A model generated the notes under the pieces. That model saw nothing but the letters and a program-made list of their open reading frames with translations. It was not told the origin of the DNA and made no database searches. Positions 1 through 64,000 of a stretch of 64,000 nt of DNA are shown here, piece after piece. Source of the stretch: Qipengyuania mesophila (GTDB taxonomy: Bacteria > Pseudomonadota > Alphaproteobacteria > Sphingomonadales > Sphingomonadaceae); the NCBI RefSeq assembly GCF_019711655.1, contig NZ_JAIGNU010000002.1, positions 620,001 to 684,000 of the forward strand, written 5' to 3'. Every line of letters begins with the position of its first letter. Within the stretch, counting starts at the first letter, position 1. The translations under genes and the position numbers were made by a program.

Positions 1-874
1 GGTTCGACTGCTTGAGGTCGGGCCGGCCCGGCTCCTCTAGCCGCTGGATGCTGCCGGTCGGGTTGGGCAGGCCGATCTCGGGGAACTGGCTGGCGATGTT
101 GCGTCCGCCGCGTTCGAACACGCGGAAGATATCGCCGGGCGGGATGACGTGCCAGGTAGGCAGCGGGTAAAGCGCCGCCAAGGCACCGCGCGCCTCCTGC
201 TTCTTGGTCACGCTGGCGACGGGCGCGCCGGGGCTCTCGATCTTCGCCGCCTCGCCCTCGCGCGTGTAAGCCTCGCCGACGATGTAGCGTTTGAACGGCA
301 AGATGCCGTTGTTGTAGGCCGCCCCGCCCCACAGCATCGCGCCTGTCGCCATGATCGAGCGTTCGGCCGCCTCGATCGTCTCGATGTGGCAGGCACCGCA
401 GGCCTCGCGCACCACGCGATAGTCGCTGGGATTGACGAAGCGGATGAAGACCGGGTCTTCCTTGTTGAGCAGCGCATAGCTTTGCTTGGGATTGGCCGAG
501 GAGGGCCAGTGCCAGCTTTCGGGATATTTCGGCAGGACATGCGCGGCATTGCGCGCGGCGACATAGGCCGGGTCGTCATGCGGCAGTTCGCTGTTGCCCA
601 TGACGCTCGCATTGCCGCCGTGGCAGTCGACACAGCCGAGCCGGACCGCGGGCGTTTCGTGCATGGTCGGCTGGTCGGTGCGGATGTGGCAGGAGAAGCA
701 GCCTTCGGACTTGGCCGCCATCTCCTCCTCGGTCTGGACCCGGGGCGCAGCCGCTGCGGTAACGAGGCTGTAGTCGCGCTCGACCGGCTTTTCCTCTTCC
801 GCCGCGCGTAGTCCCACCGCTCCCGCGAGGAGCATGAAGGCGAGCCCAAGGAGGAGGCGGGAGAAGCCGCGCAT
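1..874 (-). CDS. Multiheme cytochrome c, C-terminus beyond window edge
   Basis: The frame runs from an ATG at 874 to the window edge with no stop, so about 290 residues are visible. It starts with a signal peptide (hydrophobic LLLGLAFMLLAGAVGL, then a charged mature start). Three canonical haem-binding motifs are seen: CFSCH near residue 60, CVDCH near 80 and CGACH near 159. These indicate a periplasmic or outer-membrane multihaem electron carrier. The ATG overlaps the TGA of the upstream barrel gene (ATGA), so it is the last visible gene of a translationally coupled four-gene operon. The exact family is not recognised; a role in electron transfer with the other cytochrome and the barrel is inferred from context. 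Haem number may rise once the missing end is known. Confidence 0.85.
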   Translation of the reverse strand, partial: MRGFSRLLLGLAFMLLAGAVGLRAAEEEKPVERDYSLVTAAAAPRVQTEEEMAAKSEGCFSCHIRTDQPTMHETPAVRLGCVDCHGGNASVMGNSELPHDDPAYVAARNAAHVLPKYPESWHWPSSANPKQSYALLNKEDPVFIRFVNPSDYRVVREACGACHIETIEAAERSIMATGAMLWGGAAYNNGILPFKRYIVGEAYTREGEAAKIESPGAPVASVTKKQEARGALAALYPLPTWHVIPPGDIFRVFERGGRNIASQFPEIGLPNPTGSIQRLEEPGRPDLKQSN

Positions 875-2718
875 CAGTAGCTCAGGATCACGTTGGCGAG
901 CACCGAGTAGTAGGTGCCCGGATTACCGAGTGACGTGAACAGGTCGTCGAAGCCCTTGCCCGAGACCAGCGCCGCGCCAGACAGGCGGAAGACGATGTTC
1001 TGCGTCGCCTTGGGGCGCCAGATCGCCGCGGCGGAAAGGTCCCAGCCGATCGATTTGGGGATCGAGCCCTCGTTGCGCAGCGCCTGCAGCGTGGCGGTGT
1101 TCTCGAACCACAGATGGTTGGCATTGGCCGAGAGGCGAAGCTCGGGGGTGAGGTCGAAATCGGCACCTGCGCCGAGCAGCATCAGCCCGGGATTGTTGAA
1201 ATTCGACTGCCCCTGCTCCTTCGAGCTGCGCAGCGAATTGAGGATGCCGTTGCGCCCGTTCACGCTGATCACTCGCCCGCCGCCGGCAAAGGGGATCGTC
1301 TGGCGGATCCAGTACGAGGTGTCGGCGCCGGCGAAGACGGGATTCTCGAAAATCGCGTCGTAGCCGGTTTCGGTGTCGTCATAGGGATCGCCGTCGCCGC
1401 TGGCATAGGCGGCCGACAGGCGGAAACGCATCCAGTCCTTGTCGTAGCTCGCCTCCACCGCGGCGAAATAGGCGCTGATGTCGGCGGGCCGGTCGGTGAA
1501 GAAGGAATTGCGGTCCTCGCCGAAGACGTAATAGGCGCTGCCCGTCAGGTTCACGCGCCCGATCCGCCCGTCAGCATTGTAGCCGATGTAGAAGGCATCG
1601 TAGTCGCGCCCGCGCAGCGTCCCGAGCAGGGCCGGGCGAACGGGGAAGCCGTTATCGTCGATCTGGATGTCGTCGGCTTCGCGATTGGCGTTCCATACAA
1701 AGGTCAGCTGGCTGGTCAGCGCGGGGATCAGGAAATCCTGCCGATAAGCGTTGGCGAAGAACACGAAATCGTCGCGCGGCGTCTGTAGCACCGCGTTGAG
1801 CCCGCTGTTGGTGTCCTTCTCCAGCCTCCAGAAACCGCCGAAATTATACTGGAAACGGTTGTTGTCGCGCGTTCCGAAGAAGCGCACGCCGAGCTGGTTG
1901 TCGTTGAACAGGAAACCGCGGAAATCGGCCTGGAACGGCTGGATGCCGATCCGTACGCTGTCGAAATCGTAGCGGTCGGAGACGTTGCGGAAGTGATAGT
2001 CGACGAAGGCTTCCTGCACGCCCACGAAATGATCGAAGCGATGCGTAGGCTTGCTTGGCTCGACGAAGAGCACGCGCCGCTCGGGCACGTCGACATAATT
2101 GAAGTTTGCCGCCAGCGTGACGCGATATTCGATATTGGGCGGCTTGTAGGCGGTGCTGCCCTTGAGCAGCGCCGCACCGACGATGAAGGTCTGCGAGAGG
2201 ACATAGCTCGCATCCTTGCCGAAGACGTCGAGGCTCCCGGGCCGCTCGGTCGTCTGCACGCCCACGGGGATCGGGAAGGTGCGTGGCTCGAATACTGTGT
2301 CGCTGACCCCGTTGACGACGAAGAACCAGTCGTCACCGGTGATCGGCAGCCATTTCACCTTCTCGGGATTGATCGGCCGGTCGCCCTTGTAGGTGTTCTG
2401 GTTGTAGGGATCCCACCAGCGTTCCTTGACCACGCCGAGGCTCTCGATCAGCCGCCAGCGGTCGGGAATCGGTACCTGGTCGACCGGGAAGGCCTCGGGC
2501 GGCGGCGCGCGCACTGCGCCCTCGTTGGTCTGGGTGACCTCCTCGGGCAACGGCTCGGTATAGTCGGGGCGCCGGCGCCCTTCTATGATCTCGTTGTCGA
2601 CCGGCGGCGGTTCGGCCGGTTCGGGTTCGACCACCGGCGCCTCGGGGGCAGGCACGGGCGGCAGTTCCGCCTGCGCGGCGAGGACGAGGGCTAGTGGTGC
2701 GAAGGCGAGAAAGGCCAT
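874..2718 (-). CDS. Outer-membrane beta-barrel protein linked to multiheme cytochromes
   Basis: The 614-residue protein has a short signal peptide (MAFLAFAPLALVLAAQA) and a proline/glutamate-rich segment to about residue 65. The remainder is long and rich in alternating aromatic and polar residues, ending in an aromatic C-terminal residue (NVILSY), as expected for an outer-membrane barrel. I see no cysteine, so it is not itself a haem protein. The start overlaps the stop of the lipoprotein gene upstream (ATGA) and its stop overlaps the cytochrome start downstream. Barrels encoded between multihaem cytochromes can act as conduits of the MtrB/PioB kind. I cannot show homology to those families; a general porin or a structural barrel are alternatives. 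Confidence 0.75.
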   Translation of the reverse strand: MAFLAFAPLALVLAAQAELPPVPAPEAPVVEPEPAEPPPVDNEIIEGRRRPDYTEPLPEEVTQTNEGAVRAPPPEAFPVDQVPIPDRWRLIESLGVVKERWWDPYNQNTYKGDRPINPEKVKWLPITGDDWFFVVNGVSDTVFEPRTFPIPVGVQTTERPGSLDVFGKDASYVLSQTFIVGAALLKGSTAYKPPNIEYRVTLAANFNYVDVPERRVLFVEPSKPTHRFDHFVGVQEAFVDYHFRNVSDRYDFDSVRIGIQPFQADFRGFLFNDNQLGVRFFGTRDNNRFQYNFGGFWRLEKDTNSGLNAVLQTPRDDFVFFANAYRQDFLIPALTSQLTFVWNANREADDIQIDDNGFPVRPALLGTLRGRDYDAFYIGYNADGRIGRVNLTGSAYYVFGEDRNSFFTDRPADISAYFAAVEASYDKDWMRFRLSAAYASGDGDPYDDTETGYDAIFENPVFAGADTSYWIRQTIPFAGGGRVISVNGRNGILNSLRSSKEQGQSNFNNPGLMLLGAGADFDLTPELRLSANANHLWFENTATLQALRNEGSIPKSIGWDLSAAAIWRPKATQNIVFRLSGAALVSGKGFDDLFTSLGNPGTYYSVLANVILSY

Positions 2719-4703
2719 CAGAGCCCCTCGCAGACGTTCTGCTTCGGATCGTCGAGGAATGGCGCGAAGGGGCAGTTGACGAACCGCAGCCGGACGTTGC
2801 GCCCATTGACCGCGACCACGATCCGGTCGGCCCTTATCTCGACCCTGGCATTGCCGATGCCGCCCGCCCGCTGCCCGCCATTGTGGAGCCCGAGGAAGCT
2901 GACCATGTCGTCCTGGTCGATCCCGTCGCCCGAGACGCCGATCCCGCCCACCAGCTGGTTACCGCGGTAGATCGGCACCGAGCCGGGGAAGATCTGCATG
3001 CCGTTGGCGAGGCGCTTCTGCCCGCCCGGCGCGGGCGGCAGCTCGGTACAGCCGCGGGGGACGTCGGGACCCGCCCCGCCCGAGAAGATGAAACCCACCT
3101 GTGCCCCGATCGCGGGGGCGACCAGGTCGGTCTGCAGCCCGGTGGCGAAGGGGCTGAACTGCTCGGGTCGCTCGACCGACAGTGGCCCGGAGATGCTTCC
3201 GACCTCGCCATCCGGGAAATAGGGACGCGACAGATTGCCGCCCGAGCGGTCAGCGAAGGCAAACGTGCCGGTCAGCGCGGTCGGATCGCCGAGAAAACTG
3301 CGTACCCGCGGCACATAGCGCGCGATGATCGGCGGCCCGGCGGACAATTGCTGCCCGGCCACCGGGTTGGAGAAGAAGGCCGCCGTGCGGGCCTTCTGGA
3401 GCGAGACGTCGGTCCCGAAGATCGGACCGTCGGGAGAGCGCACGATGCCGAGCACCGCGCCATGCGTATCGACGAGGCTGATCGAGGCCTGCATGCGGCT
3501 GTCGAGCGGGCGGCGGATTTGCGCGCGCGCACGGCTCATCACCGCGAAGGCCTCTTCGAGGATCGCGCGCACCTCGGCCGCGGTCAGCGGCGCGGCATTG
3601 CTCGCCGCATCGGTGCCAGCGCGGATCGGATAGCGCCCCGCGCCAGCGCCATTGGTCAGCACATAGGCATCGCGATTGGCGAATTCGCCGGCGCTGCTGG
3701 GGCGGATGCCCGAGGCCTCGCTGCCATAGGCGGTGCCGCCGCGCAGCGCGCCGTCGAAATAGCCCGGCACGGGGACGAGCGTCCCGGCGGGGCCGTTGAT
3801 CGCCCCGAAATTGGTCTGCAGCGGGCCGAGCGTGGCGGATTCGCTGTCCGAATAGCGCAGCGTGGTGCCATCGACCGGGATCCGGTCCGCCTGGATCGCG
3901 CGCGGCGCAACGAAGCCCTGCGTCCCCGCGCGCGCTGCGATCTCCTCGACATCGTCATCACGATCGAGGATGTTCGGGTCGAAACCGTAGATGCCGTCGC
4001 CCTCGACCGCGATCCCGCCGACGACGACGCCATCCTTGTAGAGCGGGAACCCTCCGGCGTCGGCCGCGAGGCCGAGCGGCGAGCGCTGCGGGCCGATCAT
4101 GCCCTGCATCGCGCGGGTCGAGAGGTCGGAACAGGGCAACTGGCTGAACTGCACTCCGAACAGCGGCCCGCTTTCGAGCCCCGCCGTGCTCGGCGCAGGC
4201 GGGAAATGCTCCAGCACGATCTGGCTCGCGGTGCGGGTCGAGAAGGCATTGCCGCCGCTCGAGAGATAGGCCCCGGTAATCGCCTTGGCGATCGCTGCCG
4301 CGGTGGTCGGCACCTCGACCCCCTGCAGGCCCACCTGCGTCGTCGCGCTCGCGCTGCCGCCCAGCGTCCGCCGCGACACGCGCGTGCGGTCGGGGGCGCC
4401 GTTCATCGAGAACACCGCCAGCACATTGCCCACCCGATCGACCACCGCGACGGTCGCAGAAAGGCCACGCGCCTGCGCCTCGCCGACCGCCTGGGCGACG
4501 ACCCGCTGGACATCGCCGGCCGACAGCGCGCGCTGCGCGGGATCGGCATAGAGTCGGCCCGAGGGTGGGGGTGCGGGCGTTGGTGTCGGCGTCGAGCTCC
4601 CGCCACCTCCACCGCCGCCGGGAGAACCGCCACCTCCGCCACAGGCTGCCAGTGCCAGCGCCAGTACACCGGGTAGGCAGGCGAACGCCCTGCGCCGCGT
4701 CAT
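2718..4703 (-). CDS. Lipoprotein with two GlcG/HbpS-type (DUF336) domains
   Basis: The 661-residue product begins with a basic n-region, a hydrophobic core and the lipobox LAAC, then a run of glycines and a Thr/Pro linker, typical of an exported lipoprotein. Two GlcG/HbpS-like repeats follow. The first, near residues 60-110, has VAVVDRVGNVLAVF. The second, near residues 400-440, has SLVDTHGAVLGIV followed by a KARTAAFFSN segment. Each is followed by a long insertion. HbpS-type domains are known to bind haem or corrinoids in other proteins, which suits an operon of multihaem cytochromes. Both start and stop overlap neighbours by ATGA. The role is inferred; haem binding has not been shown for this architecture. 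Confidence 0.8.
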   Translation of the reverse strand: MTRRRAFACLPGVLALALAACGGGGGSPGGGGGGGSSTPTPTPAPPPSGRLYADPAQRALSAGDVQRVVAQAVGEAQARGLSATVAVVDRVGNVLAVFSMNGAPDRTRVSRRTLGGSASATTQVGLQGVEVPTTAAAIAKAITGAYLSSGGNAFSTRTASQIVLEHFPPAPSTAGLESGPLFGVQFSQLPCSDLSTRAMQGMIGPQRSPLGLAADAGGFPLYKDGVVVGGIAVEGDGIYGFDPNILDRDDDVEEIAARAGTQGFVAPRAIQADRIPVDGTTLRYSDSESATLGPLQTNFGAINGPAGTLVPVPGYFDGALRGGTAYGSEASGIRPSSAGEFANRDAYVLTNGAGAGRYPIRAGTDAASNAAPLTAAEVRAILEEAFAVMSRARAQIRRPLDSRMQASISLVDTHGAVLGIVRSPDGPIFGTDVSLQKARTAAFFSNPVAGQQLSAGPPIIARYVPRVRSFLGDPTALTGTFAFADRSGGNLSRPYFPDGEVGSISGPLSVERPEQFSPFATGLQTDLVAPAIGAQVGFIFSGGAGPDVPRGCTELPPAPGGQKRLANGMQIFPGSVPIYRGNQLVGGIGVSGDGIDQDDMVSFLGLHNGGQRAGGIGNARVEIRADRIVVAVNGRNVRLRFVNCPFAPFLDDPKQNVCEGL

Positions 4704-6103
4704 TGCAGGCTCCCGATGGCACCGGCTGCGCTCGCGAGCGCGCTGCGGAATTCGGCAGGGCGATAGGTTTCGGGCGCCGCCACCGCGGCATAGGCACGGT
4801 TGACGTTGGCGCGGATCCCGGCCGCCGCGCCCACTGTCACGCGTCGCTCGCGCACCAGGGCGTTGAGCAGCGTGTCGACCGCCATCACGGCCTGCACCGA
4901 CCCCGCGTAGTCGGTGAACCGAGGCGCCGTCGCCTTCGAGGCAATGGCCGCGATCACCCGATAGGTGTCGTCACCGGCATAGGAGCGCGCCGCGAGCGCG
5001 TTCGACAACGCCTGCGCGCGTTCGCGCAGCGTCACCGCGGCCTGCTGCGCGCTTGCCCGGTCGCGCCCCATCGCGCGGTGGAACTCGAGGCTTGCGGAGG
5101 AGAAGCTCGCGCCCGCTTCGGGTGCCAGCGTACCGGAGACGGTCGACAGCATGATGATGTTTTCATCGTTGAACGGCGGGTTGCCGAAGGGGATCGGGCG
5201 CCCCGGATTGGTCTCGAAGGTCAGCCGCCGCGCAGGACCGTCGGTGATCTGGCGGTGGCAGGAATGGCAGTCGTAGAAATAGAACTCCGGGAACATGCCG
5301 CGCATCCCGAATCCGGGACGGGCGAAGAGGTCGGTCGCGCGGGCGACCGCTTCGGCCTGCCCGACGGCCCACAGCCGCACGCTGTCGGTGCGCGGCTTGC
5401 GGCGGATATAGTCGGCATCCTCGTCGTGGTGCTGCTGGAGCGAGGAGAAGAGGTCGAGCTCGAAGGATATCCGCGGATGGCCCGCGGCCATCATCGAATG
5501 GGTGACGAACTGGCCGGTATCGCTGCTACCGTAGTGGCAATCGAGACAGACCTTCGCGCGGACCTGCGGGTTCTCGAGCGGAACCAGGCCCGCGCGTATG
5601 TTCGAGGCGTGGCTCGCCGCCTTCTCGTAGTGGAGCTGCAGCCAGCCCTGGGCCGCGCCGTGGCAGCTCTCGCAGCCGACGCCGTCGCTGGTGTGGAACC
5701 GCGCGCCGCGCTGCCCCTGCGGGACGAAAGTCGCGTGGCAGCCGAGGCAGACGGGCGCGGAGGTGGCGGCGCCCAGCCCCAGCGTCTCGGCGATCTGCCG
5801 CCCGCGGCGGCTGGCGAGGACCGAATAAGCCCGGCTATGCGCGCCGCTGGCGGACGACGGATCCTGCCAACTGGCGATTTCGTCCTGCCGCACGACCGCG
5901 CCATTCCCTTCCGAGCGTCCGTGGCAGGTCGAACCGGCGCAGGTCGCCACGCCTTCGTAGCGCGCGCCAGAGGAACTGGCCTGTGCGGAGGTGGAGCCGG
6001 AGGGGACGACTGCAAGCATGCCGGACACCAGCAGCAATGCGATAGCCAGCAGGCGAAGCGCCTGGCCCCGCCTCCCATGCCAGCCTGCTGCCCGGCGTTC
6101 CAT
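4700..6103 (-). CDS. Cytochrome c554-type multiheme cytochrome
   Basis: A 467-residue exported protein. The chosen ATG has the purine-rich GGGGGAAGG just upstream and gives a signal peptide (LLAIALLLVSGMLAVV); the open frame upstream lacks protein-like composition. Canonical haem motifs are CLGCH, CESCH, CLDCH and CHSCH. An additional unusual CX4CH (TCAGSTCHG) lies near the mature N-terminus, where c554-family proteins carry their first haem. The C-terminal third has no haem motif and is helical in character. It is the first gene of the coupled cytochrome-lipoprotein-barrel-cytochrome operon. Likely a periplasmic or surface electron carrier; donor and acceptor cannot be read from sequence. 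Confidence 0.88.
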   Translation of the reverse strand: MERRAAGWHGRRGQALRLLAIALLLVSGMLAVVPSGSTSAQASSSGARYEGVATCAGSTCHGRSEGNGAVVRQDEIASWQDPSSASGAHSRAYSVLASRRGRQIAETLGLGAATSAPVCLGCHATFVPQGQRGARFHTSDGVGCESCHGAAQGWLQLHYEKAASHASNIRAGLVPLENPQVRAKVCLDCHYGSSDTGQFVTHSMMAAGHPRISFELDLFSSLQQHHDEDADYIRRKPRTDSVRLWAVGQAEAVARATDLFARPGFGMRGMFPEFYFYDCHSCHRQITDGPARRLTFETNPGRPIPFGNPPFNDENIIMLSTVSGTLAPEAGASFSSASLEFHRAMGRDRASAQQAAVTLRERAQALSNALAARSYAGDDTYRVIAAIASKATAPRFTDYAGSVQAVMAVDTLLNALVRERRVTVGAAAGIRANVNRAYAAVAAPETYRPAEFRSALASAAGAIGSLQ

Positions 6104-6186
6104 CGGCCTTCCCCCGTCGCGTGCTCCGCGCCGCCGCCCCCTGCGACAGCCCCCTGCCCCGTATCCGCGGGGCCACCGGTTGCCGG

Positions 6187-6912
6187 CTAGCTTGCCAGCT
6201 TGTCGCTCAGCAGGTCGAGTTGGCCGGTGCAGCCGTTGTCGGCCAGCATCACCGCCAGGTCCTCCGCATTGTCGGGCGTGCTTGTCAGAGCGACGAATTC
6301 CATTCGCTGCTTGGCGCCGCCCGCCGGCCCCGAAAGATCGTAAAGGCGGTTCTGCGACAGCGGCAGTTCTTCGGCATTGAGCGATGCGGTGGAGTCGCCG
6401 TCGTCGAACTTCACATGGACATGGAAATCGGACACCGCCGACCCGAGCACCCAAGTCTCCTCGCCCTCGACTGCGGGACGCCAGAAGGTGATCGTATCGC
6501 CTGCGGGCAAGCAGACCTTGCCCGGCTTGCTGGTGTCGACGTTCCACAAATTGGGGTTGCTGGCAGTGCCCGCCGGGCCGCCGCGAACCGCACCCGTCCG
6601 CACCCGGGCGCCCGATCGCTGGCGAGTGAGCATGGCGAAGGCCGTCCGCTTGCTCGCCCCCCGTTCGCCCACGCGGTGCGTGCCCGGTCCGGTGATGACT
6701 CGCGTCCCGCTATCGGTCAGCACGGTGATGCTGTCACCGTTCTTGAGCGTGACGCTGGCCGCATCGTCGAGCTTCTTGCCGACAGGGTAGCTTCCCGCCG
6801 AGGGGCCGCTCGACTTGACCACGACCCCGGCCTGCGCCGCCGTCGTGCCCAGAAAGCCGATGGCGGCGATCGCGATCGCACCCCTTGCGAAAAGTGCCTT
6901 AACCGAGGACAT
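6187..6912 (-). CDS. Secreted FecR-domain-like protein
   Basis: A 241-residue product. The start at 6912 is chosen because GGGAG lies about six bases upstream and the protein then opens with a clean signal peptide ending in AAQA. Residues about 27-85 resemble a FecR-type domain (VVVKSSGPSAGSY, then LKNGDSITVLTDSGT and TGPGTHRVG). The C-terminal half has two cysteines (KVCLPAG and DNGCTGQ) that could form a disulfide, and no membrane anchor. Its first bases overlap the end of the cyclase gene by 14 bp, so the two are co-transcribed. FecR-type proteins often sense periplasmic conditions; here it could feed the CHASE2 sensor of the cyclase, which is inference. Confidence 0.75.
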   Translation of the reverse strand: MSSVKALFARGAIAIAAIGFLGTTAAQAGVVVKSSGPSAGSYPVGKKLDDAASVTLKNGDSITVLTDSGTRVITGPGTHRVGERGASKRTAFAMLTRQRSGARVRTGAVRGGPAGTASNPNLWNVDTSKPGKVCLPAGDTITFWRPAVEGEETWVLGSAVSDFHVHVKFDDGDSTASLNAEELPLSQNRLYDLSGPAGGAKQRMEFVALTSTPDNAEDLAVMLADNGCTGQLDLLSDKLAS

Positions 6913-8995
6913 ATACCGCTCCCTCACCCAGATTCTGCATTCGATATAACAGGTTTTGCAGCGCGCGGTCAGCCGGATGACGACTGGCCACTTCGCTGAC
7001 GATGTCGACAGAGCTAGCATCGCCTTCGCGCGACAGCTTGTATGCTTGCGCCAGACGCTCGCGGTCTTCGGCGGGAAAATCGGGCGCGGGCTCCATCAGT
7101 TCGACCGGCTTCGCCCGCCCACGCAAGACCACGCGCCCCATCGGCCGCCACCAATCGAGCGTCGAGCGTTCGGCGAATTCGCGACTGGCCATGACGCTCG
7201 ATTCGAGCGCCTTGTTGGCCGCCTCGAGCCGCGCGGCGGTGTTCATGCTGTCGCCCAGCGCGGTATACTGGATGCGGTTGTCGCCGCCGAAATTGCCGAC
7301 CACCGCCTCGCCCCAGTGCAGCCCGACGCGCGTCTTGCCGATCTTGGGCAGGCCTGCGTCCATCGCCGCAACCTCCTCGCGGAAGGCCTCGCCCGCCTGC
7401 CAGAGCGCATAGCCGGCGCGCGCCGCGCGCTCGCCATCGTCGGGGCGGGCGATCGGCGCGCCCCAGAATGCGACCACGGCGTCTCCGACGAACTTGTCGA
7501 TCACGCCGCCGTGGTCGAGCACGACATCGGACAGCAGGTCGAGATAGCGATTGAGCAGCTTGGCGACCATTTCCGGCTCGATCGCATGGCTCATCTTGGT
7601 GAAGCCTTCGAGGTCTGAGAACAGGACGAACAGCTCCTTTTTTTCGCCATGGAGCGAGAGGAGCTTCGGGTGCTCGAGGATTTCCTGCGCCATTTCGCGC
7701 GGCAGGTACTTGCCCAAAGCGCCTTGCGCGAAATTGCGCTGCACCGCGCCGCTCGCCCGCGCGGCCGAGACCACCGCTGAGAAGGCGATGATCCAGCCGA
7801 GCAGCCATCCGGCCGCGGGCACGCCGAGCGTGTCGACACCCCGCCATTCGAGCACGAAGGGCACCCCGATGAAGGTGGCGAACTGCCCCGTCAGCAGGAG
7901 GTAGATGCGCCAGCTGCCCCATTCGAGCAGACCGGTGAGTACGGCTGTCGTCACCACCAACACCGCCATCAGCCACAGTGTGAGGTCGGACACCTGCGGG
8001 CGCCGGTCGCCATCGAGCATCTGCGCGATCATGTCGGCATGGACGCGCAGCCCGGCGGGGTTCTCGCCGATCACGCTCGACAGCGTTGTCTGGACGCGGT
8101 CGTAGTCGATGATGTCTCCACCGACGAGGACATAGCGGCCTTCGATCTGCTCGCGCAGCATGGCACGGACCTCGGGGATCTCCATCAGGACAGGGTCGAG
8201 GAAATTGTCGATCTGCAGGCGCCCGTACATGGGCTCGTTCTCGAACGCCGGGTGGCGGTAACGCAGCGAGCCTTCGTAGCCTGGGAAGCTCTTGTCGCCT
8301 TCCCCCGCCGCGCGCAGCATTGCCCGGCCGAGCACCGGCGGCAGGTCGGGTTCGATGCTGGGCCACTTGCGCGTCACGCCGTGGGTATTGTCGAGGCGGA
8401 TGCTCGCGGGCCTCGCATTGCTGCCTTCGAGCTGTGCGAGGAATTGCTCGAGATAGACCTGCTGGTCGTAGACGATGTCGTTCTCGTTGGTGGCGAAATT
8501 GGCATAGCCGACCAGCGTCGGCGTCTTCATCGCGCGCAGCGTGGCGAGCAGTTCGGCATCCTCGTCCTGCGGCTGGTCGAACAGGATATCGAGGCCGATC
8601 GCCTTGGGGTGCATGTCGTCGATCACGCGCAGCGCCCGCGCCAGCATGCCGCGATCGAGCGGCGAGCGCTTGCGTGCATTGATCAGCGTCTGGTCGTCAT
8701 AGACGACCATGGTGATGCGATCGTCCTGTTCGATCTTCTGAGCCAGCAGCGAACTGCGCAGATCGTATAGGGCGCGCTCGGCATCGCCGGTGCCGGGCGT
8801 CTTGAGCGCAACATCCTCCGCCCCCTCGGTACGCATGTCGTGGGGCACGACGTCGGCAGGAATGTCCCAGCTGTAGCGCGCCACAAGCAGTGCAGCGAGC
8901 ACAAGCAACGCAGTCAGGGCGAGACGACGCGGTCCGGCCTCGCGCACATTGCGCCAGCCGCGAATCAACAGATTGTCGCCCTTACCCTCGTCCAA
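6899..8995 (-). CDS. CHASE2-domain class III adenylate/guanylate cyclase
   Basis: The 698-residue protein has a first membrane helix near residues 22-40, a periplasmic CHASE2 sensor (about 50-330, with the motif KAIGLDILFDQP), then a block of three membrane helices (about 335-430). The class III cyclase domain runs from about 470 to 650. Both metal-binding aspartates are visible (LFSDLEGFT and VGDAVVAFWG), as is the transition-state Asn/Arg pair (GDSMNTAARLE), so it should be active. The start is TTG, supported by GGAGG six bases upstream. The gene overlaps the FecR-like gene downstream. Whether it makes cAMP or cGMP cannot be settled here, although this architecture is usually annotated as an adenylate cyclase. 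Confidence 0.9.
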   Translation of the reverse strand: MDEGKGDNLLIRGWRNVREAGPRRLALTALLVLAALLVARYSWDIPADVVPHDMRTEGAEDVALKTPGTGDAERALYDLRSSLLAQKIEQDDRITMVVYDDQTLINARKRSPLDRGMLARALRVIDDMHPKAIGLDILFDQPQDEDAELLATLRAMKTPTLVGYANFATNENDIVYDQQVYLEQFLAQLEGSNARPASIRLDNTHGVTRKWPSIEPDLPPVLGRAMLRAAGEGDKSFPGYEGSLRYRHPAFENEPMYGRLQIDNFLDPVLMEIPEVRAMLREQIEGRYVLVGGDIIDYDRVQTTLSSVIGENPAGLRVHADMIAQMLDGDRRPQVSDLTLWLMAVLVVTTAVLTGLLEWGSWRIYLLLTGQFATFIGVPFVLEWRGVDTLGVPAAGWLLGWIIAFSAVVSAARASGAVQRNFAQGALGKYLPREMAQEILEHPKLLSLHGEKKELFVLFSDLEGFTKMSHAIEPEMVAKLLNRYLDLLSDVVLDHGGVIDKFVGDAVVAFWGAPIARPDDGERAARAGYALWQAGEAFREEVAAMDAGLPKIGKTRVGLHWGEAVVGNFGGDNRIQYTALGDSMNTAARLEAANKALESSVMASREFAERSTLDWWRPMGRVVLRGRAKPVELMEPAPDFPAEDRERLAQAYKLSREGDASSVDIVSEVASRHPADRALQNLLYRMQNLGEGAVYVLG

Positions 8996-9089
8996 CTCCC
9001 GCCTCCCCGCGGTGCATCGAACGACCCTTTTTTCTTGTGTTATCCGGTGCTTCTAGAGCAGTCGCGCAAGCTCGCAACCCCTGTTCGCG

Positions 9090-10661
9090 TCACGCCATGC
9101 TGGGATCGTTCCATGCCAGCACCGGCCTTCTCGCCGCCTGCGTTTCGTCGAGTCGGCGGCGCGGCGCGTAATGCGGCGCAGTCTTGAGGCTCTCGTCGCC
9201 CGCCTTGGCCCGTTCGGCAACGCTGCGCAGCGCGACTATGAACTGGTCGAGCGCGGCCTTGCTCTCGGTTTCGGTCGGTTCGACCAGCATCGCGCCGTGG
9301 ACGACCAGCGGGAAATACATGGTCATCGGGTGGTATCCCTCGTCGATCATCGCCTTGGCGAGATCGAGTGTCGAGAGCCCTTCGGCGAAACCCTTATCGC
9401 TGAACAGTGCCTCATGCATGCAGGGCCCGCTCGGCCCGAAGGGCGCATCGAGCATATCCTCCAGGCTGCGCAACACATAGTTGGCATTGAGCACGGCATC
9501 CTCGGCGACCTGCTTCAGCCCGTCGGCGCCGTGGCTGAGGATATAGGCGAGCGCGCGGGTGAACATGCCCATCTGGCCGTGGAACGCGGTCATCCGGCCG
9601 AAGGCCTTGGTGTGCTCGAATTCGGCAGCGTTCTCTTCCTCGACGAGGTGGACGATGCCATCCCCGTCGCGCGCGGTGAAGGGCAGCGGGCCATAGGGGC
9701 TGAGCGCTTCGGACAGCACCACCGGCCCCGAACCCGGTCCGCCGCCGCCATGCGGGGTGGAGAAGGTCTTGTGCAGATTGATGTGCATCGCATCGACGCC
9801 GAGGTCGCCGGGGCGGACCTTGCCGACGATGGCGTTGAAGTTCGCGCCGTCGCAATAAACGAAGCCGCCCGCCGCATGGACCGCGTCGGAAATCGCCTTC
9901 ATGTCGCGCTCGAACAGCCCGCATGTGTTCGGATTGGTGATCATCACGCCGGCGACGTCGGGGCCGAGGCGGGCCTTCAGGGCTTCGAGATCGACGCGTC
10001 CCTCGGGCGTCGCGGGAATATCCTCGACCTTGTAGCCGGCGAAGGCGGCGGTGGCGGGATTGGTGCCATGCGCGCTCTCCGGCACCAGGATCACCTCGCG
10101 CGCATCGCCGCGCGCTTCGAGCGCGGCGCGAATGCACAGGATACCGCACAGTTCGCCATGCGCGCCCGCCTTGGGGCTCATCGCGACGCCGTGCATGCCG
10201 GTGAGGTCGAGCAGCCAGAAAGCGAGTTCGTTGATCACTTCCAAAGCGCCGCGGACGGTGTCGACCGGCTGCAGCGGGTGCACGTCGGCGAAGCCGGGCA
10301 TGCGCGCGATCTTCTCGTTGAGACGCGGGTTGTGCTTCATCGTGCACGAGCCCAGCGGGAAGAGTCCGAGGTCGATCGCGTAGTTCTGGCGGCTTAGCCG
10401 GGTGTAGTGCCGGATCGTTTCGGGCTCGGAAAGGCCAGGAAGGCCGATCGCAGCCTCGCGGTCGAAGCCGCCGAGGCGGTTGGTCCCGCCCTTCGGCTCG
10501 GGCAGGTCGACGCCGGTCGTCTCGACATGGCCGATTTCGAACAGCAGCGGTTCTTCGAGCATCAGCGCGCGGTTGCCGGTGGCGGTGTCGGGACCACTCA
10601 TTGCGTTGTGGCCTTCGACCGGCGTGCCGGGCTTCCAGCCCGATGCGTTGGGCGTGCTCAT
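9090..10661 (-). CDS. gcvPB: Glycine dehydrogenase (decarboxylating) subunit 2
   Basis: A 523-residue PLP-dependent subunit of the glycine cleavage P-protein. With GcvPA it decarboxylates glycine and passes the aminomethyl group to lipoyl-GcvH. The PLP lysine lies in NLHKTFSTPHGGGG, followed by the glycine-rich segment typical of this subunit. Length is normal for the split form. It is the last gene of gcvT-gcvH-gcvPA-gcvPB and its ATG overlaps the gcvPA stop (ATGA), which should keep the two subunits in equal amounts. Expression is expected to depend on the glycine riboswitch ahead of gcvT. Confidence 0.97.
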   Translation of the reverse strand: MSTPNASGWKPGTPVEGHNAMSGPDTATGNRALMLEEPLLFEIGHVETTGVDLPEPKGGTNRLGGFDREAAIGLPGLSEPETIRHYTRLSRQNYAIDLGLFPLGSCTMKHNPRLNEKIARMPGFADVHPLQPVDTVRGALEVINELAFWLLDLTGMHGVAMSPKAGAHGELCGILCIRAALEARGDAREVILVPESAHGTNPATAAFAGYKVEDIPATPEGRVDLEALKARLGPDVAGVMITNPNTCGLFERDMKAISDAVHAAGGFVYCDGANFNAIVGKVRPGDLGVDAMHINLHKTFSTPHGGGGPGSGPVVLSEALSPYGPLPFTARDGDGIVHLVEEENAAEFEHTKAFGRMTAFHGQMGMFTRALAYILSHGADGLKQVAEDAVLNANYVLRSLEDMLDAPFGPSGPCMHEALFSDKGFAEGLSTLDLAKAMIDEGYHPMTMYFPLVVHGAMLVEPTETESKAALDQFIVALRSVAERAKAGDESLKTAPHYAPRRRLDETQAARRPVLAWNDPSMA

Positions 10662-12025
10662 GCCAGCACCTCCTCGAGTGCGGAGGCAAGCGTTTCCACA
10701 TCCTCCTCGGTGGTGGTTTCGGTGACCGCGACGAGCAGGCCGTTGGCGAGGCCGTCATTGCCCGGGAACAGGCGGCCGAGCGAAACGCCCGCGAGGATGT
10801 CGCGTTTGGTCAGGTCGCGCACGATGCCGCGAGCGTCGCCCTCGAGCAGAAGGGTGAACTCGTTGAAAAAGCTGTCGTTGAGCACCGTGACGCCGGGCAC
10901 CTTGGCCAGCCGGTCGGCGGCGAGGCAGGCGAGGCGGTGGTTCTCCATCGCCAGCCGGCGGAGGCCCTTTTCGCCCAGCAGCGTCATGTGGACGCTGAAG
11001 GCGAGCGCGCAGAGGCCCGAATTGGTGCAGATGTTCGAGGTCGCCTTCTCGCGGCGGATATGCTGCTCGCGGGTCGAGAGCGTCAGCACGAAACCGCGCT
11101 TGCCTTCGGCATCCTGCGTCTCGCCGCACAGACGGCCCGGCATCATGCGAACGTGCTTCTCGTCGCGCACTGCGAAGAGCCCGAGATAGGGGCCGCCGAA
11201 TTGCAGGCCGACGCCGATCGCCTGACCCTCGCCGACGACGATGTCGGCGCCCAACTCGCCTGGCGAGGCGACCGCGCCCAGCGCAACCGGTTCGGTGTTG
11301 ACGGCGATCAGCAATGCACCCTTCTCATGCGCCGCCTTGGCGATCTTCGCGAGGTCGGGCAGGCGGCCGAGAATGTCGGGATATTGCACCACGACGCAGC
11401 TCGTATCCTCGTCGATCCGGGCGATGAGGCCGTCGTCGTCGGGCTTGGGCGTCAGGCTCGGCGGGCCGCCGGCGATCTCGTCGTCGGTGAACTTGGCCAT
11501 GGTCCTGACGACCTCGGCATAGTGCGGGTGCAGCGCGCCCGAGAGCACGACCTTGCGCTTCTTGCCGCGCGCCACGCGCCCGGCCATCGCCACCGCTTCC
11601 CAGCAGGCGGTCGAGCCGTCGTACATCGAGGCGTTCGCCACCGCGCAGCCATAGAGCCGCGCGACCTGCGTCTGGAACTCGAACAGCATCTGCAGCGTGC
11701 CCTGCGCGATCTCGGGCTGGTAGGGCGTATAGGCGGTCAGGAACTCGCCGCGCTGGATGATGTGGTCGACGGAGGCCGGGATGTGATGCTTGTAGGCGCC
11801 TGCCCCGAGGAAGAAGGCCGCATCTGCCGCCGCGAGGTTCTTCTTCGACAGCCGCCGCATGTGCTTTTCGACCGCCATCTCGCTGGCGTGCATCGGCAGC
11901 CCCTCGATCGGGCCGTTGAGCCGGGCCTCCTCGGGCACATCGACGAACAGCGCGTCCACATCGGGCGCGCCGATCACATCGAGCATCGCCGAACGGTCGG
12001 TATCGGTCAGGGGTAGGTAGCGCAT
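10658..12025 (-). CDS. gcvPA: Glycine dehydrogenase (decarboxylating) subunit 1
   Basis: The 455-residue N-terminal half of the split P-protein starts MRYLPLTDTDRSAMLDVIG, as is usual for the family. It carries the conserved YTPYQPEIAQGTLQ and DGSTACWEA segments and lacks the PLP lysine, which is in GcvPB. It forms the heterotetramer with GcvPB that decarboxylates glycine in the cytoplasm. A 93-bp gap containing an inverted repeat separates it from gcvH, while it overlaps gcvPB by 4 bp. Confidence 0.97.
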   Translation of the reverse strand: MRYLPLTDTDRSAMLDVIGAPDVDALFVDVPEEARLNGPIEGLPMHASEMAVEKHMRRLSKKNLAAADAAFFLGAGAYKHHIPASVDHIIQRGEFLTAYTPYQPEIAQGTLQMLFEFQTQVARLYGCAVANASMYDGSTACWEAVAMAGRVARGKKRKVVLSGALHPHYAEVVRTMAKFTDDEIAGGPPSLTPKPDDDGLIARIDEDTSCVVVQYPDILGRLPDLAKIAKAAHEKGALLIAVNTEPVALGAVASPGELGADIVVGEGQAIGVGLQFGGPYLGLFAVRDEKHVRMMPGRLCGETQDAEGKRGFVLTLSTREQHIRREKATSNICTNSGLCALAFSVHMTLLGEKGLRRLAMENHRLACLAADRLAKVPGVTVLNDSFFNEFTLLLEGDARGIVRDLTKRDILAGVSLGRLFPGNDGLANGLLVAVTETTTEEDVETLASALEEVLA

Positions 12026-12040
12026 TTCAGTCCCTTGTGC

Positions 12041-12110
12041 GTCCCAGCAAAGGCTGGGGCCTCATGCAGTTTGGCGCTCGGCCGAAAGAGACCCCAGCCT
12101 ACGCCGGGGT
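12041..12110. repeat. REP-like palindromic element between gcvH and gcvPA
   Basis: The only sizeable gap inside the gcv operon holds nested inverted repeats. AGGCTGGGG at 12051-12059 pairs perfectly with CCCCAGCCT at 12092-12100. The left half also forms its own hairpin (CCCAGC, loop AAAG, GCTGGG, 12043-12058), and the right half is CCCCAGCCTACGCCGGGG. CCAGCnnnGGCTGG-type dispersed repeats are common between genes in sphingomonads. It may act as an mRNA-stabilising or attenuating structure. Copy number in the genome is unknown from this window. Confidence 0.6.
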
Positions 12111-12118
12111 TCGGGTGC

Positions 12119-12499
12119 CTAGAGCCCGTCGCAGAAACTCTTGTAGGCGGTCTCGTCCATCAGTCCTTCGAACTGCGACTTGTCGCCGATCGTCATCTTG
12201 AAGAACCAGCCGTCTTCCTCGGGCGAGGTGTTGACCAGCGCTGGATCGTCTTCGAGCGCACCGTTGGTTTCCACCACCTCGCCGCTGATCGGCGCGTAGA
12301 CGTCGCTCGCCGCCTTTACGCTTTCGACCACGGCGGCATCCTTGCCCTTGTCGATCACGGTGCCGACGTCAGGCAGTTCGACGAAGACGATGTCACCCAG
12401 CTGGCCTTGTGCGTAATCGGTGATGCCGACGGTGGCGGTGTCGCCCTCGACGTCGATCCATTCATGCTCGTCGGTGAAGTATCGGGCCATTTCGATCAT
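12119..12499 (-). CDS. gcvH: Glycine cleavage system H protein
   Basis: A 126-residue lipoyl carrier protein. The lipoylated lysine is in [14 protein letters not shown], and the sequence has the family features [15 protein letters not shown] and [12 protein letters not shown]. It shuttles the aminomethyl group from P-protein to T-protein. The ATG at 12499 overlaps the gcvT stop (ATGA). An internal ATG at 12490 ([11 protein letters not shown]) is a possible alternative start and would fit the usual N-terminus better. Confidence 0.97.
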
Positions 12500-13671
12500 T
12501 TCCCTCTGTGATAGCGATGGGGGACGAAGGGCAGCTTGGCGACCTTCGCGGGCAGTCTCTTGTTACGAACCTCGACCTCGAGATCGGTTCCCTCTTCGGC
12601 CAGCGCGGTGTCGACGTAACCCATGGCGATGGGCCGTTCGAGCGTAGGCGAGAAGCCGCCCGAGGTGACGCGACCGACCTGCTTGTCGCCCGAGTAGATG
12701 AGAGCGCCTTCGCGGGCGGGCATGCGGCCTTCGATGGCGAGGCCGACGCGCTTCTGCGCGGGGCCGTCGGCGAGCACCTTCATCACCTTCTCGTGGCCCA
12801 TCCAGCCACCTTCCTCGCGACGCTTCCTGGTCAGCGCGAAACCGAGATCGGCGGACACCGGGTCGGTCTCGGTGGTGATATCGTGGCCGTAGAGCGGCAG
12901 GCCCGCCTCGAGGCGCAGGCTGTCGCGCGCGCCGAGGCCGATCGGGCGCACTTCGATTTCGGCGCAGAGCCGGTCGGCGAGAGCCTCGGCGAATTCGGCC
13001 GGGACCGAGATCTCGAAGCCGTCTTCGCCGGTGTACCCCGAGCGCGTGATGCGCAGCGGCCATTCGCCGAAATCGTGGGTCACGCTTTCCATGAAGACCA
13101 TGTCGTCGATGACGTTGCGCATGACGCGGTTGAGCGCGGTTGCCGCATTTGGGCCCTGCAGCGCGACCAGCGCCTGGTCGTCCATGTGGGTGAGCGTCAC
13201 AGCGTCGTCGAGATGCTCGCGCAGGTGGCCGATGTCGTCCCACTTGGTCGCGCCGTTGACGACGAGGTAGTAGGCCGGCTCGCCCCAATGCCCTTCCGTG
13301 CCTTGCTCTTCGTCACCCTCGATCCACGGAGTGGCGTTGGTGACCATGAGATCGTCGCGGATGCCGCCATCCTCGTCGACCAGCAGCGAATAGCGCACCT
13401 TGCCCGGCTTGAGCGAGGCGATCGCGCCGGGGAGCAGCTTTTCGAGCTCCTCGGCCGCCTTGTCGCCAGTGACCATCAGCTGGCCCATGTGGCTGACGTC
13501 GAACAGGCCCGCCTGGTTGCGCGTCCAGTTGTGCTCGGCGACGATGCCCTCGAACTGGATCGGCATGTGGTAGCCCGCAAAGGCCACCATGCGCGCACCC
13601 TTGCGGCGGTGCCACGCATCGAGCGGCAACGTCTCGATTTCCGGCTCTTCGAAGTCTTCCTGGTCGCTCAT
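12496..13671 (-). CDS. gcvT: Glycine cleavage aminomethyltransferase (T protein)
   Basis: The T protein transfers the methylene group to tetrahydrofolate, giving 5,10-methylene-THF and ammonia. The sequence shows [25 protein letters not shown], and the folate-binding region [14 protein letters not shown]. From the start chosen ([10 protein letters not shown], with GGGA six bases upstream) it is 391 residues, normal for the family. In-frame ATGs at 13722 and 13689 would add up to 17 residues, but the former abuts the end of the riboswitch. It is the first gene of the gcv operon and directly under the glycine riboswitch. Its product is the substrate of MetF, encoded upstream on the same strand. 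Confidence 0.95.
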
Positions 13672-13724
13672 CAACAATCCCGACAGCATGGCGGCCCCGT
13701 TGCCGGAGCGGCGAAAATCCATGC

Positions 13725-13915
13725 CCCCTCTGTCGGGAAACCTGAGAGACTGGCACGCAGATGAGCGCGCTTACCCCTTCGGTGGCCCCGGGCGCGAATT
13801 GCTCGGGACGCTTTCCAGAGTGTCGATGGCAACGCACGGTCCTGAGGCCTGAGAGTTTCCGGGGCGGTTGCTCCTTCGGCGCCGGATGGACATCGCCAGC
13901 CGGTCTCTCCCGTGC
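13725..13915 (-). promoter_or_regulatory. Tandem glycine riboswitch upstream of gcvT
   Basis: Read on the minus strand, two aptamers follow each other. The first begins with GGGAGAGACC (13911-13902), has GCCGAAGGAGCAA, and closes with CTCTCAGG (13855-13848). The second has CACCGAAGGGGTAA, closes with CTCTCAGG (13748-13741) and ends in GACAGAGGGG just before gcvT. These are the conserved cores of the glycine aptamer. Both halves look intact, so cooperative glycine-induced expression of gcvTHP is expected. A weak TTGACG at 13983-13978 could be the -35 of its promoter. Confidence 0.93.
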
Positions 13916-14001
13916 GCGCCCGCGGCAGAATCGCTTCCACCGCCGACGCGAAATGCCCTGCGCGAAAGCGATGAGGGCGTCAATCCGCCTGCCCCCGGTT
14001 T

Positions 14002-14985
14002 TTAGCGCCAACGCTGGTGGATCACCATGTCGGGCGAATAGAAGTTGAGATATTGCGCCAGGCGCGGCCGGTCGGAGCGATTGGGGCTGGCGCCGTGCGG
14101 CAGGTCCTGCCGCCAGACGACCAGATCGCCCGCGCGGCCGGCCACGTGGTGCTGACCGGCATGGAGGTCGACCGCGCGCGGGTCGGAATCCGGTCCCATT
14201 TCGTCCAGCCAGTCCTCGATCCGCTTGTGGAAGCCGGGCACGCAGCGAAAGGCACCCATGTCGGCGCTCGTGTCCACGAGGTAGAGTACGGCCTGCGTCC
14301 CGAAGGGGATCGGCTGCGCAAGGCTGACGTCCCAGTGCAGGTCGGACCCAGCAAATTCGTGACCCGGCCGCTCGGGCGGATTGAAGCCTATGCGATCGAT
14401 CGTGCACCACAGGTTCTCGGTCTCCCACAATTGCGCGAAGGCCTTCATGATGCGGGGAGAGCGACGCGCTGCCTCCAGCACGGGATGCTGGAAACGGGCG
14501 ACCATGATCCCGTCCTCGCGCGGGGAGTACCAGCTGTCGGGATCGTCCGGCGTACCACCCACTTCCGCCCAGACGAGGTCGCGGACGGCAGCGATTTCGT
14601 CGGGTCCGATGGCGTCGGGCAGCACGACATAGCCATGCTCGTCCCAGTGGCGCAGCGCCGCTTCGTCGAATACTGCTTCGGCGTTCTTGATCGCGGCGAG
14701 CCGGGCCTTCGCTTCCTCGCCGGGCTCGATCTCGTAGAGCCAGGCATGGAAGCGGTCGACCAGCACGGGGTCGGGCAGGCCCGCCGTCTCGACAATCCAG
14801 CGGGTGAACTCGGGAAAGGAAGGCCGTTCGAGGATCAGCTTGCGATAGGCCTGCTGGTTGCCGAGGCCGAGTGTGTCGAGCAGCAGTTTGACGACCTTCT
14901 CGTCGAGCTTCATCGCTCCTTCGACGTGGCTCGCCCAGAACTCCTCGAGGCACGCCACGTCGAGTTCGGCGCCGACCTCGCTCAT
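14002..14985 (-). CDS. PhyH (phytanoyl-CoA dioxygenase) family protein
   Basis: A 327-residue Fe(II)/2-oxoglutarate oxygenase candidate. The N-terminal third is helical. The PhyH core starts near residue 120 (HWDEHGYVVLPDAIGPDEI), with iron ligands likely in HWDVS (near residue 215) and PHGASPNRSDRPRLAQY near the C-terminus, where the Arg would hold 2-oxoglutarate. No signal peptide, so cytoplasmic. Its ATG overlaps the stop of the serine hydrolase gene (ATGA), making it the last gene of the met operon transcript. The family includes ectoine hydroxylase and many small-molecule oxygenases; the substrate is unknown. Confidence 0.85.
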   Translation of the reverse strand: MSEVGAELDVACLEEFWASHVEGAMKLDEKVVKLLLDTLGLGNQQAYRKLILERPSFPEFTRWIVETAGLPDPVLVDRFHAWLYEIEPGEEAKARLAAIKNAEAVFDEAALRHWDEHGYVVLPDAIGPDEIAAVRDLVWAEVGGTPDDPDSWYSPREDGIMVARFQHPVLEAARRSPRIMKAFAQLWETENLWCTIDRIGFNPPERPGHEFAGSDLHWDVSLAQPIPFGTQAVLYLVDTSADMGAFRCVPGFHKRIEDWLDEMGPDSDPRAVDLHAGQHHVAGRAGDLVVWRQDLPHGASPNRSDRPRLAQYLNFYSPDMVIHQRWR

Positions 14986-16160
14986 CGATCGGACGCCGCC
15001 AGTGCACGGCGCACGAGCGCAACCTCTTCGGGGGCGAACCCGCCGCTGTCTTCCTCGACGGGCTCGGGCACGGCGGTGACGAAATAGGCCATGCCGCGAC
15101 CACCCTCCACGTCCATCCACAGGCCCGAGCGCAGGCCGTAGGCTTCGCCCGCGTGGCCGATGCGGGGGCGCCCGTCGCCGAACAGCGTATCGTTGCAACC
15201 GTGCCCCGGTACCTCGATCATCTGGATGCCGGCGCCATAGCCGCAGAAGAAATCCGCATCTGTCGGCGTCGCCATCATCGAGAAAATGAGTTCGGCCAGC
15301 ACGCGTCCGGAAAATACGCCCGGCCGCGACGTCTGGATCAATGCTTGCCCGAGCTTCGCCAGATCCATCATGCCGATGCGTACCCCGCCCTGGGGCGAGA
15401 AGATCGAGGCATTGGTGCCGGGGACATAGTCCTCAAGGGAACAGGCCTCGCCATCCGCGACGGGGATCGTGCAATGCGGGGGGCGGTCGGCGGCATGGTC
15501 GCGCGCCACCTCGCCGGTGCTGCGGTAGAGGATGACGGCCCTCTCGGCCATTTCTTCCGAACAGCCGATCCAGTTGAGGCATGCCTCGATGCCGAGCGGT
15601 GCGAACACCGCGCGCTCGACCAGCCGGTCGTAGCGCTCTCCGCTCGCCGCCTCGAGCACCGTCGCCACCACGGGCGAGCCGAGATTGGCATATTCGAACG
15701 GCGCCTCGCCGGGAGGCGCATCGGCGTACCAGGCGCGCGGATTGGCAAGCTTCGCCTGCAGGCTCTCACCCAGCGGGATCACGTAACCTGCATCGTCGCG
15801 CAGTCCCGACCGGTGCCGGAGCAGTTGACCCAGTGTGACACGCGCCTCCGGAAAACGCGGATTGCGCAGCGGCCAGCCGAGATAGTTCGACACGTCGGTG
15901 CCGAGATCGACTTTGCCTTCCTCGACCAGCCGCAGCGTCGCCAAGGCCATGACCAGCTTGGAAATGCTGGCGATCCGCACCGGATCGTTGGCCTCGACGG
16001 CTCGCCCGGTTTCGCGGTCCGCCAGTCCCTCGACGATTGTGGGTGTCGCAGTCTCGCGATCGAACACGACGGCGACCGCGGCCGGCTTCGCGCGATCAGG
16101 CCCAGCCACGGTGGTGCATCCGGCGAGCGAGAGAGCGGCGGCGAGCAGGGCTTTGCGCAT
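14982..16160 (-). CDS. Serine hydrolase lipoprotein, beta-lactamase (class C) family
   Basis: The 392-residue product has a lipoprotein signal (LLAAALSLAGC) and the serine beta-lactamase/penicillin-binding fold. SISK near residue 65 is the catalytic SxxK, and YANLG near residue 155 supplies the Tyr of the YxN motif. The rest matches the beta-lactamase-related esterase/peptidase group more than true AmpC. An in-frame TTG at 16196 would add 12 residues before the signal peptide and is less likely. The stop overlaps the PhyH start. Likely a periplasmic, lipid-anchored esterase or peptidase; drug resistance should not be assumed. Confidence 0.87.
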   Translation of the reverse strand: MRKALLAAALSLAGCTTVAGPDRAKPAAVAVVFDRETATPTIVEGLADRETGRAVEANDPVRIASISKLVMALATLRLVEEGKVDLGTDVSNYLGWPLRNPRFPEARVTLGQLLRHRSGLRDDAGYVIPLGESLQAKLANPRAWYADAPPGEAPFEYANLGSPVVATVLEAASGERYDRLVERAVFAPLGIEACLNWIGCSEEMAERAVILYRSTGEVARDHAADRPPHCTIPVADGEACSLEDYVPGTNASIFSPQGGVRIGMMDLAKLGQALIQTSRPGVFSGRVLAELIFSMMATPTDADFFCGYGAGIQMIEVPGHGCNDTLFGDGRPRIGHAGEAYGLRSGLWMDVEGGRGMAYFVTAVPEPVEEDSGGFAPEEVALVRRALAASDR

Positions 16161-16196
16161 CGCGCTTGGATGCCCTGCCCCCGTGCGCCAAGTCAA

Positions 16197-17128
16197 TCAG
16201 CGCCAGTTGAGCCAGACGAGGTAGAGGGCGGAGAACACGATCCATGCCCCGCCAGCCGTCTTCAGTCTCCGTGCGCCGAGCCAGAGCGCGATCGGGCGCG
16301 CGAGGAAGGCCCCGAGCATGGCGCCGGGCGCGGCAAGCAGGACCACCTCCCACTGCACCGTGCCCTCCTCGACATGCCAGACCAGCCCGGTGATACAGCT
16401 GATCGAGGAGATAACGCAGGCCGTGCCCACGCACAGCACCATCGGGTAATGCCGCAGGAAGAGGTAGAAGGCGACCAGCTCGCCGATCCCGACCGAGAAC
16501 AGCGCGGTGATTGCCCCGCCGGGGATCGCGATCAGGAGCAGCACGACAAGGTCGATTTTTGCTAGCTCGATGCGTTCGGGCGCGGTGCGGTTCACGGTCC
16601 AGGTGGCGACGATCAGCGCCAGGCCGAGCAGGATCGAGAAGCTCTTGTAGCCGAGCAGGACCGCATGCGCATCGAAGGCCAAGAGGCGCTGCGTCGCCAG
16701 CATCGCCGGCAGCGAGAGCGCCAGCACTGCACCGCAGACCAGCCAGTAGTCGCGCGGCCTCGCGCGCGCCTCGAGCGCGGCGGGCACATGCTGGTGATAG
16801 AGCCGGTCGGTCCATCGCAGCCCCCCGAGGCTCATTCCGAAGGCCTGGATGCCCATCGACACCGCGACCACTTGCAGCGGGTCGAGCGCCATGGTGCCAA
16901 GCTCGCGCAGCGCGTTGAACACCGGCACGAAGACAACTCCGCCGCCCGTTCCGCTGGCATTGGCGATGATCGCGCCGACGACGCCGACACCGGGCAGGAA
17001 CCGCAACCGCTCGAGCAGAGCCGGGTCGCGTGGAACCAGCCACCACAGCGACGCATAGGCGGCAAGCAGCACCGCCCCGCCGATCAGGGCAAGGCGCGAG
17101 CTGTGCGCCAGGGTCGGCTGGACGCGGT

Positions 17129-17153
<25 letters not shown>
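16197..17153 (-). CDS. TSUP (TauE/SafE) family membrane transporter
   Basis: A 318-residue protein with about eight membrane segments and the glycine-rich [13 protein letters not shown] loop of the TauE/SafE family near residue 65, repeated in the second half as [17 protein letters not shown]. The family moves sulfite, sulfonates and related anions across the inner membrane. The ATG at 17153 lies inside the 3-prime end of metH (25 bp overlap), so co-expression with methionine synthesis is likely. That context points to a sulfur compound as substrate, which is inference. Confidence 0.88.
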
Positions 17154-19753
<2,600 letters not shown>

Positions 19754-19756
19754 AAA

Positions 19757-20809
19757 TCAGGCAGCAATCGTAAAGGGTTCAAGACCGGCAAGGCGCATAT
19801 CGGGGGCGATGTTCGGCACTTTGCGCGGGGGCACACCGGCAACCTTTTTCGCAATGGCCGCGATATGTGCGGGCGTAGAGCCGCAGCAGCCGCCAAGTGC
19901 GTTGACACGGCCATTGTCGGCCCAGACGCGGATCAGCGCCGCAGTGGTCTCGGGGAGTTCGTCATACTCGCCGAGATCGTTGGGCAGCCCCGCATTGGGA
20001 TAGGCCATCAGATAGGTGTCGGCTATGTCCGACAGGATCTGGACATGCGGCCGCAGCTGCTCCGCCCCGAAGCTGCAATTGAGCCCGATCGTCAGCGGCT
20101 GGGCATGGCGCACCGTGTACCAGAAGGCCTCGACCGTATGGCCTGACAAGTTGCGGCCCGACAGGTCGGTGAGGGTCAGCGAGATCATCAGCGGGATGTC
20201 GCGACCGAGTTCGCGCTCAAGCTGCTTGACCGCCATGATCGCAGCCTTGCAGTTGAGCGTGTCGAAAACGGTCTCGATGAGGATGAAATCGGCTCCGCCC
20301 TCTACCAGCGCGCGCGCCTGTTCGACATAGACTTCCACGATCTCGTCATAGGTGACCTCGCGAAAACCCGGGTCCTCGACATCGGGCGAGAGCGAGAGAG
20401 TCTTGTTGGTCGGGCCCATCGCGCCCGCGACGAAGCGCGGCACGTCATCCTTCGCCGTTGCTTCGTCGATCGCCTCGCGGATGATGCGAGCGGCGGCGAC
20501 ATTGATCTCGTGGACGAGGTGTTCCGCGCCGTAATCGGCCTGGCTGATGCGGTTGGCGTTGAAGGTGTTGGTCGCCAGAATATGCGCACCGGCATCGATA
20601 TAGCTGTCGCAGATGGCCCGGATGACCTGTGGCTGGGTCAGATTGACGAGGTCGTTGTTACCCTTCTGGTCCCGCTCCAGCCCGGTATCGCCAGCATAGT
20701 CTTGCGGCGCGAGTTTGGCGCGCTGGATCTCGGTGCCGTAGGGCCCATCCTTGATCAGTATCCGCCGCCCCGCGGCGGCTTCGAACTCTTGTCGCTTGGA
20801 CATGTGCAT
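19757..20809 (-). CDS. metH: Methionine synthase, homocysteine-binding domain
   Basis: The 350-residue zinc homocysteine S-methyltransferase module of split MetH. Zinc ligands are visible in GLNCSFG and in the paired cysteines of GGCCGSTP near the C-terminus. The barrel begins [12 protein letters not shown]. Its start at 20809 overlaps the metF stop (ATGA); an ATG two codons later is an alternative. The gene ends 3 bp before the start of the large MetH part, so the two polypeptides are made together and should assemble. Confidence 0.95.
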
Positions 20810-21729
20810 CACGCTTTCGGGCGCAGGCCGAGCATATGGCAGATCGCATAGCTCAGCTCGGCGCGGTTGAGAGTGTAGAAGTGGAACTGGCGCACCCCGC
20901 CCGCATAGAGGCGGCGGCACAGTTCGGCGGCGATGGTCGCGCTCACCAGCTGGCGCGCCTCGGGCTTCTCGTCGAGCCCTTCGAACAATCCTTCCATCCA
21001 TGACGGGATGGCGGTGCCGCATAGGCCGCTCATCCGCTGGACCGCGGCGAAACTCAGCACGGGCATCACACCGGGGACGATTTCGCCCGCGATGCCCGCC
21101 GCGGCCGCCTTGTCGCGGAAATCGAAGAAACACTGCGGGTCGAAGAAGAACTGCGTGATGGCCCGCGTCGCCCCGGCATCGAACTTGGCCTTGAGATTGT
21201 CGAGATCGGCCTGGCGGTCGGGCGAATCCGGATGCACCTCGGGATAGGCGGCGACCGAAATCTCGAAATCGGCGATCCGCTTCAATCCGGCGATCAGTTC
21301 GACAGCATTGGCATAGCCGCCGGGATGCGGGGTGTATTGCCCGCCGCCGTCGGGCGCATCGCCGCGCAGAGCGACGATGTGGCGGATGCCCTCGTCCCAA
21401 TAGTGGCGCGCAATTTCATCGATCTGTTCGCGGGTCGCCTCGACGCAGGTCAGATGGGCCGCAGCGGGAATATGCGCCTCGTTCTGAATCCGGACGACCT
21501 GCTGGTGCGTGCGCTCGCGTGTCGTCCCACCCGCACCATAGGTGACGCTGGCAAAGCGCGGACCAAGCGGAGCGAGCGTTTCGACGCTGTGCCACAGCGT
21601 CTCGTTCATCTTTTCGTTCTTGGGCGGGAAGAACTCGAAACTCACCTCGATATCGCCCGGCAAGCCGGAGAAGAGCGGTGTCTCAAGCGCGCGGTGCGCT
21701 TCGCGCATCTGGTCCAACGTGGGGCTCAC
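20809..21729 (-). CDS. metF: 5,10-methylenetetrahydrofolate reductase
   Basis: MetF reduces methylene-THF to 5-methyl-THF, the methyl donor of MetH. The 306-residue flavoprotein barrel shows EVSFEFFPPKN, VTYGAGGTTRERT (folate/FAD motif), HIVALRGDAP and AGATRAITQFFFD. The start is taken as GTG at 21729, which overlaps the TGA of the ArsR-methyltransferase gene (GTGA) and gives the usual N-terminus; an open frame reaches 14 codons further up without support. It stands second in the methionine operon. Confidence 0.95.
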   Translation of the reverse strand: MSPTLDQMREAHRALETPLFSGLPGDIEVSFEFFPPKNEKMNETLWHSVETLAPLGPRFASVTYGAGGTTRERTHQQVVRIQNEAHIPAAAHLTCVEATREQIDEIARHYWDEGIRHIVALRGDAPDGGGQYTPHPGGYANAVELIAGLKRIADFEISVAAYPEVHPDSPDRQADLDNLKAKFDAGATRAITQFFFDPQCFFDFRDKAAAAGIAGEIVPGVMPVLSFAAVQRMSGLCGTAIPSWMEGLFEGLDEKPEARQLVSATIAAELCRRLYAGGVRQFHFYTLNRAELSYAICHMLGLRPKA

Positions 21730-22697
21730 GAGGCTTCCTCTCTGTTTTCGCTGCGCCGCTGGGCCACCCATATCTTCACGACGAGTTCGCCATCGTCGAG
21801 GGCCACCGGTTCGTCGCCCGCAAAGCCGGCATCGGCCAACAACTCCGTCATCTGCCGATTTTCGAAACCAAGCCGGGCATGCGCGTGACGATCGCGCAGC
21901 TCTTCGTGCTGATGGGCCGCAAAATCGACGATCGCGATCCGCCCCTCGGGCCGCGTCACCCGGGCTGCCTCGGCGAGCGCCGAGCCCGGGTTCTGCGCGA
22001 AATGCAGTACCTGGTGGAACAGCACCGTATCAAAGCTGCCCGCCGCGAAGGGCAGCGAGGTGAAGTCGCCCTGCACCAGTTCGACCCGCTCGGTCGGCAG
22101 GTGTTGCAGCTTGGCCCGGGCCACCCGGAGCATGGCGAGGCTCTTGTCGAGCGCGACAATGCGCTCGGCACGTTCGGCGAAGAGTTCGGCCATCCGCCCG
22201 GTCCCGGTGCCTATGTCGAGCAGTCGACCGAGCGGCTGGCGCCCGAGAGCGTGGGCCAGTGCCGTCTCGACGGCCTCATCGGAGGAGTGCAATCGGCGCA
22301 ATTCGTCCCAGTCATCCGCATGCTCGGCGAAATAGGCCTGCGCCTCGCTTTCGCGGTGCCGGCGGATTTCGGCGAGCTTCCGGCGATCCTGTTCGCATTC
22401 CTCAGCAAATTCGGGATCAGCGGCTTCGGCCTCGACCAACAGCGTCGCGAGCGCGGCGCAGATCGGCGGCGCCTCGCTGGCGTTGGCGCGCGCGCGAAGG
22501 AACACCCAGCTGCCCTCGCGCCGACGTTCGGCGAGGCCGGCGTCGCACAGGATGCCGATATGGCGCGAGACGCGCGGCTGGCTCTGCCCGAGCACCTGCG
22601 CCACCTCGCCCACCGCGAGCTCCATCGAGCCGAGCAGGCGCATGATCCTGAGGCGCGTCGGATCGGCCAGCGAGCGGAAAACGGTCTCGGTACGCAT
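21726..22697 (-). CDS. ArsR-type regulator fused to a SAM methyltransferase
   Basis: The 323-residue protein joins an N-terminal winged helix (residues about 1-90; SLADPTRLRIMRLL and QSQPRVSRHIGIL form the ArsR HTH) to a class I methyltransferase (about 130-300). The SAM site is LLDIGTGTGRMAELF, with VQGDFTSLPF and an HQVLHF motif. No arsenic- or metal-binding cysteine pair is seen in the ArsR part. It leads the metF-metH operon and faces an AT-rich palindrome in its own promoter, so it probably represses this operon. The methyltransferase half may sense SAM or S-adenosylhomocysteine; this is inference from context and known ArsR-type methionine regulators. Confidence 0.9.
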   Translation of the reverse strand: MRTETVFRSLADPTRLRIMRLLGSMELAVGEVAQVLGQSQPRVSRHIGILCDAGLAERRREGSWVFLRARANASEAPPICAALATLLVEAEAADPEFAEECEQDRRKLAEIRRHRESEAQAYFAEHADDWDELRRLHSSDEAVETALAHALGRQPLGRLLDIGTGTGRMAELFAERAERIVALDKSLAMLRVARAKLQHLPTERVELVQGDFTSLPFAAGSFDTVLFHQVLHFAQNPGSALAEAARVTRPEGRIAIVDFAAHQHEELRDRHAHARLGFENRQMTELLADAGFAGDEPVALDDGELVVKIWVAQRRSENREEAS

Positions 22698-22708
22698 CGT
22701 GGGGAGAG

Positions 22709-22736
22709 CATATAAAGATATTTTTATATCTGTAAA
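22709..22736 (-). promoter_or_regulatory. Promoter and AT-rich palindromic operator of the met operon
   Basis: Within a GC-rich genome this 28-bp stretch is almost all A/T. On the minus strand TTTACA (22736-22731) and TATATG (22714-22709), 16 bp apart, make a plausible sigma-70 promoter. Two nested perfect palindromes cover the spacer: ATATAAA with TTTATAT (22710-22716 and 22723-22729), and GATAT with ATATC (22717-22721 and 22726-22730). Binding there would block RNA polymerase. If this -10 is used, the transcript starts a few bases before the ATG at 22697, giving an almost leaderless mRNA. Confidence 0.65.
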
Positions 22737-22828
22737 TCCATCTCGAACGCGTCCGGACGGCCTGCCCGCGCGACGAAAAACGCAGTCCAAACCGGATATT
22801 TACCAATCTGCGGAAAACTCGCCGCTTG

Positions 22829-24853
22829 ATGGTCCGTCATCCGCCCGATCACGCCGCCGAGCGCGAGCGTTTTACCGAAGACCTGCTCGCCATCATGACG
22901 GTGGAGGAGAAGGTCGGCCAGATCGCGCTCGTCCCGGCTCCCGAAGGTGAGACCGCAGACGAGGCCCTGCACGACCGGGTGCGCCGCGGCCTCGTGGGCG
23001 GCCTTACCGGCACCTGCCCGGCCGACGAACTGGCCACGCTCCAGCGCCTCGCGATCGAGGAATCGCGGCTCGGCATCCCCCTGTTGGTGGTCGATGCGCC
23101 GGGACGCGGAAGCGCCGTCGTCATGCCCAGCCCCTTCGCGCTGGCAACCAGCTGGTCGCCCGAAATGGTCGAACGCACCGCGCGGCAGATCGCCGCCGAG
23201 GCCCGCGACCGGGGCAAGACCTGGCTGCTCGGTCCCGAGGTGGTGCTGAGCGGCGGAAGCAGCGAGGACGATCTCGCGTCCAGCTGGGGCGCCTCGGCAA
23301 TGCTCGCTAGCCATCTTGCCTCGGCCATGGTGCGCGGACTGCAATTCTGGAACCAGGACGAAATCGGGGTACTCGCGTGCTTGCGAGTGGACGATCCCTC
23401 GTGGATCACGCGGCGCATCGACGAGCGATTTACGCAGAAGCTGCGGCTCGCGGCGCAGGTGCTGCGCGAAGCGGCCCCCGCCAGCGTCGCGCTCGGCTCC
23501 TTTCCCGCGACCGCGCCGGACAGTGGCGAAGCCGGCGAAGGCCCCAAACGGTCGATCGGTTGGCCGGGAGGCTTCGAAGGGATCGATCTCGCCGAATGGG
23601 CCGACATCGCCCGGGCGACCGGCCAGGACTCGGTCGAGGCGCCCTACGGTGGCCTCGCGGTGGAGCCCGTTCTCGAAGCTGTTGCGGATGGCCGGATTAC
23701 CCCTCGGCAGCTCGACGATGTCGTCCGCCGGGTGATCGGGGCCAAATACGATCTCGGCCTGTTCCACACCGAGGCACCCCGCTCACCGCTCACTTCGACC
23801 GCCTCGGTCGAGGAAGCGCGCGTCGTTGCGCTCGACGCCGCACGCCATTCGATAGCCCTGCTGCGCAACGAGCCGGCGCTGCTGCCCCTCGACAGGGCCT
23901 TGGGCGAGATCCTGGTCGTCGGCCAGGCTGCGGCCGACCGCACCCTGCCCGTCGCCGGGGCGCAGGCCGAAGCAATCAGCCTGATCGACGGACTCGACGC
24001 GCTCGATGTGGCGCATCGCTATGTCGCCGGCCTCTCCCTGCACCATGATCAGAGCCAGCCGCGCAGCGACAAGCTCGTCGATGCGGACCGTATGGCGATC
24101 GGCATGGCAAGCGAGGCCGCGCGCCGCGCAGGGACAGTCATCGTCGTTCTTGGCGAGGTGGGGAAGCGCTGCGAGGCCGAGCGGACACTGATCGAGGCGC
24201 TGCAGGCGACCAATCCCAACATCGTCCTGGTGACGCTCGGCTCGCGCCCCGTAGATCCGGTGATCCGCGATTCGAAACTGCCCTGCATCCTGCATGCCGG
24301 CGGGCTCGGCAGCATGTCGGGCAAGGCCATCGCCGAGGTGCTCACAGGTGCCTTCGCACCGTGCGCTCGCCTACCGCTGGCGCTGCTCGACGATGCGGGC
24401 GTGGGCCTCTCGTTCGGCCATGGCCTCGGCTATTCGGACTTCGGCCTCGGCGAAACCACGGTGGAGCTGAGCCACGACCGCGTGGTCGTGAGCACCGTGC
24501 TCCACAATGTGGGACGCTGCGCGGGCACGGAAACGGTCCAGATCTATCTGCGCCGTCCGAGGGGCCGCGGCCAGGCGGCGTCCGAACTGGCCGATTTCCA
24601 GCGCATCACGCTCGCGGCGAGCGAAAGTCGCCGTCTGATGTTCGAAATCGGGGGTAGCCAGCTCGGCCGCTTCGAGCGCCACGGAGGTTTCGTCATCGAT
24701 ACCGGCGTCTACGAGGTTGCGGTCGGACTTAGCGAAGCGCGCGCGCATGCCTCGAGGCTCTCGCTTCCGCGCGCAGTCGCCGAAGCCATGAGCCGCAGTC
24801 TCACATCGGGCCCCCTCCCCGCACTGTTCGGCAAGATGCGCCACGCCGGATAG
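22829..24853 (+). CDS. Degenerate GH3-like protein, probably not a glucosidase
   Basis: A 674-residue protein with the overall GH3 layout: an N-terminal barrel (MTVEEKVGQIALV), an alpha/beta sandwich (EARVVALDAARHSIALLRNE) and a C-terminal fibronectin-like domain. Key residues are lost. The substrate-binding KHF motif aligns with LRV near 185-187. The SYN-type motif is replaced by GSFPATAP. The nucleophile segment, normally GFVVSDW, reads GIDLAEW with Glu at 256 in place of Asp. There is no signal peptide, unlike the intact GH3 at 59734. A start at TTG 22826 is also possible. It may be a regulatory or binding relative, or have altered chemistry. It converges on the GH97 gene. Confidence 0.8.
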   Translation: MVRHPPDHAAERERFTEDLLAIMTVEEKVGQIALVPAPEGETADEALHDRVRRGLVGGLTGTCPADELATLQRLAIEESRLGIPLLVVDAPGRGSAVVMPSPFALATSWSPEMVERTARQIAAEARDRGKTWLLGPEVVLSGGSSEDDLASSWGASAMLASHLASAMVRGLQFWNQDEIGVLACLRVDDPSWITRRIDERFTQKLRLAAQVLREAAPASVALGSFPATAPDSGEAGEGPKRSIGWPGGFEGIDLAEWADIARATGQDSVEAPYGGLAVEPVLEAVADGRITPRQLDDVVRRVIGAKYDLGLFHTEAPRSPLTSTASVEEARVVALDAARHSIALLRNEPALLPLDRALGEILVVGQAAADRTLPVAGAQAEAISLIDGLDALDVAHRYVAGLSLHHDQSQPRSDKLVDADRMAIGMASEAARRAGTVIVVLGEVGKRCEAERTLIEALQATNPNIVLVTLGSRPVDPVIRDSKLPCILHAGGLGSMSGKAIAEVLTGAFAPCARLPLALLDDAGVGLSFGHGLGYSDFGLGETTVELSHDRVVVSTVLHNVGRCAGTETVQIYLRRPRGRGQAASELADFQRITLAASESRRLMFEIGGSQLGRFERHGGFVIDTGVYEVAVGLSEARAHASRLSLPRAVAEAMSRSLTSGPLPALFGKMRHAG

Positions 24854-24996
24854 GGCGGACCGGCGCACGGCGCAGATTTCCGCGCAAGGCCATCCTCGAT
24901 CTCGCCGAACGCCCTGGCAGGCTGCGGCATCGGGGGCTCGACGAGCTGACCCTCAAAGCGCGCCTGCGCTCGCCGGCACATGAGCGTGACCGGCGG

Positions 24997-27018
24997 CTAG
25001 AGCGGGACGAAACGCACCGCGAAGCCCCCGCCCGGCGCCATCCGGAGGTCGAGCGTTTCGCCCGCCCTTACCTCGCGCTGCTCGATCACGATGTCGAACC
25101 GCGTCGGCCCCTCGAAGTTCGACGTCGCGGCATCGCGATAGATCTCGGCGCGATAACGCTTACCCGGATCGAGGAAGTCGAGCTTGATCGGCGTCTCGCG
25201 CGCCTCGGCATCGGTGCCGCCGCCGAGATACCATTCCTCGCTGCCCCGATCCTTGCGCGCCGTGACGACGTAATCGCCCACTTCGGCAGCGAGAATCCGA
25301 CTTTCCGCCCAGTCGGTCGGTACGTCCTTGATGAACTGGAAGGCGCCAGCATGCTCGGCATAGTGTTCGGGCAGGTCGGCGGCCATCTGGATCGGCGAAT
25401 AGACGAGAACGTATTCGGCAAGCGCGCGCGCCATCGTCATCTGCAGCGGCTGGCCACGCCCCTCGAGGCTGAGGATACCCGGCGTATAGTCCATCGGGCC
25501 CGACAGCAGGCGGGTGAAGACCATCGTCGGCACATGGTCCGGCCCGTTGGGCGGCGAACCCCAGGCGTTGAATTCCATGCCCCGCGCACCTTCGCGGGCG
25601 ACCCAATTGGGATAGGTGCGGCGCAGGCCGGTATCCTTGACCGGCTCGTGCGGGTTGATCGCGATGTGCCGCTTGGCCGCCTCGGTCACGACCTTGAGGT
25701 GGTGGCGCTGCATCACCTGGCTTTCGGTGCATTCGCGCGTCTCGCTGCCGTCCTCATGAACGTAGCGCAGGTTGCACGCATCGGTGACATAGCCGCTCTT
25801 GATCGTCTTCACGCCGCGCGCGGCCATCAGGTCGAGCCCGGCTTCGAGCTGGGTCTCGTAATTGCCGACATCGCCGCTGGTCTCATGGTGGCCGATGATC
25901 GGCACGCCCTTTTCGGCGGCGTAACGCGCCAGTTCTTCGAAATCGTAGTCGGGATAGGCCTCGGTGAAGCTGAATTCATTGCCGTTGAAGAACCAGTTGC
26001 CGTCCCAGCCGATATTCCAGCCTTCGACCAGCACGCCTTCGAAGCCGTTCTCCGCGGCGAAATCGATATAGCGCTTCACATTGGCGGTGTTGGCACCGTG
26101 CTTCGGCCCCGAACCCCAGCTCTCTTCATCGAGGTGGAGCGACCACCAGACGCCGACATATTTGTGCGGCTTGAACCAGCTGACGTCGCCAAGCTTGTTG
26201 GGCTCGTTGAGATTGAGCTCGACAAGGCTCTCTGCCAGTCCCGCCGCATCGTCCGAGACCCGAATCGTGCGCCACGGCGTGGCGAAGGGCACCTCGCGCG
26301 TGGCGCGTGCGGCGCCCGATCCGGTGGGCGCGAGCGTGGCCCGGAAATGCGTGCCCGTCGTCCGCTTGACCCACATGCCCGCGAAATCGACCAGCTCCGC
26401 CTCGTGGATCGCGACATGCGTGCCGTTCTCCAAGCGGAAGGTCAGCGGCGTGTGTGCGACCGAGACCGCATCGATCGGCGTTTCTTCGTAGAGATATTCG
26501 TAGCGGTTCCACTCGCCGCCCGGAATCCACCATGCAGTGCCGTTCTGCGCCAGGTTGAATTCGGTGAGCTCGTCGGCGACGTTAATCGTCTCGCCCATGC
26601 TTTTGTCGTCGAACACGTAGCGGAAGGCCACGGCGTCGTCGAAGACGCGGAAGACGACGCCGAAGCGGCGATGCACCTCGCTGTCCTCTTCGAAGCGGAC
26701 CGTCAGCTCGTTGTGATGATCGCGGACGTAGCGCTGCTCGCCCCAGGGCTGTTCCCAGGTCTCGTCATGACTTTCGCGCTTGGCGCCGACGACCTTCAGG
26801 CGCCGCTCGAGCTTGTCCTGGTCGGTCAGCAGGAAACCGAGACGGCTCTCGGTCAGCACCGCTTCGCCGCGCTTGTCGACACGGTAGAAGGGGCGCCCCT
26901 CGCCATTGACGTCGACCGTGACCGTGATCGCTCCGTCAGGCGAGGTGACGGTTTCCTCGGCGAGCGCCGGCGCGGCGGAGAACAGCGCGAGGGCGGCAAG
27001 AATGCGGGCAGGTTTCAC
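24997..27018 (-). CDS. GH97 alpha-glucosidase (SusB-like)
   Basis: A 673-residue exported protein with GTG start overlapping the upstream GH13 stop (GTGA) and a signal peptide (ILAALALFSAAPALA). An N-terminal GH97 beta-sandwich is followed by the catalytic barrel from about 270, then a small C-terminal sandwich ending GGGFAVRFVPL. The acidic residues expected for the inverting subgroup are present in GHHETSG, INPHEPVKDTG and REGARGMEFNAW. The enzyme should release glucose from the non-reducing end of malto-oligosaccharides in the periplasm. It is the last gene of the maltose operon that begins at the tryptophan-halogenase-like gene. Confidence 0.93.
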   Translation of the reverse strand: MKPARILAALALFSAAPALAEETVTSPDGAITVTVDVNGEGRPFYRVDKRGEAVLTESRLGFLLTDQDKLERRLKVVGAKRESHDETWEQPWGEQRYVRDHHNELTVRFEEDSEVHRRFGVVFRVFDDAVAFRYVFDDKSMGETINVADELTEFNLAQNGTAWWIPGGEWNRYEYLYEETPIDAVSVAHTPLTFRLENGTHVAIHEAELVDFAGMWVKRTTGTHFRATLAPTGSGAARATREVPFATPWRTIRVSDDAAGLAESLVELNLNEPNKLGDVSWFKPHKYVGVWWSLHLDEESWGSGPKHGANTANVKRYIDFAAENGFEGVLVEGWNIGWDGNWFFNGNEFSFTEAYPDYDFEELARYAAEKGVPIIGHHETSGDVGNYETQLEAGLDLMAARGVKTIKSGYVTDACNLRYVHEDGSETRECTESQVMQRHHLKVVTEAAKRHIAINPHEPVKDTGLRRTYPNWVAREGARGMEFNAWGSPPNGPDHVPTMVFTRLLSGPMDYTPGILSLEGRGQPLQMTMARALAEYVLVYSPIQMAADLPEHYAEHAGAFQFIKDVPTDWAESRILAAEVGDYVVTARKDRGSEEWYLGGGTDAEARETPIKLDFLDPGKRYRAEIYRDAATSNFEGPTRFDIVIEQREVRAGETLDLRMAPGGGFAVRFVPL

Positions 27019-28640
27019 AGTTCGATCACCAGAGCACTGAAGGGGGGCAGGCTTGACGGCGTGGCAGCGTTGGTCGCGGCGAGGACGTTGCCGGTTGCAA
27101 GGTCGGCGGGCGGTGTCACCTCGAAGGAGCCGAGATTGAACAGGCAGCGGACATGCTGTCCCTCGCCCGCGCGTTCGATCACGAAGAGATCGCCGACGCT
27201 TTCGCAACGCGCCACCGCGCCGTGATGCAGCGCCGGATTGGCACGCCGCAGAGCGATCATGGCGCGGGTGTGGTGGAGCAGGGATTCCGCGCCGCCCTCC
27301 TGCGCCTCGACCGAACGTTCGGCGTTCTCTTCACCTACCGGGAGCCATGGCTCGCCAGACGTAAAGCCACAGTGCCGGGCGTCCGCTTCCCACGGCATCG
27401 GGGTGCGCGCACCGTCGCGGCTTAACGTGAGAGGCCAATTGGCGATCGCCTCGGGATCGTGGAGCTGGTCGAAGGGAATATCGACCTGCGTCAGGCCCAG
27501 TTCCTCGCCGTAATAGAGAATGATGTTGCCGCGCAGGCAGGCAAGCAGCGTCATCTTCATCCGCGCGGCGCGGTCGCGGTGCTCGGGCAGCCACCAGCGG
27601 CTCACCGCACGCGGTGCATCGTGGTTCTCGAAGGCCCAGCTCGGCCAGCCCACGCCGTCCTCGTCGGGCCATTCGGCAAGCGCAGCGCAGATCGCGCCGG
27701 GGGTCAGCCTTTCGGCATAGAGAAAATTGAAACCATAGGCCGAATTGAGATGCGTCTCGCCCGCGGTGAAGGCTTTCATTTCGGCCTCAGCCTCGTCGCC
27801 GCCCACTTCGGCGACGGTGAAGACGCCGTCGTATTCGTCGGTCAGCGCGCGGATCCGCTCGATGAAAGCCGGGATGTCGGGATGCGACATGTTGTATTTC
27901 TTGAGCTGGAAATCGAACGGCCGCGTGCGCAGCCTGTCGGTCGCCGGCGCGGGCGGATTGTCGCGCAATTCGGGGTCGTGCATCGCGAAGTTCAGCGCGT
28001 CGATGCGGAAGCCGTCGACGCCGCGATCGAGCCAGAAGCGCATAACGTCCAGAATGGCGTCCTGCACGGCGCGATTGTGCATGTTGAGCTGCGGCTGCGA
28101 GCTGAGGAAGTTGTGCAGGTAATACTGCCCGCGCCTCGCATCCCACGTCCACGCGGGGCCGCCGAATACGGACTGCCAGTTCGACGGTGGCGACCCGTCA
28201 GGCTTGGCGTCGGCCCAGACATACCAATCGCTTTTCGGATTGCTCCTGTCGGAGCGGCTTTCGGCAAACCACGGATGCTCGTCCGAGGTGTGCGAATAGA
28301 CCTGGTCGATGAGAACCTTGAGGCCGAGTTCGTGCGCGCGGGCAACCAGTGCGTCGAAATCGGCCAGCGTCCCGAAGATCGGATCGACGTCGCAATAGTC
28401 CGACACGTCGTAGCCGAAATCCTTCATCGGCGAGGTGAAGAATGGCGAGATCCAGATCGCATCGACGCCTAGGCTTGCGACGTGCGGCAGGCGCCGGGTG
28501 ATGCCCGGCAGGTCGCCGATCCCGTCGCCGTTCGAGTCCTGGAAGCTGCGCGGATAGATCTGGTAGATCGCCGCGCCCTTCCACCAGGGGCTCGCGACTG
28601 TGACACCGGTACGCTTCGTCTGTGGATCGGCGCGGTTCAT
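27015..28640 (-). CDS. GH13 alpha-glucosidase (oligo-1,6-glucosidase type)
   Basis: A 541-residue enzyme without signal peptide, hence cytoplasmic. The GH13 core is clear: WWKGAAIYQIYPRSFQDSNGDGIGDL at the start (conserved region), nucleophile Asp in GFRIDALN, acid/base Glu in VAEVGG, and the stabilising Asp in FENHDAPR. This is the subgroup of alpha-glucosidases that hydrolyse short malto-oligosaccharides and sucrose-like substrates. The ATG at 28640 overlaps the stop of the next GH13 (ATGA), which fixes the start eight codons inside the longest frame. It would degrade sugars brought in by the MFS permease. Confidence 0.94.
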   Translation of the reverse strand: MNRADPQTKRTGVTVASPWWKGAAIYQIYPRSFQDSNGDGIGDLPGITRRLPHVASLGVDAIWISPFFTSPMKDFGYDVSDYCDVDPIFGTLADFDALVARAHELGLKVLIDQVYSHTSDEHPWFAESRSDRSNPKSDWYVWADAKPDGSPPSNWQSVFGGPAWTWDARRGQYYLHNFLSSQPQLNMHNRAVQDAILDVMRFWLDRGVDGFRIDALNFAMHDPELRDNPPAPATDRLRTRPFDFQLKKYNMSHPDIPAFIERIRALTDEYDGVFTVAEVGGDEAEAEMKAFTAGETHLNSAYGFNFLYAERLTPGAICAALAEWPDEDGVGWPSWAFENHDAPRAVSRWWLPEHRDRAARMKMTLLACLRGNIILYYGEELGLTQVDIPFDQLHDPEAIANWPLTLSRDGARTPMPWEADARHCGFTSGEPWLPVGEENAERSVEAQEGGAESLLHHTRAMIALRRANPALHHGAVARCESVGDLFVIERAGEGQHVRCLFNLGSFEVTPPADLATGNVLAATNAATPSSLPPFSALVIEL

Positions 28641-30475
28641 TCGGCCGTCTCCGAGACGCGGCACAGCGCCCAGCCGAAGGCGGGCAGCGTGAAGGCCGCG
28701 CTGCCCGGTGCCGTCACCGCCGCCGGGCAGGTGCCGGCGAGCGTCTCGAAGCTGCGCGCGTCGTAGCCCAGCGCGACATTCGCGGCGCGCTCCTCGCCCA
28801 AAGTGTTGAACACGGCGAGATATTCGGCGCCGCTTTCGGGATCGAAACGGCTCACCGCGAAGATGCCCGCTTCCTGTTCGTAGTGACGGACCACCTGGCG
28901 TCCGCGGGTCAGTGCCGGATGCTCCCGGCGGATGGCGCTGAACTCGGCGATCAGCCGGAACAGCGGATGGTTCTCGTCGAAATTGCTCGCTGCCGTGGTC
29001 GCATCGGTGCCGATCAGCGCGTTGTCGTTGTAGACCGCGGTCCTCGAGGGCATCATGTCCTCGCGCGCCAGCTGGTCGCCGCCGTCGCCGACGAAGCCTT
29101 GCTCGTCGCCGTAATAGATCACCGGGCTGCCGCGCAGCGTCAGCATCATGGCATGGCCGAGCATGACCCGGGCGAGCAGTTCCTCCTGCGAGATGTCGGG
29201 CTTGTCGGCTTTGATCAGCGTCGAAAAGCGCCCCATGTCGTGATTGCCGAGGAAGGTCGGCAGCGCTCGCGCCGCATCCTCGCCGCCCTCATAGAGCACA
29301 TCCCCGTCGAACATATGCGCGAGGACCACCGTACCCTGGTCGCGCCCCAGCAAGTCGCGCATCGCCGCCTGGAAGGCGAAATCGAGCACCGCGGGCAGCA
29401 TATCGCGGCGGGTGTATTGCGCGATGTAGCCGCTGTCGGGCACGTCCTTGTAGACCTCGCCGAACATGTGGAAGTTCGGGATTCCGTTCTCGTGCGCGAC
29501 CTCTTCCAGCGCCGGGACGAAGGCCTGCCAGAAGCCCGGATCGACATGCCGCGCGGTATCGATGCGGAAGCCGTCGACGCCGAAATCGCGCACCCAGCTG
29601 GCAAAGATATCGATCATCCCGGCGCGCACGCGCGGGTGCTCGGTGAAAAGGTCGTCGAGCCCGGAGAAGTCGCCGAAACGGCTGTCCTCTCCGGTGAAGC
29701 TGCTGTTGCCGCGATTGTGGTAATAGATCGGATCGTTGAGCCAGGCGGGGACCTTGACGTCCTTCTCTGCCGCCGGAACGACCGGCTCGTAGGCATAGTT
29801 CGGATCGACCAGCCCGGCGAAATTCTCCACCGAACTGTCCTCGTCGCCCCTGAAGTCCGGATTGATCGGCGCGCCATCGGGAGTGCCGCGGGTCGAATAG
29901 GGATAGTCGCCCTTGCTGCGGTACTCGTAATTGGTCGCGTCGCCATCGGCGTAGGTAATCACGTCGGCGGTGTGGTTGGTGATGATGTCCATATAGACCT
30001 TCATCCCCCGCGCATGCGCCGCATCGACGAAGGCCTTGAACTCCGCGCGCGTGCCGAAATGGCTGTCGGGACGCGTGAAATCGGTCACCCAATAGCCGTG
30101 ATAGCCCGCGCTCTCCTGTCCGTCCGGGCCCTGCACCGGCTTGTTCTGGAAGATCGGCGCGAACCAGATCGCGGTAACGCCGAGGCGTTCGAGATAGTCG
30201 AGCCGCTCGGTCAGCCCCTTGAGGTCGCCGCCGTGGAAGAAGCCCTTGGCAGCAGGGTCGTAGCCCGTCTTCAGACGATCGCCCTTGAAGCCGCCCTTGT
30301 CGTTCGCCTTGTCGCCGTTCTCGAAACGGTCCGGGAGGACGAAATAGACGATCTCCTCGGACGGTTCGCGGGCGCGGAAGCTGGTGTCGCCCGCCCCCTT
30401 CTGCGCATGCGCACATGTGGCGATCGCCATGGCGGCGAGCGGCATGGCCAGCAGGGCGGACTTCAGTTTACTCAC
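28637..30475 (-). CDS. Exported GH13 alpha-amylase / cyclomaltodextrinase-like enzyme
   Basis: The 612-residue product begins at a GTG overlapping the halogenase stop (GTGA) and has a signal peptide ending AHAQ. GH13 catalytic residues are present: nucleophile in GFRIDTARHV, acid/base in MFGEVYKDV, third acid in FLGNHDMGRF. A C-terminal beta domain ends with PAFGWALCRV. It is expected in the periplasm, cutting starch or dextrin fragments delivered by the TonB receptor. Related enzymes occur in malA-type clusters of Caulobacter and sphingomonads. Precise specificity (amylase, neopullulanase, cyclomaltodextrinase) cannot be read. Confidence 0.93.
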   Translation of the reverse strand: MSKLKSALLAMPLAAMAIATCAHAQKGAGDTSFRAREPSEEIVYFVLPDRFENGDKANDKGGFKGDRLKTGYDPAAKGFFHGGDLKGLTERLDYLERLGVTAIWFAPIFQNKPVQGPDGQESAGYHGYWVTDFTRPDSHFGTRAEFKAFVDAAHARGMKVYMDIITNHTADVITYADGDATNYEYRSKGDYPYSTRGTPDGAPINPDFRGDEDSSVENFAGLVDPNYAYEPVVPAAEKDVKVPAWLNDPIYYHNRGNSSFTGEDSRFGDFSGLDDLFTEHPRVRAGMIDIFASWVRDFGVDGFRIDTARHVDPGFWQAFVPALEEVAHENGIPNFHMFGEVYKDVPDSGYIAQYTRRDMLPAVLDFAFQAAMRDLLGRDQGTVVLAHMFDGDVLYEGGEDAARALPTFLGNHDMGRFSTLIKADKPDISQEELLARVMLGHAMMLTLRGSPVIYYGDEQGFVGDGGDQLAREDMMPSRTAVYNDNALIGTDATTAASNFDENHPLFRLIAEFSAIRREHPALTRGRQVVRHYEQEAGIFAVSRFDPESGAEYLAVFNTLGEERAANVALGYDARSFETLAGTCPAAVTAPGSAAFTLPAFGWALCRVSETAE

Positions 30476-31974
30476 GTTTCTACTCCTTCGGGCTCGGCCA
30501 TCGCGCGGGCCAGGATATCCATGTGCGAAGGCAGGCGTCTGACATCGTCGAGCGCCGCCTGTTCGAGCACGGCCAGGAATTCGCGCAGCTTCGTTTCGGG
30601 CAGCGCGTCGGCCATCGCGTTCCAATTGTCTGGTTCGATCCCCTGCCCGACGAACACTTGGAGCCAGCCGTCCTCGGTGAAGAGCTCTTCGTGCACCTGG
30701 CGGAAGACGCCATTGCCGCGGAACTGGTCGATCTTGGCCGCCAGCGTGTCGGGAATCTCCATCGCCCGGCAACGGTCCCAGAAGGGTTCGCCGGTGCGGC
30801 CGTTCGCCTTGTAGTGGAGGATCAGGAAGTCGCGGATGCGCTCCTGCTCGAAATTGGCGGCGCGGTTGAATTCGTCGCGCACGGCAGGATCGACATCGCC
30901 GCGCGGCAGCATGGTCAGGAACCGCGTGATGCTCGCCTGGATCATGTGGATGCTGGTCGATTCGAGCGGCTCCATGAACCCGCTCGACAGGCCCACCGCG
31001 AGGCAATTTGCGACCCATTGCTTGCGCCGCTTGCCGGTCACGAAGCGCAAGGGGCGCGGGTCGCCCAGCGCCTCGCCATCGAGATGGGCAAGCAGCATGT
31101 GAGCGGCGTCCTCGTCCGACAGGAATTCGCTGCAATAGACGAGGCCGTTGCCGATGCGGTGTTGCAGGGGGATGCGCCATTGCCAGCCCGCCTCGCGCGC
31201 GATCGATCGCGTATAAGGGGTCAGCCCGCCAGCGGGCGCGCAAGGCACCGCCATTGCCCGGTCGCAAGGCAACCAGTGGCTCCAATCGTCGTAGCCTGCG
31301 GCCAGTTCCTGCTCGATCAGCAGCCCGCGAAAGCCGGTGCAGTCGATGAAGAAATCGCCCGCGACTTCGGTGCCGTCGCCCAGAACGATCGCGGCAATGT
31401 CGCCGCTCTCGCCATGGCGCGTGACGCGTTCGACCGTGCCTTCGCGGCGGGTCACGCCGCGTGCCTCGGCATAGCGCCGGAGGAAACCGGCATAGAGGCC
31501 CGCATCGAAGTGATAGGCGTAGGGCACCGCCGGGCCGCGCCCGCCGTCCGGCGCGCGCATCGTCCGCGCGGCAATCTCGTTGACCGAATAATGCGCGAGC
31601 GGCTTGGCGAAACCCGCGCTCCAGGCACGCGCCCAGTGGTCCTTGAAATGCACCAGGCCGAGCGGTCGACCGATCGGGCCGAAGGCATGCATATATTGCC
31701 CATCGGGCGTGCCCCAGCCTTCGAAGGCAATCCCGAGCTTGAGCGATCCTCGGGTCTCGCGCAGGAACTCGGTCTCGTCGATGCCCAGCGCGTCGTTGAA
31801 GGTGCGGATCGCGGGAATGGTCGCCTCGCCGACACCGATGGTGCGAATAGCGTCGCTTTCGACCAGCGCTATGCGATGGCCCGGCGGGACGAAGCGGGCC
31901 AGCGCGGCCGCGCTCATCCAGCCGGCGGTCCCGCCGCCGACGATGACGATTGTATAGCCGTTCTCGTCAGCCAT
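30472..31974 (-). CDS. Flavin-dependent tryptophan-halogenase-family protein
   Basis: A 500-residue flavoprotein with the FAD dinucleotide motif VGGGTAGW and the halogenase signature WQWRIP near residue 270. The catalytic lysine lies in SLKLGIAFEGW near 80, and a halide-site-like segment is LESTSIHMIQ near 340. All diagnostic features of an FADH2-dependent halogenase are intact. ATG 31974 is chosen because GAGGAGA lies about nine bases upstream. It is the first gene of a coupled operon with two GH13 and a GH97 enzyme, downstream of the TonB receptor. Halogenase-like genes beside TonB receptors are known in Caulobacterales and sphingomonads, for example BrvH; their part in sugar uptake is unexplained. 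No flavin reductase is seen here. Confidence 0.9.
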   Translation of the reverse strand: MADENGYTIVIVGGGTAGWMSAAALARFVPPGHRIALVESDAIRTIGVGEATIPAIRTFNDALGIDETEFLRETRGSLKLGIAFEGWGTPDGQYMHAFGPIGRPLGLVHFKDHWARAWSAGFAKPLAHYSVNEIAARTMRAPDGGRGPAVPYAYHFDAGLYAGFLRRYAEARGVTRREGTVERVTRHGESGDIAAIVLGDGTEVAGDFFIDCTGFRGLLIEQELAAGYDDWSHWLPCDRAMAVPCAPAGGLTPYTRSIAREAGWQWRIPLQHRIGNGLVYCSEFLSDEDAAHMLLAHLDGEALGDPRPLRFVTGKRRKQWVANCLAVGLSSGFMEPLESTSIHMIQASITRFLTMLPRGDVDPAVRDEFNRAANFEQERIRDFLILHYKANGRTGEPFWDRCRAMEIPDTLAAKIDQFRGNGVFRQVHEELFTEDGWLQVFVGQGIEPDNWNAMADALPETKLREFLAVLEQAALDDVRRLPSHMDILARAMAEPEGVET

Positions 31975-32056
31975 GCTTGCTGTCTCCTCGCGGGTCGGAC
32001 CGCTTCTGTGCGGTCGGGCGAGTGAAGCCGGTCCCGTTCTTCGGATCAATCCGCGA

Positions 32057-32087
32057 GAGCGGGGAGGCCACAGTGGCGTCCCCGCTC
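32057..32087. other. Strong GC-rich hairpin between TonB receptor and halogenase genes
   Basis: GAGCGGGGA (32057-32065) pairs perfectly with TCCCCGCTC (32079-32087), and inside it GCCAC pairs with GTGGC. No T-run follows, so it is not a classical intrinsic terminator. It lies just past the stop of the receptor gene, where it could stabilise the abundant receptor mRNA or attenuate read-through into the halogenase-GH13-GH97 operon. Confidence 0.55.
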
Positions 32088-32100
32088 CCCCGGCACATCG

Positions 32101-34917
32101 TCAGAACTTGTAGTTGAACCCGGCCATGAAGCGGCGGCCATAGGTCTGATAGTCGATCACCTGACGCGGGTCGCCCGGGTTGGTGGTCACGAAGGGCTCG
32201 TCGGTCAGGTTCTGGCCCTGAAGGAAGAGCGACAGACCTTCGAGCGGCGACCCGTCCTGGAAATCATAGCCGATCTGCGCATCGATGATGGTTTCCGGCG
32301 CCGCGCGACGACGCACGCGGTTCGCCGCGAAGCCTGAAACCTCGCCGACGAAGGTCGAGCGGTAGCGGATCGAGGCGCGGGCGTTGAAGCCCCATTTCTC
32401 GAAGAAGGCGGTGCCGTTGGCGACCCACTTCGAATAGCCCGGAAGGTCTTCCGAGGGCGCACCCGGCGTCGGCGAGATCTTGGTCTTGGTGTAGGAGACA
32501 CCGCCGGTGATGCCGAAGCCGTCGAGCGCAGCCGTGAAGGTTTCGAAGGGCAGCGTGCCCGCCACTTCGACACCGTAGAGGCTGCCGCCTTCGCCGTTGA
32601 TCGGAATGTTCAGGACCGCGGTCGGCGCGATGACGATGTCCTCGCCCGGCGAAGCCAGTGCCAGATCCGAAGTCGGGATGACCACGTCCTGGTTGTAGAT
32701 GTAGCTCTTGAGGTCCTTGTAGAAGAACTGCGCGGCAAGGTAGCCCTTGTTGCCGAAGTACTTCTCGAAGGTCAGGTCGAATGCATTGGCGAGCCACGGG
32801 CGCAGGTTCGGATTGCCCGAACTTCCGGTAACCGCCGCCACCGTCGTGCCGTTGGGCAGCGTGACGAACTGGTAGCCGAAGCTCAGCGAGTTGCGCATGT
32901 CGTCCATCCGCGGGCGGATGATCTCGCGCGCCGCGGCGGCGCGGACCACGAAACCGCTGTCGAAACGCAGCGACAGGTTCAGGCTGGGCAGCCAGTTGGT
33001 GTAGCTCGTGCTGAACTTCTGGAACTGCGCGCCGATGTTGGGTGCACAGGGTTCGCCCGCCGCCGCACAGCCTTCGGGGACATCCAGCTGGCCAAGGTAG
33101 ACGGCGGTTGCGCCGCTCGAGTTCTGGTCGGTGATGGCGGCCTGGACGCCGATGTTGCCGGTCAGTTCGGCCCCGCCCAGCTGCGACGCGATGTTGAGCT
33201 GCACATAGGGCGTCAGCAGCTTTTCGTTCACCGAATAGCTTTTCACGACCACGTCGCCATAGGCGTTGGGCACCAGCTTGTAGATACCCGCATCCAGCAG
33301 ATCGAGCGGGTTGTAGCTGATCACCGGACCGAGACCGAGGTAGGTCAGGTCGGTGGTCCCGAGGCGGAACTGCTCGGGCACCTGGACGCTGGTCAGCCCG
33401 TCGGTATTGGCGACGAGGCCGAGGAAATATTCGTCGGGTACCAGCGACTTGCTGCGATCGGTGAAGTTGACGCCGGCCTGCAGGCTGCGGAAGAAATTGC
33501 CGTTGAATTCCTTCTCGACCTCCATCCGGGCCTGCCAGATCGTGTCCTTGATGATGCGGTTGTTGTAGTAGCCGTCCTGCCCGCCGAGGATCGAATCCCC
33601 GTTCGGCGCGATCTGGTTGCCGCCCCAGCCCTGCGGCGAGGTGAGCAGCATGGTGTTGAAATTGCCGTAGTCGAGCATCGGGCTGAAGACCGTGCCCTGC
33701 GGCCCGCTCTGGAAGCCGATATTGTCGGTCGCGCCGATGCTGCCCCGACCCGTGCCCCAGTTGCTTTCGAGGCTCAGCTCGTTGCGGTCGGTCTTCGAGT
33801 AGCTGAGGTCGAGCATGGCGTTCCAGCCGTCGTCGCCTTCGTATTCGGTGTTCCAGCCGAACGAATAGAGCTTCGCCTTGCGCTGGAAGACGTCGCTGCG
33901 GCCGACGCCCTTGACGCCGTTGAACTGGCCGGCGGTGACGAAGCCATTCTCGACCGTGGTGTCGGGCTGGAGCACCGCGCCCGACCAATAGAGCGGCAGC
34001 TCGATGCCGCGCTTGATCTGGTCGTCCTTGAAGTCCGAATAGAACGCGTCGAGCGTCGAGGTGACGGTCGGCGAGATCTCGAACTGCAGCGTGCCGTTGA
34101 GGCCGAGGCGGGTCAGCTGGGTCGAGGTGACGTAGGACTTCGAGCCGCCGATGACGAAATCGCCATCGCCCGTGGTCGGATAGCCCCAGGCGTTGAATTC
34201 CTGGATCTGGTAAGGCTCATCGACATAGCTCGCGCCGAGCGAGAGACCGATCTTGTTGTCGGCGAACTGGGTCACGATGAGGCCGTTGACGCGGTAGCCC
34301 ATGTCGTTGGATTCGACGTTCAGCTTGCCCAGATCGGCATAGCTTCCGCGCGCGCCGATCGAGAAGATCGTCTTGCCCGCATCGAGCGGGCGGATCGTAC
34401 GCAGGTCGACCGTGCCCGAGAGGCCCTGGCCGACAAGGCTCGCCATCGGGGTCTTGTAGACATTGACCTGGTTGATGACTTCGGCTGGGTACTGGTCGTA
34501 TTCGACCGCGCGGTTGTCGCCGGTGGTGGTCTGTTCGCGGCCGTTGAGCAGCGTGGTCGAGAAGTCGGGCGAGAAGCCGCGAATGCTGATCGAGTTCGAA
34601 CGGCCCGAGAGGCGCTGCGAGGTCAGGCCCGGCAGGCGTGCGATCGATTCCGCGATCGAGGCGTCGGGCAGCTTGCCGATGTCCTCGGCCGAAACCGACT
34701 CGACGACCAGGTCCGACCGGCGCTTCTCGGCAACGGCGTTTTCGAGCGAGGCGCGATAGCCCGACACGATGATGACATTGCCGTCGGTGGTTTCGGCGGT
34801 CTCCGTCGCCTCGTCGGTATCCTCGTCCTGCGCGAAGGCAGGGGTGGCCATGCTGCCCAGCGCCACGGCGAAGGCCGACAGGCTGATGGTAGCAGAAAAG
34901 GTCTTGCGAATTGCCAT
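32101..34917 (-). CDS. TonB-dependent receptor, maltodextrin type (MalA-like)
   Basis: A 938-residue outer-membrane receptor: a signal peptide ending FAQ, an acidic linker, a TonB-box-like NVIIVSGYRAS, a plug domain (about 65-200, with GFSPDFSTTLLNGREQ) and a large barrel ending GRRFMAGFNYKF. It should take up malto-oligosaccharides with energy from TonB. It is divergent from the LacI gene and upstream of alpha-glucan hydrolases, the same arrangement as the malA locus of Caulobacter crescentus. The operator-like CATACGTATG in the shared intergenic region suggests control by that LacI protein. Confidence 0.93.
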   Translation of the reverse strand: MAIRKTFSATISLSAFAVALGSMATPAFAQDEDTDEATETAETTDGNVIIVSGYRASLENAVAEKRRSDLVVESVSAEDIGKLPDASIAESIARLPGLTSQRLSGRSNSISIRGFSPDFSTTLLNGREQTTTGDNRAVEYDQYPAEVINQVNVYKTPMASLVGQGLSGTVDLRTIRPLDAGKTIFSIGARGSYADLGKLNVESNDMGYRVNGLIVTQFADNKIGLSLGASYVDEPYQIQEFNAWGYPTTGDGDFVIGGSKSYVTSTQLTRLGLNGTLQFEISPTVTSTLDAFYSDFKDDQIKRGIELPLYWSGAVLQPDTTVENGFVTAGQFNGVKGVGRSDVFQRKAKLYSFGWNTEYEGDDGWNAMLDLSYSKTDRNELSLESNWGTGRGSIGATDNIGFQSGPQGTVFSPMLDYGNFNTMLLTSPQGWGGNQIAPNGDSILGGQDGYYNNRIIKDTIWQARMEVEKEFNGNFFRSLQAGVNFTDRSKSLVPDEYFLGLVANTDGLTSVQVPEQFRLGTTDLTYLGLGPVISYNPLDLLDAGIYKLVPNAYGDVVVKSYSVNEKLLTPYVQLNIASQLGGAELTGNIGVQAAITDQNSSGATAVYLGQLDVPEGCAAAGEPCAPNIGAQFQKFSTSYTNWLPSLNLSLRFDSGFVVRAAAAREIIRPRMDDMRNSLSFGYQFVTLPNGTTVAAVTGSSGNPNLRPWLANAFDLTFEKYFGNKGYLAAQFFYKDLKSYIYNQDVVIPTSDLALASPGEDIVIAPTAVLNIPINGEGGSLYGVEVAGTLPFETFTAALDGFGITGGVSYTKTKISPTPGAPSEDLPGYSKWVANGTAFFEKWGFNARASIRYRSTFVGEVSGFAANRVRRRAAPETIIDAQIGYDFQDGSPLEGLSLFLQGQNLTDEPFVTTNPGDPRQVIDYQTYGRRFMAGFNYKF

Positions 34918-35054
34918 TTCAGTTCACTCCCCGAGAGGCCCGACTCCTTCGCTGGTCGCCTGGGCCGCAGTCCTAATCCCCACAGGCGACGACCGCGTCG
35001 ATGCGCCTGTATTGCGCGCTGCATAAGTCCCGATCGGGAAGTCGCGGAAGAGAG

Positions 35055-35064
35055 CATACGTATG
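35055..35064. promoter_or_regulatory. LacI-type operator, perfect CATACGTATG palindrome
   Basis: A perfect 10-bp palindrome with a central CG, as LacI-family operators have, lies in the 301-bp intergenic region between the receptor (start 34917) and the lacI gene (start 35219). A close copy (8 of 10 bases) stands ahead of the MFS-amylase pair. The rest of this intergenic region shows only a candidate lacI promoter. Confidence 0.55.
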
Positions 35065-35148
35065 TGATTGCGCGGCAACGCCTGGCGCGGCAATTTTGCC
35101 ATACTAGCCCGAAAAGCGCGGAATCCCTCGCCGAACAGGGGCTTGGCG

Positions 35149-35177
35149 TTGCCTAACTGCCCACGCGTTCCTATGCA
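35149..35177 (+). promoter_or_regulatory. Candidate sigma-70 promoter of the lacI gene
   Basis: TTGCCT (35149-35154) and TATGCA (35172-35177) are separated by 17 bp and end about 40 bp ahead of the lacI ATG. This is a consensus-like match only and is not supported by other evidence. Confidence 0.3.
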
Positions 35178-35218
35178 GGGGGCGAGAGAGCACGGGCTTG
35201 CCCGAGCGGGAGAGAGTG

Positions 35219-36259
35219 ATGGGTCGAAAGCCGACGGGTCGGCCGACCAGTTTCGATATCGCCTATGCGGCCGGGGTTTCGCAGCCGACCGTCAGCCGCG
35301 CGCTCCGCGGCGACAAGTCGGTCAGCGCCAAGACCCGCGCGCGGATCGAGGAAATCGCCCGCGATCTCAACTACACGGTCGACAAGAACGCTTCCTCGCT
35401 GCGCAGCCAGCGCTCGAACACCATCGCCCTGCTGTTCTTCGAGGACCCGACGCCCGACGAGAGCATGATCAACCCCTTCTTCCTCGCCATGCTCGGCTCG
35501 ATCACGCGCGCCTGTGCCGACCGGGGGCTCGACCTGCTGATCTCGTTCCAGCGGATGGAGGACGACTGGCACGTCCAGTACCAGGACAGCCACCGCGCCG
35601 ATGGGCTCATCCTGCTCGGCTATGGCGACTACACCAAATATCGCGAGCGGATGGAGCAGCTCGTGCGACAGGGCACGCATTTCGCCCGCTGGGGATCGGT
35701 CTCGAGCGACGCGAGCGGGGTGACGATCGGCACCGACAACGTCGCCGCGGGCCGCCTCGCCGGCGAGCATCTGATCGACCGTGGCCGGCGGCGGATCGCC
35801 TTCCTCGGCCATGCCGACGATCACTATCCCGAATTCGCCGGGCGCTATCGCGGGCTGGTCGAGGCGCTCGATAACGCCGGCATCAAAGCCGATCCGAAAC
35901 TCCGCTTCAACGCCCTGACGACCGAGGAGGAAGGCCATGCCGCGGCCCGCGCGCTGATCGACAGCGGACAGGCCTTCGATGCCATCTTCGCCGCCAGCGA
36001 CCTCATCGCGATCGGCGCGATGCGCGCGCTCGCCGAAGCGGGCCGGGCCGTACCGCAAGACGTCGCGGTGGTCGGGTTCGACGACATTCCCGCCGCCAGC
36101 CTGACCACCCCGCCGCTGACCACGGTGATGCAGGATATCCGCCGCGCCGGCGAGGCGCTGGTCGAGACGCTCATGGCGCAGATCGAGGGCGGCGAGTTGC
36201 CGCCGCGCAAGCTCCCCGGCCGCCTCATCGTGCGCGGCTCCACCGGCCCGGCGCGCTAA
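35219..36259 (+). CDS. LacI-family regulator of the alpha-glucan locus
   Basis: A 346-residue repressor. The N-terminal helix-turn-helix ([21 protein letters not shown]) and hinge helix ([12 protein letters not shown]) are followed by a periplasmic-binding-protein-like sensor domain with [20 protein letters not shown] near the C-terminus. The ATG at 35219 has GGGAGAG five bases upstream, preferred over a TTG seven codons earlier. It is divergent from the malA-like receptor and precedes the MFS permease. It presumably binds CATACGTATG sites and is released by a maltose-type sugar, as MalI in Caulobacter. Confidence 0.94.
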
Positions 36260-36266
36260 AAGGGCG

Positions 36267-36276
36267 TATTCGTATG
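36267..36276. promoter_or_regulatory. Second LacI-type operator ahead of the MFS-amylase operon
   Basis: TATTCGTATG matches the palindrome at 35055 in 8 of 10 positions, including the central CG and the right half-site CGTATG. It lies just after the lacI stop and about 100 bp upstream of the MFS start, a sensible place to repress that operon. Confidence 0.45.
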
Positions 36277-36372
36277 CGCACTTGGCGAAGGCGCGCGAGC
36301 ATGCGAGCGTCGGCCACTTGCAAGACCTGACCGGGCGCAAAGACCCGCACAGGCTGGGACGAGGAATTTCGC

Positions 36373-37899
36373 ATGAGTGAGGCGCTGCGGCAGAAACCGC
36401 GCCAGAATTTCGCCGGGCTGGCCAATATCAGCTTCGGCTTCTTCGGCATCCAGATCGGCTTCGTGCTGCAGAATTCGAATATGAGCCGGATCTTCCAGAC
36501 GGTCGGCGCCTCGCTCGACGACCTGCCCGCGCTGTGGGTCGCGGCGCCGCTGACGGGCCTGATCGTCCAGCCGATCATCGGCCATCTGTCCGACCGGACC
36601 TGGAACCGCTTCGGCCGCCGGCGGCCCTATTTCATGACCGGCGCGGTGCTCGCTGCGATCGCGCTGCTGCTGATGCCGCTCGCCCCCGCCTTCGGCGCCC
36701 CGCTCATCTTCGCAGCGGCGCTGCTGTGGATGCTCGATGCGAGCCTCAACATCTCGATGGAGCCCTTCCGCGCCTTCGTTGGCGACATGCTCGACAAGTC
36801 GCAGCACGCGACGGGCTACGCGGTGCAGACCGCCTTCATCGGTGCGGGCGCGGTCGTCGCGGCGATCTTCCCCTGGCTGCTCGAGCACTTCGGGGTGAGC
36901 AATGTCGCCCCGGCGGGCGAGATACCCGACACCGTCCGCTGGAGCTTCTGGGCCGGCGCCGCCGCGCTGTTCGCCGCGATCGGCTGGACCGTGGTCACCA
37001 CGAAGGAATACAGCCCCGAGGACATGGCCGCCTTCGAGGCCGAGCGCAAAACCGAAGAGGGCCACAGCGTCCGCGCGCTGGCGGCCAAGACCTATCTCTC
37101 CGCCGGCATCTGGATGGTGCTCGGCCTGGCGGTGATCCTCTCGGTCGCCCCGCTCGGGCTGGAGAAGGAAATCCTCCTGCTCGGCGGCCTGCTCCTCGCC
37201 TACGGCCTCCTCAGTGCGCTGGCGATTGCGATGGCGAAACAGGGACGCCACGCCAACATGCTCTCCAGCATCGTCGGCGATTTCAGCGGCATGCCCGACA
37301 CGATGAAGCGGCTGGCGCTGGTCCAGTTCTTCAGTTGGTCCTCGCTGTTCATCATGTGGATCTATTCGGGCCCGATCGTCTCGCAATATTTCTACGGCAG
37401 CGCCGATCCGACCACCCCCGCCTACAACGCCGGCGCCAATTGGTGGAACCTCATCTACACGGTCCAGAACGGCGTTGCGGCGGTCGCGGCGCTGGTACTG
37501 CTGCCGTTCCTGTCACGGCGGATCGGCAAGGCGCGCACGCACATGACCTGCCTGCTGCTCGGCGCGCTCGGCTTCCTCGGCTATTTCGTGCTGCGCGATC
37601 CGCAGCTGCTGATCCTGTGCGAAGTGCTCAAGGGCATCGCCTGGGCCAGCATCCTGGCCATGCCCTACGCCATCCTCGCCAGCAGCCTGCCGCAGGCGAA
37701 GCTCGGCATCTACATGGGCCTGTTCAACATCTTCATCGTCGTCCCGCAGCTGCTGGTGGCGACGGTCATGGGCAGCGTGATGAACGCCTTCTTCCCGGCC
37801 GATCCGATCTGGACGATGCTGTTCGCCGCGGCGAGCTGGGCGCTGGCGGGCCTCGCCATGCTGCGCGTGACGATACCGGGAGAAACCGCCGATGCGTAA
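36373..37899 (+). CDS. MFS sugar permease (SLC45/GPH-like, maltose type)
   Basis: A 508-residue inner-membrane protein with about twelve hydrophobic segments. The cytoplasmic motif [18 protein letters not shown] after helix 2 is typical of the sucrose/maltose proton-symporter group. GAGGAA stands upstream of the ATG. The last codons overlap the start of the amylase gene. In the Caulobacter mal locus the equivalent permease (MalY) carries maltose across the inner membrane; the same role is inferred here. Confidence 0.92.
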
Positions 37900-39286
37900 G
37901 ATCCTCGCCGGGCTGGCAGGCGCCGCCCTCATCGCCAGCGCCTCACCGGTCGTCGCCAAAGAAACCGTCACAACGGGCTGGGAACCGCGCGACAAGGTCA
38001 TCATCACCCATCCCGAATGGTCGCGCGACGCGGTGCTCTACCAGATCAACACCCGCCAGTTCACTGCGGAAGGGACATTCAAGGCCGCGCAGGCGCAGCT
38101 TCCGCGCCTGAAGGCGCTGGGCGTCGACGTGCTCTGGCTGATGCCGATCCATCCGATCGGCAAGGAGAACCGCAAGGGTAGCCTCGGCAGCCCTTATTCG
38201 GTGCAGGACTATTACGCGGTGAACCCCGAATTCGGCACGAAGGAGGACTTCCGCGCCTTCGTCCAGGCCGCGCATGCCCAAGGCTTCCACGTCATCCTCG
38301 ACCTCGTCGCCAACCACACCGCCTGGGACAACGCCCTCGCGAAGCAGCACCCCGACTGGTACGAGAAGGACTGGAAGGGCAACTTCCGCCCCACCCCTTG
38401 GTGGGACTGGTCGGACATCATCGATCTCGACTGGTCGCAGCCCGGCGTGCGCGCGCATGTCGGCGGGGCGATGGAATATTGGGTGCGCGAATTCGGCGTC
38501 GACGGCTACCGCGCCGATGTCGCCGGCTATGTTCCACTCGATTTCTGGGAAACCGCTCGCGAACGCCTGGAGAAGATCCGGCCAGTCTTCATGCTCGGCG
38601 AAGTGCAGCAGACGGCCTACCATTTCGCCGCCTTCGACGCGACCTATGCCTGGGACTGGCACAACACGTCCAAGAACGTCGCGCATGGCCAAGGCGATGC
38701 GACCAGCTTCTACGGCTATTACGCCGAGAACGAGAGCCTGTGGCCGAGGAAGGCCATGCGCCTGACCTATATCGAGAACCACGATTCGAACGCCTGGGAA
38801 GGCACGATGGCGGAGAATTACGGCCCCGCGCTCGATGCGATGACCGCGCTCGCCTTCACTGGCGAGGGCCTGCCTCTGGTCCACAACGGGATGGAAGCGT
38901 GCAATGCCAAACGGCTCGCCTTCTTCGAGAAGGACCCGATCGACTGGAGCCAGGGCGAAGATTGCACCTACGGCACGCTGCTCAAGGATTTGATCGCTTT
39001 CCGCAAGGCCAACCCCGCTCTCGCCAACGGGCAATGGGGCGCGGTGATGCAGAAGCTCGAAACCGACAAACCGCAACAGGTCCTCGCCTGGACGCGTGCG
39101 AAAGGCGACGACAAGGTCGTGGGCCTGTTCAACTTCTCTGACCGGCCGGTCAGCGTAACGCCGACCAGCGCGCTGGCCGACGGCAGCTATACCGAATTCG
39201 CCAGCGGAGAGCCGGTCACCATCGCCAAGGGTACCGCCGTCGCGCTGCCCGCCTGGGGCTATCTGCTGCTGTCTTCCGGGAAATAG
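37892..39286 (+). CDS. Exported GH13 alpha-amylase
   Basis: A 464-residue enzyme with a signal peptide (ILAGLAGAALIASASPVVA). The catalytic triad of GH13 is seen: Asp in GYRADVAGYV, Glu in FMLGEVQQ, and Asp in YIENHDSNAW. The compact length and short B domain suit a small alpha-amylase of the type found in marine Bacteroidetes and Proteobacteria. It starts 8 bp inside the MFS gene, so the two are coupled. It should digest alpha-1,4-glucans in the periplasm or on the cell surface. Confidence 0.93.
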   Translation: MRKILAGLAGAALIASASPVVAKETVTTGWEPRDKVIITHPEWSRDAVLYQINTRQFTAEGTFKAAQAQLPRLKALGVDVLWLMPIHPIGKENRKGSLGSPYSVQDYYAVNPEFGTKEDFRAFVQAAHAQGFHVILDLVANHTAWDNALAKQHPDWYEKDWKGNFRPTPWWDWSDIIDLDWSQPGVRAHVGGAMEYWVREFGVDGYRADVAGYVPLDFWETARERLEKIRPVFMLGEVQQTAYHFAAFDATYAWDWHNTSKNVAHGQGDATSFYGYYAENESLWPRKAMRLTYIENHDSNAWEGTMAENYGPALDAMTALAFTGEGLPLVHNGMEACNAKRLAFFEKDPIDWSQGEDCTYGTLLKDLIAFRKANPALANGQWGAVMQKLETDKPQQVLAWTRAKGDDKVVGLFNFSDRPVSVTPTSALADGSYTEFASGEPVTIAKGTAVALPAWGYLLLSSGK

Positions 39287-39293
39287 CGCAAGG

Positions 39294-41072
39294 TCAGCCG
39301 ACCAGCCGCCCATCCTCGAAATTGAGCACCCGGTCGCACCAGGCGATGGTCGACGAGCGGTGCGCGATCACCAGAATCGTCACCGCAGGATCGATCTTCC
39401 GGATCGCTTCGACAACCTCGGTCTCGGTCTGGCTGTCGAGCGCGCTGGTTGCCTCGTCGAAGACCAATACATCGGCCTGTTTGTAGAGCGCACGGGCGAT
39501 GCCGATACGCTGCTTCTGCCCGCCCGACAGGCGCACGCCGTCCTCCCCCACATGCGTATCGAGACCTTCGGGGAGTTCGGCGATGAACGCTGCGAGCGAG
39601 GCCCCTTCGACGGCACGCGCAAGCCGATCCTCGTCGACATCGGCGGGTGTGGCGCAGAAGGCGATGTTCTCGCGGATCGAACTGTCGGCCAGGTAGGGCT
39701 GCTGCGCCACATGTCCCACGCGCAACCGCCAGGCGGGAAGATTGTCCGCATCGAGCGCAACCCCATCGACCAGTATCCGGCCGGCGGACGGATCGAGCAG
39801 GCCGAGCACGAGATCGGCGAAGGTGCTCTTCCCGCCACCGCTCTTGCCGGCAATGCCGATCCTGGCCCCTTTGGCGATGGTCAGATCGATCCCGGCGAGG
39901 GCGGGCCTGCCGCGCCCCGGATAGGCGAAGGCAACACCGGTGAAGCGGATTTCACGATCGAACGGCAGCGGGGCGGCCGGCGGTGGCGCCGCATCAACCG
40001 GCAGTTTTAGCTTGTCGATGACATCCTGTAGCGAATGGTGATCGCCGCGGATTCCGGCCCAGCCCGAATAGCTGGCCTGAACCGCGGGAAGCAGTTTCTG
40101 GATGCCGAGGATCATCCCTCCGAGAACCGGGATCGTCGCTGTCAGGCCAGGCCCTGCGCTGGCGAGATAATAGGTCAAGCCGACAATCACGAGGATAACT
40201 GCCGTTTCGACGATGTAGCGCGGCACCATGCCGATGATCGAGGCATGCGCGCGAGCATCGAGAATGGTCCGATCGAGTTCGCGGAACCGTTGCACGAAAT
40301 GCGCCTGGGTGCGGCCGAGCAGGACATCGCGCACCGATCCGAGTGCTTCCTGCAATGTCTGGACCCGTCGCGCCTGCAAGCCCGCGATCTGAGCGCTCTT
40401 GTGACGCAGCGCCCCCGTCACGAACGCCGCGATGGCGAGATAGGCGGCACAGATTCCGCCGAGCGCGATCAGCGCGATGAATGGCTGGATTGCCACCAGC
40501 GTGACCAACACCGCCATTGCAGTGATCACATGCGAGACGATCTGGATGACTGGTGCGATCGTTCGTATTGTGATCGACTTGACCTTGTTGACCGTGGCGA
40601 TCAGCTCGCTGCCGCTCTTCTGCAGATGGTAGGAATAGGGCTGTGCCAGCGTGTTGGCGAACACCTGGGCCGCCAGATCCTGCGAGGTGCGGAACACGAA
40701 GCGCTGGCTCAGCCAGTAGAGTACGACCTTCACCGCCGCAGCCACGATTGCCGATCCCACAACGGCCGCCGAGGCGATGGCAAAACGGTCAGGTCCTGCT
40801 AGGTGCGAAAGTCGCTCGAGCGCAAAACGGACAAGATAATGGCCCGACTGGCCGGCATCGCCGGAAATGAGGGCGAGGAAGGGAAGTAGCGCGCCGATGG
40901 TCACGATGTCGGCCAGCGCGACCACTCCGCTGAGCAGCAGGATCAGCCGGAGCTCGCGTTTGCGCACGGGCGGCAGAAACCGATGGAGTTCGCGCAGATC
41001 GCGATAGATCGTCCGCCCACGGCGCGACCCGGACCTGGCAACGGGGCCTCGATTGGCTGAGAAATCGTCCAT
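39294..41072 (-). CDS. ABC exporter, fused membrane and ATPase domains (PglK/MsbA-like)
   Basis: The 592-residue half-transporter has six membrane helices (residues about 40-330) and an ATP-binding domain (about 350-590). The latter has Walker A GKSGGGKST, signature LSGGQKQR, Walker B VLVFDEATSALD and H-loop VIAHRSST. The first helix region (GALLPFLALIS) resembles the PglK group that flips lipid-linked sugars. It lies 13 bp downstream of the GT2 gene on the same strand. It is a plausible exporter or flippase for the product of the neighbouring glycosyl/sulfo/halopyrrole cluster, but a general lipid or glycan exporter is equally possible. Confidence 0.9.
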   Translation of the reverse strand: MDDFSANRGPVARSGSRRGRTIYRDLRELHRFLPPVRKRELRLILLLSGVVALADIVTIGALLPFLALISGDAGQSGHYLVRFALERLSHLAGPDRFAIASAAVVGSAIVAAAVKVVLYWLSQRFVFRTSQDLAAQVFANTLAQPYSYHLQKSGSELIATVNKVKSITIRTIAPVIQIVSHVITAMAVLVTLVAIQPFIALIALGGICAAYLAIAAFVTGALRHKSAQIAGLQARRVQTLQEALGSVRDVLLGRTQAHFVQRFRELDRTILDARAHASIIGMVPRYIVETAVILVIVGLTYYLASAGPGLTATIPVLGGMILGIQKLLPAVQASYSGWAGIRGDHHSLQDVIDKLKLPVDAAPPPAAPLPFDREIRFTGVAFAYPGRGRPALAGIDLTIAKGARIGIAGKSGGGKSTFADLVLGLLDPSAGRILVDGVALDADNLPAWRLRVGHVAQQPYLADSSIRENIAFCATPADVDEDRLARAVEGASLAAFIAELPEGLDTHVGEDGVRLSGGQKQRIGIARALYKQADVLVFDEATSALDSQTETEVVEAIRKIDPAVTILVIAHRSSTIAWCDRVLNFEDGRLVG

Positions 41073-41085
41073 CTGGCCGAGGGTT

Positions 41086-42150
41086 CTAGGTCGGAACCCG
41101 TGCGGGTTGAATACCCCAGACCGAGGGGGTCACCTTGAAGTTGAGGAGGAAGTCGAGCCACAGGCCGATCTGGCCGGTGAAGCTGGTGCGATAGAGGCCC
41201 GCTCTATGCAGGACTTTCATCCGGGTCAGGACATTGGGGCAGGTGTCGAGCACTCGGCACTGGTCGACGACCTCCTTCGCCTCGTCGGTCAGCAGGTCGC
41301 GCCACTCGTCGAGCAGCGCGATGCTCGCCATCATCCGTCCGCGAAGCTTGCCCCGGCGCAGGCGCTCGAACCTGCTCCGACGAGGCCTGTAGAAGGGCGG
41401 GATTCGCGCGCCGATCGCATTGTCCTGGTGCTGCCGCCAATCGACCGTGGGTTCACTGCTCAGGTGGAAGCGACCGCCCGTGCCTTCGATGATGAGATAC
41501 AGCCAGTGATCGTGCGGGAATGGGCCGATGCTGGCTGCCGTATCCGCGAGCAGGGCGAAACCCTCCCGGTTCGTCACCATGGTGTGACCCGACGCGATGT
41601 TCTGGATCACCGCATTGCGAATGCCCGGACCGCCGCGACGGCGTGGCGCCTGCCCAAGCGAGCGGCCCTGCGCGTCGATCAGCGCCGAAGCGCTGCCGAA
41701 GGCGAAGGGTCGGGTCGCATCGCCGAGCGCACAGGCCTCGACGGCGCGTTGCAGCTTGTCGGCGTGCCAGATGTCGTCCTGATCGCAAAAGGCGTAGAAG
41801 TCGGCATCGCGCGGCGCCTGCTCGATGAGGTGACGGAAGTTCCTCGCAAAGCCCATTCCGGGCCCGGAAATGATCTCGAACCGCCCCTTGGTCCACCGGC
41901 TCCGCGCCCGCTCGAGCAGGATCAGCGTATCGTCGTCCGAGCCGTCGTCCGAGGCGAGGATGTGGATTTGCCCGAGGGTCTGCCGTTCGAGCGACTCGAT
42001 CTGCTCCTCGAGGAAGCGCGCGCCGTTGAGCGTGGCCAGCAATATCTGGAATGAACCCCTACCTGCACGCACTGTGGCACCGCCTCCCCTCACAACACCA
42101 TCTTTCGCTACGAATGGGTTTTTTGGCAACTGGGCAAACACCTCGTGCAC
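41086..42150 (-). CDS. Glycosyltransferase family 2
   Basis: A 354-residue cytoplasmic transferase. The GT-A fold is shown by FQILLATLNGARFLEEQIESL, ASDDGSDDDT, the metal/nucleotide motif FCDQDDIWH, and a later HDHWLYLI. It resembles rhamnosyl-type transferases of polysaccharide clusters. The start is a GTG at 42150, but the first 30 residues are low-confidence and a later GTG is possible. It is divergent from the next glycosyltransferase and upstream of the ABC exporter. Donor and acceptor sugars are unknown. Confidence 0.88.
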   Translation of the reverse strand: MHEVFAQLPKNPFVAKDGVVRGGGATVRAGRGSFQILLATLNGARFLEEQIESLERQTLGQIHILASDDGSDDDTLILLERARSRWTKGRFEIISGPGMGFARNFRHLIEQAPRDADFYAFCDQDDIWHADKLQRAVEACALGDATRPFAFGSASALIDAQGRSLGQAPRRRGGPGIRNAVIQNIASGHTMVTNREGFALLADTAASIGPFPHDHWLYLIIEGTGGRFHLSSEPTVDWRQHQDNAIGARIPPFYRPRRSRFERLRRGKLRGRMMASIALLDEWRDLLTDEAKEVVDQCRVLDTCPNVLTRMKVLHRAGLYRTSFTGQIGLWLDFLLNFKVTPSVWGIQPARVPT

Positions 42151-42255
42151 ACTGTCTCGGCAGAAATTTGTCTTGCTTCACGGATGATTGGCAGGGCGCT
42201 CAATGCGGATTAGGGTCCGGGCAACCTCCATCCGGATTGCGAAAGCCAGACCTTC

Positions 42256-43341
42256 TTGCCGACCATATCATTCATTTCGGGACCGGCATTGGGACACTTC
42301 GGCCGCATTGCCCTAGTCGCGCGCAGCCTGCGCGATCTGGTCGACTGCACCATCGAGATCGTCATTCCCGCGACTGCGAAATTCGATATCGCGCGCTTCG
42401 ACGACGAGTTCTCGATCCGGCGCGTGCCGATCGCGGAGCGCGACCTCGACTATCCCGCCCCTGCCTTCGCCGAGGCGCTGGACGCGGTCTTCGAGGAAAT
42501 CAGGCCGGACCTCGTCGTCCACGACTGCTGCCCGGTACGATGGCTCGCGACCACGCGCTTCCCCGATTGCCCACGTGCGATCGTCACCAATGGCTTCCTC
42601 ACGCGCCTCGCGGCCAGGGAGACTGTCCAGACCAGGCTGTTCCGCCGGCGCGCGAGGCTGATCCGGCGCGAGCGCGCAAGGCGGGGACTGCCTCGCTTGG
42701 CAAGCGGTTTCGATCTTTACGAGGCTGACCGCGTGCTACTGGCCGATCCCGCCTGGCTGGTCCCCGATACGGGGCCGCTGCCCGAGACCTATCGCGCCTG
42801 CGGAGCGGTGTGGTGGGAAGCGGGGGGCGAGCTTGGCGAGGCCATGGCCGGTGCGCAGGATACCCTGCTGTGCTCGATGGGCTCGACGGGAAAGCTCGTC
42901 GACGACCGCTTCTGCGCGCTTGCCGCCGAGCGGTTCGCCTGCGAGGACATCGTGCGCGTGCACAGCAAGGGCGAGGGAGAGACCGTGCGCAGGGTCGGGG
43001 ATCACAGGCTGTTCGAGTCGGGCATCCTGCCGCTCGGCCGCCTCCTGCCGCAGGCGCGAGCGGTGATGACGCAGGGCGGTGCGGGATCGAGCTACCAGGC
43101 GCTCGCCGCGGGCAAGCCGCTGATGGTCGTGCCCTCGCACCCCAACCAGCGCATTCTCGGCGAGTTGCTCGAGCAGCGCGGGGTCGCCATCACCGTGGAG
43201 AGCCGACGTTCGCTCGCGCGGGTCCCGGCCGACCGCATCGCCCGGATCGCCGCCCGCGCCGCCGAGGCAGGGCCCGCCCATATCGCCAACGACGGCGCCC
43301 CAAGCATCGCGAGGCATCTTGTCGAACTCCTCCCGCACTGA
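42256..43341 (+). CDS. GT1-like (GT-B fold) glycosyltransferase
   Basis: A 361-residue protein beginning at TTG (TISFISGPALGHFGR, the expected first strand and acceptor loop of GT-B enzymes). The C-terminal donor-binding half has LLCSMGSTGK, MTQGGAGSSYQALAAGKPLMVVP and HPNQRILGELLEQRG, the pattern of UGT/MGT-type macrolide and lipid glycosyltransferases. No strong ribosome-binding site is seen. Its end overlaps the sulfotransferase gene by 23 bp, so the two likely act on the same product. Confidence 0.85.
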   Translation: MPTISFISGPALGHFGRIALVARSLRDLVDCTIEIVIPATAKFDIARFDDEFSIRRVPIAERDLDYPAPAFAEALDAVFEEIRPDLVVHDCCPVRWLATTRFPDCPRAIVTNGFLTRLAARETVQTRLFRRRARLIRRERARRGLPRLASGFDLYEADRVLLADPAWLVPDTGPLPETYRACGAVWWEAGGELGEAMAGAQDTLLCSMGSTGKLVDDRFCALAAERFACEDIVRVHSKGEGETVRRVGDHRLFESGILPLGRLLPQARAVMTQGGAGSSYQALAAGKPLMVVPSHPNQRILGELLEQRGVAITVESRRSLARVPADRIARIAARAAEAGPAHIANDGAPSIARHLVELLPH

Positions 43342-45016
43342 GCGGCAGCCGTGCCTCGTCATCGTCACCGGCTGCCAGCGCAGCGGGACTTCGCTCGTCG
43401 GGCAGATCGTCGGCGCGCATCCGCAGGCGCTGCTGCTCGACGAGGACGAGGGGATGATGCGCTGGGCGCGCGCGCTGCTGGCGGGCGATCCGCGGCGGCA
43501 CCTGCTGCTGCCGGGACTGCTCGCCCGCGCGGCGGAGAAATACCGCGACGGCAATCCGAAGATCGTCCGGCGCCCGCTGCGCCCGACCGCGCTTCACCCG
43601 GACATCACCCATCTGGTGCTCAAGGCGCCCAATCTGACCTATAGCCACGCGGCGATCGCGCGGCTCCCCGGGCCGGTTAAGATCATCCACCCAGTGCGTG
43701 ACGTGCGCGCGGTCGTGGCCTCGATGGACCGGCTGAGAGGCACCGACATCGCCGCCAACCAGCTGCGTCTCCTCCGCCAGGATCCGGGGGCCGCCGCGAC
43801 CTATGCCCAGGAGATCGCCATGCTCGGGGATCCCGGCGTCGCGAAGCATCTCAAGCGCGCGCTGGTGTGGCGGATCAAGTCGTGCGCACATGCTCGTTTC
43901 GCCGATGCCGGGCTCGATCCGCTGGTGTTTCGCTACGAGGATTGCGTCGCCGATCCGCGCGCCTTTGCCGAGCGCATCGCGACGCATGTCGGCCTGCCCT
44001 CCGCTGAAGCGATGGTCGGGCATGCTGAGGTCCTGCAGGGCGATGGTCCCGGCGCGCTCGACCGCGAACGTCCGATCGACCGCGGCTCGCTCGGCAAGTG
44101 GCAGCAAGTGCTGACCCTGCGCGAGGAGCGCGAAATCCTCGACCTGGTCGGCGACGCGATGGAGGAGCTGGGCTACGACCGCGGCCCGCAGCTTTCGGAA
44201 GAGCAGCGACCCGCAACGAGTGGCCAGACCGACCTGCGCGACGCGCCCGTCATCGTCACCGGCCGCGGGGGCAGTGGAACACGGCTCATCTCGGGCATCG
44301 TCCAGCAGTGCGGCGTGTTCCTCGGCAACGAGCTCAACGTGTCGGCGGATTCGCTCGAATGGGTCGACACGATCTACCCGATCGCGATCGAGAAGCATGC
44401 GACGGGCGACGATCCCCCGCCCGAACGGCGCGCCAGCTGGACCGCTGCGCTGCGCAGCACGGCGGAGCGCATCCGCAGCGACGGCAAGCTGGCCGACGAT
44501 GCACTCTGGGGCTTCAAGCTGCCCGAGGCGATGCTCATCGCGCCCGAACTGCTCGAGGCCTTTCCCGAGGCCAAGGTTGTCCACCTGGTCCGTCATCCGG
44601 TGACCAGCAGCTTGCGCCGCACGCATGTGACCTCGCGCACCGACAACATGGTCGGCAAGGCGGTCTGCGCCGCCGCCTATCGTGCGGTCGGTCGTGATCC
44701 GGCACTGGCCGAGAGCGATCCCGACTGGCGGCGCAATGCGATCACCTGGCGCTACCAGGTCGATCCCGTGGCGCGCCTCGGTAAGGCGTTGGGCCCCGAA
44801 CGTTACCTCGAGATCAGTTTCGAGGAGCTCTGCGCCGACCCGACCGCCACACGGCAGCGCGTGCTCGCCTTCCTCGGCCGGGAGGCGGGCGACATGCCGC
44901 CGATCCCCGTCAGCAAGCGCCGCGCCGCGACGCGGCTGTGGCTGCGCCCGCAGAAGAAGTGGATCTGGCGTTTGTGCGGCGAGACCGCGCGGATGCTAGG
45001 CTACGGCCCGGTCTGA
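43319..45016 (+). CDS. Double sulfotransferase-domain protein
   Basis: A 565-residue fusion of two P-loop sulfotransferase domains. The first (about 10-280) opens with VIVTGCQRSGTSLVG and has the 3-prime-phosphate motif IIHPVRDVRAVVASM. The second (about 308-560) opens with VIVTGRGGSGTRLIS and has VHLVRHPVTSSLRRT. The second motif has Arg where a Ser/Thr usually follows the Gly-Thr, so the domains may differ in activity. The start is TTG at 43319, required to keep the first P-loop. It should transfer sulfate from PAPS to a hydroxyl or amine of a glycolipid or small molecule. Its TGA abuts the TGA of the convergent acyltransferase gene. Confidence 0.85.
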   Translation: MSNSSRTERQPCLVIVTGCQRSGTSLVGQIVGAHPQALLLDEDEGMMRWARALLAGDPRRHLLLPGLLARAAEKYRDGNPKIVRRPLRPTALHPDITHLVLKAPNLTYSHAAIARLPGPVKIIHPVRDVRAVVASMDRLRGTDIAANQLRLLRQDPGAAATYAQEIAMLGDPGVAKHLKRALVWRIKSCAHARFADAGLDPLVFRYEDCVADPRAFAERIATHVGLPSAEAMVGHAEVLQGDGPGALDRERPIDRGSLGKWQQVLTLREEREILDLVGDAMEELGYDRGPQLSEEQRPATSGQTDLRDAPVIVTGRGGSGTRLISGIVQQCGVFLGNELNVSADSLEWVDTIYPIAIEKHATGDDPPPERRASWTAALRSTAERIRSDGKLADDALWGFKLPEAMLIAPELLEAFPEAKVVHLVRHPVTSSLRRTHVTSRTDNMVGKAVCAAAYRAVGRDPALAESDPDWRRNAITWRYQVDPVARLGKALGPERYLEISFEELCADPTATRQRVLAFLGREAGDMPPIPVSKRRAATRLWLRPQKKWIWRLCGETARMLGYGPV

Positions 45017-46615
45017 TCAGGCAGCGCCGCGGCGCAGGAGGAGGGCGATGGCCGGCTGCGGGTGCCCGGCATGGCCGAGATCCGCATCGCCCGCTTCGAT
45101 CATCGCGAAGGCCGCGCCGAAGAGGCGACGCAAATCCGCTTCGAGGCCTTCGCGCGACTGGCCCGGCTCGAGCTTGTGCAGCAGCAGGAAGGTCGCGCCT
45201 TCTTCAAGCAGCACGGCGAGATTGCGCGCATAGGCATCCCGTTCGCTGCCCGGCATGGCGTGCAGGCAGCCGCAATCGAAAGCGCAGTCGAAGGACCCTT
45301 CTACAGCGTGGGGACGAGTAATGTCTGCCACGCGATAGTCGAGCAGCAAACCCGATTGCCCATGCTTCTCGCGGGCGCGACGAATAGCTGCCTCGGCGAA
45401 ATCGACCGCCACCACATCGAGACCCTGCTGTGCTGCGAAGAAGGCGTTTTCCCCCTGACCGCAGCCCACTTCGAGCAGGCGCATTCCGGGGCGGAAATGG
45501 CCATCGGCGACTGCCCCGACGAGCGGCGCGGGAACACCGGCGGACAACCAGAAGGGCGCATAGTCGCGGCGGGCCCAGCGGGCGTTCCAGCGATCGCGGC
45601 GCGAGGGCGGCTTGCGGATCGGGACAAGCCTGCCGAGTAAGCCCTTGCGCGCAGGAGCAGGCGCGTTGGGCTTCTGCCAGCCATTGCGCATCAGCTGGAG
45701 CGATCGGAGCGGCACATTGCCGAAATCGCTCCGCCAGCGATGTTCGAGGCGGGTGACATAATCGCGCGCCAGCGCGGCCGTGTCCGCTGCGCTCGCCCCG
45801 CCCTCGATGTCCCCACCCAGGGCATGCTCGATTTCGAGCGCGAGCTGCCCCTCCCCATCGCTGCGGATAAAGACGGGGTGGCACGGAACCCCGGCGCTCA
45901 GTGCGAGAAAGGCATAGCTGGTGGTGAAATCCCGCGGCGCCCCGAGGAAGGAAAACGTCTGTTTCGCACCGCCGCGCAGCCCGTCGCCAGTACTGTGCAC
46001 CACACGGCCCCGGCGCAGGTCGCGCTGGGCTTCGGCGAGGATGCGCAGGTCGCTCGATTGCGTGAGTTCGAGCATGCGCAGACCCTGGGGATGTTCGATC
46101 GCGAGCAGATCCTGGAAATCGATCGGCGCTATCGCGGTCAACTCCACGCCCATGATGGCGAGTATCGGTGGGACCAGACGGGCTGGCCCGAAATGGCTGC
46201 CGACCAGCATGACGCCGCCGGACCCGGCGAGACGGTCCAACCCCTCGATACGCACGACATCCGCCAGCTCGCCTCGCGAGAGCCGCACCAGCTTCTGCAT
46301 CAGCAGGAACTGAACCAATTGCTCGGAAATGAGCCGCTGGAAGGCATAGCCCGCGTCCTCCGGCGCGGCGCCGACCGCCACCGCCGCTTCGCCGGTGCCC
46401 TCACTCGGACCTAGCAACGCAGCGAAACGGGTATCCTTCCCCTTTGCCACCTGCCGCAGCGTGGCCAGGAATTCGGACACTCCCATTGCTGCCAGCGCGT
46501 CGAACGCAGCTTGGGACAGCCCCATGCGGTCGAGCTTGCGCTGCAGCGGATCGACGATCGTCGCACGCCGGCTAAGGCCCAGTCGGGCGGCGAATGCCGC
46601 CAGCAGCTTTCTCAT
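45017..46615 (-). CDS. LpxL-like acyltransferase fused to a SAM methyltransferase
   Basis: A 532-residue two-domain protein. Residues about 100-310 resemble the LpxL/HtrB lysophospholipid acyltransferase family, with the catalytic-histidine segment VGSHFGPARLV. The usual HX4E/D reads H-F-G-P-A-R, so the acid is replaced by Arg. Residues about 340-532 form a class I methyltransferase with LLEVGCGQGENAFFA, VVAVDFAEAAI and a TPMT-like CAFDCGCLHAM. ATG 46615 overlaps the halogenase stop (ATGA). As last gene of the proline-pyrrole operon it could move the pyrrolyl group from the carrier protein to an acceptor and methylate it, in the way pyrrole transferases act in clorobiocin; that is inference. 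Confidence 0.82.
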   Translation of the reverse strand: MRKLLAAFAARLGLSRRATIVDPLQRKLDRMGLSQAAFDALAAMGVSEFLATLRQVAKGKDTRFAALLGPSEGTGEAAVAVGAAPEDAGYAFQRLISEQLVQFLLMQKLVRLSRGELADVVRIEGLDRLAGSGGVMLVGSHFGPARLVPPILAIMGVELTAIAPIDFQDLLAIEHPQGLRMLELTQSSDLRILAEAQRDLRRGRVVHSTGDGLRGGAKQTFSFLGAPRDFTTSYAFLALSAGVPCHPVFIRSDGEGQLALEIEHALGGDIEGGASAADTAALARDYVTRLEHRWRSDFGNVPLRSLQLMRNGWQKPNAPAPARKGLLGRLVPIRKPPSRRDRWNARWARRDYAPFWLSAGVPAPLVGAVADGHFRPGMRLLEVGCGQGENAFFAAQQGLDVVAVDFAEAAIRRAREKHGQSGLLLDYRVADITRPHAVEGSFDCAFDCGCLHAMPGSERDAYARNLAVLLEEGATFLLLHKLEPGQSREGLEADLRRLFGAAFAMIEAGDADLGHAGHPQPAIALLLRRGAA

Positions 46616-47856
46616 GCAGCGATCTGACCGGTTCGGTGGAGCATCTCGCGCATCAGCCGGACCGCCTCGATCTCCATGACTTCGGGCGTGTAGAGGCGTC
46701 CCGAGAAGATTTCCGCGATGTCGCTCTGGTGGGTGAAATGCGCGAGCCGGAGAAAGGCGAAGGGATAGTCCCAAAAGGTTCGGATGACATATTCGACCAC
46801 GCGTTGCGCGCGCATCGACGCCTCGACGAAGCCGTCGAACTGGTCGGGGTGCGCGGGGTCGGCGAGGCTGCGATCTATGACCTGCGCGGCGAGCCTGGCT
46901 TCCTGCAGCGCAATCAGCACACCGAAGGAGAAGATCGGATCGAAAAAGCGGTGTGAATCCCCAACGCAAAGGAAACCTGGCCCCGTGAAATTTTCGATCG
47001 AGTAGGAATAGTTCGAGATTGTTTCGACCTCGCCGCAAAGCTCGACATCGCGGCTGCGCTCAATCAGCTCGCCATTCACCTTGCCCAGCGCATCGCGAAA
47101 AATCTGTTGGAGATCACGTCCGTCGCGGCGCAGCGCGCCTTTTGGCAGCACGATCCCGAGGCTGGTGACGTCCTTGCTGAGCGGGATCGACCACGCCCAG
47201 TGGTGGCGTTCGCCGTAGAAGATATGCGTGCTGCCGTCGCGCTCGCCCGGATCGCGTACCAGGCCGCGCACCTGCGCGAACACGGCGGTCTGGTTTTCGT
47301 AGCCTGTCCGGCTTTTCGGCCCGGTCAGGCCCTTGCCAGCGAGGAAGGTCTTCTGACCCGAGCAATCGGCCACATAGTGGCTCGCGATTGCGTGCCGATC
47401 GCCTGCCTCCCCGCGCACCACGATCCCTGTGACCCGGCCGTCATCACGCGTGACGTCGCGGCACGTGCCGCGCACCAGCTCGGCCCCCATGGCAACCGCC
47501 TTGTCGAGCAGCGCAGCATCGAATTCGTCGCGCCGCACCTGCCATGTCGTCGCCGGTCGGCGCGAACTGCCTTCGCAGGCTTCGACCGGCACCCAGAAAC
47601 GCGCACGGCTATTGGCTCCGGTCACCGTGACGCCGCGTTTGACCGGATAGGCCGCTGTCCGGAGATGGTCGCTCATGCCCAACTCGTCGAGTAGGCCGAC
47701 ACATTCACCGGTGAGCGATTCGCCTATGTGATGACGGGGGAAACTCTCCTTCTCGACGAGGACAACACTGCGCCCGGCTTTGCGTAGATGGATCGCCAGC
47801 GCGGCACCCGCGGGGCCGGCGCCGATGATCGCGACATCGCAGTCTGGCGCGATCAC
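46612..47856 (-). CDS. FADH2-dependent halogenase, PltA/Bmp2 type (carrier-protein-bound substrate)
   Basis: A 414-residue flavoprotein: FAD motif VAIIGAGPAGAAL at residues 8-20, GESLTGE near 45, the halogenase motif WAWSIP near 223, and GDSHRFFDPIFSFGV near 310. Lys73 (YPVKRG) lines up with the catalytic lysine of PltA, so halogenation is plausible. One change from most relatives is SFG in place of SSG at the end of the FDPIF motif. GTG start overlaps the carrier-protein stop (GTGA). With the adenylation enzyme, carrier and dehydrogenase it would chlorinate or brominate a pyrrolyl-S-carrier. A non-halogenating oxidoreductase of the same family remains possible. Confidence 0.85.
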   Translation of the reverse strand: MIAPDCDVAIIGAGPAGAALAIHLRKAGRSVVLVEKESFPRHHIGESLTGECVGLLDELGMSDHLRTAAYPVKRGVTVTGANSRARFWVPVEACEGSSRRPATTWQVRRDEFDAALLDKAVAMGAELVRGTCRDVTRDDGRVTGIVVRGEAGDRHAIASHYVADCSGQKTFLAGKGLTGPKSRTGYENQTAVFAQVRGLVRDPGERDGSTHIFYGERHHWAWSIPLSKDVTSLGIVLPKGALRRDGRDLQQIFRDALGKVNGELIERSRDVELCGEVETISNYSYSIENFTGPGFLCVGDSHRFFDPIFSFGVLIALQEARLAAQVIDRSLADPAHPDQFDGFVEASMRAQRVVEYVIRTFWDYPFAFLRLAHFTHQSDIAEIFSGRLYTPEVMEIEAVRLMREMLHRTGQIAA

Positions 47857-48122
47857 CGTTCAGGCGCCCTGCCGCCCAGGTGCCGGCAGACCAGCCTGGC
47901 AAGCGCGCCAATGTCAGCGAAATTCTCGGGTGCCAGCTCCTCCAGCGGGATTTCGATGCCATAGGCTTTCTCGAGCTCCATCACGAGTTGGAGCAGTTCG
48001 ATCGAGTCGAGCAACTGCTCCTCGATCAGCGCCGTATCTCGCGTCAATGCGGTATCGCGATCAACCAGCTTGGCGACCTTGCGGATCGCCTCCACAACCA
48101 CGCTTTCAATGTCCCTCGTCAT
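47853..48122 (-). CDS. Free-standing acyl/peptidyl carrier protein
   Basis: An 89-residue acidic four-helix carrier. The phosphopantetheine serine is in EQLLDSIELLQLVMELE near residue 40. It lies between the adenylation enzyme and the halogenase with 4-bp overlaps on both sides (ATGA with the former, GTGA with the latter), so it is made in step with both. In pyrrole pathways such a carrier holds prolyl, then pyrrolyl, then halopyrrolyl groups. No phosphopantetheinyl transferase is in the window; a genomic one would be needed. Confidence 0.92.
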   Translation of the reverse strand: MTRDIESVVVEAIRKVAKLVDRDTALTRDTALIEEQLLDSIELLQLVMELEKAYGIEIPLEELAPENFADIGALARLVCRHLGGRAPER

Positions 48123-49654
48123 GAAGTTTCGCCCTGATCGTACAGCAAGCTGCGATGGTTCGCGTCCAGCCGCGCCATGTCACACTTTCCCGAACTCGTT
48201 GTGGGCCAATCTTCGTAGAAAATAAAGCAACTTGGCACCTCGTTCTGCGGCAGGACGAGCGACAGTGCTCGGCGCAATCCGGCCTGCGAAAGCGGCTCCC
48301 CTGGTTGCGCGGCGACATGCAGGCACAGGCTTTGTCCCGCGTCGCACACGGTCGCCGCGGCCCCCGCCACGCCGTCGAGCGCGAGCGCCCGCGCCTCGAT
48401 CGCGCCGAGTTCGACCCGATGCCCGCGCAGCTTGGTCTGGCGATCCCTGCGGCCGACGAAGCGGATATCGCCCGCCGCGTCGCGAAAGCCGAAGTCGCCG
48501 GTGCGGAAGAGATCGTCGCGATCCGCAAAATAGCGCTGCCGGGTCAGTTCGGGCCGGTTCCAGTAGCCCTGCATCACTGTGGGTCCGGCGACGCAGATCT
48601 CCCCGGTCTCACCGGGTTCTACCGGCGCGCCATACGCATCGCAGATCTCGATCCGCGAATGGGCACAGGCGCGTCCGATATTGGGCGCTCCCGCGGTTGC
48701 CGGGGCCCGCTCGACTTCAGTCCAGGCGATGACATTGGTCTCGGTCGGTCCGAAGAGATTGGCGAAGCGCGCCTGCGGCACCGCCGCAATCAGCTGCGCG
48801 AGCGCCGGCGGCGGATAGACTTCGCCCGCGAACAGCACCCAGCGCAAGTCGGGCAGCGCGCGCGCCGCGAGCCCTCCGCGCGCGACCATGGCCTGGAGGA
48901 TGGTCGGCACGGTGTAGAGCACGCTGATCCGGTGTTCCTCGGCCAACTGGCAGAGGCGCGCCGGAAACAGCGCGTCGCCCTCCTCGGCCAGCACGACCTG
49001 CGCCCCGATCCGCAGGCCGGTGAGGATGTCGAGCAGCGAGAGGTCGAAGTGCAGCGGGGCGATGTTGAGGAAACGATCGCCCGGACCGAAGCCGAAAGTC
49101 TCCAGCGCCCAGTCCGAAAACGTGGCGATATTGCCGTGGCTCAACACGATGCCCTTGGGATCGCCCGTAGTCCCCGAGGTCATCAGGATCATCGCGGGAT
49201 CGCCGGCCGTGAGCCGCGGCCCTGCGAAGCGCTCCACTTCGCAGCCGGGCGGCATCTCCAGCGTTTCGGAGAGAACCAGCTGCCCCGTATCGGGCAAGTG
49301 TCCGCCGCCGTCCTCGAAGCGGGCGAACGTCGGCGCATCAAACAGAGCCATGGTGGGTTCGAGGTCGGCGAGCAGCGCCGTCAATCGCGAAGCCGGCGCA
49401 CGCCGGTCGAGCGGTACCGCGACCGCGCCGCACAGCAGGCTCGCGAAGAGCCATGCGACCGCCTCGGGGCACTTGCGCAGCGCGAGGGTCACACGGTCGC
49501 CCGGGGCGACACCCCGCTCCTGCAGCCGACCAGCGCAAAAGTGGACCGCATCCCAGAATTCCCGTCCTGACCAGGTCTGCCCGGCACAGGCTATAACGGG
49601 TTCATTGCCGGCCTCGGCGAAGCGCGCGGCGAAGTCGCGCAGGACGCTGGTCAC
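48119..49654 (-). CDS. Amino-acid adenylation enzyme, L-proline type (PltF/PigI-like)
   Basis: A 511-residue stand-alone adenylation enzyme. AMP-binding motifs are LMTSGTTGDPKGIVLSHGN (near 155), NLFGPTETNV (near 305), RTGDFG (near 395) and the catalytic lysine in TTSSGKCDMARL near the C-terminus. APLHFDLSLLDI supplies the Asp that holds the alpha-amino group, and with VLFAGEVYPP and GPTETN it follows the pattern of L-proline-activating PltF, PigI and RedM. It should load proline onto the adjacent carrier protein. D-alanyl (DltA-like) activation is the main alternative, but no dlt genes are nearby. GTG start overlaps the dehydrogenase stop. Confidence 0.88.
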   Translation of the reverse strand: MTSVLRDFAARFAEAGNEPVIACAGQTWSGREFWDAVHFCAGRLQERGVAPGDRVTLALRKCPEAVAWLFASLLCGAVAVPLDRRAPASRLTALLADLEPTMALFDAPTFARFEDGGGHLPDTGQLVLSETLEMPPGCEVERFAGPRLTAGDPAMILMTSGTTGDPKGIVLSHGNIATFSDWALETFGFGPGDRFLNIAPLHFDLSLLDILTGLRIGAQVVLAEEGDALFPARLCQLAEEHRISVLYTVPTILQAMVARGGLAARALPDLRWVLFAGEVYPPPALAQLIAAVPQARFANLFGPTETNVIAWTEVERAPATAGAPNIGRACAHSRIEICDAYGAPVEPGETGEICVAGPTVMQGYWNRPELTRQRYFADRDDLFRTGDFGFRDAAGDIRFVGRRDRQTKLRGHRVELGAIEARALALDGVAGAAATVCDAGQSLCLHVAAQPGEPLSQAGLRRALSLVLPQNEVPSCFIFYEDWPTTSSGKCDMARLDANHRSLLYDQGETS

Positions 49655-50751
49655 AGGCCGCTGCCGATCTGGGAGGCTATCGTATTGAGCTGCACCTCGC
49701 TGGTCCCCGAGGCGGACAGCAGCGCCAGCGCATCATCGAGCGCATCGGCGAGCCCGAGTTCGCCGCGCCAGGCTGCACCGGCCACCAGCCGGCGCAGTTC
49801 GCCGGTACATTCGGCGATCGCTTCACTGACGAAAAGCTTGCTCATCGACGGCTGGAGCAGATCGCTGCCACTCTGGTCGAGGCGCCACGCCGCCTGCAGC
49901 ATGAGCCACCGCGCCGCCTCGATCCGCGTCCGGATTCGTGCGAGCGCATGGTCGGTCGCCTGATGCCGCCCGCGTTCGGAGAGGTGTCGCATCACGCGTT
50001 CGAAATCCGCCTGCAGCGCACCGAGCGATCCGGCGAGAATGCAGCTGCGCTCCCAGCGCATGATGTCGAGCATTTGCGCCATGCCGAGATCGCCGCGGCG
50101 CAGCAGGTCGCTTTCGGCGACCGGACAGTCATCGAAGACCACTTCGGCCGGCGCGGTCGCGGCGAGCCCACGCACGCCCTCGATCGGAGTCACGGACAGT
50201 CCCGGCGTGTCGCGCGGCAGCAGCACCATCGAATAGGCGAAAGGAGAGCGCTGTTCGCGCGAGCGCGCAAGGACCACGAACAGGTCCGCGATTGAACCAT
50301 TTGTGACGCAGGTCTTGGCTCCCGAAAGGCGGTAGCCGGTGCCCTCTGCGACGAGTTCGGACCCGCAAGCGTCGAGATCGGATCCCCCAGAGGCTTCGGA
50401 AAATGCCAACGCCCCGACCGCTGCGCCGCTCGCCAGCCGCGGCAGCCAGGCGGCCTTCTGCTCCGCCAACCCGTGATTCGCGACGGCCATCGAACAGCCG
50501 AACAGATGTGCCCCAAGCGCGAACAGCGCGCCGCGATCGATTCCGCCCCTGCCCAGCGCCTCGAAAGCCAGCACGCTCGCCAGGGCGGGATACCCGCCGC
50601 CGCCGAATTCCCCGGGCAGGCAGAGCCCGGTCCAGCCGCCATCGCCCCACTGGTCCCACGAAGGCGTCCCACCGGTTTCACTGAATTGCCTCGCGAAACC
50701 GGTAGCGCGCGCGACGACGCCGCTATCGCCTTCGGTCAGTCCGAAATCCAT
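49651..50751 (-). CDS. Acyl-CoA dehydrogenase-fold enzyme, likely prolyl-S-carrier dehydrogenase
   Basis: A 366-residue flavoenzyme with the acyl-CoA dehydrogenase layout: helical N-terminus, middle sheet with FSEASGGSDLDA and SGAKTCVTNGS, and C-terminal helices ending GTSEVQLNTIASQIG. A likely catalytic Glu lies in RWERSCILAG, the isovaleryl-CoA-dehydrogenase position used also by prolyl-PCP oxidases such as PltE and RedW. As first gene of the operon with a proline-type adenylation enzyme and carrier, it should oxidise prolyl-S-carrier to pyrrolyl-2-carboxyl-S-carrier. Without that context it would be called a generic acyl-CoA dehydrogenase. Confidence 0.85.
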   Translation of the reverse strand: MDFGLTEGDSGVVARATGFARQFSETGGTPSWDQWGDGGWTGLCLPGEFGGGGYPALASVLAFEALGRGGIDRGALFALGAHLFGCSMAVANHGLAEQKAAWLPRLASGAAVGALAFSEASGGSDLDACGSELVAEGTGYRLSGAKTCVTNGSIADLFVVLARSREQRSPFAYSMVLLPRDTPGLSVTPIEGVRGLAATAPAEVVFDDCPVAESDLLRRGDLGMAQMLDIMRWERSCILAGSLGALQADFERVMRHLSERGRHQATDHALARIRTRIEAARWLMLQAAWRLDQSGSDLLQPSMSKLFVSEAIAECTGELRRLVAGAAWRGELGLADALDDALALLSASGTSEVQLNTIASQIGSGL

Positions 50752-50902
50752 CGCTCAGCCACCCGCTCCCTGATGCACCGTCGTTCCTTGCCCCTCCCTG
50801 CCGCGATCAGCAAGGCACCGAACGCCGACGGTCGCCGAATTTCGCTCGATGACTCCCGTGCGATTGCGCAATTTTTTCAGAATGTCGGGCCTATGGGGAA
50901 AC

Positions 50903-51589
50903 ATGATCGGAGGGCGCTTGCGTCCATGGCTTCGCTCGCGACGCGGCCGTTCGTACGAGATCGCCAGCGATTTCATCAAGCTGGAATCGGATATCCTGGC
51001 GTGCTGCAGGCTGGCACTTGCCGCCCCCGAGCTGAATGCCGCCGCCAATCTGCGCAATTTGCCGAAGAAGCCCGACAATGCGCGGCTCGGCGGGCGCAAT
51101 CGCCACAAATGGGCGCTCCGCCTGCCCGACCGGGGCGACCGCGATATCTTGCGCCGCTGGCCCGAGATGACCGCCTTTCTCGAGGCGTTCCCCGGCGAGT
51201 GCATCTATGCGCATGTCGCGGAAATGCTCCCATCGGCCAAGCTGGGAATCCATCGTGACGGTGTGGACGCGCAGGGCAAGGTCCAGGAGCACTACGACCT
51301 GTTCAACGCCACGCTCCGCTTCCACCTTCCCTTGCAGACGAGCGACAACGTCCATGTCTATTCGGATGGGCAGCTCTACAACATGCGCGTGGGCGAAGTC
51401 TGGATGCTCGACAACATGAAGCCGCATGCCCTCGTCAACGACGATGCCAGCGTCGTCCGGCTCCATCTCATTTTCGACGTCGTGCCGAATGCGGAGGCCT
51501 TGGCACTGATCGCGCAGGCCGATGCCTCGCTCGGCTCTGCCGACTTGGAGCGAATCGCGCATTTCTGGACCGAGCGACAAGCCGCCTGA
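50903..51589 (+). CDS. Asp/Asn hydroxylase-fold 2-oxoglutarate oxygenase, proline-3-hydroxylase-like
   Basis: A 228-residue cytoplasmic oxygenase. Iron ligands are in GIHRDG near 117 (HxD) and KPHALVND near 173; the Arg in VRLHLIFDV near 187 should bind 2-oxoglutarate. The order HRD, RFHLPL, GEVWMLDN, H, N, RLHLIFD follows the cis-3-proline hydroxylase branch of the Asp/Asn hydroxylase family. GGGGAA stands four bases before ATG 50903; in-frame ATGs at 50849 and 50882 would extend the protein by up to 18 residues. It is divergent from the prolyl dehydrogenase gene. The substrate may be free or bound proline or an aspartyl residue. Confidence 0.85.
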   Translation: MIGGRLRPWLRSRRGRSYEIASDFIKLESDILACCRLALAAPELNAAANLRNLPKKPDNARLGGRNRHKWALRLPDRGDRDILRRWPEMTAFLEAFPGECIYAHVAEMLPSAKLGIHRDGVDAQGKVQEHYDLFNATLRFHLPLQTSDNVHVYSDGQLYNMRVGEVWMLDNMKPHALVNDDASVVRLHLIFDVVPNAEALALIAQADASLGSADLERIAHFWTERQAA

Positions 51590-51616
51590 TCGCGCCAAAG
51601 TCGACCGAGAGGAGGA

Positions 51617-52942
51617 ATGCCTCTTCCGGACAACACGACTGGACCGGAAAACCCACGGGACCTAAGGCAAGCTCCAATTCCAAGTCGCGGACATCGCCTG
51701 GGGACATCGAAGACTTTTATGATCGCCCGCCCGTCCGAGCCCGATGGCAACCAATCGACCAGATTCCTGCTACTCTATGCGTTGGCCGCTGCGGGCGGTT
51801 CTGCATCCTATGCGCCCTTCCTGACGCTCATCCTGCCGCTTCGCGCCACCGATCTCGCAGGGACGAATGCCGTTCACTTGCTGTCTACCGTAGCCTTCGT
51901 CGGCGCCATCGCCGCCAGCCTGGCGAACATCGCCTTCGGCTGGGCAAGCGACCGGACGCGCAACCGGCGCGGGTGGATCGTCGCCGGGCTCATCGCCTCG
52001 AGCCTCCTCTTGCTGTTCATGGGGCAGGTGCGGTCGATCCTGCATCTCGTCGTGCTGATCGCAGCGTGGCAGGTTGCGCTCAACATGATGCTCAATCCGC
52101 TGGCGGCGCTCGCCGGCGACTATGTTCCCGACCACCAGAAGGGCACGCTCGGCGGCTTGCTCTCCTTCGCACCCGGGCTGGGCGCGCTCGTCGGGGCGAT
52201 CGTGACGATCCCCGGGCTGGCCGACGGACAGGCGCGCCTCGCTTTGATAGCCGCGATAGTGATGGGGATGGTCCTGCCGGTCGTTTTGCTCGGCTCGCCG
52301 CGACCGATGCCGCACCTGATGCAATCATCGGCAGCGCCGCCGCCTGACCTTGCGAGGGCGGAGACGCAGGAGCCGGAACCAAAACATGCTTCACCCCAGG
52401 TCTGGCGCATGTGGCTCGCGCGGCTGCTGGTCCAGGTCGCGGAATCCGCGCTGTTCGCCTTCCTCCTGCTCTGGCTGCACGGCCTCGACGCGCGGTCGAG
52501 CGACAACACCGTCGCCACGCTCTTCACCGCCGTCCTGATCCTCGCCTCGCCGCTGGCAATCGTCGTGGGCCGCTGGTCCGACCGGATGGCCCGCCCCATG
52601 CTCCCGCTGGTGGTGTTTGCATTCTGCGGCGCCTTCGGCCTGCTCGTCATGGCGCTGTCGGAGGGCGCGCTCGGCGGTATCGCAGGCTACGTGATCTTCG
52701 GCATCGCGGCAGGGGTGTTCCTCGCACTGCACAGCAGCCAGACGCTCCGCGTCCTGCCACGACCCGAAAATCGCGGACGCGACCTCGGTTTCTTCAACCT
52801 GACCAACACCATCCCCTCGCTGATCATGCCCAGTATCGCGCTCGCCATGATCCCGCTGTTCGGCTTCCAGGCGCTGTTCCTCCTGCTCGCCGCGCTGGTC
52901 GGGGTAGCGGGGGTGCTCCTCGCGCTCGGACGCGCGCGGTGA
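51617..52942 (+). CDS. MFS transporter
   Basis: A 441-residue inner-membrane protein with about twelve helices and the loop FGWASDRTRNRRGWIV after helix 2, as in sugar/cation symporter-like MFS proteins. The ATG at 51617 has GAGAGG four bases upstream; an internal ATG at 51719 (MIARPSEPDG) would give a shorter N-terminus and may be the real start. It lies between the oxygenase gene and a LacI regulator on the same strand. It could import the beta-glucosides of the next locus or export the product of the halopyrrole cluster; the 65-bp link to lacI slightly favours the former. Confidence 0.85.
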   Translation: MPLPDNTTGPENPRDLRQAPIPSRGHRLGTSKTFMIARPSEPDGNQSTRFLLLYALAAAGGSASYAPFLTLILPLRATDLAGTNAVHLLSTVAFVGAIAASLANIAFGWASDRTRNRRGWIVAGLIASSLLLLFMGQVRSILHLVVLIAAWQVALNMMLNPLAALAGDYVPDHQKGTLGGLLSFAPGLGALVGAIVTIPGLADGQARLALIAAIVMGMVLPVVLLGSPRPMPHLMQSSAAPPPDLARAETQEPEPKHASPQVWRMWLARLLVQVAESALFAFLLLWLHGLDARSSDNTVATLFTAVLILASPLAIVVGRWSDRMARPMLPLVVFAFCGAFGLLVMALSEGALGGIAGYVIFGIAAGVFLALHSSQTLRVLPRPENRGRDLGFFNLTNTIPSLIMPSIALAMIPLFGFQALFLLLAALVGVAGVLLALGRAR

Positions 52943-53006
52943 GGCGGCGTACGGCTCCGGTTGGCGATCCAGTCCGGTTCGGCTACGGTGCGCAGGTGGC
53001 GGGAAA

Positions 53007-54005
53007 ATGGTAACTATCAGGGACGTGGCGAAGGCCGCCGGGGTCTCGGTCGCGACCGCGTCGCGGGCGCTCAATGGCCTGTCCAATGTGACCCGCGAGA
53101 CCCGCGAGAAGATCGAGGGCGTTGCTGCCGAGCTCAACTACGTTCCGCATAGCGGCGCACGCAATCTGACGCGGCGCACCACCGACACGATCGGTGTGAT
53201 CCTGCCCGATCTGTTCGGCGAGTTCTTTTCCGAGATCATTCGCGGGATCGACCTGGTGGTGCATGGCGCGGGCAAGAGCCTGCTACTCGGCAATATGCAT
53301 GGAAGTGCCGACGAGACAGGGCAGGCGATCCGGTCGATGCGCGGACGGGTCGACGGGCTGCTTGTCATGCCCCCCAACTCGAGCGCCGATTCGATCGGCG
53401 GCGCGCTGACGCAGCACATACCCACCGTGCTCCTCAACGCACGCGCGGTCGATGGTGCGACCCCCTTCGTGACGGTCGACAATTACGGCGGCGCGCGGCT
53501 CGTTACCGAACATCTGATCGATCGCGGAGCGCGCAAGATCGTCCATCTCGCCGGCCCGGCCAGCAACCACGATGCGAGCGAGCGCCTGCGCGGCTATCGC
53601 GACGTGCTGAGCGAGCGCCTGGGCGACAAGCATCCGATCATCCTGCCCGGCAATTTCCGCGAGGACGACGGGCGCGCGGCAGCCAGGCTTCTGTTGACCG
53701 GAGAGCAGGCCTTCGATGCCGTCTTCGCCGCCAACGACCTGATGGCGGTCGATGTCATGTCCGAAATGCGCGAGGCGGGGGTCGACGTCGGTCGGGAAGT
53801 CCTCGTCGCCGGTTTCGACGACATTCCGCTGGCCCGTTACGTGACCCCGCAACTCACCACGGTGCATTCGGACATCACCCGCCTCGGCTCGGCCGCAGCG
53901 CTGATGCTGCTGCGGATGCTGAAGGGCGAAACACTCGGGGCGGAGCACGGGCTAACAATCCCGCCGACGCTCGCCATTCGTGGATCGACGGCCGGAAGCG
54001 GATAA
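53007..54005 (+). CDS. LacI-family regulator of the beta-glucan locus
   Basis: A 332-residue repressor: helix-turn-helix TIRDVAKAAGVSVATASRALNG, hinge REKIEGVAAELNYVPH, and a sugar-binding sensor domain with DGLLVMPP, AANDLMAV and VAGFDDIPLARYVTPQLTTV. Two copies of a TGTAACCG-type palindrome, one downstream of this gene and one between the TonB receptor and GH3 genes, are its likely operators. That motif resembles those assigned to beta-glucoside LacI regulators of Sphingomonadales. Confidence 0.94.
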   Translation: MVTIRDVAKAAGVSVATASRALNGLSNVTRETREKIEGVAAELNYVPHSGARNLTRRTTDTIGVILPDLFGEFFSEIIRGIDLVVHGAGKSLLLGNMHGSADETGQAIRSMRGRVDGLLVMPPNSSADSIGGALTQHIPTVLLNARAVDGATPFVTVDNYGGARLVTEHLIDRGARKIVHLAGPASNHDASERLRGYRDVLSERLGDKHPIILPGNFREDDGRAAARLLLTGEQAFDAVFAANDLMAVDVMSEMREAGVDVGREVLVAGFDDIPLARYVTPQLTTVHSDITRLGSAAALMLLRMLKGETLGAEHGLTIPPTLAIRGSTAGSG

Positions 54006-54053
54006 GCGCGCGGCTGGCCGGTTTCCTTTCCCGCGCAATCATGCCAGACAAAA

Positions 54054-54067
54054 TGTAACCGTTTTCT
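54054..54067. promoter_or_regulatory. LacI-type operator TGTAACCGTTTTCT
   Basis: An imperfect palindrome centred on CG, 30 bp upstream of the esterase start. It matches the site at 59624 at 12 of 14 positions; both carry TGTAACCG followed by a T/G-TTTC half. The position would let a repressor block esterase transcription. Confidence 0.55.
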
Positions 54068-54096
54068 TTTACGGCGGCAGAACAAGGGACGTAGCG

Positions 54097-54849
54097 ATGT
54101 ACCGGCACTTTTCCCGATGGTTGGTGATGATCTGTGCAGCGCTGGCGCTGCCTGCCTGCGCGCATGGCCAGGCACTCGAAATGGCCCCGGCCCCAGCGGC
54201 CGGGCAGCACCCGCAGGCGGCGCTCGATGCGGACGGCTATCGCTACCAGCTGTTCGTGCCCCGCGGGGCCAGGAGCGATGCGCAAGGCTGGCCACTGATG
54301 ATCTTCCTCCACGGCTCGGGCGAGCGCGGCGGCGACATCGACAAGGTGAAAGTGCACGGCCCGCCCAAGCACGCCGAAACCGATCCCGATTTCCCCTTCA
54401 TCCTGATCTCCCCGCTCCTTCCCGCCGAAGAGGACTGGGACCTGACCAAGCTGAACCGCATCCTCGACCATGCCGTCAGGACACTGCCGGTCGACCCCGA
54501 CCGGATCTACCTGACCGGACTCAGCCGCGGAGGCCACGCGACATGGCGCTGGGCCGCCGCCGAGCCGGAGCGCTTCGCAGCCATCGCGTCGGTGGCGGGA
54601 CGCGGCGATCCGGCCACGGCCTGCGCGCTCAAGGACCTGCCCGTCTGGGCCTTCCACGGCGATCGCGACGACGTGGTGCCGCCCGAGGGAAGCTTTGCCA
54701 TGGTGCGCGCGATCCGCGCCTGCGGCGGCCGGATCAGCCGGCTGACGATCTATCCCGACCTGGGTCACAACGCCTGGGACCCGGCCTATGCCGACCCGGC
54801 GCTGTACCTCTGGCTGCTGGCGCACCGCCGCGACGATGGCCGTGAATAG
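54097..54849 (+). CDS. Alpha/beta hydrolase lipoprotein (esterase)
   Basis: A 250-residue lipoprotein: signal with lipobox LPAC near residue 20, then an alpha/beta-hydrolase of the PHB-depolymerase/carboxylesterase type. The oxyanion region is IFLHGSGERGGD, the nucleophile Ser is in GLSRGGHATW, the acid in FHGDRDDVVPP and the His in LGHNAWDPAY. AAGGGA lies seven bases upstream of the ATG. With a LacI operator just ahead, it likely removes acyl groups from polysaccharide taken up by this locus. Confidence 0.9.
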   Translation: MYRHFSRWLVMICAALALPACAHGQALEMAPAPAAGQHPQAALDADGYRYQLFVPRGARSDAQGWPLMIFLHGSGERGGDIDKVKVHGPPKHAETDPDFPFILISPLLPAEEDWDLTKLNRILDHAVRTLPVDPDRIYLTGLSRGGHATWRWAAAEPERFAAIASVAGRGDPATACALKDLPVWAFHGDRDDVVPPEGSFAMVRAIRACGGRISRLTIYPDLGHNAWDPAYADPALYLWLLAHRRDDGRE

Positions 54850-55009
54850 CCGGATGCGCGCGATGCACCGCCCTCTGCGTCGACGCGGTCTGCACTATCG
54901 AGGATGTGACTTTGGAGCAGGGGGTGAACCGGGCGGTAGCCGCCGCGAAGTTTGCGGGCGGTGAGCAATTGCGCGATGAGGTCGAATGGAACCTCGCCGG
55001 CAATAGAAG

Positions 55010-56503
55010 CTATTCGGACGCCTCGTTTTCAAGCCAGCCGCCGGTGAACCCGAGCTTCTCGAGGCCGCGACGGATGTGCGGGTTCTTGCGCATGGTCTCC
55101 CATACGATGCCGCTGCGGTGATTTTCCATCATCGCGAGGATCGGGCCTTGGTCGATGCCGAGATGATCACTGGCCACCCAGCCCATTTCGGGATCGGTCT
55201 CGCCGCTACGTGAGCCCGCCTCGACGAAGGTGAAGCTGGGGTTGATCGCGTCCTTGAATCCGTACTGCCCGTAAATGCGCCCGCCATAGCGTTCCTTCAT
55301 CGCCATCAGCGCGGTGATGGTGGCGTGCGGCGCGAAAGGAATCGATCCGCCGGCGGCGGTGGGAACGATGGTCCCGTCGTCGCGCACTCGGATCGCGCTG
55401 ACGCCGCGCGCCGTATAGGTGAAGAAGGTCCGCGGCTGGCCGTTGACCGAATATTCGCCCTTCGAATCCTGCGGACCATCCGAGGCCGTCCAGCCCCAGA
55501 TTTCGCCGCTGTAGTCCTTCCAGTCGTTCGGATTGTCCGCGCCATAGGCGCGCTGGCTCAGCGTCGCGCGGCGGCTGTTCTCGAAATAGTCGATCCCCTT
55601 CCCGCGCATGAAATCGTCCTGGATTCCGCGGAAGTCGATCCAGACATGGCTGTACTGGTGGCCGAACAGCGGCTCGAACTGGAGGTGTTCGTAGCCGTAG
55701 TAGGTCCCCCAGTCGTTCTCGAGCTGGGCCGCCCAGCCCTTGTCCCAGGCATCCTTGCCCACCGGATGCGTCGGTGACGCGGCGGCGAGGACATAGACCA
55801 GCATGCCTTCGTTGTACCCGATCCAGTCGGACTTCTCCCAGCCATCCTCGGGCTTCCAGCCCATTGCGATGCCGTGCGAATTCTCGAGGTTGATGGCCTG
55901 CGTGCCGGTGGTGTTGCGCTGGGCCCAATCCCACTCGACACGCCGGTAGATCTTTTCCGCCAGATCGCGGATCTCTGCCTCGACCGGATCTGCGCGATCG
56001 AAATAGCTCTGCGCGAACAGCGCTCCGCCGAGGAACAGCGTGGTATCGACGGTAGAGAGTTCTACCGTCTTGAAGCGGGTGCCATCCTCATATTTCAGGA
56101 AGTGGTAGAAGAAGCCCTTGTACCCCGTCACGCCGCTTTCGGCGGGGCCTTGCGGGGCGTTCCAGTAGAAGGACAGGCAATCGCGGGTACGCTCGGCCGC
56201 CTCCTCGCGCGAGACATAGCCGCGTTCGGCACCGATGCCGTAAGCCGTGAGGGCAAAGCCCGTCGCCGCGATCGACGAGAAAGTTCGCGACGGCCAGCGG
56301 TCGGGCGCAAGGCATCGCTCGGTATCGGTCGTGTCCCAGAAGTAGCGGAAGGTGCGCCGCGTCAGATCTTCGGAAAACACTTCCTGCGCCGAAGCGCTTG
56401 CAACGTTGAAACGAGGTTCCGCTCCATTTTCGAGAGCTTGAGGCATGCAGCCCGAGGCCGCCAGCCCGAGACCCAACGGCGCGAGGATGTTCGAGGTCTT
56501 CAT
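55010..56503 (-). CDS. GH144 / COG5368 glucoamylase-like lipoprotein
   Basis: A 497-residue exported lipoprotein (lipobox ASGC) of the COG5368 (glycoamylase, PF10091) family, now GH144 in part. The (alpha/alpha)6 toroid is indicated by TRRTFRYFWDTTD at the start and by GYKGFFYHFLKYEDGTR, STVDTTLFLGG, GYNEGMLVYVLA, QYSHVWIDFRG and DQGPILAMMENHRSG. Characterised GH144 enzymes cut beta-1,2-glucan. An in-frame GTG six codons upstream lacks a ribosome site. It is downstream of the TonB receptor on the same strand and probably processes its ligand. Confidence 0.87.
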   Translation of the reverse strand: MKTSNILAPLGLGLAASGCMPQALENGAEPRFNVASASAQEVFSEDLTRRTFRYFWDTTDTERCLAPDRWPSRTFSSIAATGFALTAYGIGAERGYVSREEAAERTRDCLSFYWNAPQGPAESGVTGYKGFFYHFLKYEDGTRFKTVELSTVDTTLFLGGALFAQSYFDRADPVEAEIRDLAEKIYRRVEWDWAQRNTTGTQAINLENSHGIAMGWKPEDGWEKSDWIGYNEGMLVYVLAAASPTHPVGKDAWDKGWAAQLENDWGTYYGYEHLQFEPLFGHQYSHVWIDFRGIQDDFMRGKGIDYFENSRRATLSQRAYGADNPNDWKDYSGEIWGWTASDGPQDSKGEYSVNGQPRTFFTYTARGVSAIRVRDDGTIVPTAAGGSIPFAPHATITALMAMKERYGGRIYGQYGFKDAINPSFTFVEAGSRSGETDPEMGWVASDHLGIDQGPILAMMENHRSGIVWETMRKNPHIRRGLEKLGFTGGWLENEASE

Positions 56504-56592
56504 CGGATATCGGCTCGTCACATTTTTAACTTATTGCTCGGCAGGGCGTCCCCTGCCGAGCGCGACCCAAAGGGCAAGGATGCCCGAGGATA

Positions 56593-59529
56593 TCAGAAGC
56601 GCACTGCCGCGCGGAACTGAATACGGCGAGGAAGCGTCAGGATGCTGTTCCCTTCGATGGCCGGATCCAGAGGATCCGTGGCGTTGAAGAACCCGTCGAA
56701 ACCCGAATAGTTGGTGTTGTCGAAGGCATTGAGCAGATCGACGGCAAGTTCGATCTCTCGATCTTCACCGAAATTGATGAACTTGGCGAGAGTGAGGTTC
56801 ACTTCGCAGAACTGGAAGATGCCATCGACACAGGTCTTTTCGGGATAGGCGGAGGTGATCCGCAATTGCCCGTTATCGAAACCATTGGTCGCATCGGTCA
56901 CCTGGTAGGCGCGGCCGCTGCCGAACGTGCTCAGCGTCGAGAAACGGAAACCCCACGGCAGGTCGACCAAGCCTGAAAGCACCACGCGGTGACGCTCGTC
57001 GCCCGGACGAGGACGCCAGCCATAGGAATCGGGAACGGTGCCATCGAGGCTGAAGAGATCGTTTCCGTTCTGCTCGCCCTTCGAAAGCGTGTAGGCAATG
57101 TTCAGGCCCCAGCCGGATCGCGGAGTGTAGTTCTTGTCGAGCGTGAAATAGAGCGCCTTGTAGCGCGTATCGAGCCCGTCGTAACCGATCAGCACGTTGG
57201 CATAGCCGAAGGGCACCACCGGGGAGGTGTCACAACAGTTCCCGAGTCCTTCGTCCCGGCGGGTGGCGAAGAGATGGGTATAACCGTTGCGTCCACGCTG
57301 ATAGGAAGCGGTCACCGAAGCTTCCCAGTCGCCGAAACGATGACGGACACCTAGGCTGAACTGGTCATTCACCGGCGGCTTGGCATTTTCCGGCACGGCA
57401 AAGAGTTCGGGAAGGCCGGATGTCGACGTCTCACGCAGCGTGATAAGGCCTTCGCGCGTCAGGTAGCTCGGGTCCCAGGCGACCGTCGGCAGGCCGTTGC
57501 GAGGGGAGCCGTCTTCCGAGAAGCGGAAGACGCCGACCGGATTGCGCTGACGGGCAATCTCGTCGACCGTGTTGCTGAAGGTGTTGCGGTCGTAATAGCG
57601 CCCCGCTCCACCGAAGATCACCCACGTCCGGTCGCCGGTGAGATCGTAGGAAAATCCGATGCGCGGGGCGATGGCGCCCGTGAAGGGGTCGCGCTCGGTT
57701 CCATCGGTGATGTAGTCCTCCGGATCGAAGTAGAAGGTCGATGGGAGTGCTCGCAAGGCCGCCGCTGCCGAGGCCGGCGTGACGTAGTCGTTGTTGAACC
57801 CGTTGGTCTCGTAGTCCCACCGAACGCCGAGATTGAGTTCGAGCCGGTCGGTGACTTGCCAGTCGTCCTGAATATACACGCCAAACGACGTATTGGACGC
57901 GGTAATCAGCGAGTTCCCGAGGCCCAGACGCGCTTCTCCCGGGAAGCTGAAATCGAGGTTGTTCGCTTCGTCGACGAAGAAGGTATAGCGCGGCTGGACG
58001 AAGGCGCGATTGTCGAATTCGATATCGAGCACCTCGACGCGCGCGCCGATCTTGATCGTATGATCGTCCAACGCGGAATAGGTGAAGTCGTCCCGGATCG
58101 TATAGCTCTGCTGCTCCTCACGACGGGTGGAATCCTTGCCGCCGAAGGTCAGCACGCCGATGTACTGAAACTGGGGAAGATCGGGGTTGATCGACGTCGG
58201 ATTGAACACGTAGTCGATCATGCTCGTGCTGAATTCGTTCACGAAATCGTCGCCGTTATAGGTCCACTTGAACAAGGCGGAATCGACGCGATTCTTCTTG
58301 TTTTCGGCAGCTTCGAAGGATGTTTGGCCGCCAAAGTTCTGGATATCGGTTTCCTCGCGGCGACTGAACGACAGATCGAATACCTGACGATCGTCTGGCG
58401 TCAGCGTCAGCTTGCCAAAATAGAAGTCTCCGCGAAACGGGCTGACGAAAGCGCCTTCGAATTCGTCGATGGAACGGCCCGAACTCGCTTCGAACTGGGA
58501 CCTAAGCTCGGGGGAGCCGCCCGCGATGACGTTGAAGGCGCGATCCTGATCATTGCCTTCATAGGCAGCGAAGAAGAACAGCCTATCCTTGACGATCGGG
58601 CCACCGAGCGAAACGCCATACTGCTTGCGCTTGAATGGCGGCTCGGGAAGGTTGTTCCGTTCGTTGATGGCGTCGATCTCTGTGAGACTGCGGTCGGTAT
58701 ACTGACCGAACGCCTCGCCGTGGAATTCATTGGTGCCCGACTTGGTCACCGCGGTGACGATGGCGGACCCGGCCTCCTCGTATTCGGCCTTGTAGTTTTG
58801 CGTGAGGACGCGGAATTCCTGCACGGCCAGCTGCCCGAACGGGTTCCCGCGACTGTTCTGCTGGCCGGCGATGCCGCCTTCGCGCAGCTTGTTCTTCAGG
58901 CTCACGCCATCAACGAAAACATTGACCTGGCTGCGCGTGGCAGCACCCGACTGGATGCCCTTGTCGGTCTCGCTGTCGAGATAGACCACGCCGGGCGAAA
59001 GGGCTGCGAAAGAGAGGAAATTGCGATCGGTCTGGGGAAGCGACTTGATCTGCTCCTGCGAAACGCTGGCGCTTACCTCCCCGCCCTGTGCGGATCGGAC
59101 ACGGCCGCCGGTCACGATGATCACATTCTCGCCAACCGCGGCGGTGTCAGCATCGGCGGCCTGGCCCTCGGCAAGGTCGAAATCGAACACTGCATCCTGA
59201 GCGACGCGCACGTCGAACTGGTCGGTCCGACGGGTGCCGTCGACCGTCGTCACTTCAAGCCGGTAGGTGCCTGGACGCAACGATGCGAAAAAGTAGCTGC
59301 CGCCCGGACCAACCGGTACGGTGCGGCTCGTTCCGGTACCGACCTCAATGGCTGTTACGGTGCTGGATTCGTCCGCCCCGGTGATCGTCCCGCGTAACGA
59401 CCCGCTCGTATCCTGGGCATGGGCGGGAGCGGCCAGGCCGACCGCCAGCGCGCCGGTCGCACAGCCGAGCACGAGCGCCGAGGCCATCCGACCCGCCACG
59501 GACATACGATTCTTACGCGAAAAGAACAT
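56593..59529 (-). CDS. Oar-like TonB-dependent receptor with carboxypeptidase-regulatory domain
   Basis: A 978-residue outer-membrane receptor. A long signal peptide ends AHAQ. A carboxypeptidase-regulatory-like beta domain covers about 45-115 (GSLRGTITGADESS, LRPGTYRLEVTTVDGT). A plug follows with VIIVTGGRV and KSLPQTDRNFLSFAALSPGV, then a barrel ending RRIQFRAAVRF. GAGGAG sits just ahead of the ATG. The sequence is closest to the Oar group, whose ligands can be large peptides or glycans; next to GH144 and GH3 genes a beta-glucan is likely. It is divergent from the GH3 gene across a LacI operator. Confidence 0.92.
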   Translation of the reverse strand: MFFSRKNRMSVAGRMASALVLGCATGALAVGLAAPAHAQDTSGSLRGTITGADESSTVTAIEVGTGTSRTVPVGPGGSYFFASLRPGTYRLEVTTVDGTRRTDQFDVRVAQDAVFDFDLAEGQAADADTAAVGENVIIVTGGRVRSAQGGEVSASVSQEQIKSLPQTDRNFLSFAALSPGVVYLDSETDKGIQSGAATRSQVNVFVDGVSLKNKLREGGIAGQQNSRGNPFGQLAVQEFRVLTQNYKAEYEEAGSAIVTAVTKSGTNEFHGEAFGQYTDRSLTEIDAINERNNLPEPPFKRKQYGVSLGGPIVKDRLFFFAAYEGNDQDRAFNVIAGGSPELRSQFEASSGRSIDEFEGAFVSPFRGDFYFGKLTLTPDDRQVFDLSFSRREETDIQNFGGQTSFEAAENKKNRVDSALFKWTYNGDDFVNEFSTSMIDYVFNPTSINPDLPQFQYIGVLTFGGKDSTRREEQQSYTIRDDFTYSALDDHTIKIGARVEVLDIEFDNRAFVQPRYTFFVDEANNLDFSFPGEARLGLGNSLITASNTSFGVYIQDDWQVTDRLELNLGVRWDYETNGFNNDYVTPASAAAALRALPSTFYFDPEDYITDGTERDPFTGAIAPRIGFSYDLTGDRTWVIFGGAGRYYDRNTFSNTVDEIARQRNPVGVFRFSEDGSPRNGLPTVAWDPSYLTREGLITLRETSTSGLPELFAVPENAKPPVNDQFSLGVRHRFGDWEASVTASYQRGRNGYTHLFATRRDEGLGNCCDTSPVVPFGYANVLIGYDGLDTRYKALYFTLDKNYTPRSGWGLNIAYTLSKGEQNGNDLFSLDGTVPDSYGWRPRPGDERHRVVLSGLVDLPWGFRFSTLSTFGSGRAYQVTDATNGFDNGQLRITSAYPEKTCVDGIFQFCEVNLTLAKFINFGEDREIELAVDLLNAFDNTNYSGFDGFFNATDPLDPAIEGNSILTLPRRIQFRAAVRF

Positions 59530-59623
59530 TTCCACTCCTCCCCAAACAGACCCGATTCTTGGGCGTTTTTCCGGGCCCGCACCCTCTTTCAGGGGCTTGA
59601 CCATCTTTATTTGCGAATACTCT

Positions 59624-59637
59624 TGTAACCGGTTTCA
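59624..59637. promoter_or_regulatory. LacI-type operator TGTAACCGGTTTCA
   Basis: A near-perfect palindrome (TGTAACCGGTTACA with one change) in the 204-bp region between the divergent receptor and GH3 genes. It could control both directions. The same motif precedes the esterase gene at 54054. Confidence 0.65.
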
Positions 59638-59733
59638 TTCGCCCTGTATAGCCTTGTTGCACGATCCCGGCTCGGGCAGCCCGAGCACGACAAGAATTGG
59701 ATCGATCGATACTATCGCGATGGGGAGGCATGC

Positions 59734-62064
59734 ATGCGCAAGGCTCGAGCAATTCTGACGGTGGCAATTCCAGTTCTGGTCGGAGCTTGCGCCCCCACGA
59801 TTCCGCCGGTGGCGCAGGCCCCGGCGCCATCGACCGATGTCACGGCGGTCGCCGAAGAACGCGCCACGCCCGCATGGGCCCGGCCCGATGCCAAGATGGA
59901 CGCCTTCATCGACGACCTCATGGCGCGCATGACGCTCGACGAGAAGATCGGTCAGCTCACGCTGCTCACCAGCGATTGGGAATCGACCGGTCCGACGATG
60001 CGCGATACGTACAAGCAGGACATCAAGTCGGGCCGCGTGGGCGCGATCTTCAACGCCTATACAGCGAAATACACCACCGAACTGCAGCGCGTCGCGGTGG
60101 AGGAAACCCGCCTCGGCATCCCGCTGCTGTTCGGATACGATGTCATCCACGGCCACCGTACGATCTTCCCGATCTCGCTCGGCGAAGCCGCCAGCTGGGA
60201 CATGCAGGCAATCGAGAAGTCGGCCCGCGTCTCGGCGCAGGAAGCGTCGGCGGAAGGGATCCACTGGACCTTCTCGCCCATGGTCGACATCGCGCGCGAC
60301 GCGCGCTGGGGACGCATTTCCGAAGGCGCCGGGGAAGACGTCTATCTCGGCCAGAAGATCGCCGCCGCGCGCGTTCACGGCTATCAGGGCGACGACCTGC
60401 GGGCGACCGACACCGTCCTCGCCACCGCCAAGCATTTCGCCGCCTACGGCGCCGCGCAGGCGGGGCGCGACTATCACACCGTCGACATTTCGGAGCGCAC
60501 CCTGCGCGACGTTTACCTGCCCCCGTTCGAGGCGGCGGTGGACGCGGGCGTGGCCAGCTTCATGACCAGCTTCAACGAATATGACGGGGTTCCGGCCAGC
60601 GGCAACAAATACCTGCTGACCGATGTATTGCGCGACAAATGGGGCTTCGACGGCTTCGTCGTCACCGACTATACCTCGATCAACGAGATGGTGCCGCACG
60701 GCTATGCCAAGAATCTGGCTCAGGCCGGCGAGCAGGCGATCAACGCCGGCGTGGACATGGACATGCAAGGCGCCGTCTACATGGAGAACCTCGCCAAGTC
60801 GGTGGCCGAAGGCCGCGTCGACACGGCGACGATCGATCGCGCGGTGCGCCGCATTGTCGAGGCGAAATACCGTCTCGGCCTGTTCGAAGACCCGTACCGC
60901 TATGCCGATGCGGAGCGCGAGAAGGCGACGCTCTACAAGCCCGAATTCCTCGAGGCGGCGCGCGACGTGGCCCGCCGGTCGATGGTGCTGCTTCGCAACG
61001 AAGGCGATGTATTGCCGCTGGCCGCAGGTGCGAAGAAGATCGCCCTGATCGGTCCGCTCGGCGACAGCAAGCCCGACATGATCGGGAGCTGGGCCGCGGG
61101 CGGCGATCGCCAGACCCGGCCGGTGACCATCCTCGAAGGCCTGCGTGCACGCGCGCAGTCGGGCACGACCGTTTCCTATGCCAAGGGCGCATCCTACGAC
61201 TTCTCGGCAGCAGGGAGCACCGACGGATTTGCCGAAGCGCTCGCTCTGGCGGGCAAGTCGGACATCATCATCGCCGTGATGGGCGAGAAATGGGACATGA
61301 CCGGTGAGGCTGCGAGCCGCACTTCGCTCGATCTCCCGGGCAACCAGGAGGCGCTGCTCGAGCGCCTCGTCGCGACCGGCAAGCCCGTGGTGCTCGTGCT
61401 GCTCAGCGGGCGCCCCAATTCGGTCGAATGGGCATCGAAGAATGTGCCCGCCATCCTCCATGCCTGGTATCCCGGCACGCAGGGCGGCCATGCAGTCGCC
61501 GACGTCCTGTTCGGCGACTACAATCCCTCGGGCAAGCTTCCGGTGACCTTCCCGCGCACCGTGGGGCAGGTCCCGATCCACTACGACATGAAGCACACCG
61601 GGCGGCCGATCGAGCTTGGCGCGCCGGGGGCGAAATACGTCTCGCGCTATCTCAACACGCCCAACGACCCGCTCTACCGCTTCGGCTACGGCCTCAGCTA
61701 TACCGACTTCGCCTATTCGCCGGTGACGCTCGGCAGCACGAGCATGGGCCCGCGCGGATCGATCACGGCCAGCGCCACCGTCACCAACACGGGCAAGCGC
61801 GCCGGCGAAGAGGTCGTGCAGCTATATGTGCAGGATCTGGTCGGTTCGGTGACCCGACCGGTGCAGCAGCTCAAGGGGTTCGAGAAGATCCTGCTGCAGC
61901 CGGGCGAAAGCCGGACCGTGACCTTCGAACTGCATCCGGAAGACCTCGCCTTCACCCGCGCCGACATGACGCACGGATGGGAGCCGGGCGAATTCCGGCT
62001 GTGGATCGCCCCCAGCTCGGGCGCGCAAGCGAGCACGCCGGTCAGCTTCACCCTGACGGAGTAG
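59734..62064 (+). CDS. GH3 beta-glucosidase lipoprotein (BglX-like)
   Basis: A 776-residue periplasmic lipoprotein (lipobox VGAC). The GH3 barrel has MTLDEKIGQLTLL, the Lys-His substrate motif ATAKHFAAYG, TSFNEYDGVPASGN and the nucleophile Asp in GFDGFVVTDYTS. The alpha/beta sandwich and fibronectin-like domain follow. All catalytic features missing from the GH3-like protein at 22829 are intact here. GGGGAGG lies five bases upstream. It should cleave beta-linked gluco-oligosaccharides and is followed by the sulfatase gene after five bases. Confidence 0.94.
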   Translation: MRKARAILTVAIPVLVGACAPTIPPVAQAPAPSTDVTAVAEERATPAWARPDAKMDAFIDDLMARMTLDEKIGQLTLLTSDWESTGPTMRDTYKQDIKSGRVGAIFNAYTAKYTTELQRVAVEETRLGIPLLFGYDVIHGHRTIFPISLGEAASWDMQAIEKSARVSAQEASAEGIHWTFSPMVDIARDARWGRISEGAGEDVYLGQKIAAARVHGYQGDDLRATDTVLATAKHFAAYGAAQAGRDYHTVDISERTLRDVYLPPFEAAVDAGVASFMTSFNEYDGVPASGNKYLLTDVLRDKWGFDGFVVTDYTSINEMVPHGYAKNLAQAGEQAINAGVDMDMQGAVYMENLAKSVAEGRVDTATIDRAVRRIVEAKYRLGLFEDPYRYADAEREKATLYKPEFLEAARDVARRSMVLLRNEGDVLPLAAGAKKIALIGPLGDSKPDMIGSWAAGGDRQTRPVTILEGLRARAQSGTTVSYAKGASYDFSAAGSTDGFAEALALAGKSDIIIAVMGEKWDMTGEAASRTSLDLPGNQEALLERLVATGKPVVLVLLSGRPNSVEWASKNVPAILHAWYPGTQGGHAVADVLFGDYNPSGKLPVTFPRTVGQVPIHYDMKHTGRPIELGAPGAKYVSRYLNTPNDPLYRFGYGLSYTDFAYSPVTLGSTSMGPRGSITASATVTNTGKRAGEEVVQLYVQDLVGSVTRPVQQLKGFEKILLQPGESRTVTFELHPEDLAFTRADMTHGWEPGEFRLWIAPSSGAQASTPVSFTLTE

Positions 62065-62069
62065 CGGCC

Positions 62070-63725
62070 GTGTTCCGCTTCACCGTCACGATCGTCGCCG
62101 CGCTGTCGCTATCGGCCTGCGCGGCGGCGCCGTCCGGGCACCGCGTGGCCGAGCCAGCACCCCCGCAAGAACGCCGGCCGAACATCATCTTCATCATGTC
62201 CGACGACCATGCGCAGGCCGCGATCTCGGCCTATGGCACCGAGATCGGCAAGCTCGCGCCGACGCCCAACATCGACCGGATCGCCCGCAACGGCGCGCTG
62301 TTCGAGAACAGCTACGTCACCAATTCGCTGTGCGGTCCAAGCCGGGCAACGATGCTGACCGGCCAGTTCAGCCACATGCACGGCTTCACCAAGAACGGGC
62401 AGAAGTTCGACAATGCCAGCTGGAACTGGGTGCGTGCGCTCGGGCAGTCCGGATACCAGACCGCCATGTTCGGCAAATGGCACCTCAACCATTCACCCGA
62501 AGGTGCCGGGATCGACGACTGGAAGGTGCTCGACGACCAGGGCGAGTACTACAATCCCGACATCATCACGCCCGAGGGAAAGACACGGGTCGAAGGCTAC
62601 GCCACCGATCTCGTCACCGACTACAGCCTCGACTGGCTGAAGAATCGCGATCCGGACAAGCCCTTCGCGATCCTCATCCATCACAAGGCGCCGCACCGCA
62701 ATTTCATGCCCGCGATCCGCCACATCCAGCGTTATCTCGGCACCGAGTTTCCCGTGCCGACCAATTACTTCGACCACTACGACGGTCGCCCCGCCGCTGC
62801 GGCGCAGGAAATGAACATCTACCGCGACATGTACGAAGGGCACGATCTCAAGATGACCACGCGGGTCGGCACGACCGAGCTGCGCTACAATCGCTGGCCC
62901 GGCGCCTTCGAGCGCATGACGCCCGAACAGCGGGCGAAGTGGGACGCGCTCCACCAGGCGGACAATGACGCGATGAACGCCGCCGGCCTCGAAGGGCGCG
63001 AGATGGCGCTGTGGAAGTACCAGCGCTACATGGACGAATACCTCGGCACCGTCGCCGCCGTCGACGAGGGCGTCGGCCGCGTGCTCGACTGGCTCGAGGC
63101 GTCGGGGGAGGCGAACAACACGATTGTCGTCTACACATCGGACCAGGGCTTTTACCTCGGCGAACACGGCTGGTTCGACAAGCGCTTCATGTACGAGGAA
63201 TCGCTCCGGACGCCGCTGCTGATGCAGTATCCCGGCCATATCGCACCCGGCAGCCATGTGCGCGTGCCGGTCGAGAACGTCGACTACGCGCCGACCTTCC
63301 TCGATTTCGCCGGGCTCGCTCCGCGCGACACCATCCAGGGACGGTCCATGCGCGAAGTGGTCGAAGGCCGCCCGCCGGCCGACTGGCGCAAGGACGTCTA
63401 CTACCACTACTACGAGTACCCCGGGTTCCACTCGGTGCGCGCGCATTACGGCGTGAAGTCGGGCCGCTACAAGCTGATGCGCTTTTACGGCGATATCAAC
63501 GGGTGGGAATTCTACGACCTCGAGAGCGATCGAGGCGAGATGCACAACCGGATCGACGACCCCGCTGTCCAGCCGATCGTCGCGGACCTCAAACGCAAGC
63601 TGATCCGGCTCCGCGAACAATATCGCGACACCGACGGTCCGGCTGTCGGCGATCCTCTCTCGGACGTCGCAAAGGGGCAGCGCGATGCCGACGTGGCGGC
63701 GGGACTAGGCCATCACGCTCATTGA
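62070..63725 (+). CDS. Type I sulfatase lipoprotein
   Basis: A 551-residue alkaline-phosphatase-fold sulfatase with lipobox LSAC. Metal ligands lie in IIFIMSDDHAQ. LCGPSRATMLTG is the CxPSR formylglycine motif, so activation by a sulfatase-maturing enzyme is required. GKWHLNH and YTSDQGFYLGEHGWFDKR are further family motifs. The start is GTG at 62070, six bases after the GH3 stop; the frame is open much further up but overlaps GH3. The pair suggests that the polysaccharide targeted here is sulfated, as many marine glycans are. Confidence 0.93.
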   Translation: MFRFTVTIVAALSLSACAAAPSGHRVAEPAPPQERRPNIIFIMSDDHAQAAISAYGTEIGKLAPTPNIDRIARNGALFENSYVTNSLCGPSRATMLTGQFSHMHGFTKNGQKFDNASWNWVRALGQSGYQTAMFGKWHLNHSPEGAGIDDWKVLDDQGEYYNPDIITPEGKTRVEGYATDLVTDYSLDWLKNRDPDKPFAILIHHKAPHRNFMPAIRHIQRYLGTEFPVPTNYFDHYDGRPAAAAQEMNIYRDMYEGHDLKMTTRVGTTELRYNRWPGAFERMTPEQRAKWDALHQADNDAMNAAGLEGREMALWKYQRYMDEYLGTVAAVDEGVGRVLDWLEASGEANNTIVVYTSDQGFYLGEHGWFDKRFMYEESLRTPLLMQYPGHIAPGSHVRVPVENVDYAPTFLDFAGLAPRDTIQGRSMREVVEGRPPADWRKDVYYHYYEYPGFHSVRAHYGVKSGRYKLMRFYGDINGWEFYDLESDRGEMHNRIDDPAVQPIVADLKRKLIRLREQYRDTDGPAVGDPLSDVAKGQRDADVAAGLGHHAH

Positions 63726-63816
63726 TATGTCGGTGGTCCCGGCCGTTGTAGAGCTACGTTCTCACACACGCCTGCCGCCCCGATCCCGAGGGGGCCTCGA
63801 TCGATCGGCGAGATGG

Positions 63817-64000
63817 TCAACGCGCCGGGCGAAGGGAGACGGCAAAGCCGCCACCGGCCTCCATCGCGAGCGTCAACGCGTCCCCTCCACGGACGGCGCG
63901 CTTCTCCCGCACCATGGCGAAACGGTCGCCTTCGATGCCGCCACCAGGCCCGTCGCGCCAGATTTCGGCAGTGTATCGCTTGCCGGCGGGGAGGAAAGAC
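63817..64000 (-). CDS. GH97 glycoside hydrolase, C-terminal end only
   Basis: Reading from the window edge on the minus strand, about 60 residues precede a TGA at 63817. They show AGKRYTAEIWRDGPGGG, RAVRGGDALTLAMEAGGGFAVSLRPAR, the same C-terminal sandwich as the GH97 at 24997 (GKRYRAEIYRD, GETLDLRMAPGGGFAVRF). It is therefore the end of a second GH97 whose body lies outside the window. It converges with the sulfatase gene and may be the alpha-glucosidase or alpha-galactosidase of this locus. Confidence 0.8.
   Translation of the reverse strand, partial: SFLPAGKRYTAEIWRDGPGGGIEGDRFAMVREKRAVRGGDALTLAMEAGGGFAVSLRPAR

Follow-up and report, generated by a model that had tools for sequence, protein, structure and literature searches.

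As a rule, a halopyrrole bound to a carrier protein is either freed by a thioesterase or handed over to an assembly line; the pyrroles of pyoluteorin and prodigiosin feed a PKS. In the tetrabromopyrrole/pentabromopseudilin system of Pseudoalteromonas, bmp1-4 encode a prolyl-AMP ligase, a carrier, a prolyl dehydrogenase and a halogenase, and we take Bmp1 to carry a thioesterase, in line with the molecule name of 6cxt_A. The legend of the published scheme agrees with this arrangement (PMC5577590). For clorobiocin, CloN1-N7 are described as a system in which a methyltransferase and an acyltransferase act on a carrier-bound pyrrole acyl group derived from proline, methylating it and moving it to the hydroxyl of a sugar; CloN6 and CloN7 are named as separate proteins (PMC11218499).

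The window analysed here, a stretch of 64,000 nucleotides from the alphaproteobacterium Qipengyuania mesophila, contains counterparts of all four bmp1-4 functions, including a related halogenase, and Bmp proteins are the nearest solved structures for three of its four cassette proteins. Unlike the bmp system, however, it has a free carrier of 89 aa and an operon ending in a PF03279 acyltransferase-methyltransferase, and Pfam scans of the operon and the surrounding ORFs revealed no chorismate lyase or P450 (as in Bmp6 and Bmp7). With the pyoluteorin (PltA/PltE/PltF/PltL) and prodigiosin (PigA/PigI) systems it shares the first three predicted steps as well as the adenylation pocket and dehydrogenase families, but its halogenase is nearer Bmp2 than PltA and its genome lacks a PS-DH or condensation match. 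It differs from the clorobiocin system in having a pyrrole-type halogenase within the operon and in the fusion of its acyltransferase and methyltransferase domains, which we liken to CloN6 and CloN7 by description rather than by sequence.

The initial annotation had proposed four coupled genes of the proline-to-halopyrrole type, which was confirmed by the ORF ends, the Pfam domains and the four-base overlaps: the four ORFs, all on the minus strand, span 46612-50751 with ends exactly as first reported, and every neighbouring pair overlaps by 4 bases. The operon is larger than this interval, because a fifth ORF on the same strand (45017-46615) begins with an ATG at 46615 inside the halogenase stop codon, so that four four-base overlaps tie all five genes together. 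In order, these genes are predicted to encode a prolyl-S-PCP dehydrogenase of the Bmp3/PigA/RedW type (49651-50751; 366 aa), a stand-alone proline adenylation enzyme (48119-49654; 511 aa), the free peptidyl carrier protein (47853-48122), a Bmp2-like flavin-dependent halogenase (46612-47856; 414 aa) and, as judged by Pfam, a 532-aa protein in which an LpxL-like acyltransferase (PF03279) is joined to a SAM methyltransferase resembling TPMT. The acyl- and methyltransferases previously listed as partners of the cassette therefore form a single fused protein of the same operon, making it a five-gene unit, whereas the sulfo- and glycosyltransferases listed with them belong to other transcription units and share only an accessory block with it. 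In Pfam scans of the operon, a thioesterase domain was absent from all five genes and none was fused to the carrier. A promoter scan found none and returned one terminator-like site, fewer than in shuffled sequences.

The dehydrogenase comprises three acyl-CoA-dehydrogenase domains (ACAD N, M and C; Pfam). Its best solved relative is 6cxt_B (8.6e-55), presumably Bmp3, followed by a prolyl-ACP dehydrogenase (4irn) and an L-prolyl-PCP dehydrogenase (5zw0), and its best NCBIfam models are PigA (222 bits) and RedW (202 bits), compared with 138 bits for the next, all of them below their (equivalog) cut-offs. The WER motif of the protein is aligned in 6cxt_B and 4irn, with WEK in 5zw0. These matches to prolyl-carrier dehydrogenases, among both solved chains and NCBIfam models, rule out an ordinary fatty-acid dehydrogenase and set the protein apart from the ordinary fatty acyl-CoA dehydrogenases. 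The adenylation enzyme (AMP-binding, 3.5e-80; Pfam) has a pocket that we read, with positions assigned via motif landmarks, as DLLYLALVIK; it agrees with PltF at eight of the nine positions compared, PltF having C at the ninth and the tenth lying outside the alignment shown. Ahead of every other chain listed, the pocket region matched the L-proline ligases 6o6e (4e-30) and 7thn (3.5e-17), which we take to be PltF and PigI, respectively. The suggested comparison with these two enzymes thus yielded a pocket of the PltF type with no fit to another acid seen, and the match to L-proline ligases rules out non-proline adenylation. The carrier scored over the Pfam cut-off for PP-binding (4.9e-8), has its predicted phosphopantetheine serine in LLDSIEL and is closest to 6cxt_A (2.8e-7), presumably the carrier domain of Bmp1. 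At the sequence level, the identification of the cassette as a putative proline-to-halopyrrole set is supported.

The halogenase (Trp_halogenase, 4.5e-24, and FAD_binding_3; Pfam) had been assigned to a joint PltA/Bmp2 type. Its affinity to Bmp2 is borne out by both E-values and the tree, whereas PltA is less close, with 7e-78 for 5bva, which we assume to be Bmp2, versus 5.9e-36; a PltA-type enzyme is the poorer fit. The protein contains GAGPAG (GxGxxG), WAWSIP (WxWxIP) and a predicted catalytic lysine, but the lysine and WxWxIP occur in 29 of 29 rows compared and therefore indicate the wider family only. In the tree of these 29 halogenase-like rows, the proteins of the window, of a Sphingomonadales-labelled metagenome-assembled genome (L011) and of four genomes of the same phylum (f188) grouped with Bmp2 against the other 22 (support 100/99), eight phylum-level matches outside f188 having been taken in; grouping with Bmp2 alone had a support of 90/74, with Bmp2 flagged as a long branch. 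Bmp2 position 302 is F or Y only in those seven rows and S or T in the other 22. At positions 302/306/345, the window halogenase has F/I/V versus Y302/F306/A345 in Bmp2, making it a candidate for natural variation at the residues by which Bmp2 controls the number of halogens.

L011 keeps the order dehydrogenase, adenylation enzyme, carrier, halogenase and acyltransferase, with protein identities of 44-56% across the four members of the cassette and of 28.5% in the acyltransferase region. Since the same five-gene order recurs, the arrangement is not due to chance, although the link between cassette and acyltransferase is seen in two genomes only, those of the window and L011. The L011 protein lacks the methyltransferase fusion and a Crp-type regulator comes next after its acyltransferase, which places methylation outside the conserved core.

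HX4D/E is the catalytic motif of the PF03279 family. The window domain carries HFGPAR instead, and HFGPAH is a second form, so that the acid is replaced by R or H. Because, in addition, its PF03279 score lies only at the cut-off (22.3 bits at 22.3; 23.5 in a second scan and 29.2 for the L011 copy), catalysis by this domain is uncertain. The motif histidine and a downstream aspartate are common to the window, L011 and a protein from G023, another genome within the taxonomic family. This G023 protein also lacks the motif acid and has an AMP-ligase, a carrier and a PF03279 domain one after the other; by its sequence, it offers a precedent for a PF03279 domain directly after a carrier. The window domain is the sole PF03279 match in its genome at E 0.01 (4 of 14 controls positive) and thus not one of a lipid A acyltransferase set. 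We found no solved relative of the domain, a profile search giving one chance-level match (E 1.2), and an AlphaFold model from a two-row alignment was too poor for use (mean pLDDT 38.9).

The statement that no PKS or NRPS lies near the cassette extends to the whole genome for the two families tested: there was no match to Condensation (PF00668; 4 of 14 controls positive) or to the PKS dehydratase PS-DH (PF14765; 1 of 14 controls positive), the latter covering PS-DH-bearing PKS types only. The operon is part of a 12.3-kb accessory block of ten genes (39294-51589), delimited by genus comparison and located between two maltose/glucan utilisation segments. Among the matches listed for 30 other genomes of the genus (best first-look candidates scored), those of the block are only short, and the genes flanking it have long matches in part of these genomes. 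The GC profile shows no clear step at the block. Convergent with the operon is a gene with two sulfotransferase-type regions (43319-45016, plus strand; 565 aa; Sulfotransfer_3, two stretches), for which a search of 119 genomes of the family at E 1e-30 returned the genome of the window alone. It overlaps a glycosyltransferase-like gene of the macrolide/UDP-glycosyltransferase kind (42256-43341, plus strand; 361 aa), whose product matched MGT (5.3e-8) far below and EryCIII-like_C (2.3e-7) just under the cut-off. On the minus strand follow a family 2 glycosyltransferase (41086-42150; Glycos_transf_2, 1.1e-13) and an ABC exporter of the HepA/MsbA/PglK kind, a glycan or lipid type (39294-41072; Pfam, with NCBIfam scores below cut-offs). 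At the other end, divergent from the operon at a distance of 97 bases, lies a gene for an Aspartyl/asparaginyl-hydroxylase-like enzyme (50849-51589, plus strand; Asp_Arg_Hydrox, 1e-15), with no real match in six relative stretches that were fetched.

With moderate confidence, we propose that the five-gene operon makes and transfers a halogenated pyrrole-2-carboxyl group, which would exit by acyl transfer rather than by hydrolysis or chain extension. The adenylation enzyme would load L-proline onto the free carrier, the dehydrogenase would oxidise the prolyl-carrier to pyrrolyl-2-carboxyl-S-PCP, and the Bmp2-like enzyme would halogenate it, probably more than once. The PF03279-type domain may then transfer the halopyrrole acyl group to a hydroxyl or amine acceptor, thereby taking the place of a thioesterase or an NRPS/PKS, and the fused methyltransferase domain may methylate the product or the acceptor. 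The sequences show the domain identities, the pocket, the halogenase grouping, the gene coupling, the acyltransferase kept in a second genome and the absence of the two NRPS/PKS domain families searched, whereas the individual reactions, how many halogens are added and of which kind, release by acyl transfer, the nature of the acceptor and any part played by the sulfo- and glycosyltransferases are inferred. It is plausible that the product belongs to an unrecognised class.

Given that the halogenase, the dehydrogenase and the carrier all have Bmp proteins as their closest solved relatives, the locus might instead follow a bmp-like route to a small free halopyrrole, in which hydrolysis, spontaneous or by a thioesterase encoded elsewhere, yields a halopyrrole-2-carboxylate and decarboxylation follows, as for tetrabromopyrrole, with the acyltransferase fusion acting on a different substrate. 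The Bmp pathway is described as ending in hydrolytic release and decarboxylation (PMC5577590). We nevertheless consider this unlikely for the window, as neither the operon nor the carrier includes a thioesterase domain, the acyltransferase gene is coupled to that of the halogenase and stays beside it in L011, and the F/I/V set departs from that of Bmp2. A dead or merely structural acyltransferase domain, with a partner outside the block performing the transfer, would account for the HX4R/H motif, but the gene has been kept in the operon and so have the histidine and the downstream aspartate, which are shared even by the likewise acid-less G023 protein, and we regard this alternative as improbable. 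Release by acyl transfer remains our preferred reading.

A broader scheme, to which we give some weight but which we still judge doubtful, treats the whole block as one pathway: the operon would couple the pyrrole, the glycosyl- and sulfotransferases would build a sulfated glycolipid or glycan, and the ABC transporter, whose gene resembles glycan and lipid exporters, would export it. This is consistent with the joint occurrence of the ten genes, poorly matched in the genus; with the six relative stretches, in which block genes were unrecognisable save for a 27% dehydrogenase match; and with the sulfotransferase not being found at E 1e-30 in the other 118 family genomes searched. Orientation and order, however, divide the block into separate units: the operon itself, the sulfotransferase gene with its overlapping glycosyltransferase partner, which run towards it, the pair of family 2 glycosyltransferase and ABC exporter, and the hydroxylase-like gene, which runs away from it. 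Moreover, in L011 the genes upstream are of different kinds and the contig stops ~0.9 kb past the acyltransferase; co-occurrence is therefore seen in the window genome only. More speculatively, and in our estimate improbably, a repurposed LpxL-like acyltransferase-methyltransferase could attach a polyhalogenated pyrrole-2-carboxyl group as a cap to a glycolipid of the membrane or to another polar acceptor, and the neighbouring glycosyl- and sulfotransferases could complete the product as a sulfated halopyrrole glycolipid, a class of which we know no example.

The preferred reading, in which an LpxL-like domain performs the acyl transfer and the genome has no condensation or PKS-dehydratase match, would add a further exit to those of carrier-bound halopyrroles, and its five genes constitute a small, testable system. 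The operon also provides a lead to halogenated products in this bacterial group, for which the titles and abstract openings among the literature matches listed do not describe such a cassette. The cassettes of the four f188 genomes (G727, G773, G863 and G878) resemble that of the window in their carrier, adenylation enzyme, dehydrogenase and same-group halogenase, but the acyltransferase-methyltransferase is unmatched in the four fetched stretches, and a conserved protein of ~425 aa, two copies of which were scanned and gave no Pfam match, lies between carrier and adenylation enzyme. In four neighbourhoods (G401, G672, G443 and G442) of the ten other class-level matches, the full set was absent, G442 showing weak adenylation-enzyme and carrier matches. 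Another candidate relative (L010, in G052; 33-34% identity) was rejected, as the other cassette proteins are unmatched in its 4-kb locus and, in the tree, its halogenase-like protein does not join the group of the window; next to it lies a membrane protein, MMPL-like by eye but without a Pfam match. Among plasmids, the acyltransferase domain gave no match at 0.001, and the halogenase matched 59 records at 1e-20, all at less than 60% identity.

The proline-to-halopyrrole cassette is real and well supported. Open reading frames and Pfam matches place its four minus-strand genes where the initial annotation had them, with the domains it gave: the dehydrogenase at 49651-50751, the adenylation enzyme at 48119-49654, the carrier at 47853-48122 and the halogenase at 46612-47856. 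Each of these genes shares 4 bases with the next (49651/49654, 48119/48122, 47853/47856), and so does the halogenase with a fifth gene (46612/46615). The best solved relative of the dehydrogenase is 6cxt_B (8.6e-55), followed by the prolyl-ACP dehydrogenase 4irn and the L-prolyl-PCP dehydrogenase 5zw0, and that of the carrier is 6cxt_A (2.8e-7). We take 6cxt to be the Bmp1-Bmp3 pair; structure listings name its chains alpha/beta hydrolase fold protein and butyryl-CoA dehydrogenase. Against NCBIfam, the dehydrogenase scored 222 bits with PigA, 202 with RedW and 138 with the next model, all below the equivalog cut-offs. The full-length adenylation enzyme gave linear gramicidin synthetase as its top solved match, with the scores of two domains summed; for the pocket region alone, the L-proline ligases 6o6e (4e-30) and 7thn (3.5e-17), presumably PltF and PigI, come first. 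Its pocket, at positions that we assume from motif landmarks, reads DLLYLALVIK in the window, DLLYFALVIK in L011, a locus in a metagenome-assembled genome labelled Sphingomonadales, and DLFYLALVCK in four genomes of f188, a family in the same phylum. Only the ninth of the nine places compared differs from PltF, in agreement with the proline-type assignment made initially.

The solved relatives of the halogenase are led by 5bva (7e-78), followed by ChlB4 (7fco, 4.6e-44), 5buk (1.5e-42) and PltA (5dbj, 5.9e-36), with 5bva and 5buk taken to be Bmp2 and Mpy16, respectively. We placed it in a midpoint-rooted tree of 29 rows, comprising all halogenase hits of the family, class and phylum searches, L011, a second f188 enzyme and three solved chains. 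The window and L011 form a pair (support 100/97) that is joined by Bmp2 (90/74), and these three together with the four f188 genomes are separated from the other 22 rows (100/99). The second f188 enzyme and all three solved chains carry a long-branch flag from the tree program, which leaves the precise position of Bmp2 uncertain. Tree and matches to solved structures both uphold the proposed PltA/Bmp2 type, with Bmp2 as the closer relative. A review describes the Bmp2 triple mutant Y302S/F306V/A345W as mono-halogenating (PMC5577590). The residues at these sites (305, 309 and 348 in chain numbering) are Y/F/A in Bmp2, F/I/V in the window and L011, F/F/I in f188 and S/V/W in ChlB4, and the first is F or Y in all seven rows of the group and S or T in all 22 others. 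By this pattern and the mutant data, repeated halogenation by the window halogenase is likely, with no particular number of halogens predicted.

The novelty of the operon is its release end. The ATG of the fifth gene (45017-46615) sits at 46615, within the halogenase stop codon, and its 532-aa product, an acyltransferase-methyltransferase, combines a PF03279 region with a C-terminal SAM methyltransferase domain (Methyltransf_25 and TPMT matches). Bmp1 has a thioesterase, whereas the window operon contains none. Transfer of the acyl group to an NRPS or a reducing PKS appears unlikely, because the earlier observation that neither lies nearby extends, for two domain families, to the whole genome, which yielded no match at 0.001 for the Condensation domain PF00668 (positive in 4 of 14 control genomes) or for PF14765 (PS-DH; 1 of 14). 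At 0.01, the genome yields a single PF03279 match, the fifth gene itself (4 of 14 controls positive), so this gene is not one of a lipid A acyltransferase set. L011 shows the same gene order, with identities of 52% for the dehydrogenase, 48% for the adenylation enzyme, 44% for the carrier, 56% for the halogenase and 28.5% for the PF03279 gene; its acyltransferase lacks the methyltransferase, and the next gene is Crp-like. G023, which belongs to the same family as the window's genome, encodes one 978-aa protein (L060:8319-11255) that carries AMP-binding, PP-binding and PF03279 (33.7 bits) domains in this order. When aligned, the PF03279 domains of the window, L011 and G023 share the motif histidine and an aspartate further along, and the acid of the HX4D/E motif is absent from all three. 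Given the lack of an operon thioesterase and of matches to the two NRPS/PKS domains, and the PF03279 proteins of L011 and G023, acyl transfer is the likely exit: the acyl group would leave the carrier through the PF03279-type domain. The G023 protein represents a natural ligase-carrier-acyltransferase line. In Sphingomonadales, LPS is replaced by glycosphingolipids, and the lack of a second PF03279 match at 0.01 would be consistent with a bacterium that does not acylate lipid A in the ordinary way.

The halogenase was searched for in overlapping genome samples, each drawn from a larger group. At 1e-40, two of the 298 family genomes matched, the window's own and G052, whose hit was rejected as a relative. 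At 1e-55, the window's genome was the single match among 274 order genomes, and 20 further members of the genus were listed as lacking one. At 1e-45, matches came from 11 of 385 class and 13 of 398 phylum genomes, the window's own included in each. Among the phylum hits, carrier, adenylation enzyme and dehydrogenase adjoin the halogenase in four genomes, all from f188. The acyltransferase profile matched only the own genome among 240 class genomes at 1e-12, and the own genome and G023 among 246 order genomes at 1e-6. A contig scan that detects only close relatives returned one, L011. The f188 cassettes (L034 in G773, L035 in G863, L036 in G727, L037 in G878) run carrier, conserved ~425-aa protein, adenylation enzyme, dehydrogenase, halogenase. 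Pfam scans of two copies of the ~425-aa protein gave no match; by eye, the protein looks like a condensation/CoA-acyltransferase-fold enzyme (HPLCDAKG in L036); downstream in L036 lie MipA, a second flavoenzyme, SDR, KAS and MMPL genes. This kind of cluster is already known, as antiSMASH 8 includes a rule for polyhalogenated pyrroles (PMC12230676). A literature search joining halogenase, pyrrole and lysophospholipid acyltransferase found no paper, and no halopyrrole cluster in Erythrobacter or Sphingomonadales was described in titles and abstract openings among the matches listed.

The operon lies in a 12.3-kb block (39294-51589) with a divergent Asp_Arg_Hydrox gene, a sulfotransferase gene, two glycosyltransferases and an ABC exporter. 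In a genus comparison that scored the best first-look candidates, the transporter-amylase flank had long DNA matches in at least 17 of 30 other genomes and the transporter/LacI/glucoamylase flank in at least three (G1031, G1047, G1048; there on a different contig from the first flank), among the matches listed; the block interior gave short matches only, chiefly ~150 bases of the ABC gene, again among those listed. Block genes were not recognisable in six stretches from five genomes, apart from a 27% dehydrogenase match in L053 and L054; the gene that comes after the amylase in L053 reads as CysD by eye. At 1e-30, the sulfotransferase gene was found in the own genome and absent from the other 118 of 119 family genomes. 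Based on these patterns, the block looks accessory, and membership of its genes in one pathway is a candidate reading. The single protein encoded by the sulfotransferase gene (43319-45016) apparently contains two sulfotransferase regions. The Asp_Arg_Hydrox-type gene (50849-51589), 27 bases before the sugar-locus transporter gene, could belong either to the block or to the adjoining sugar locus.
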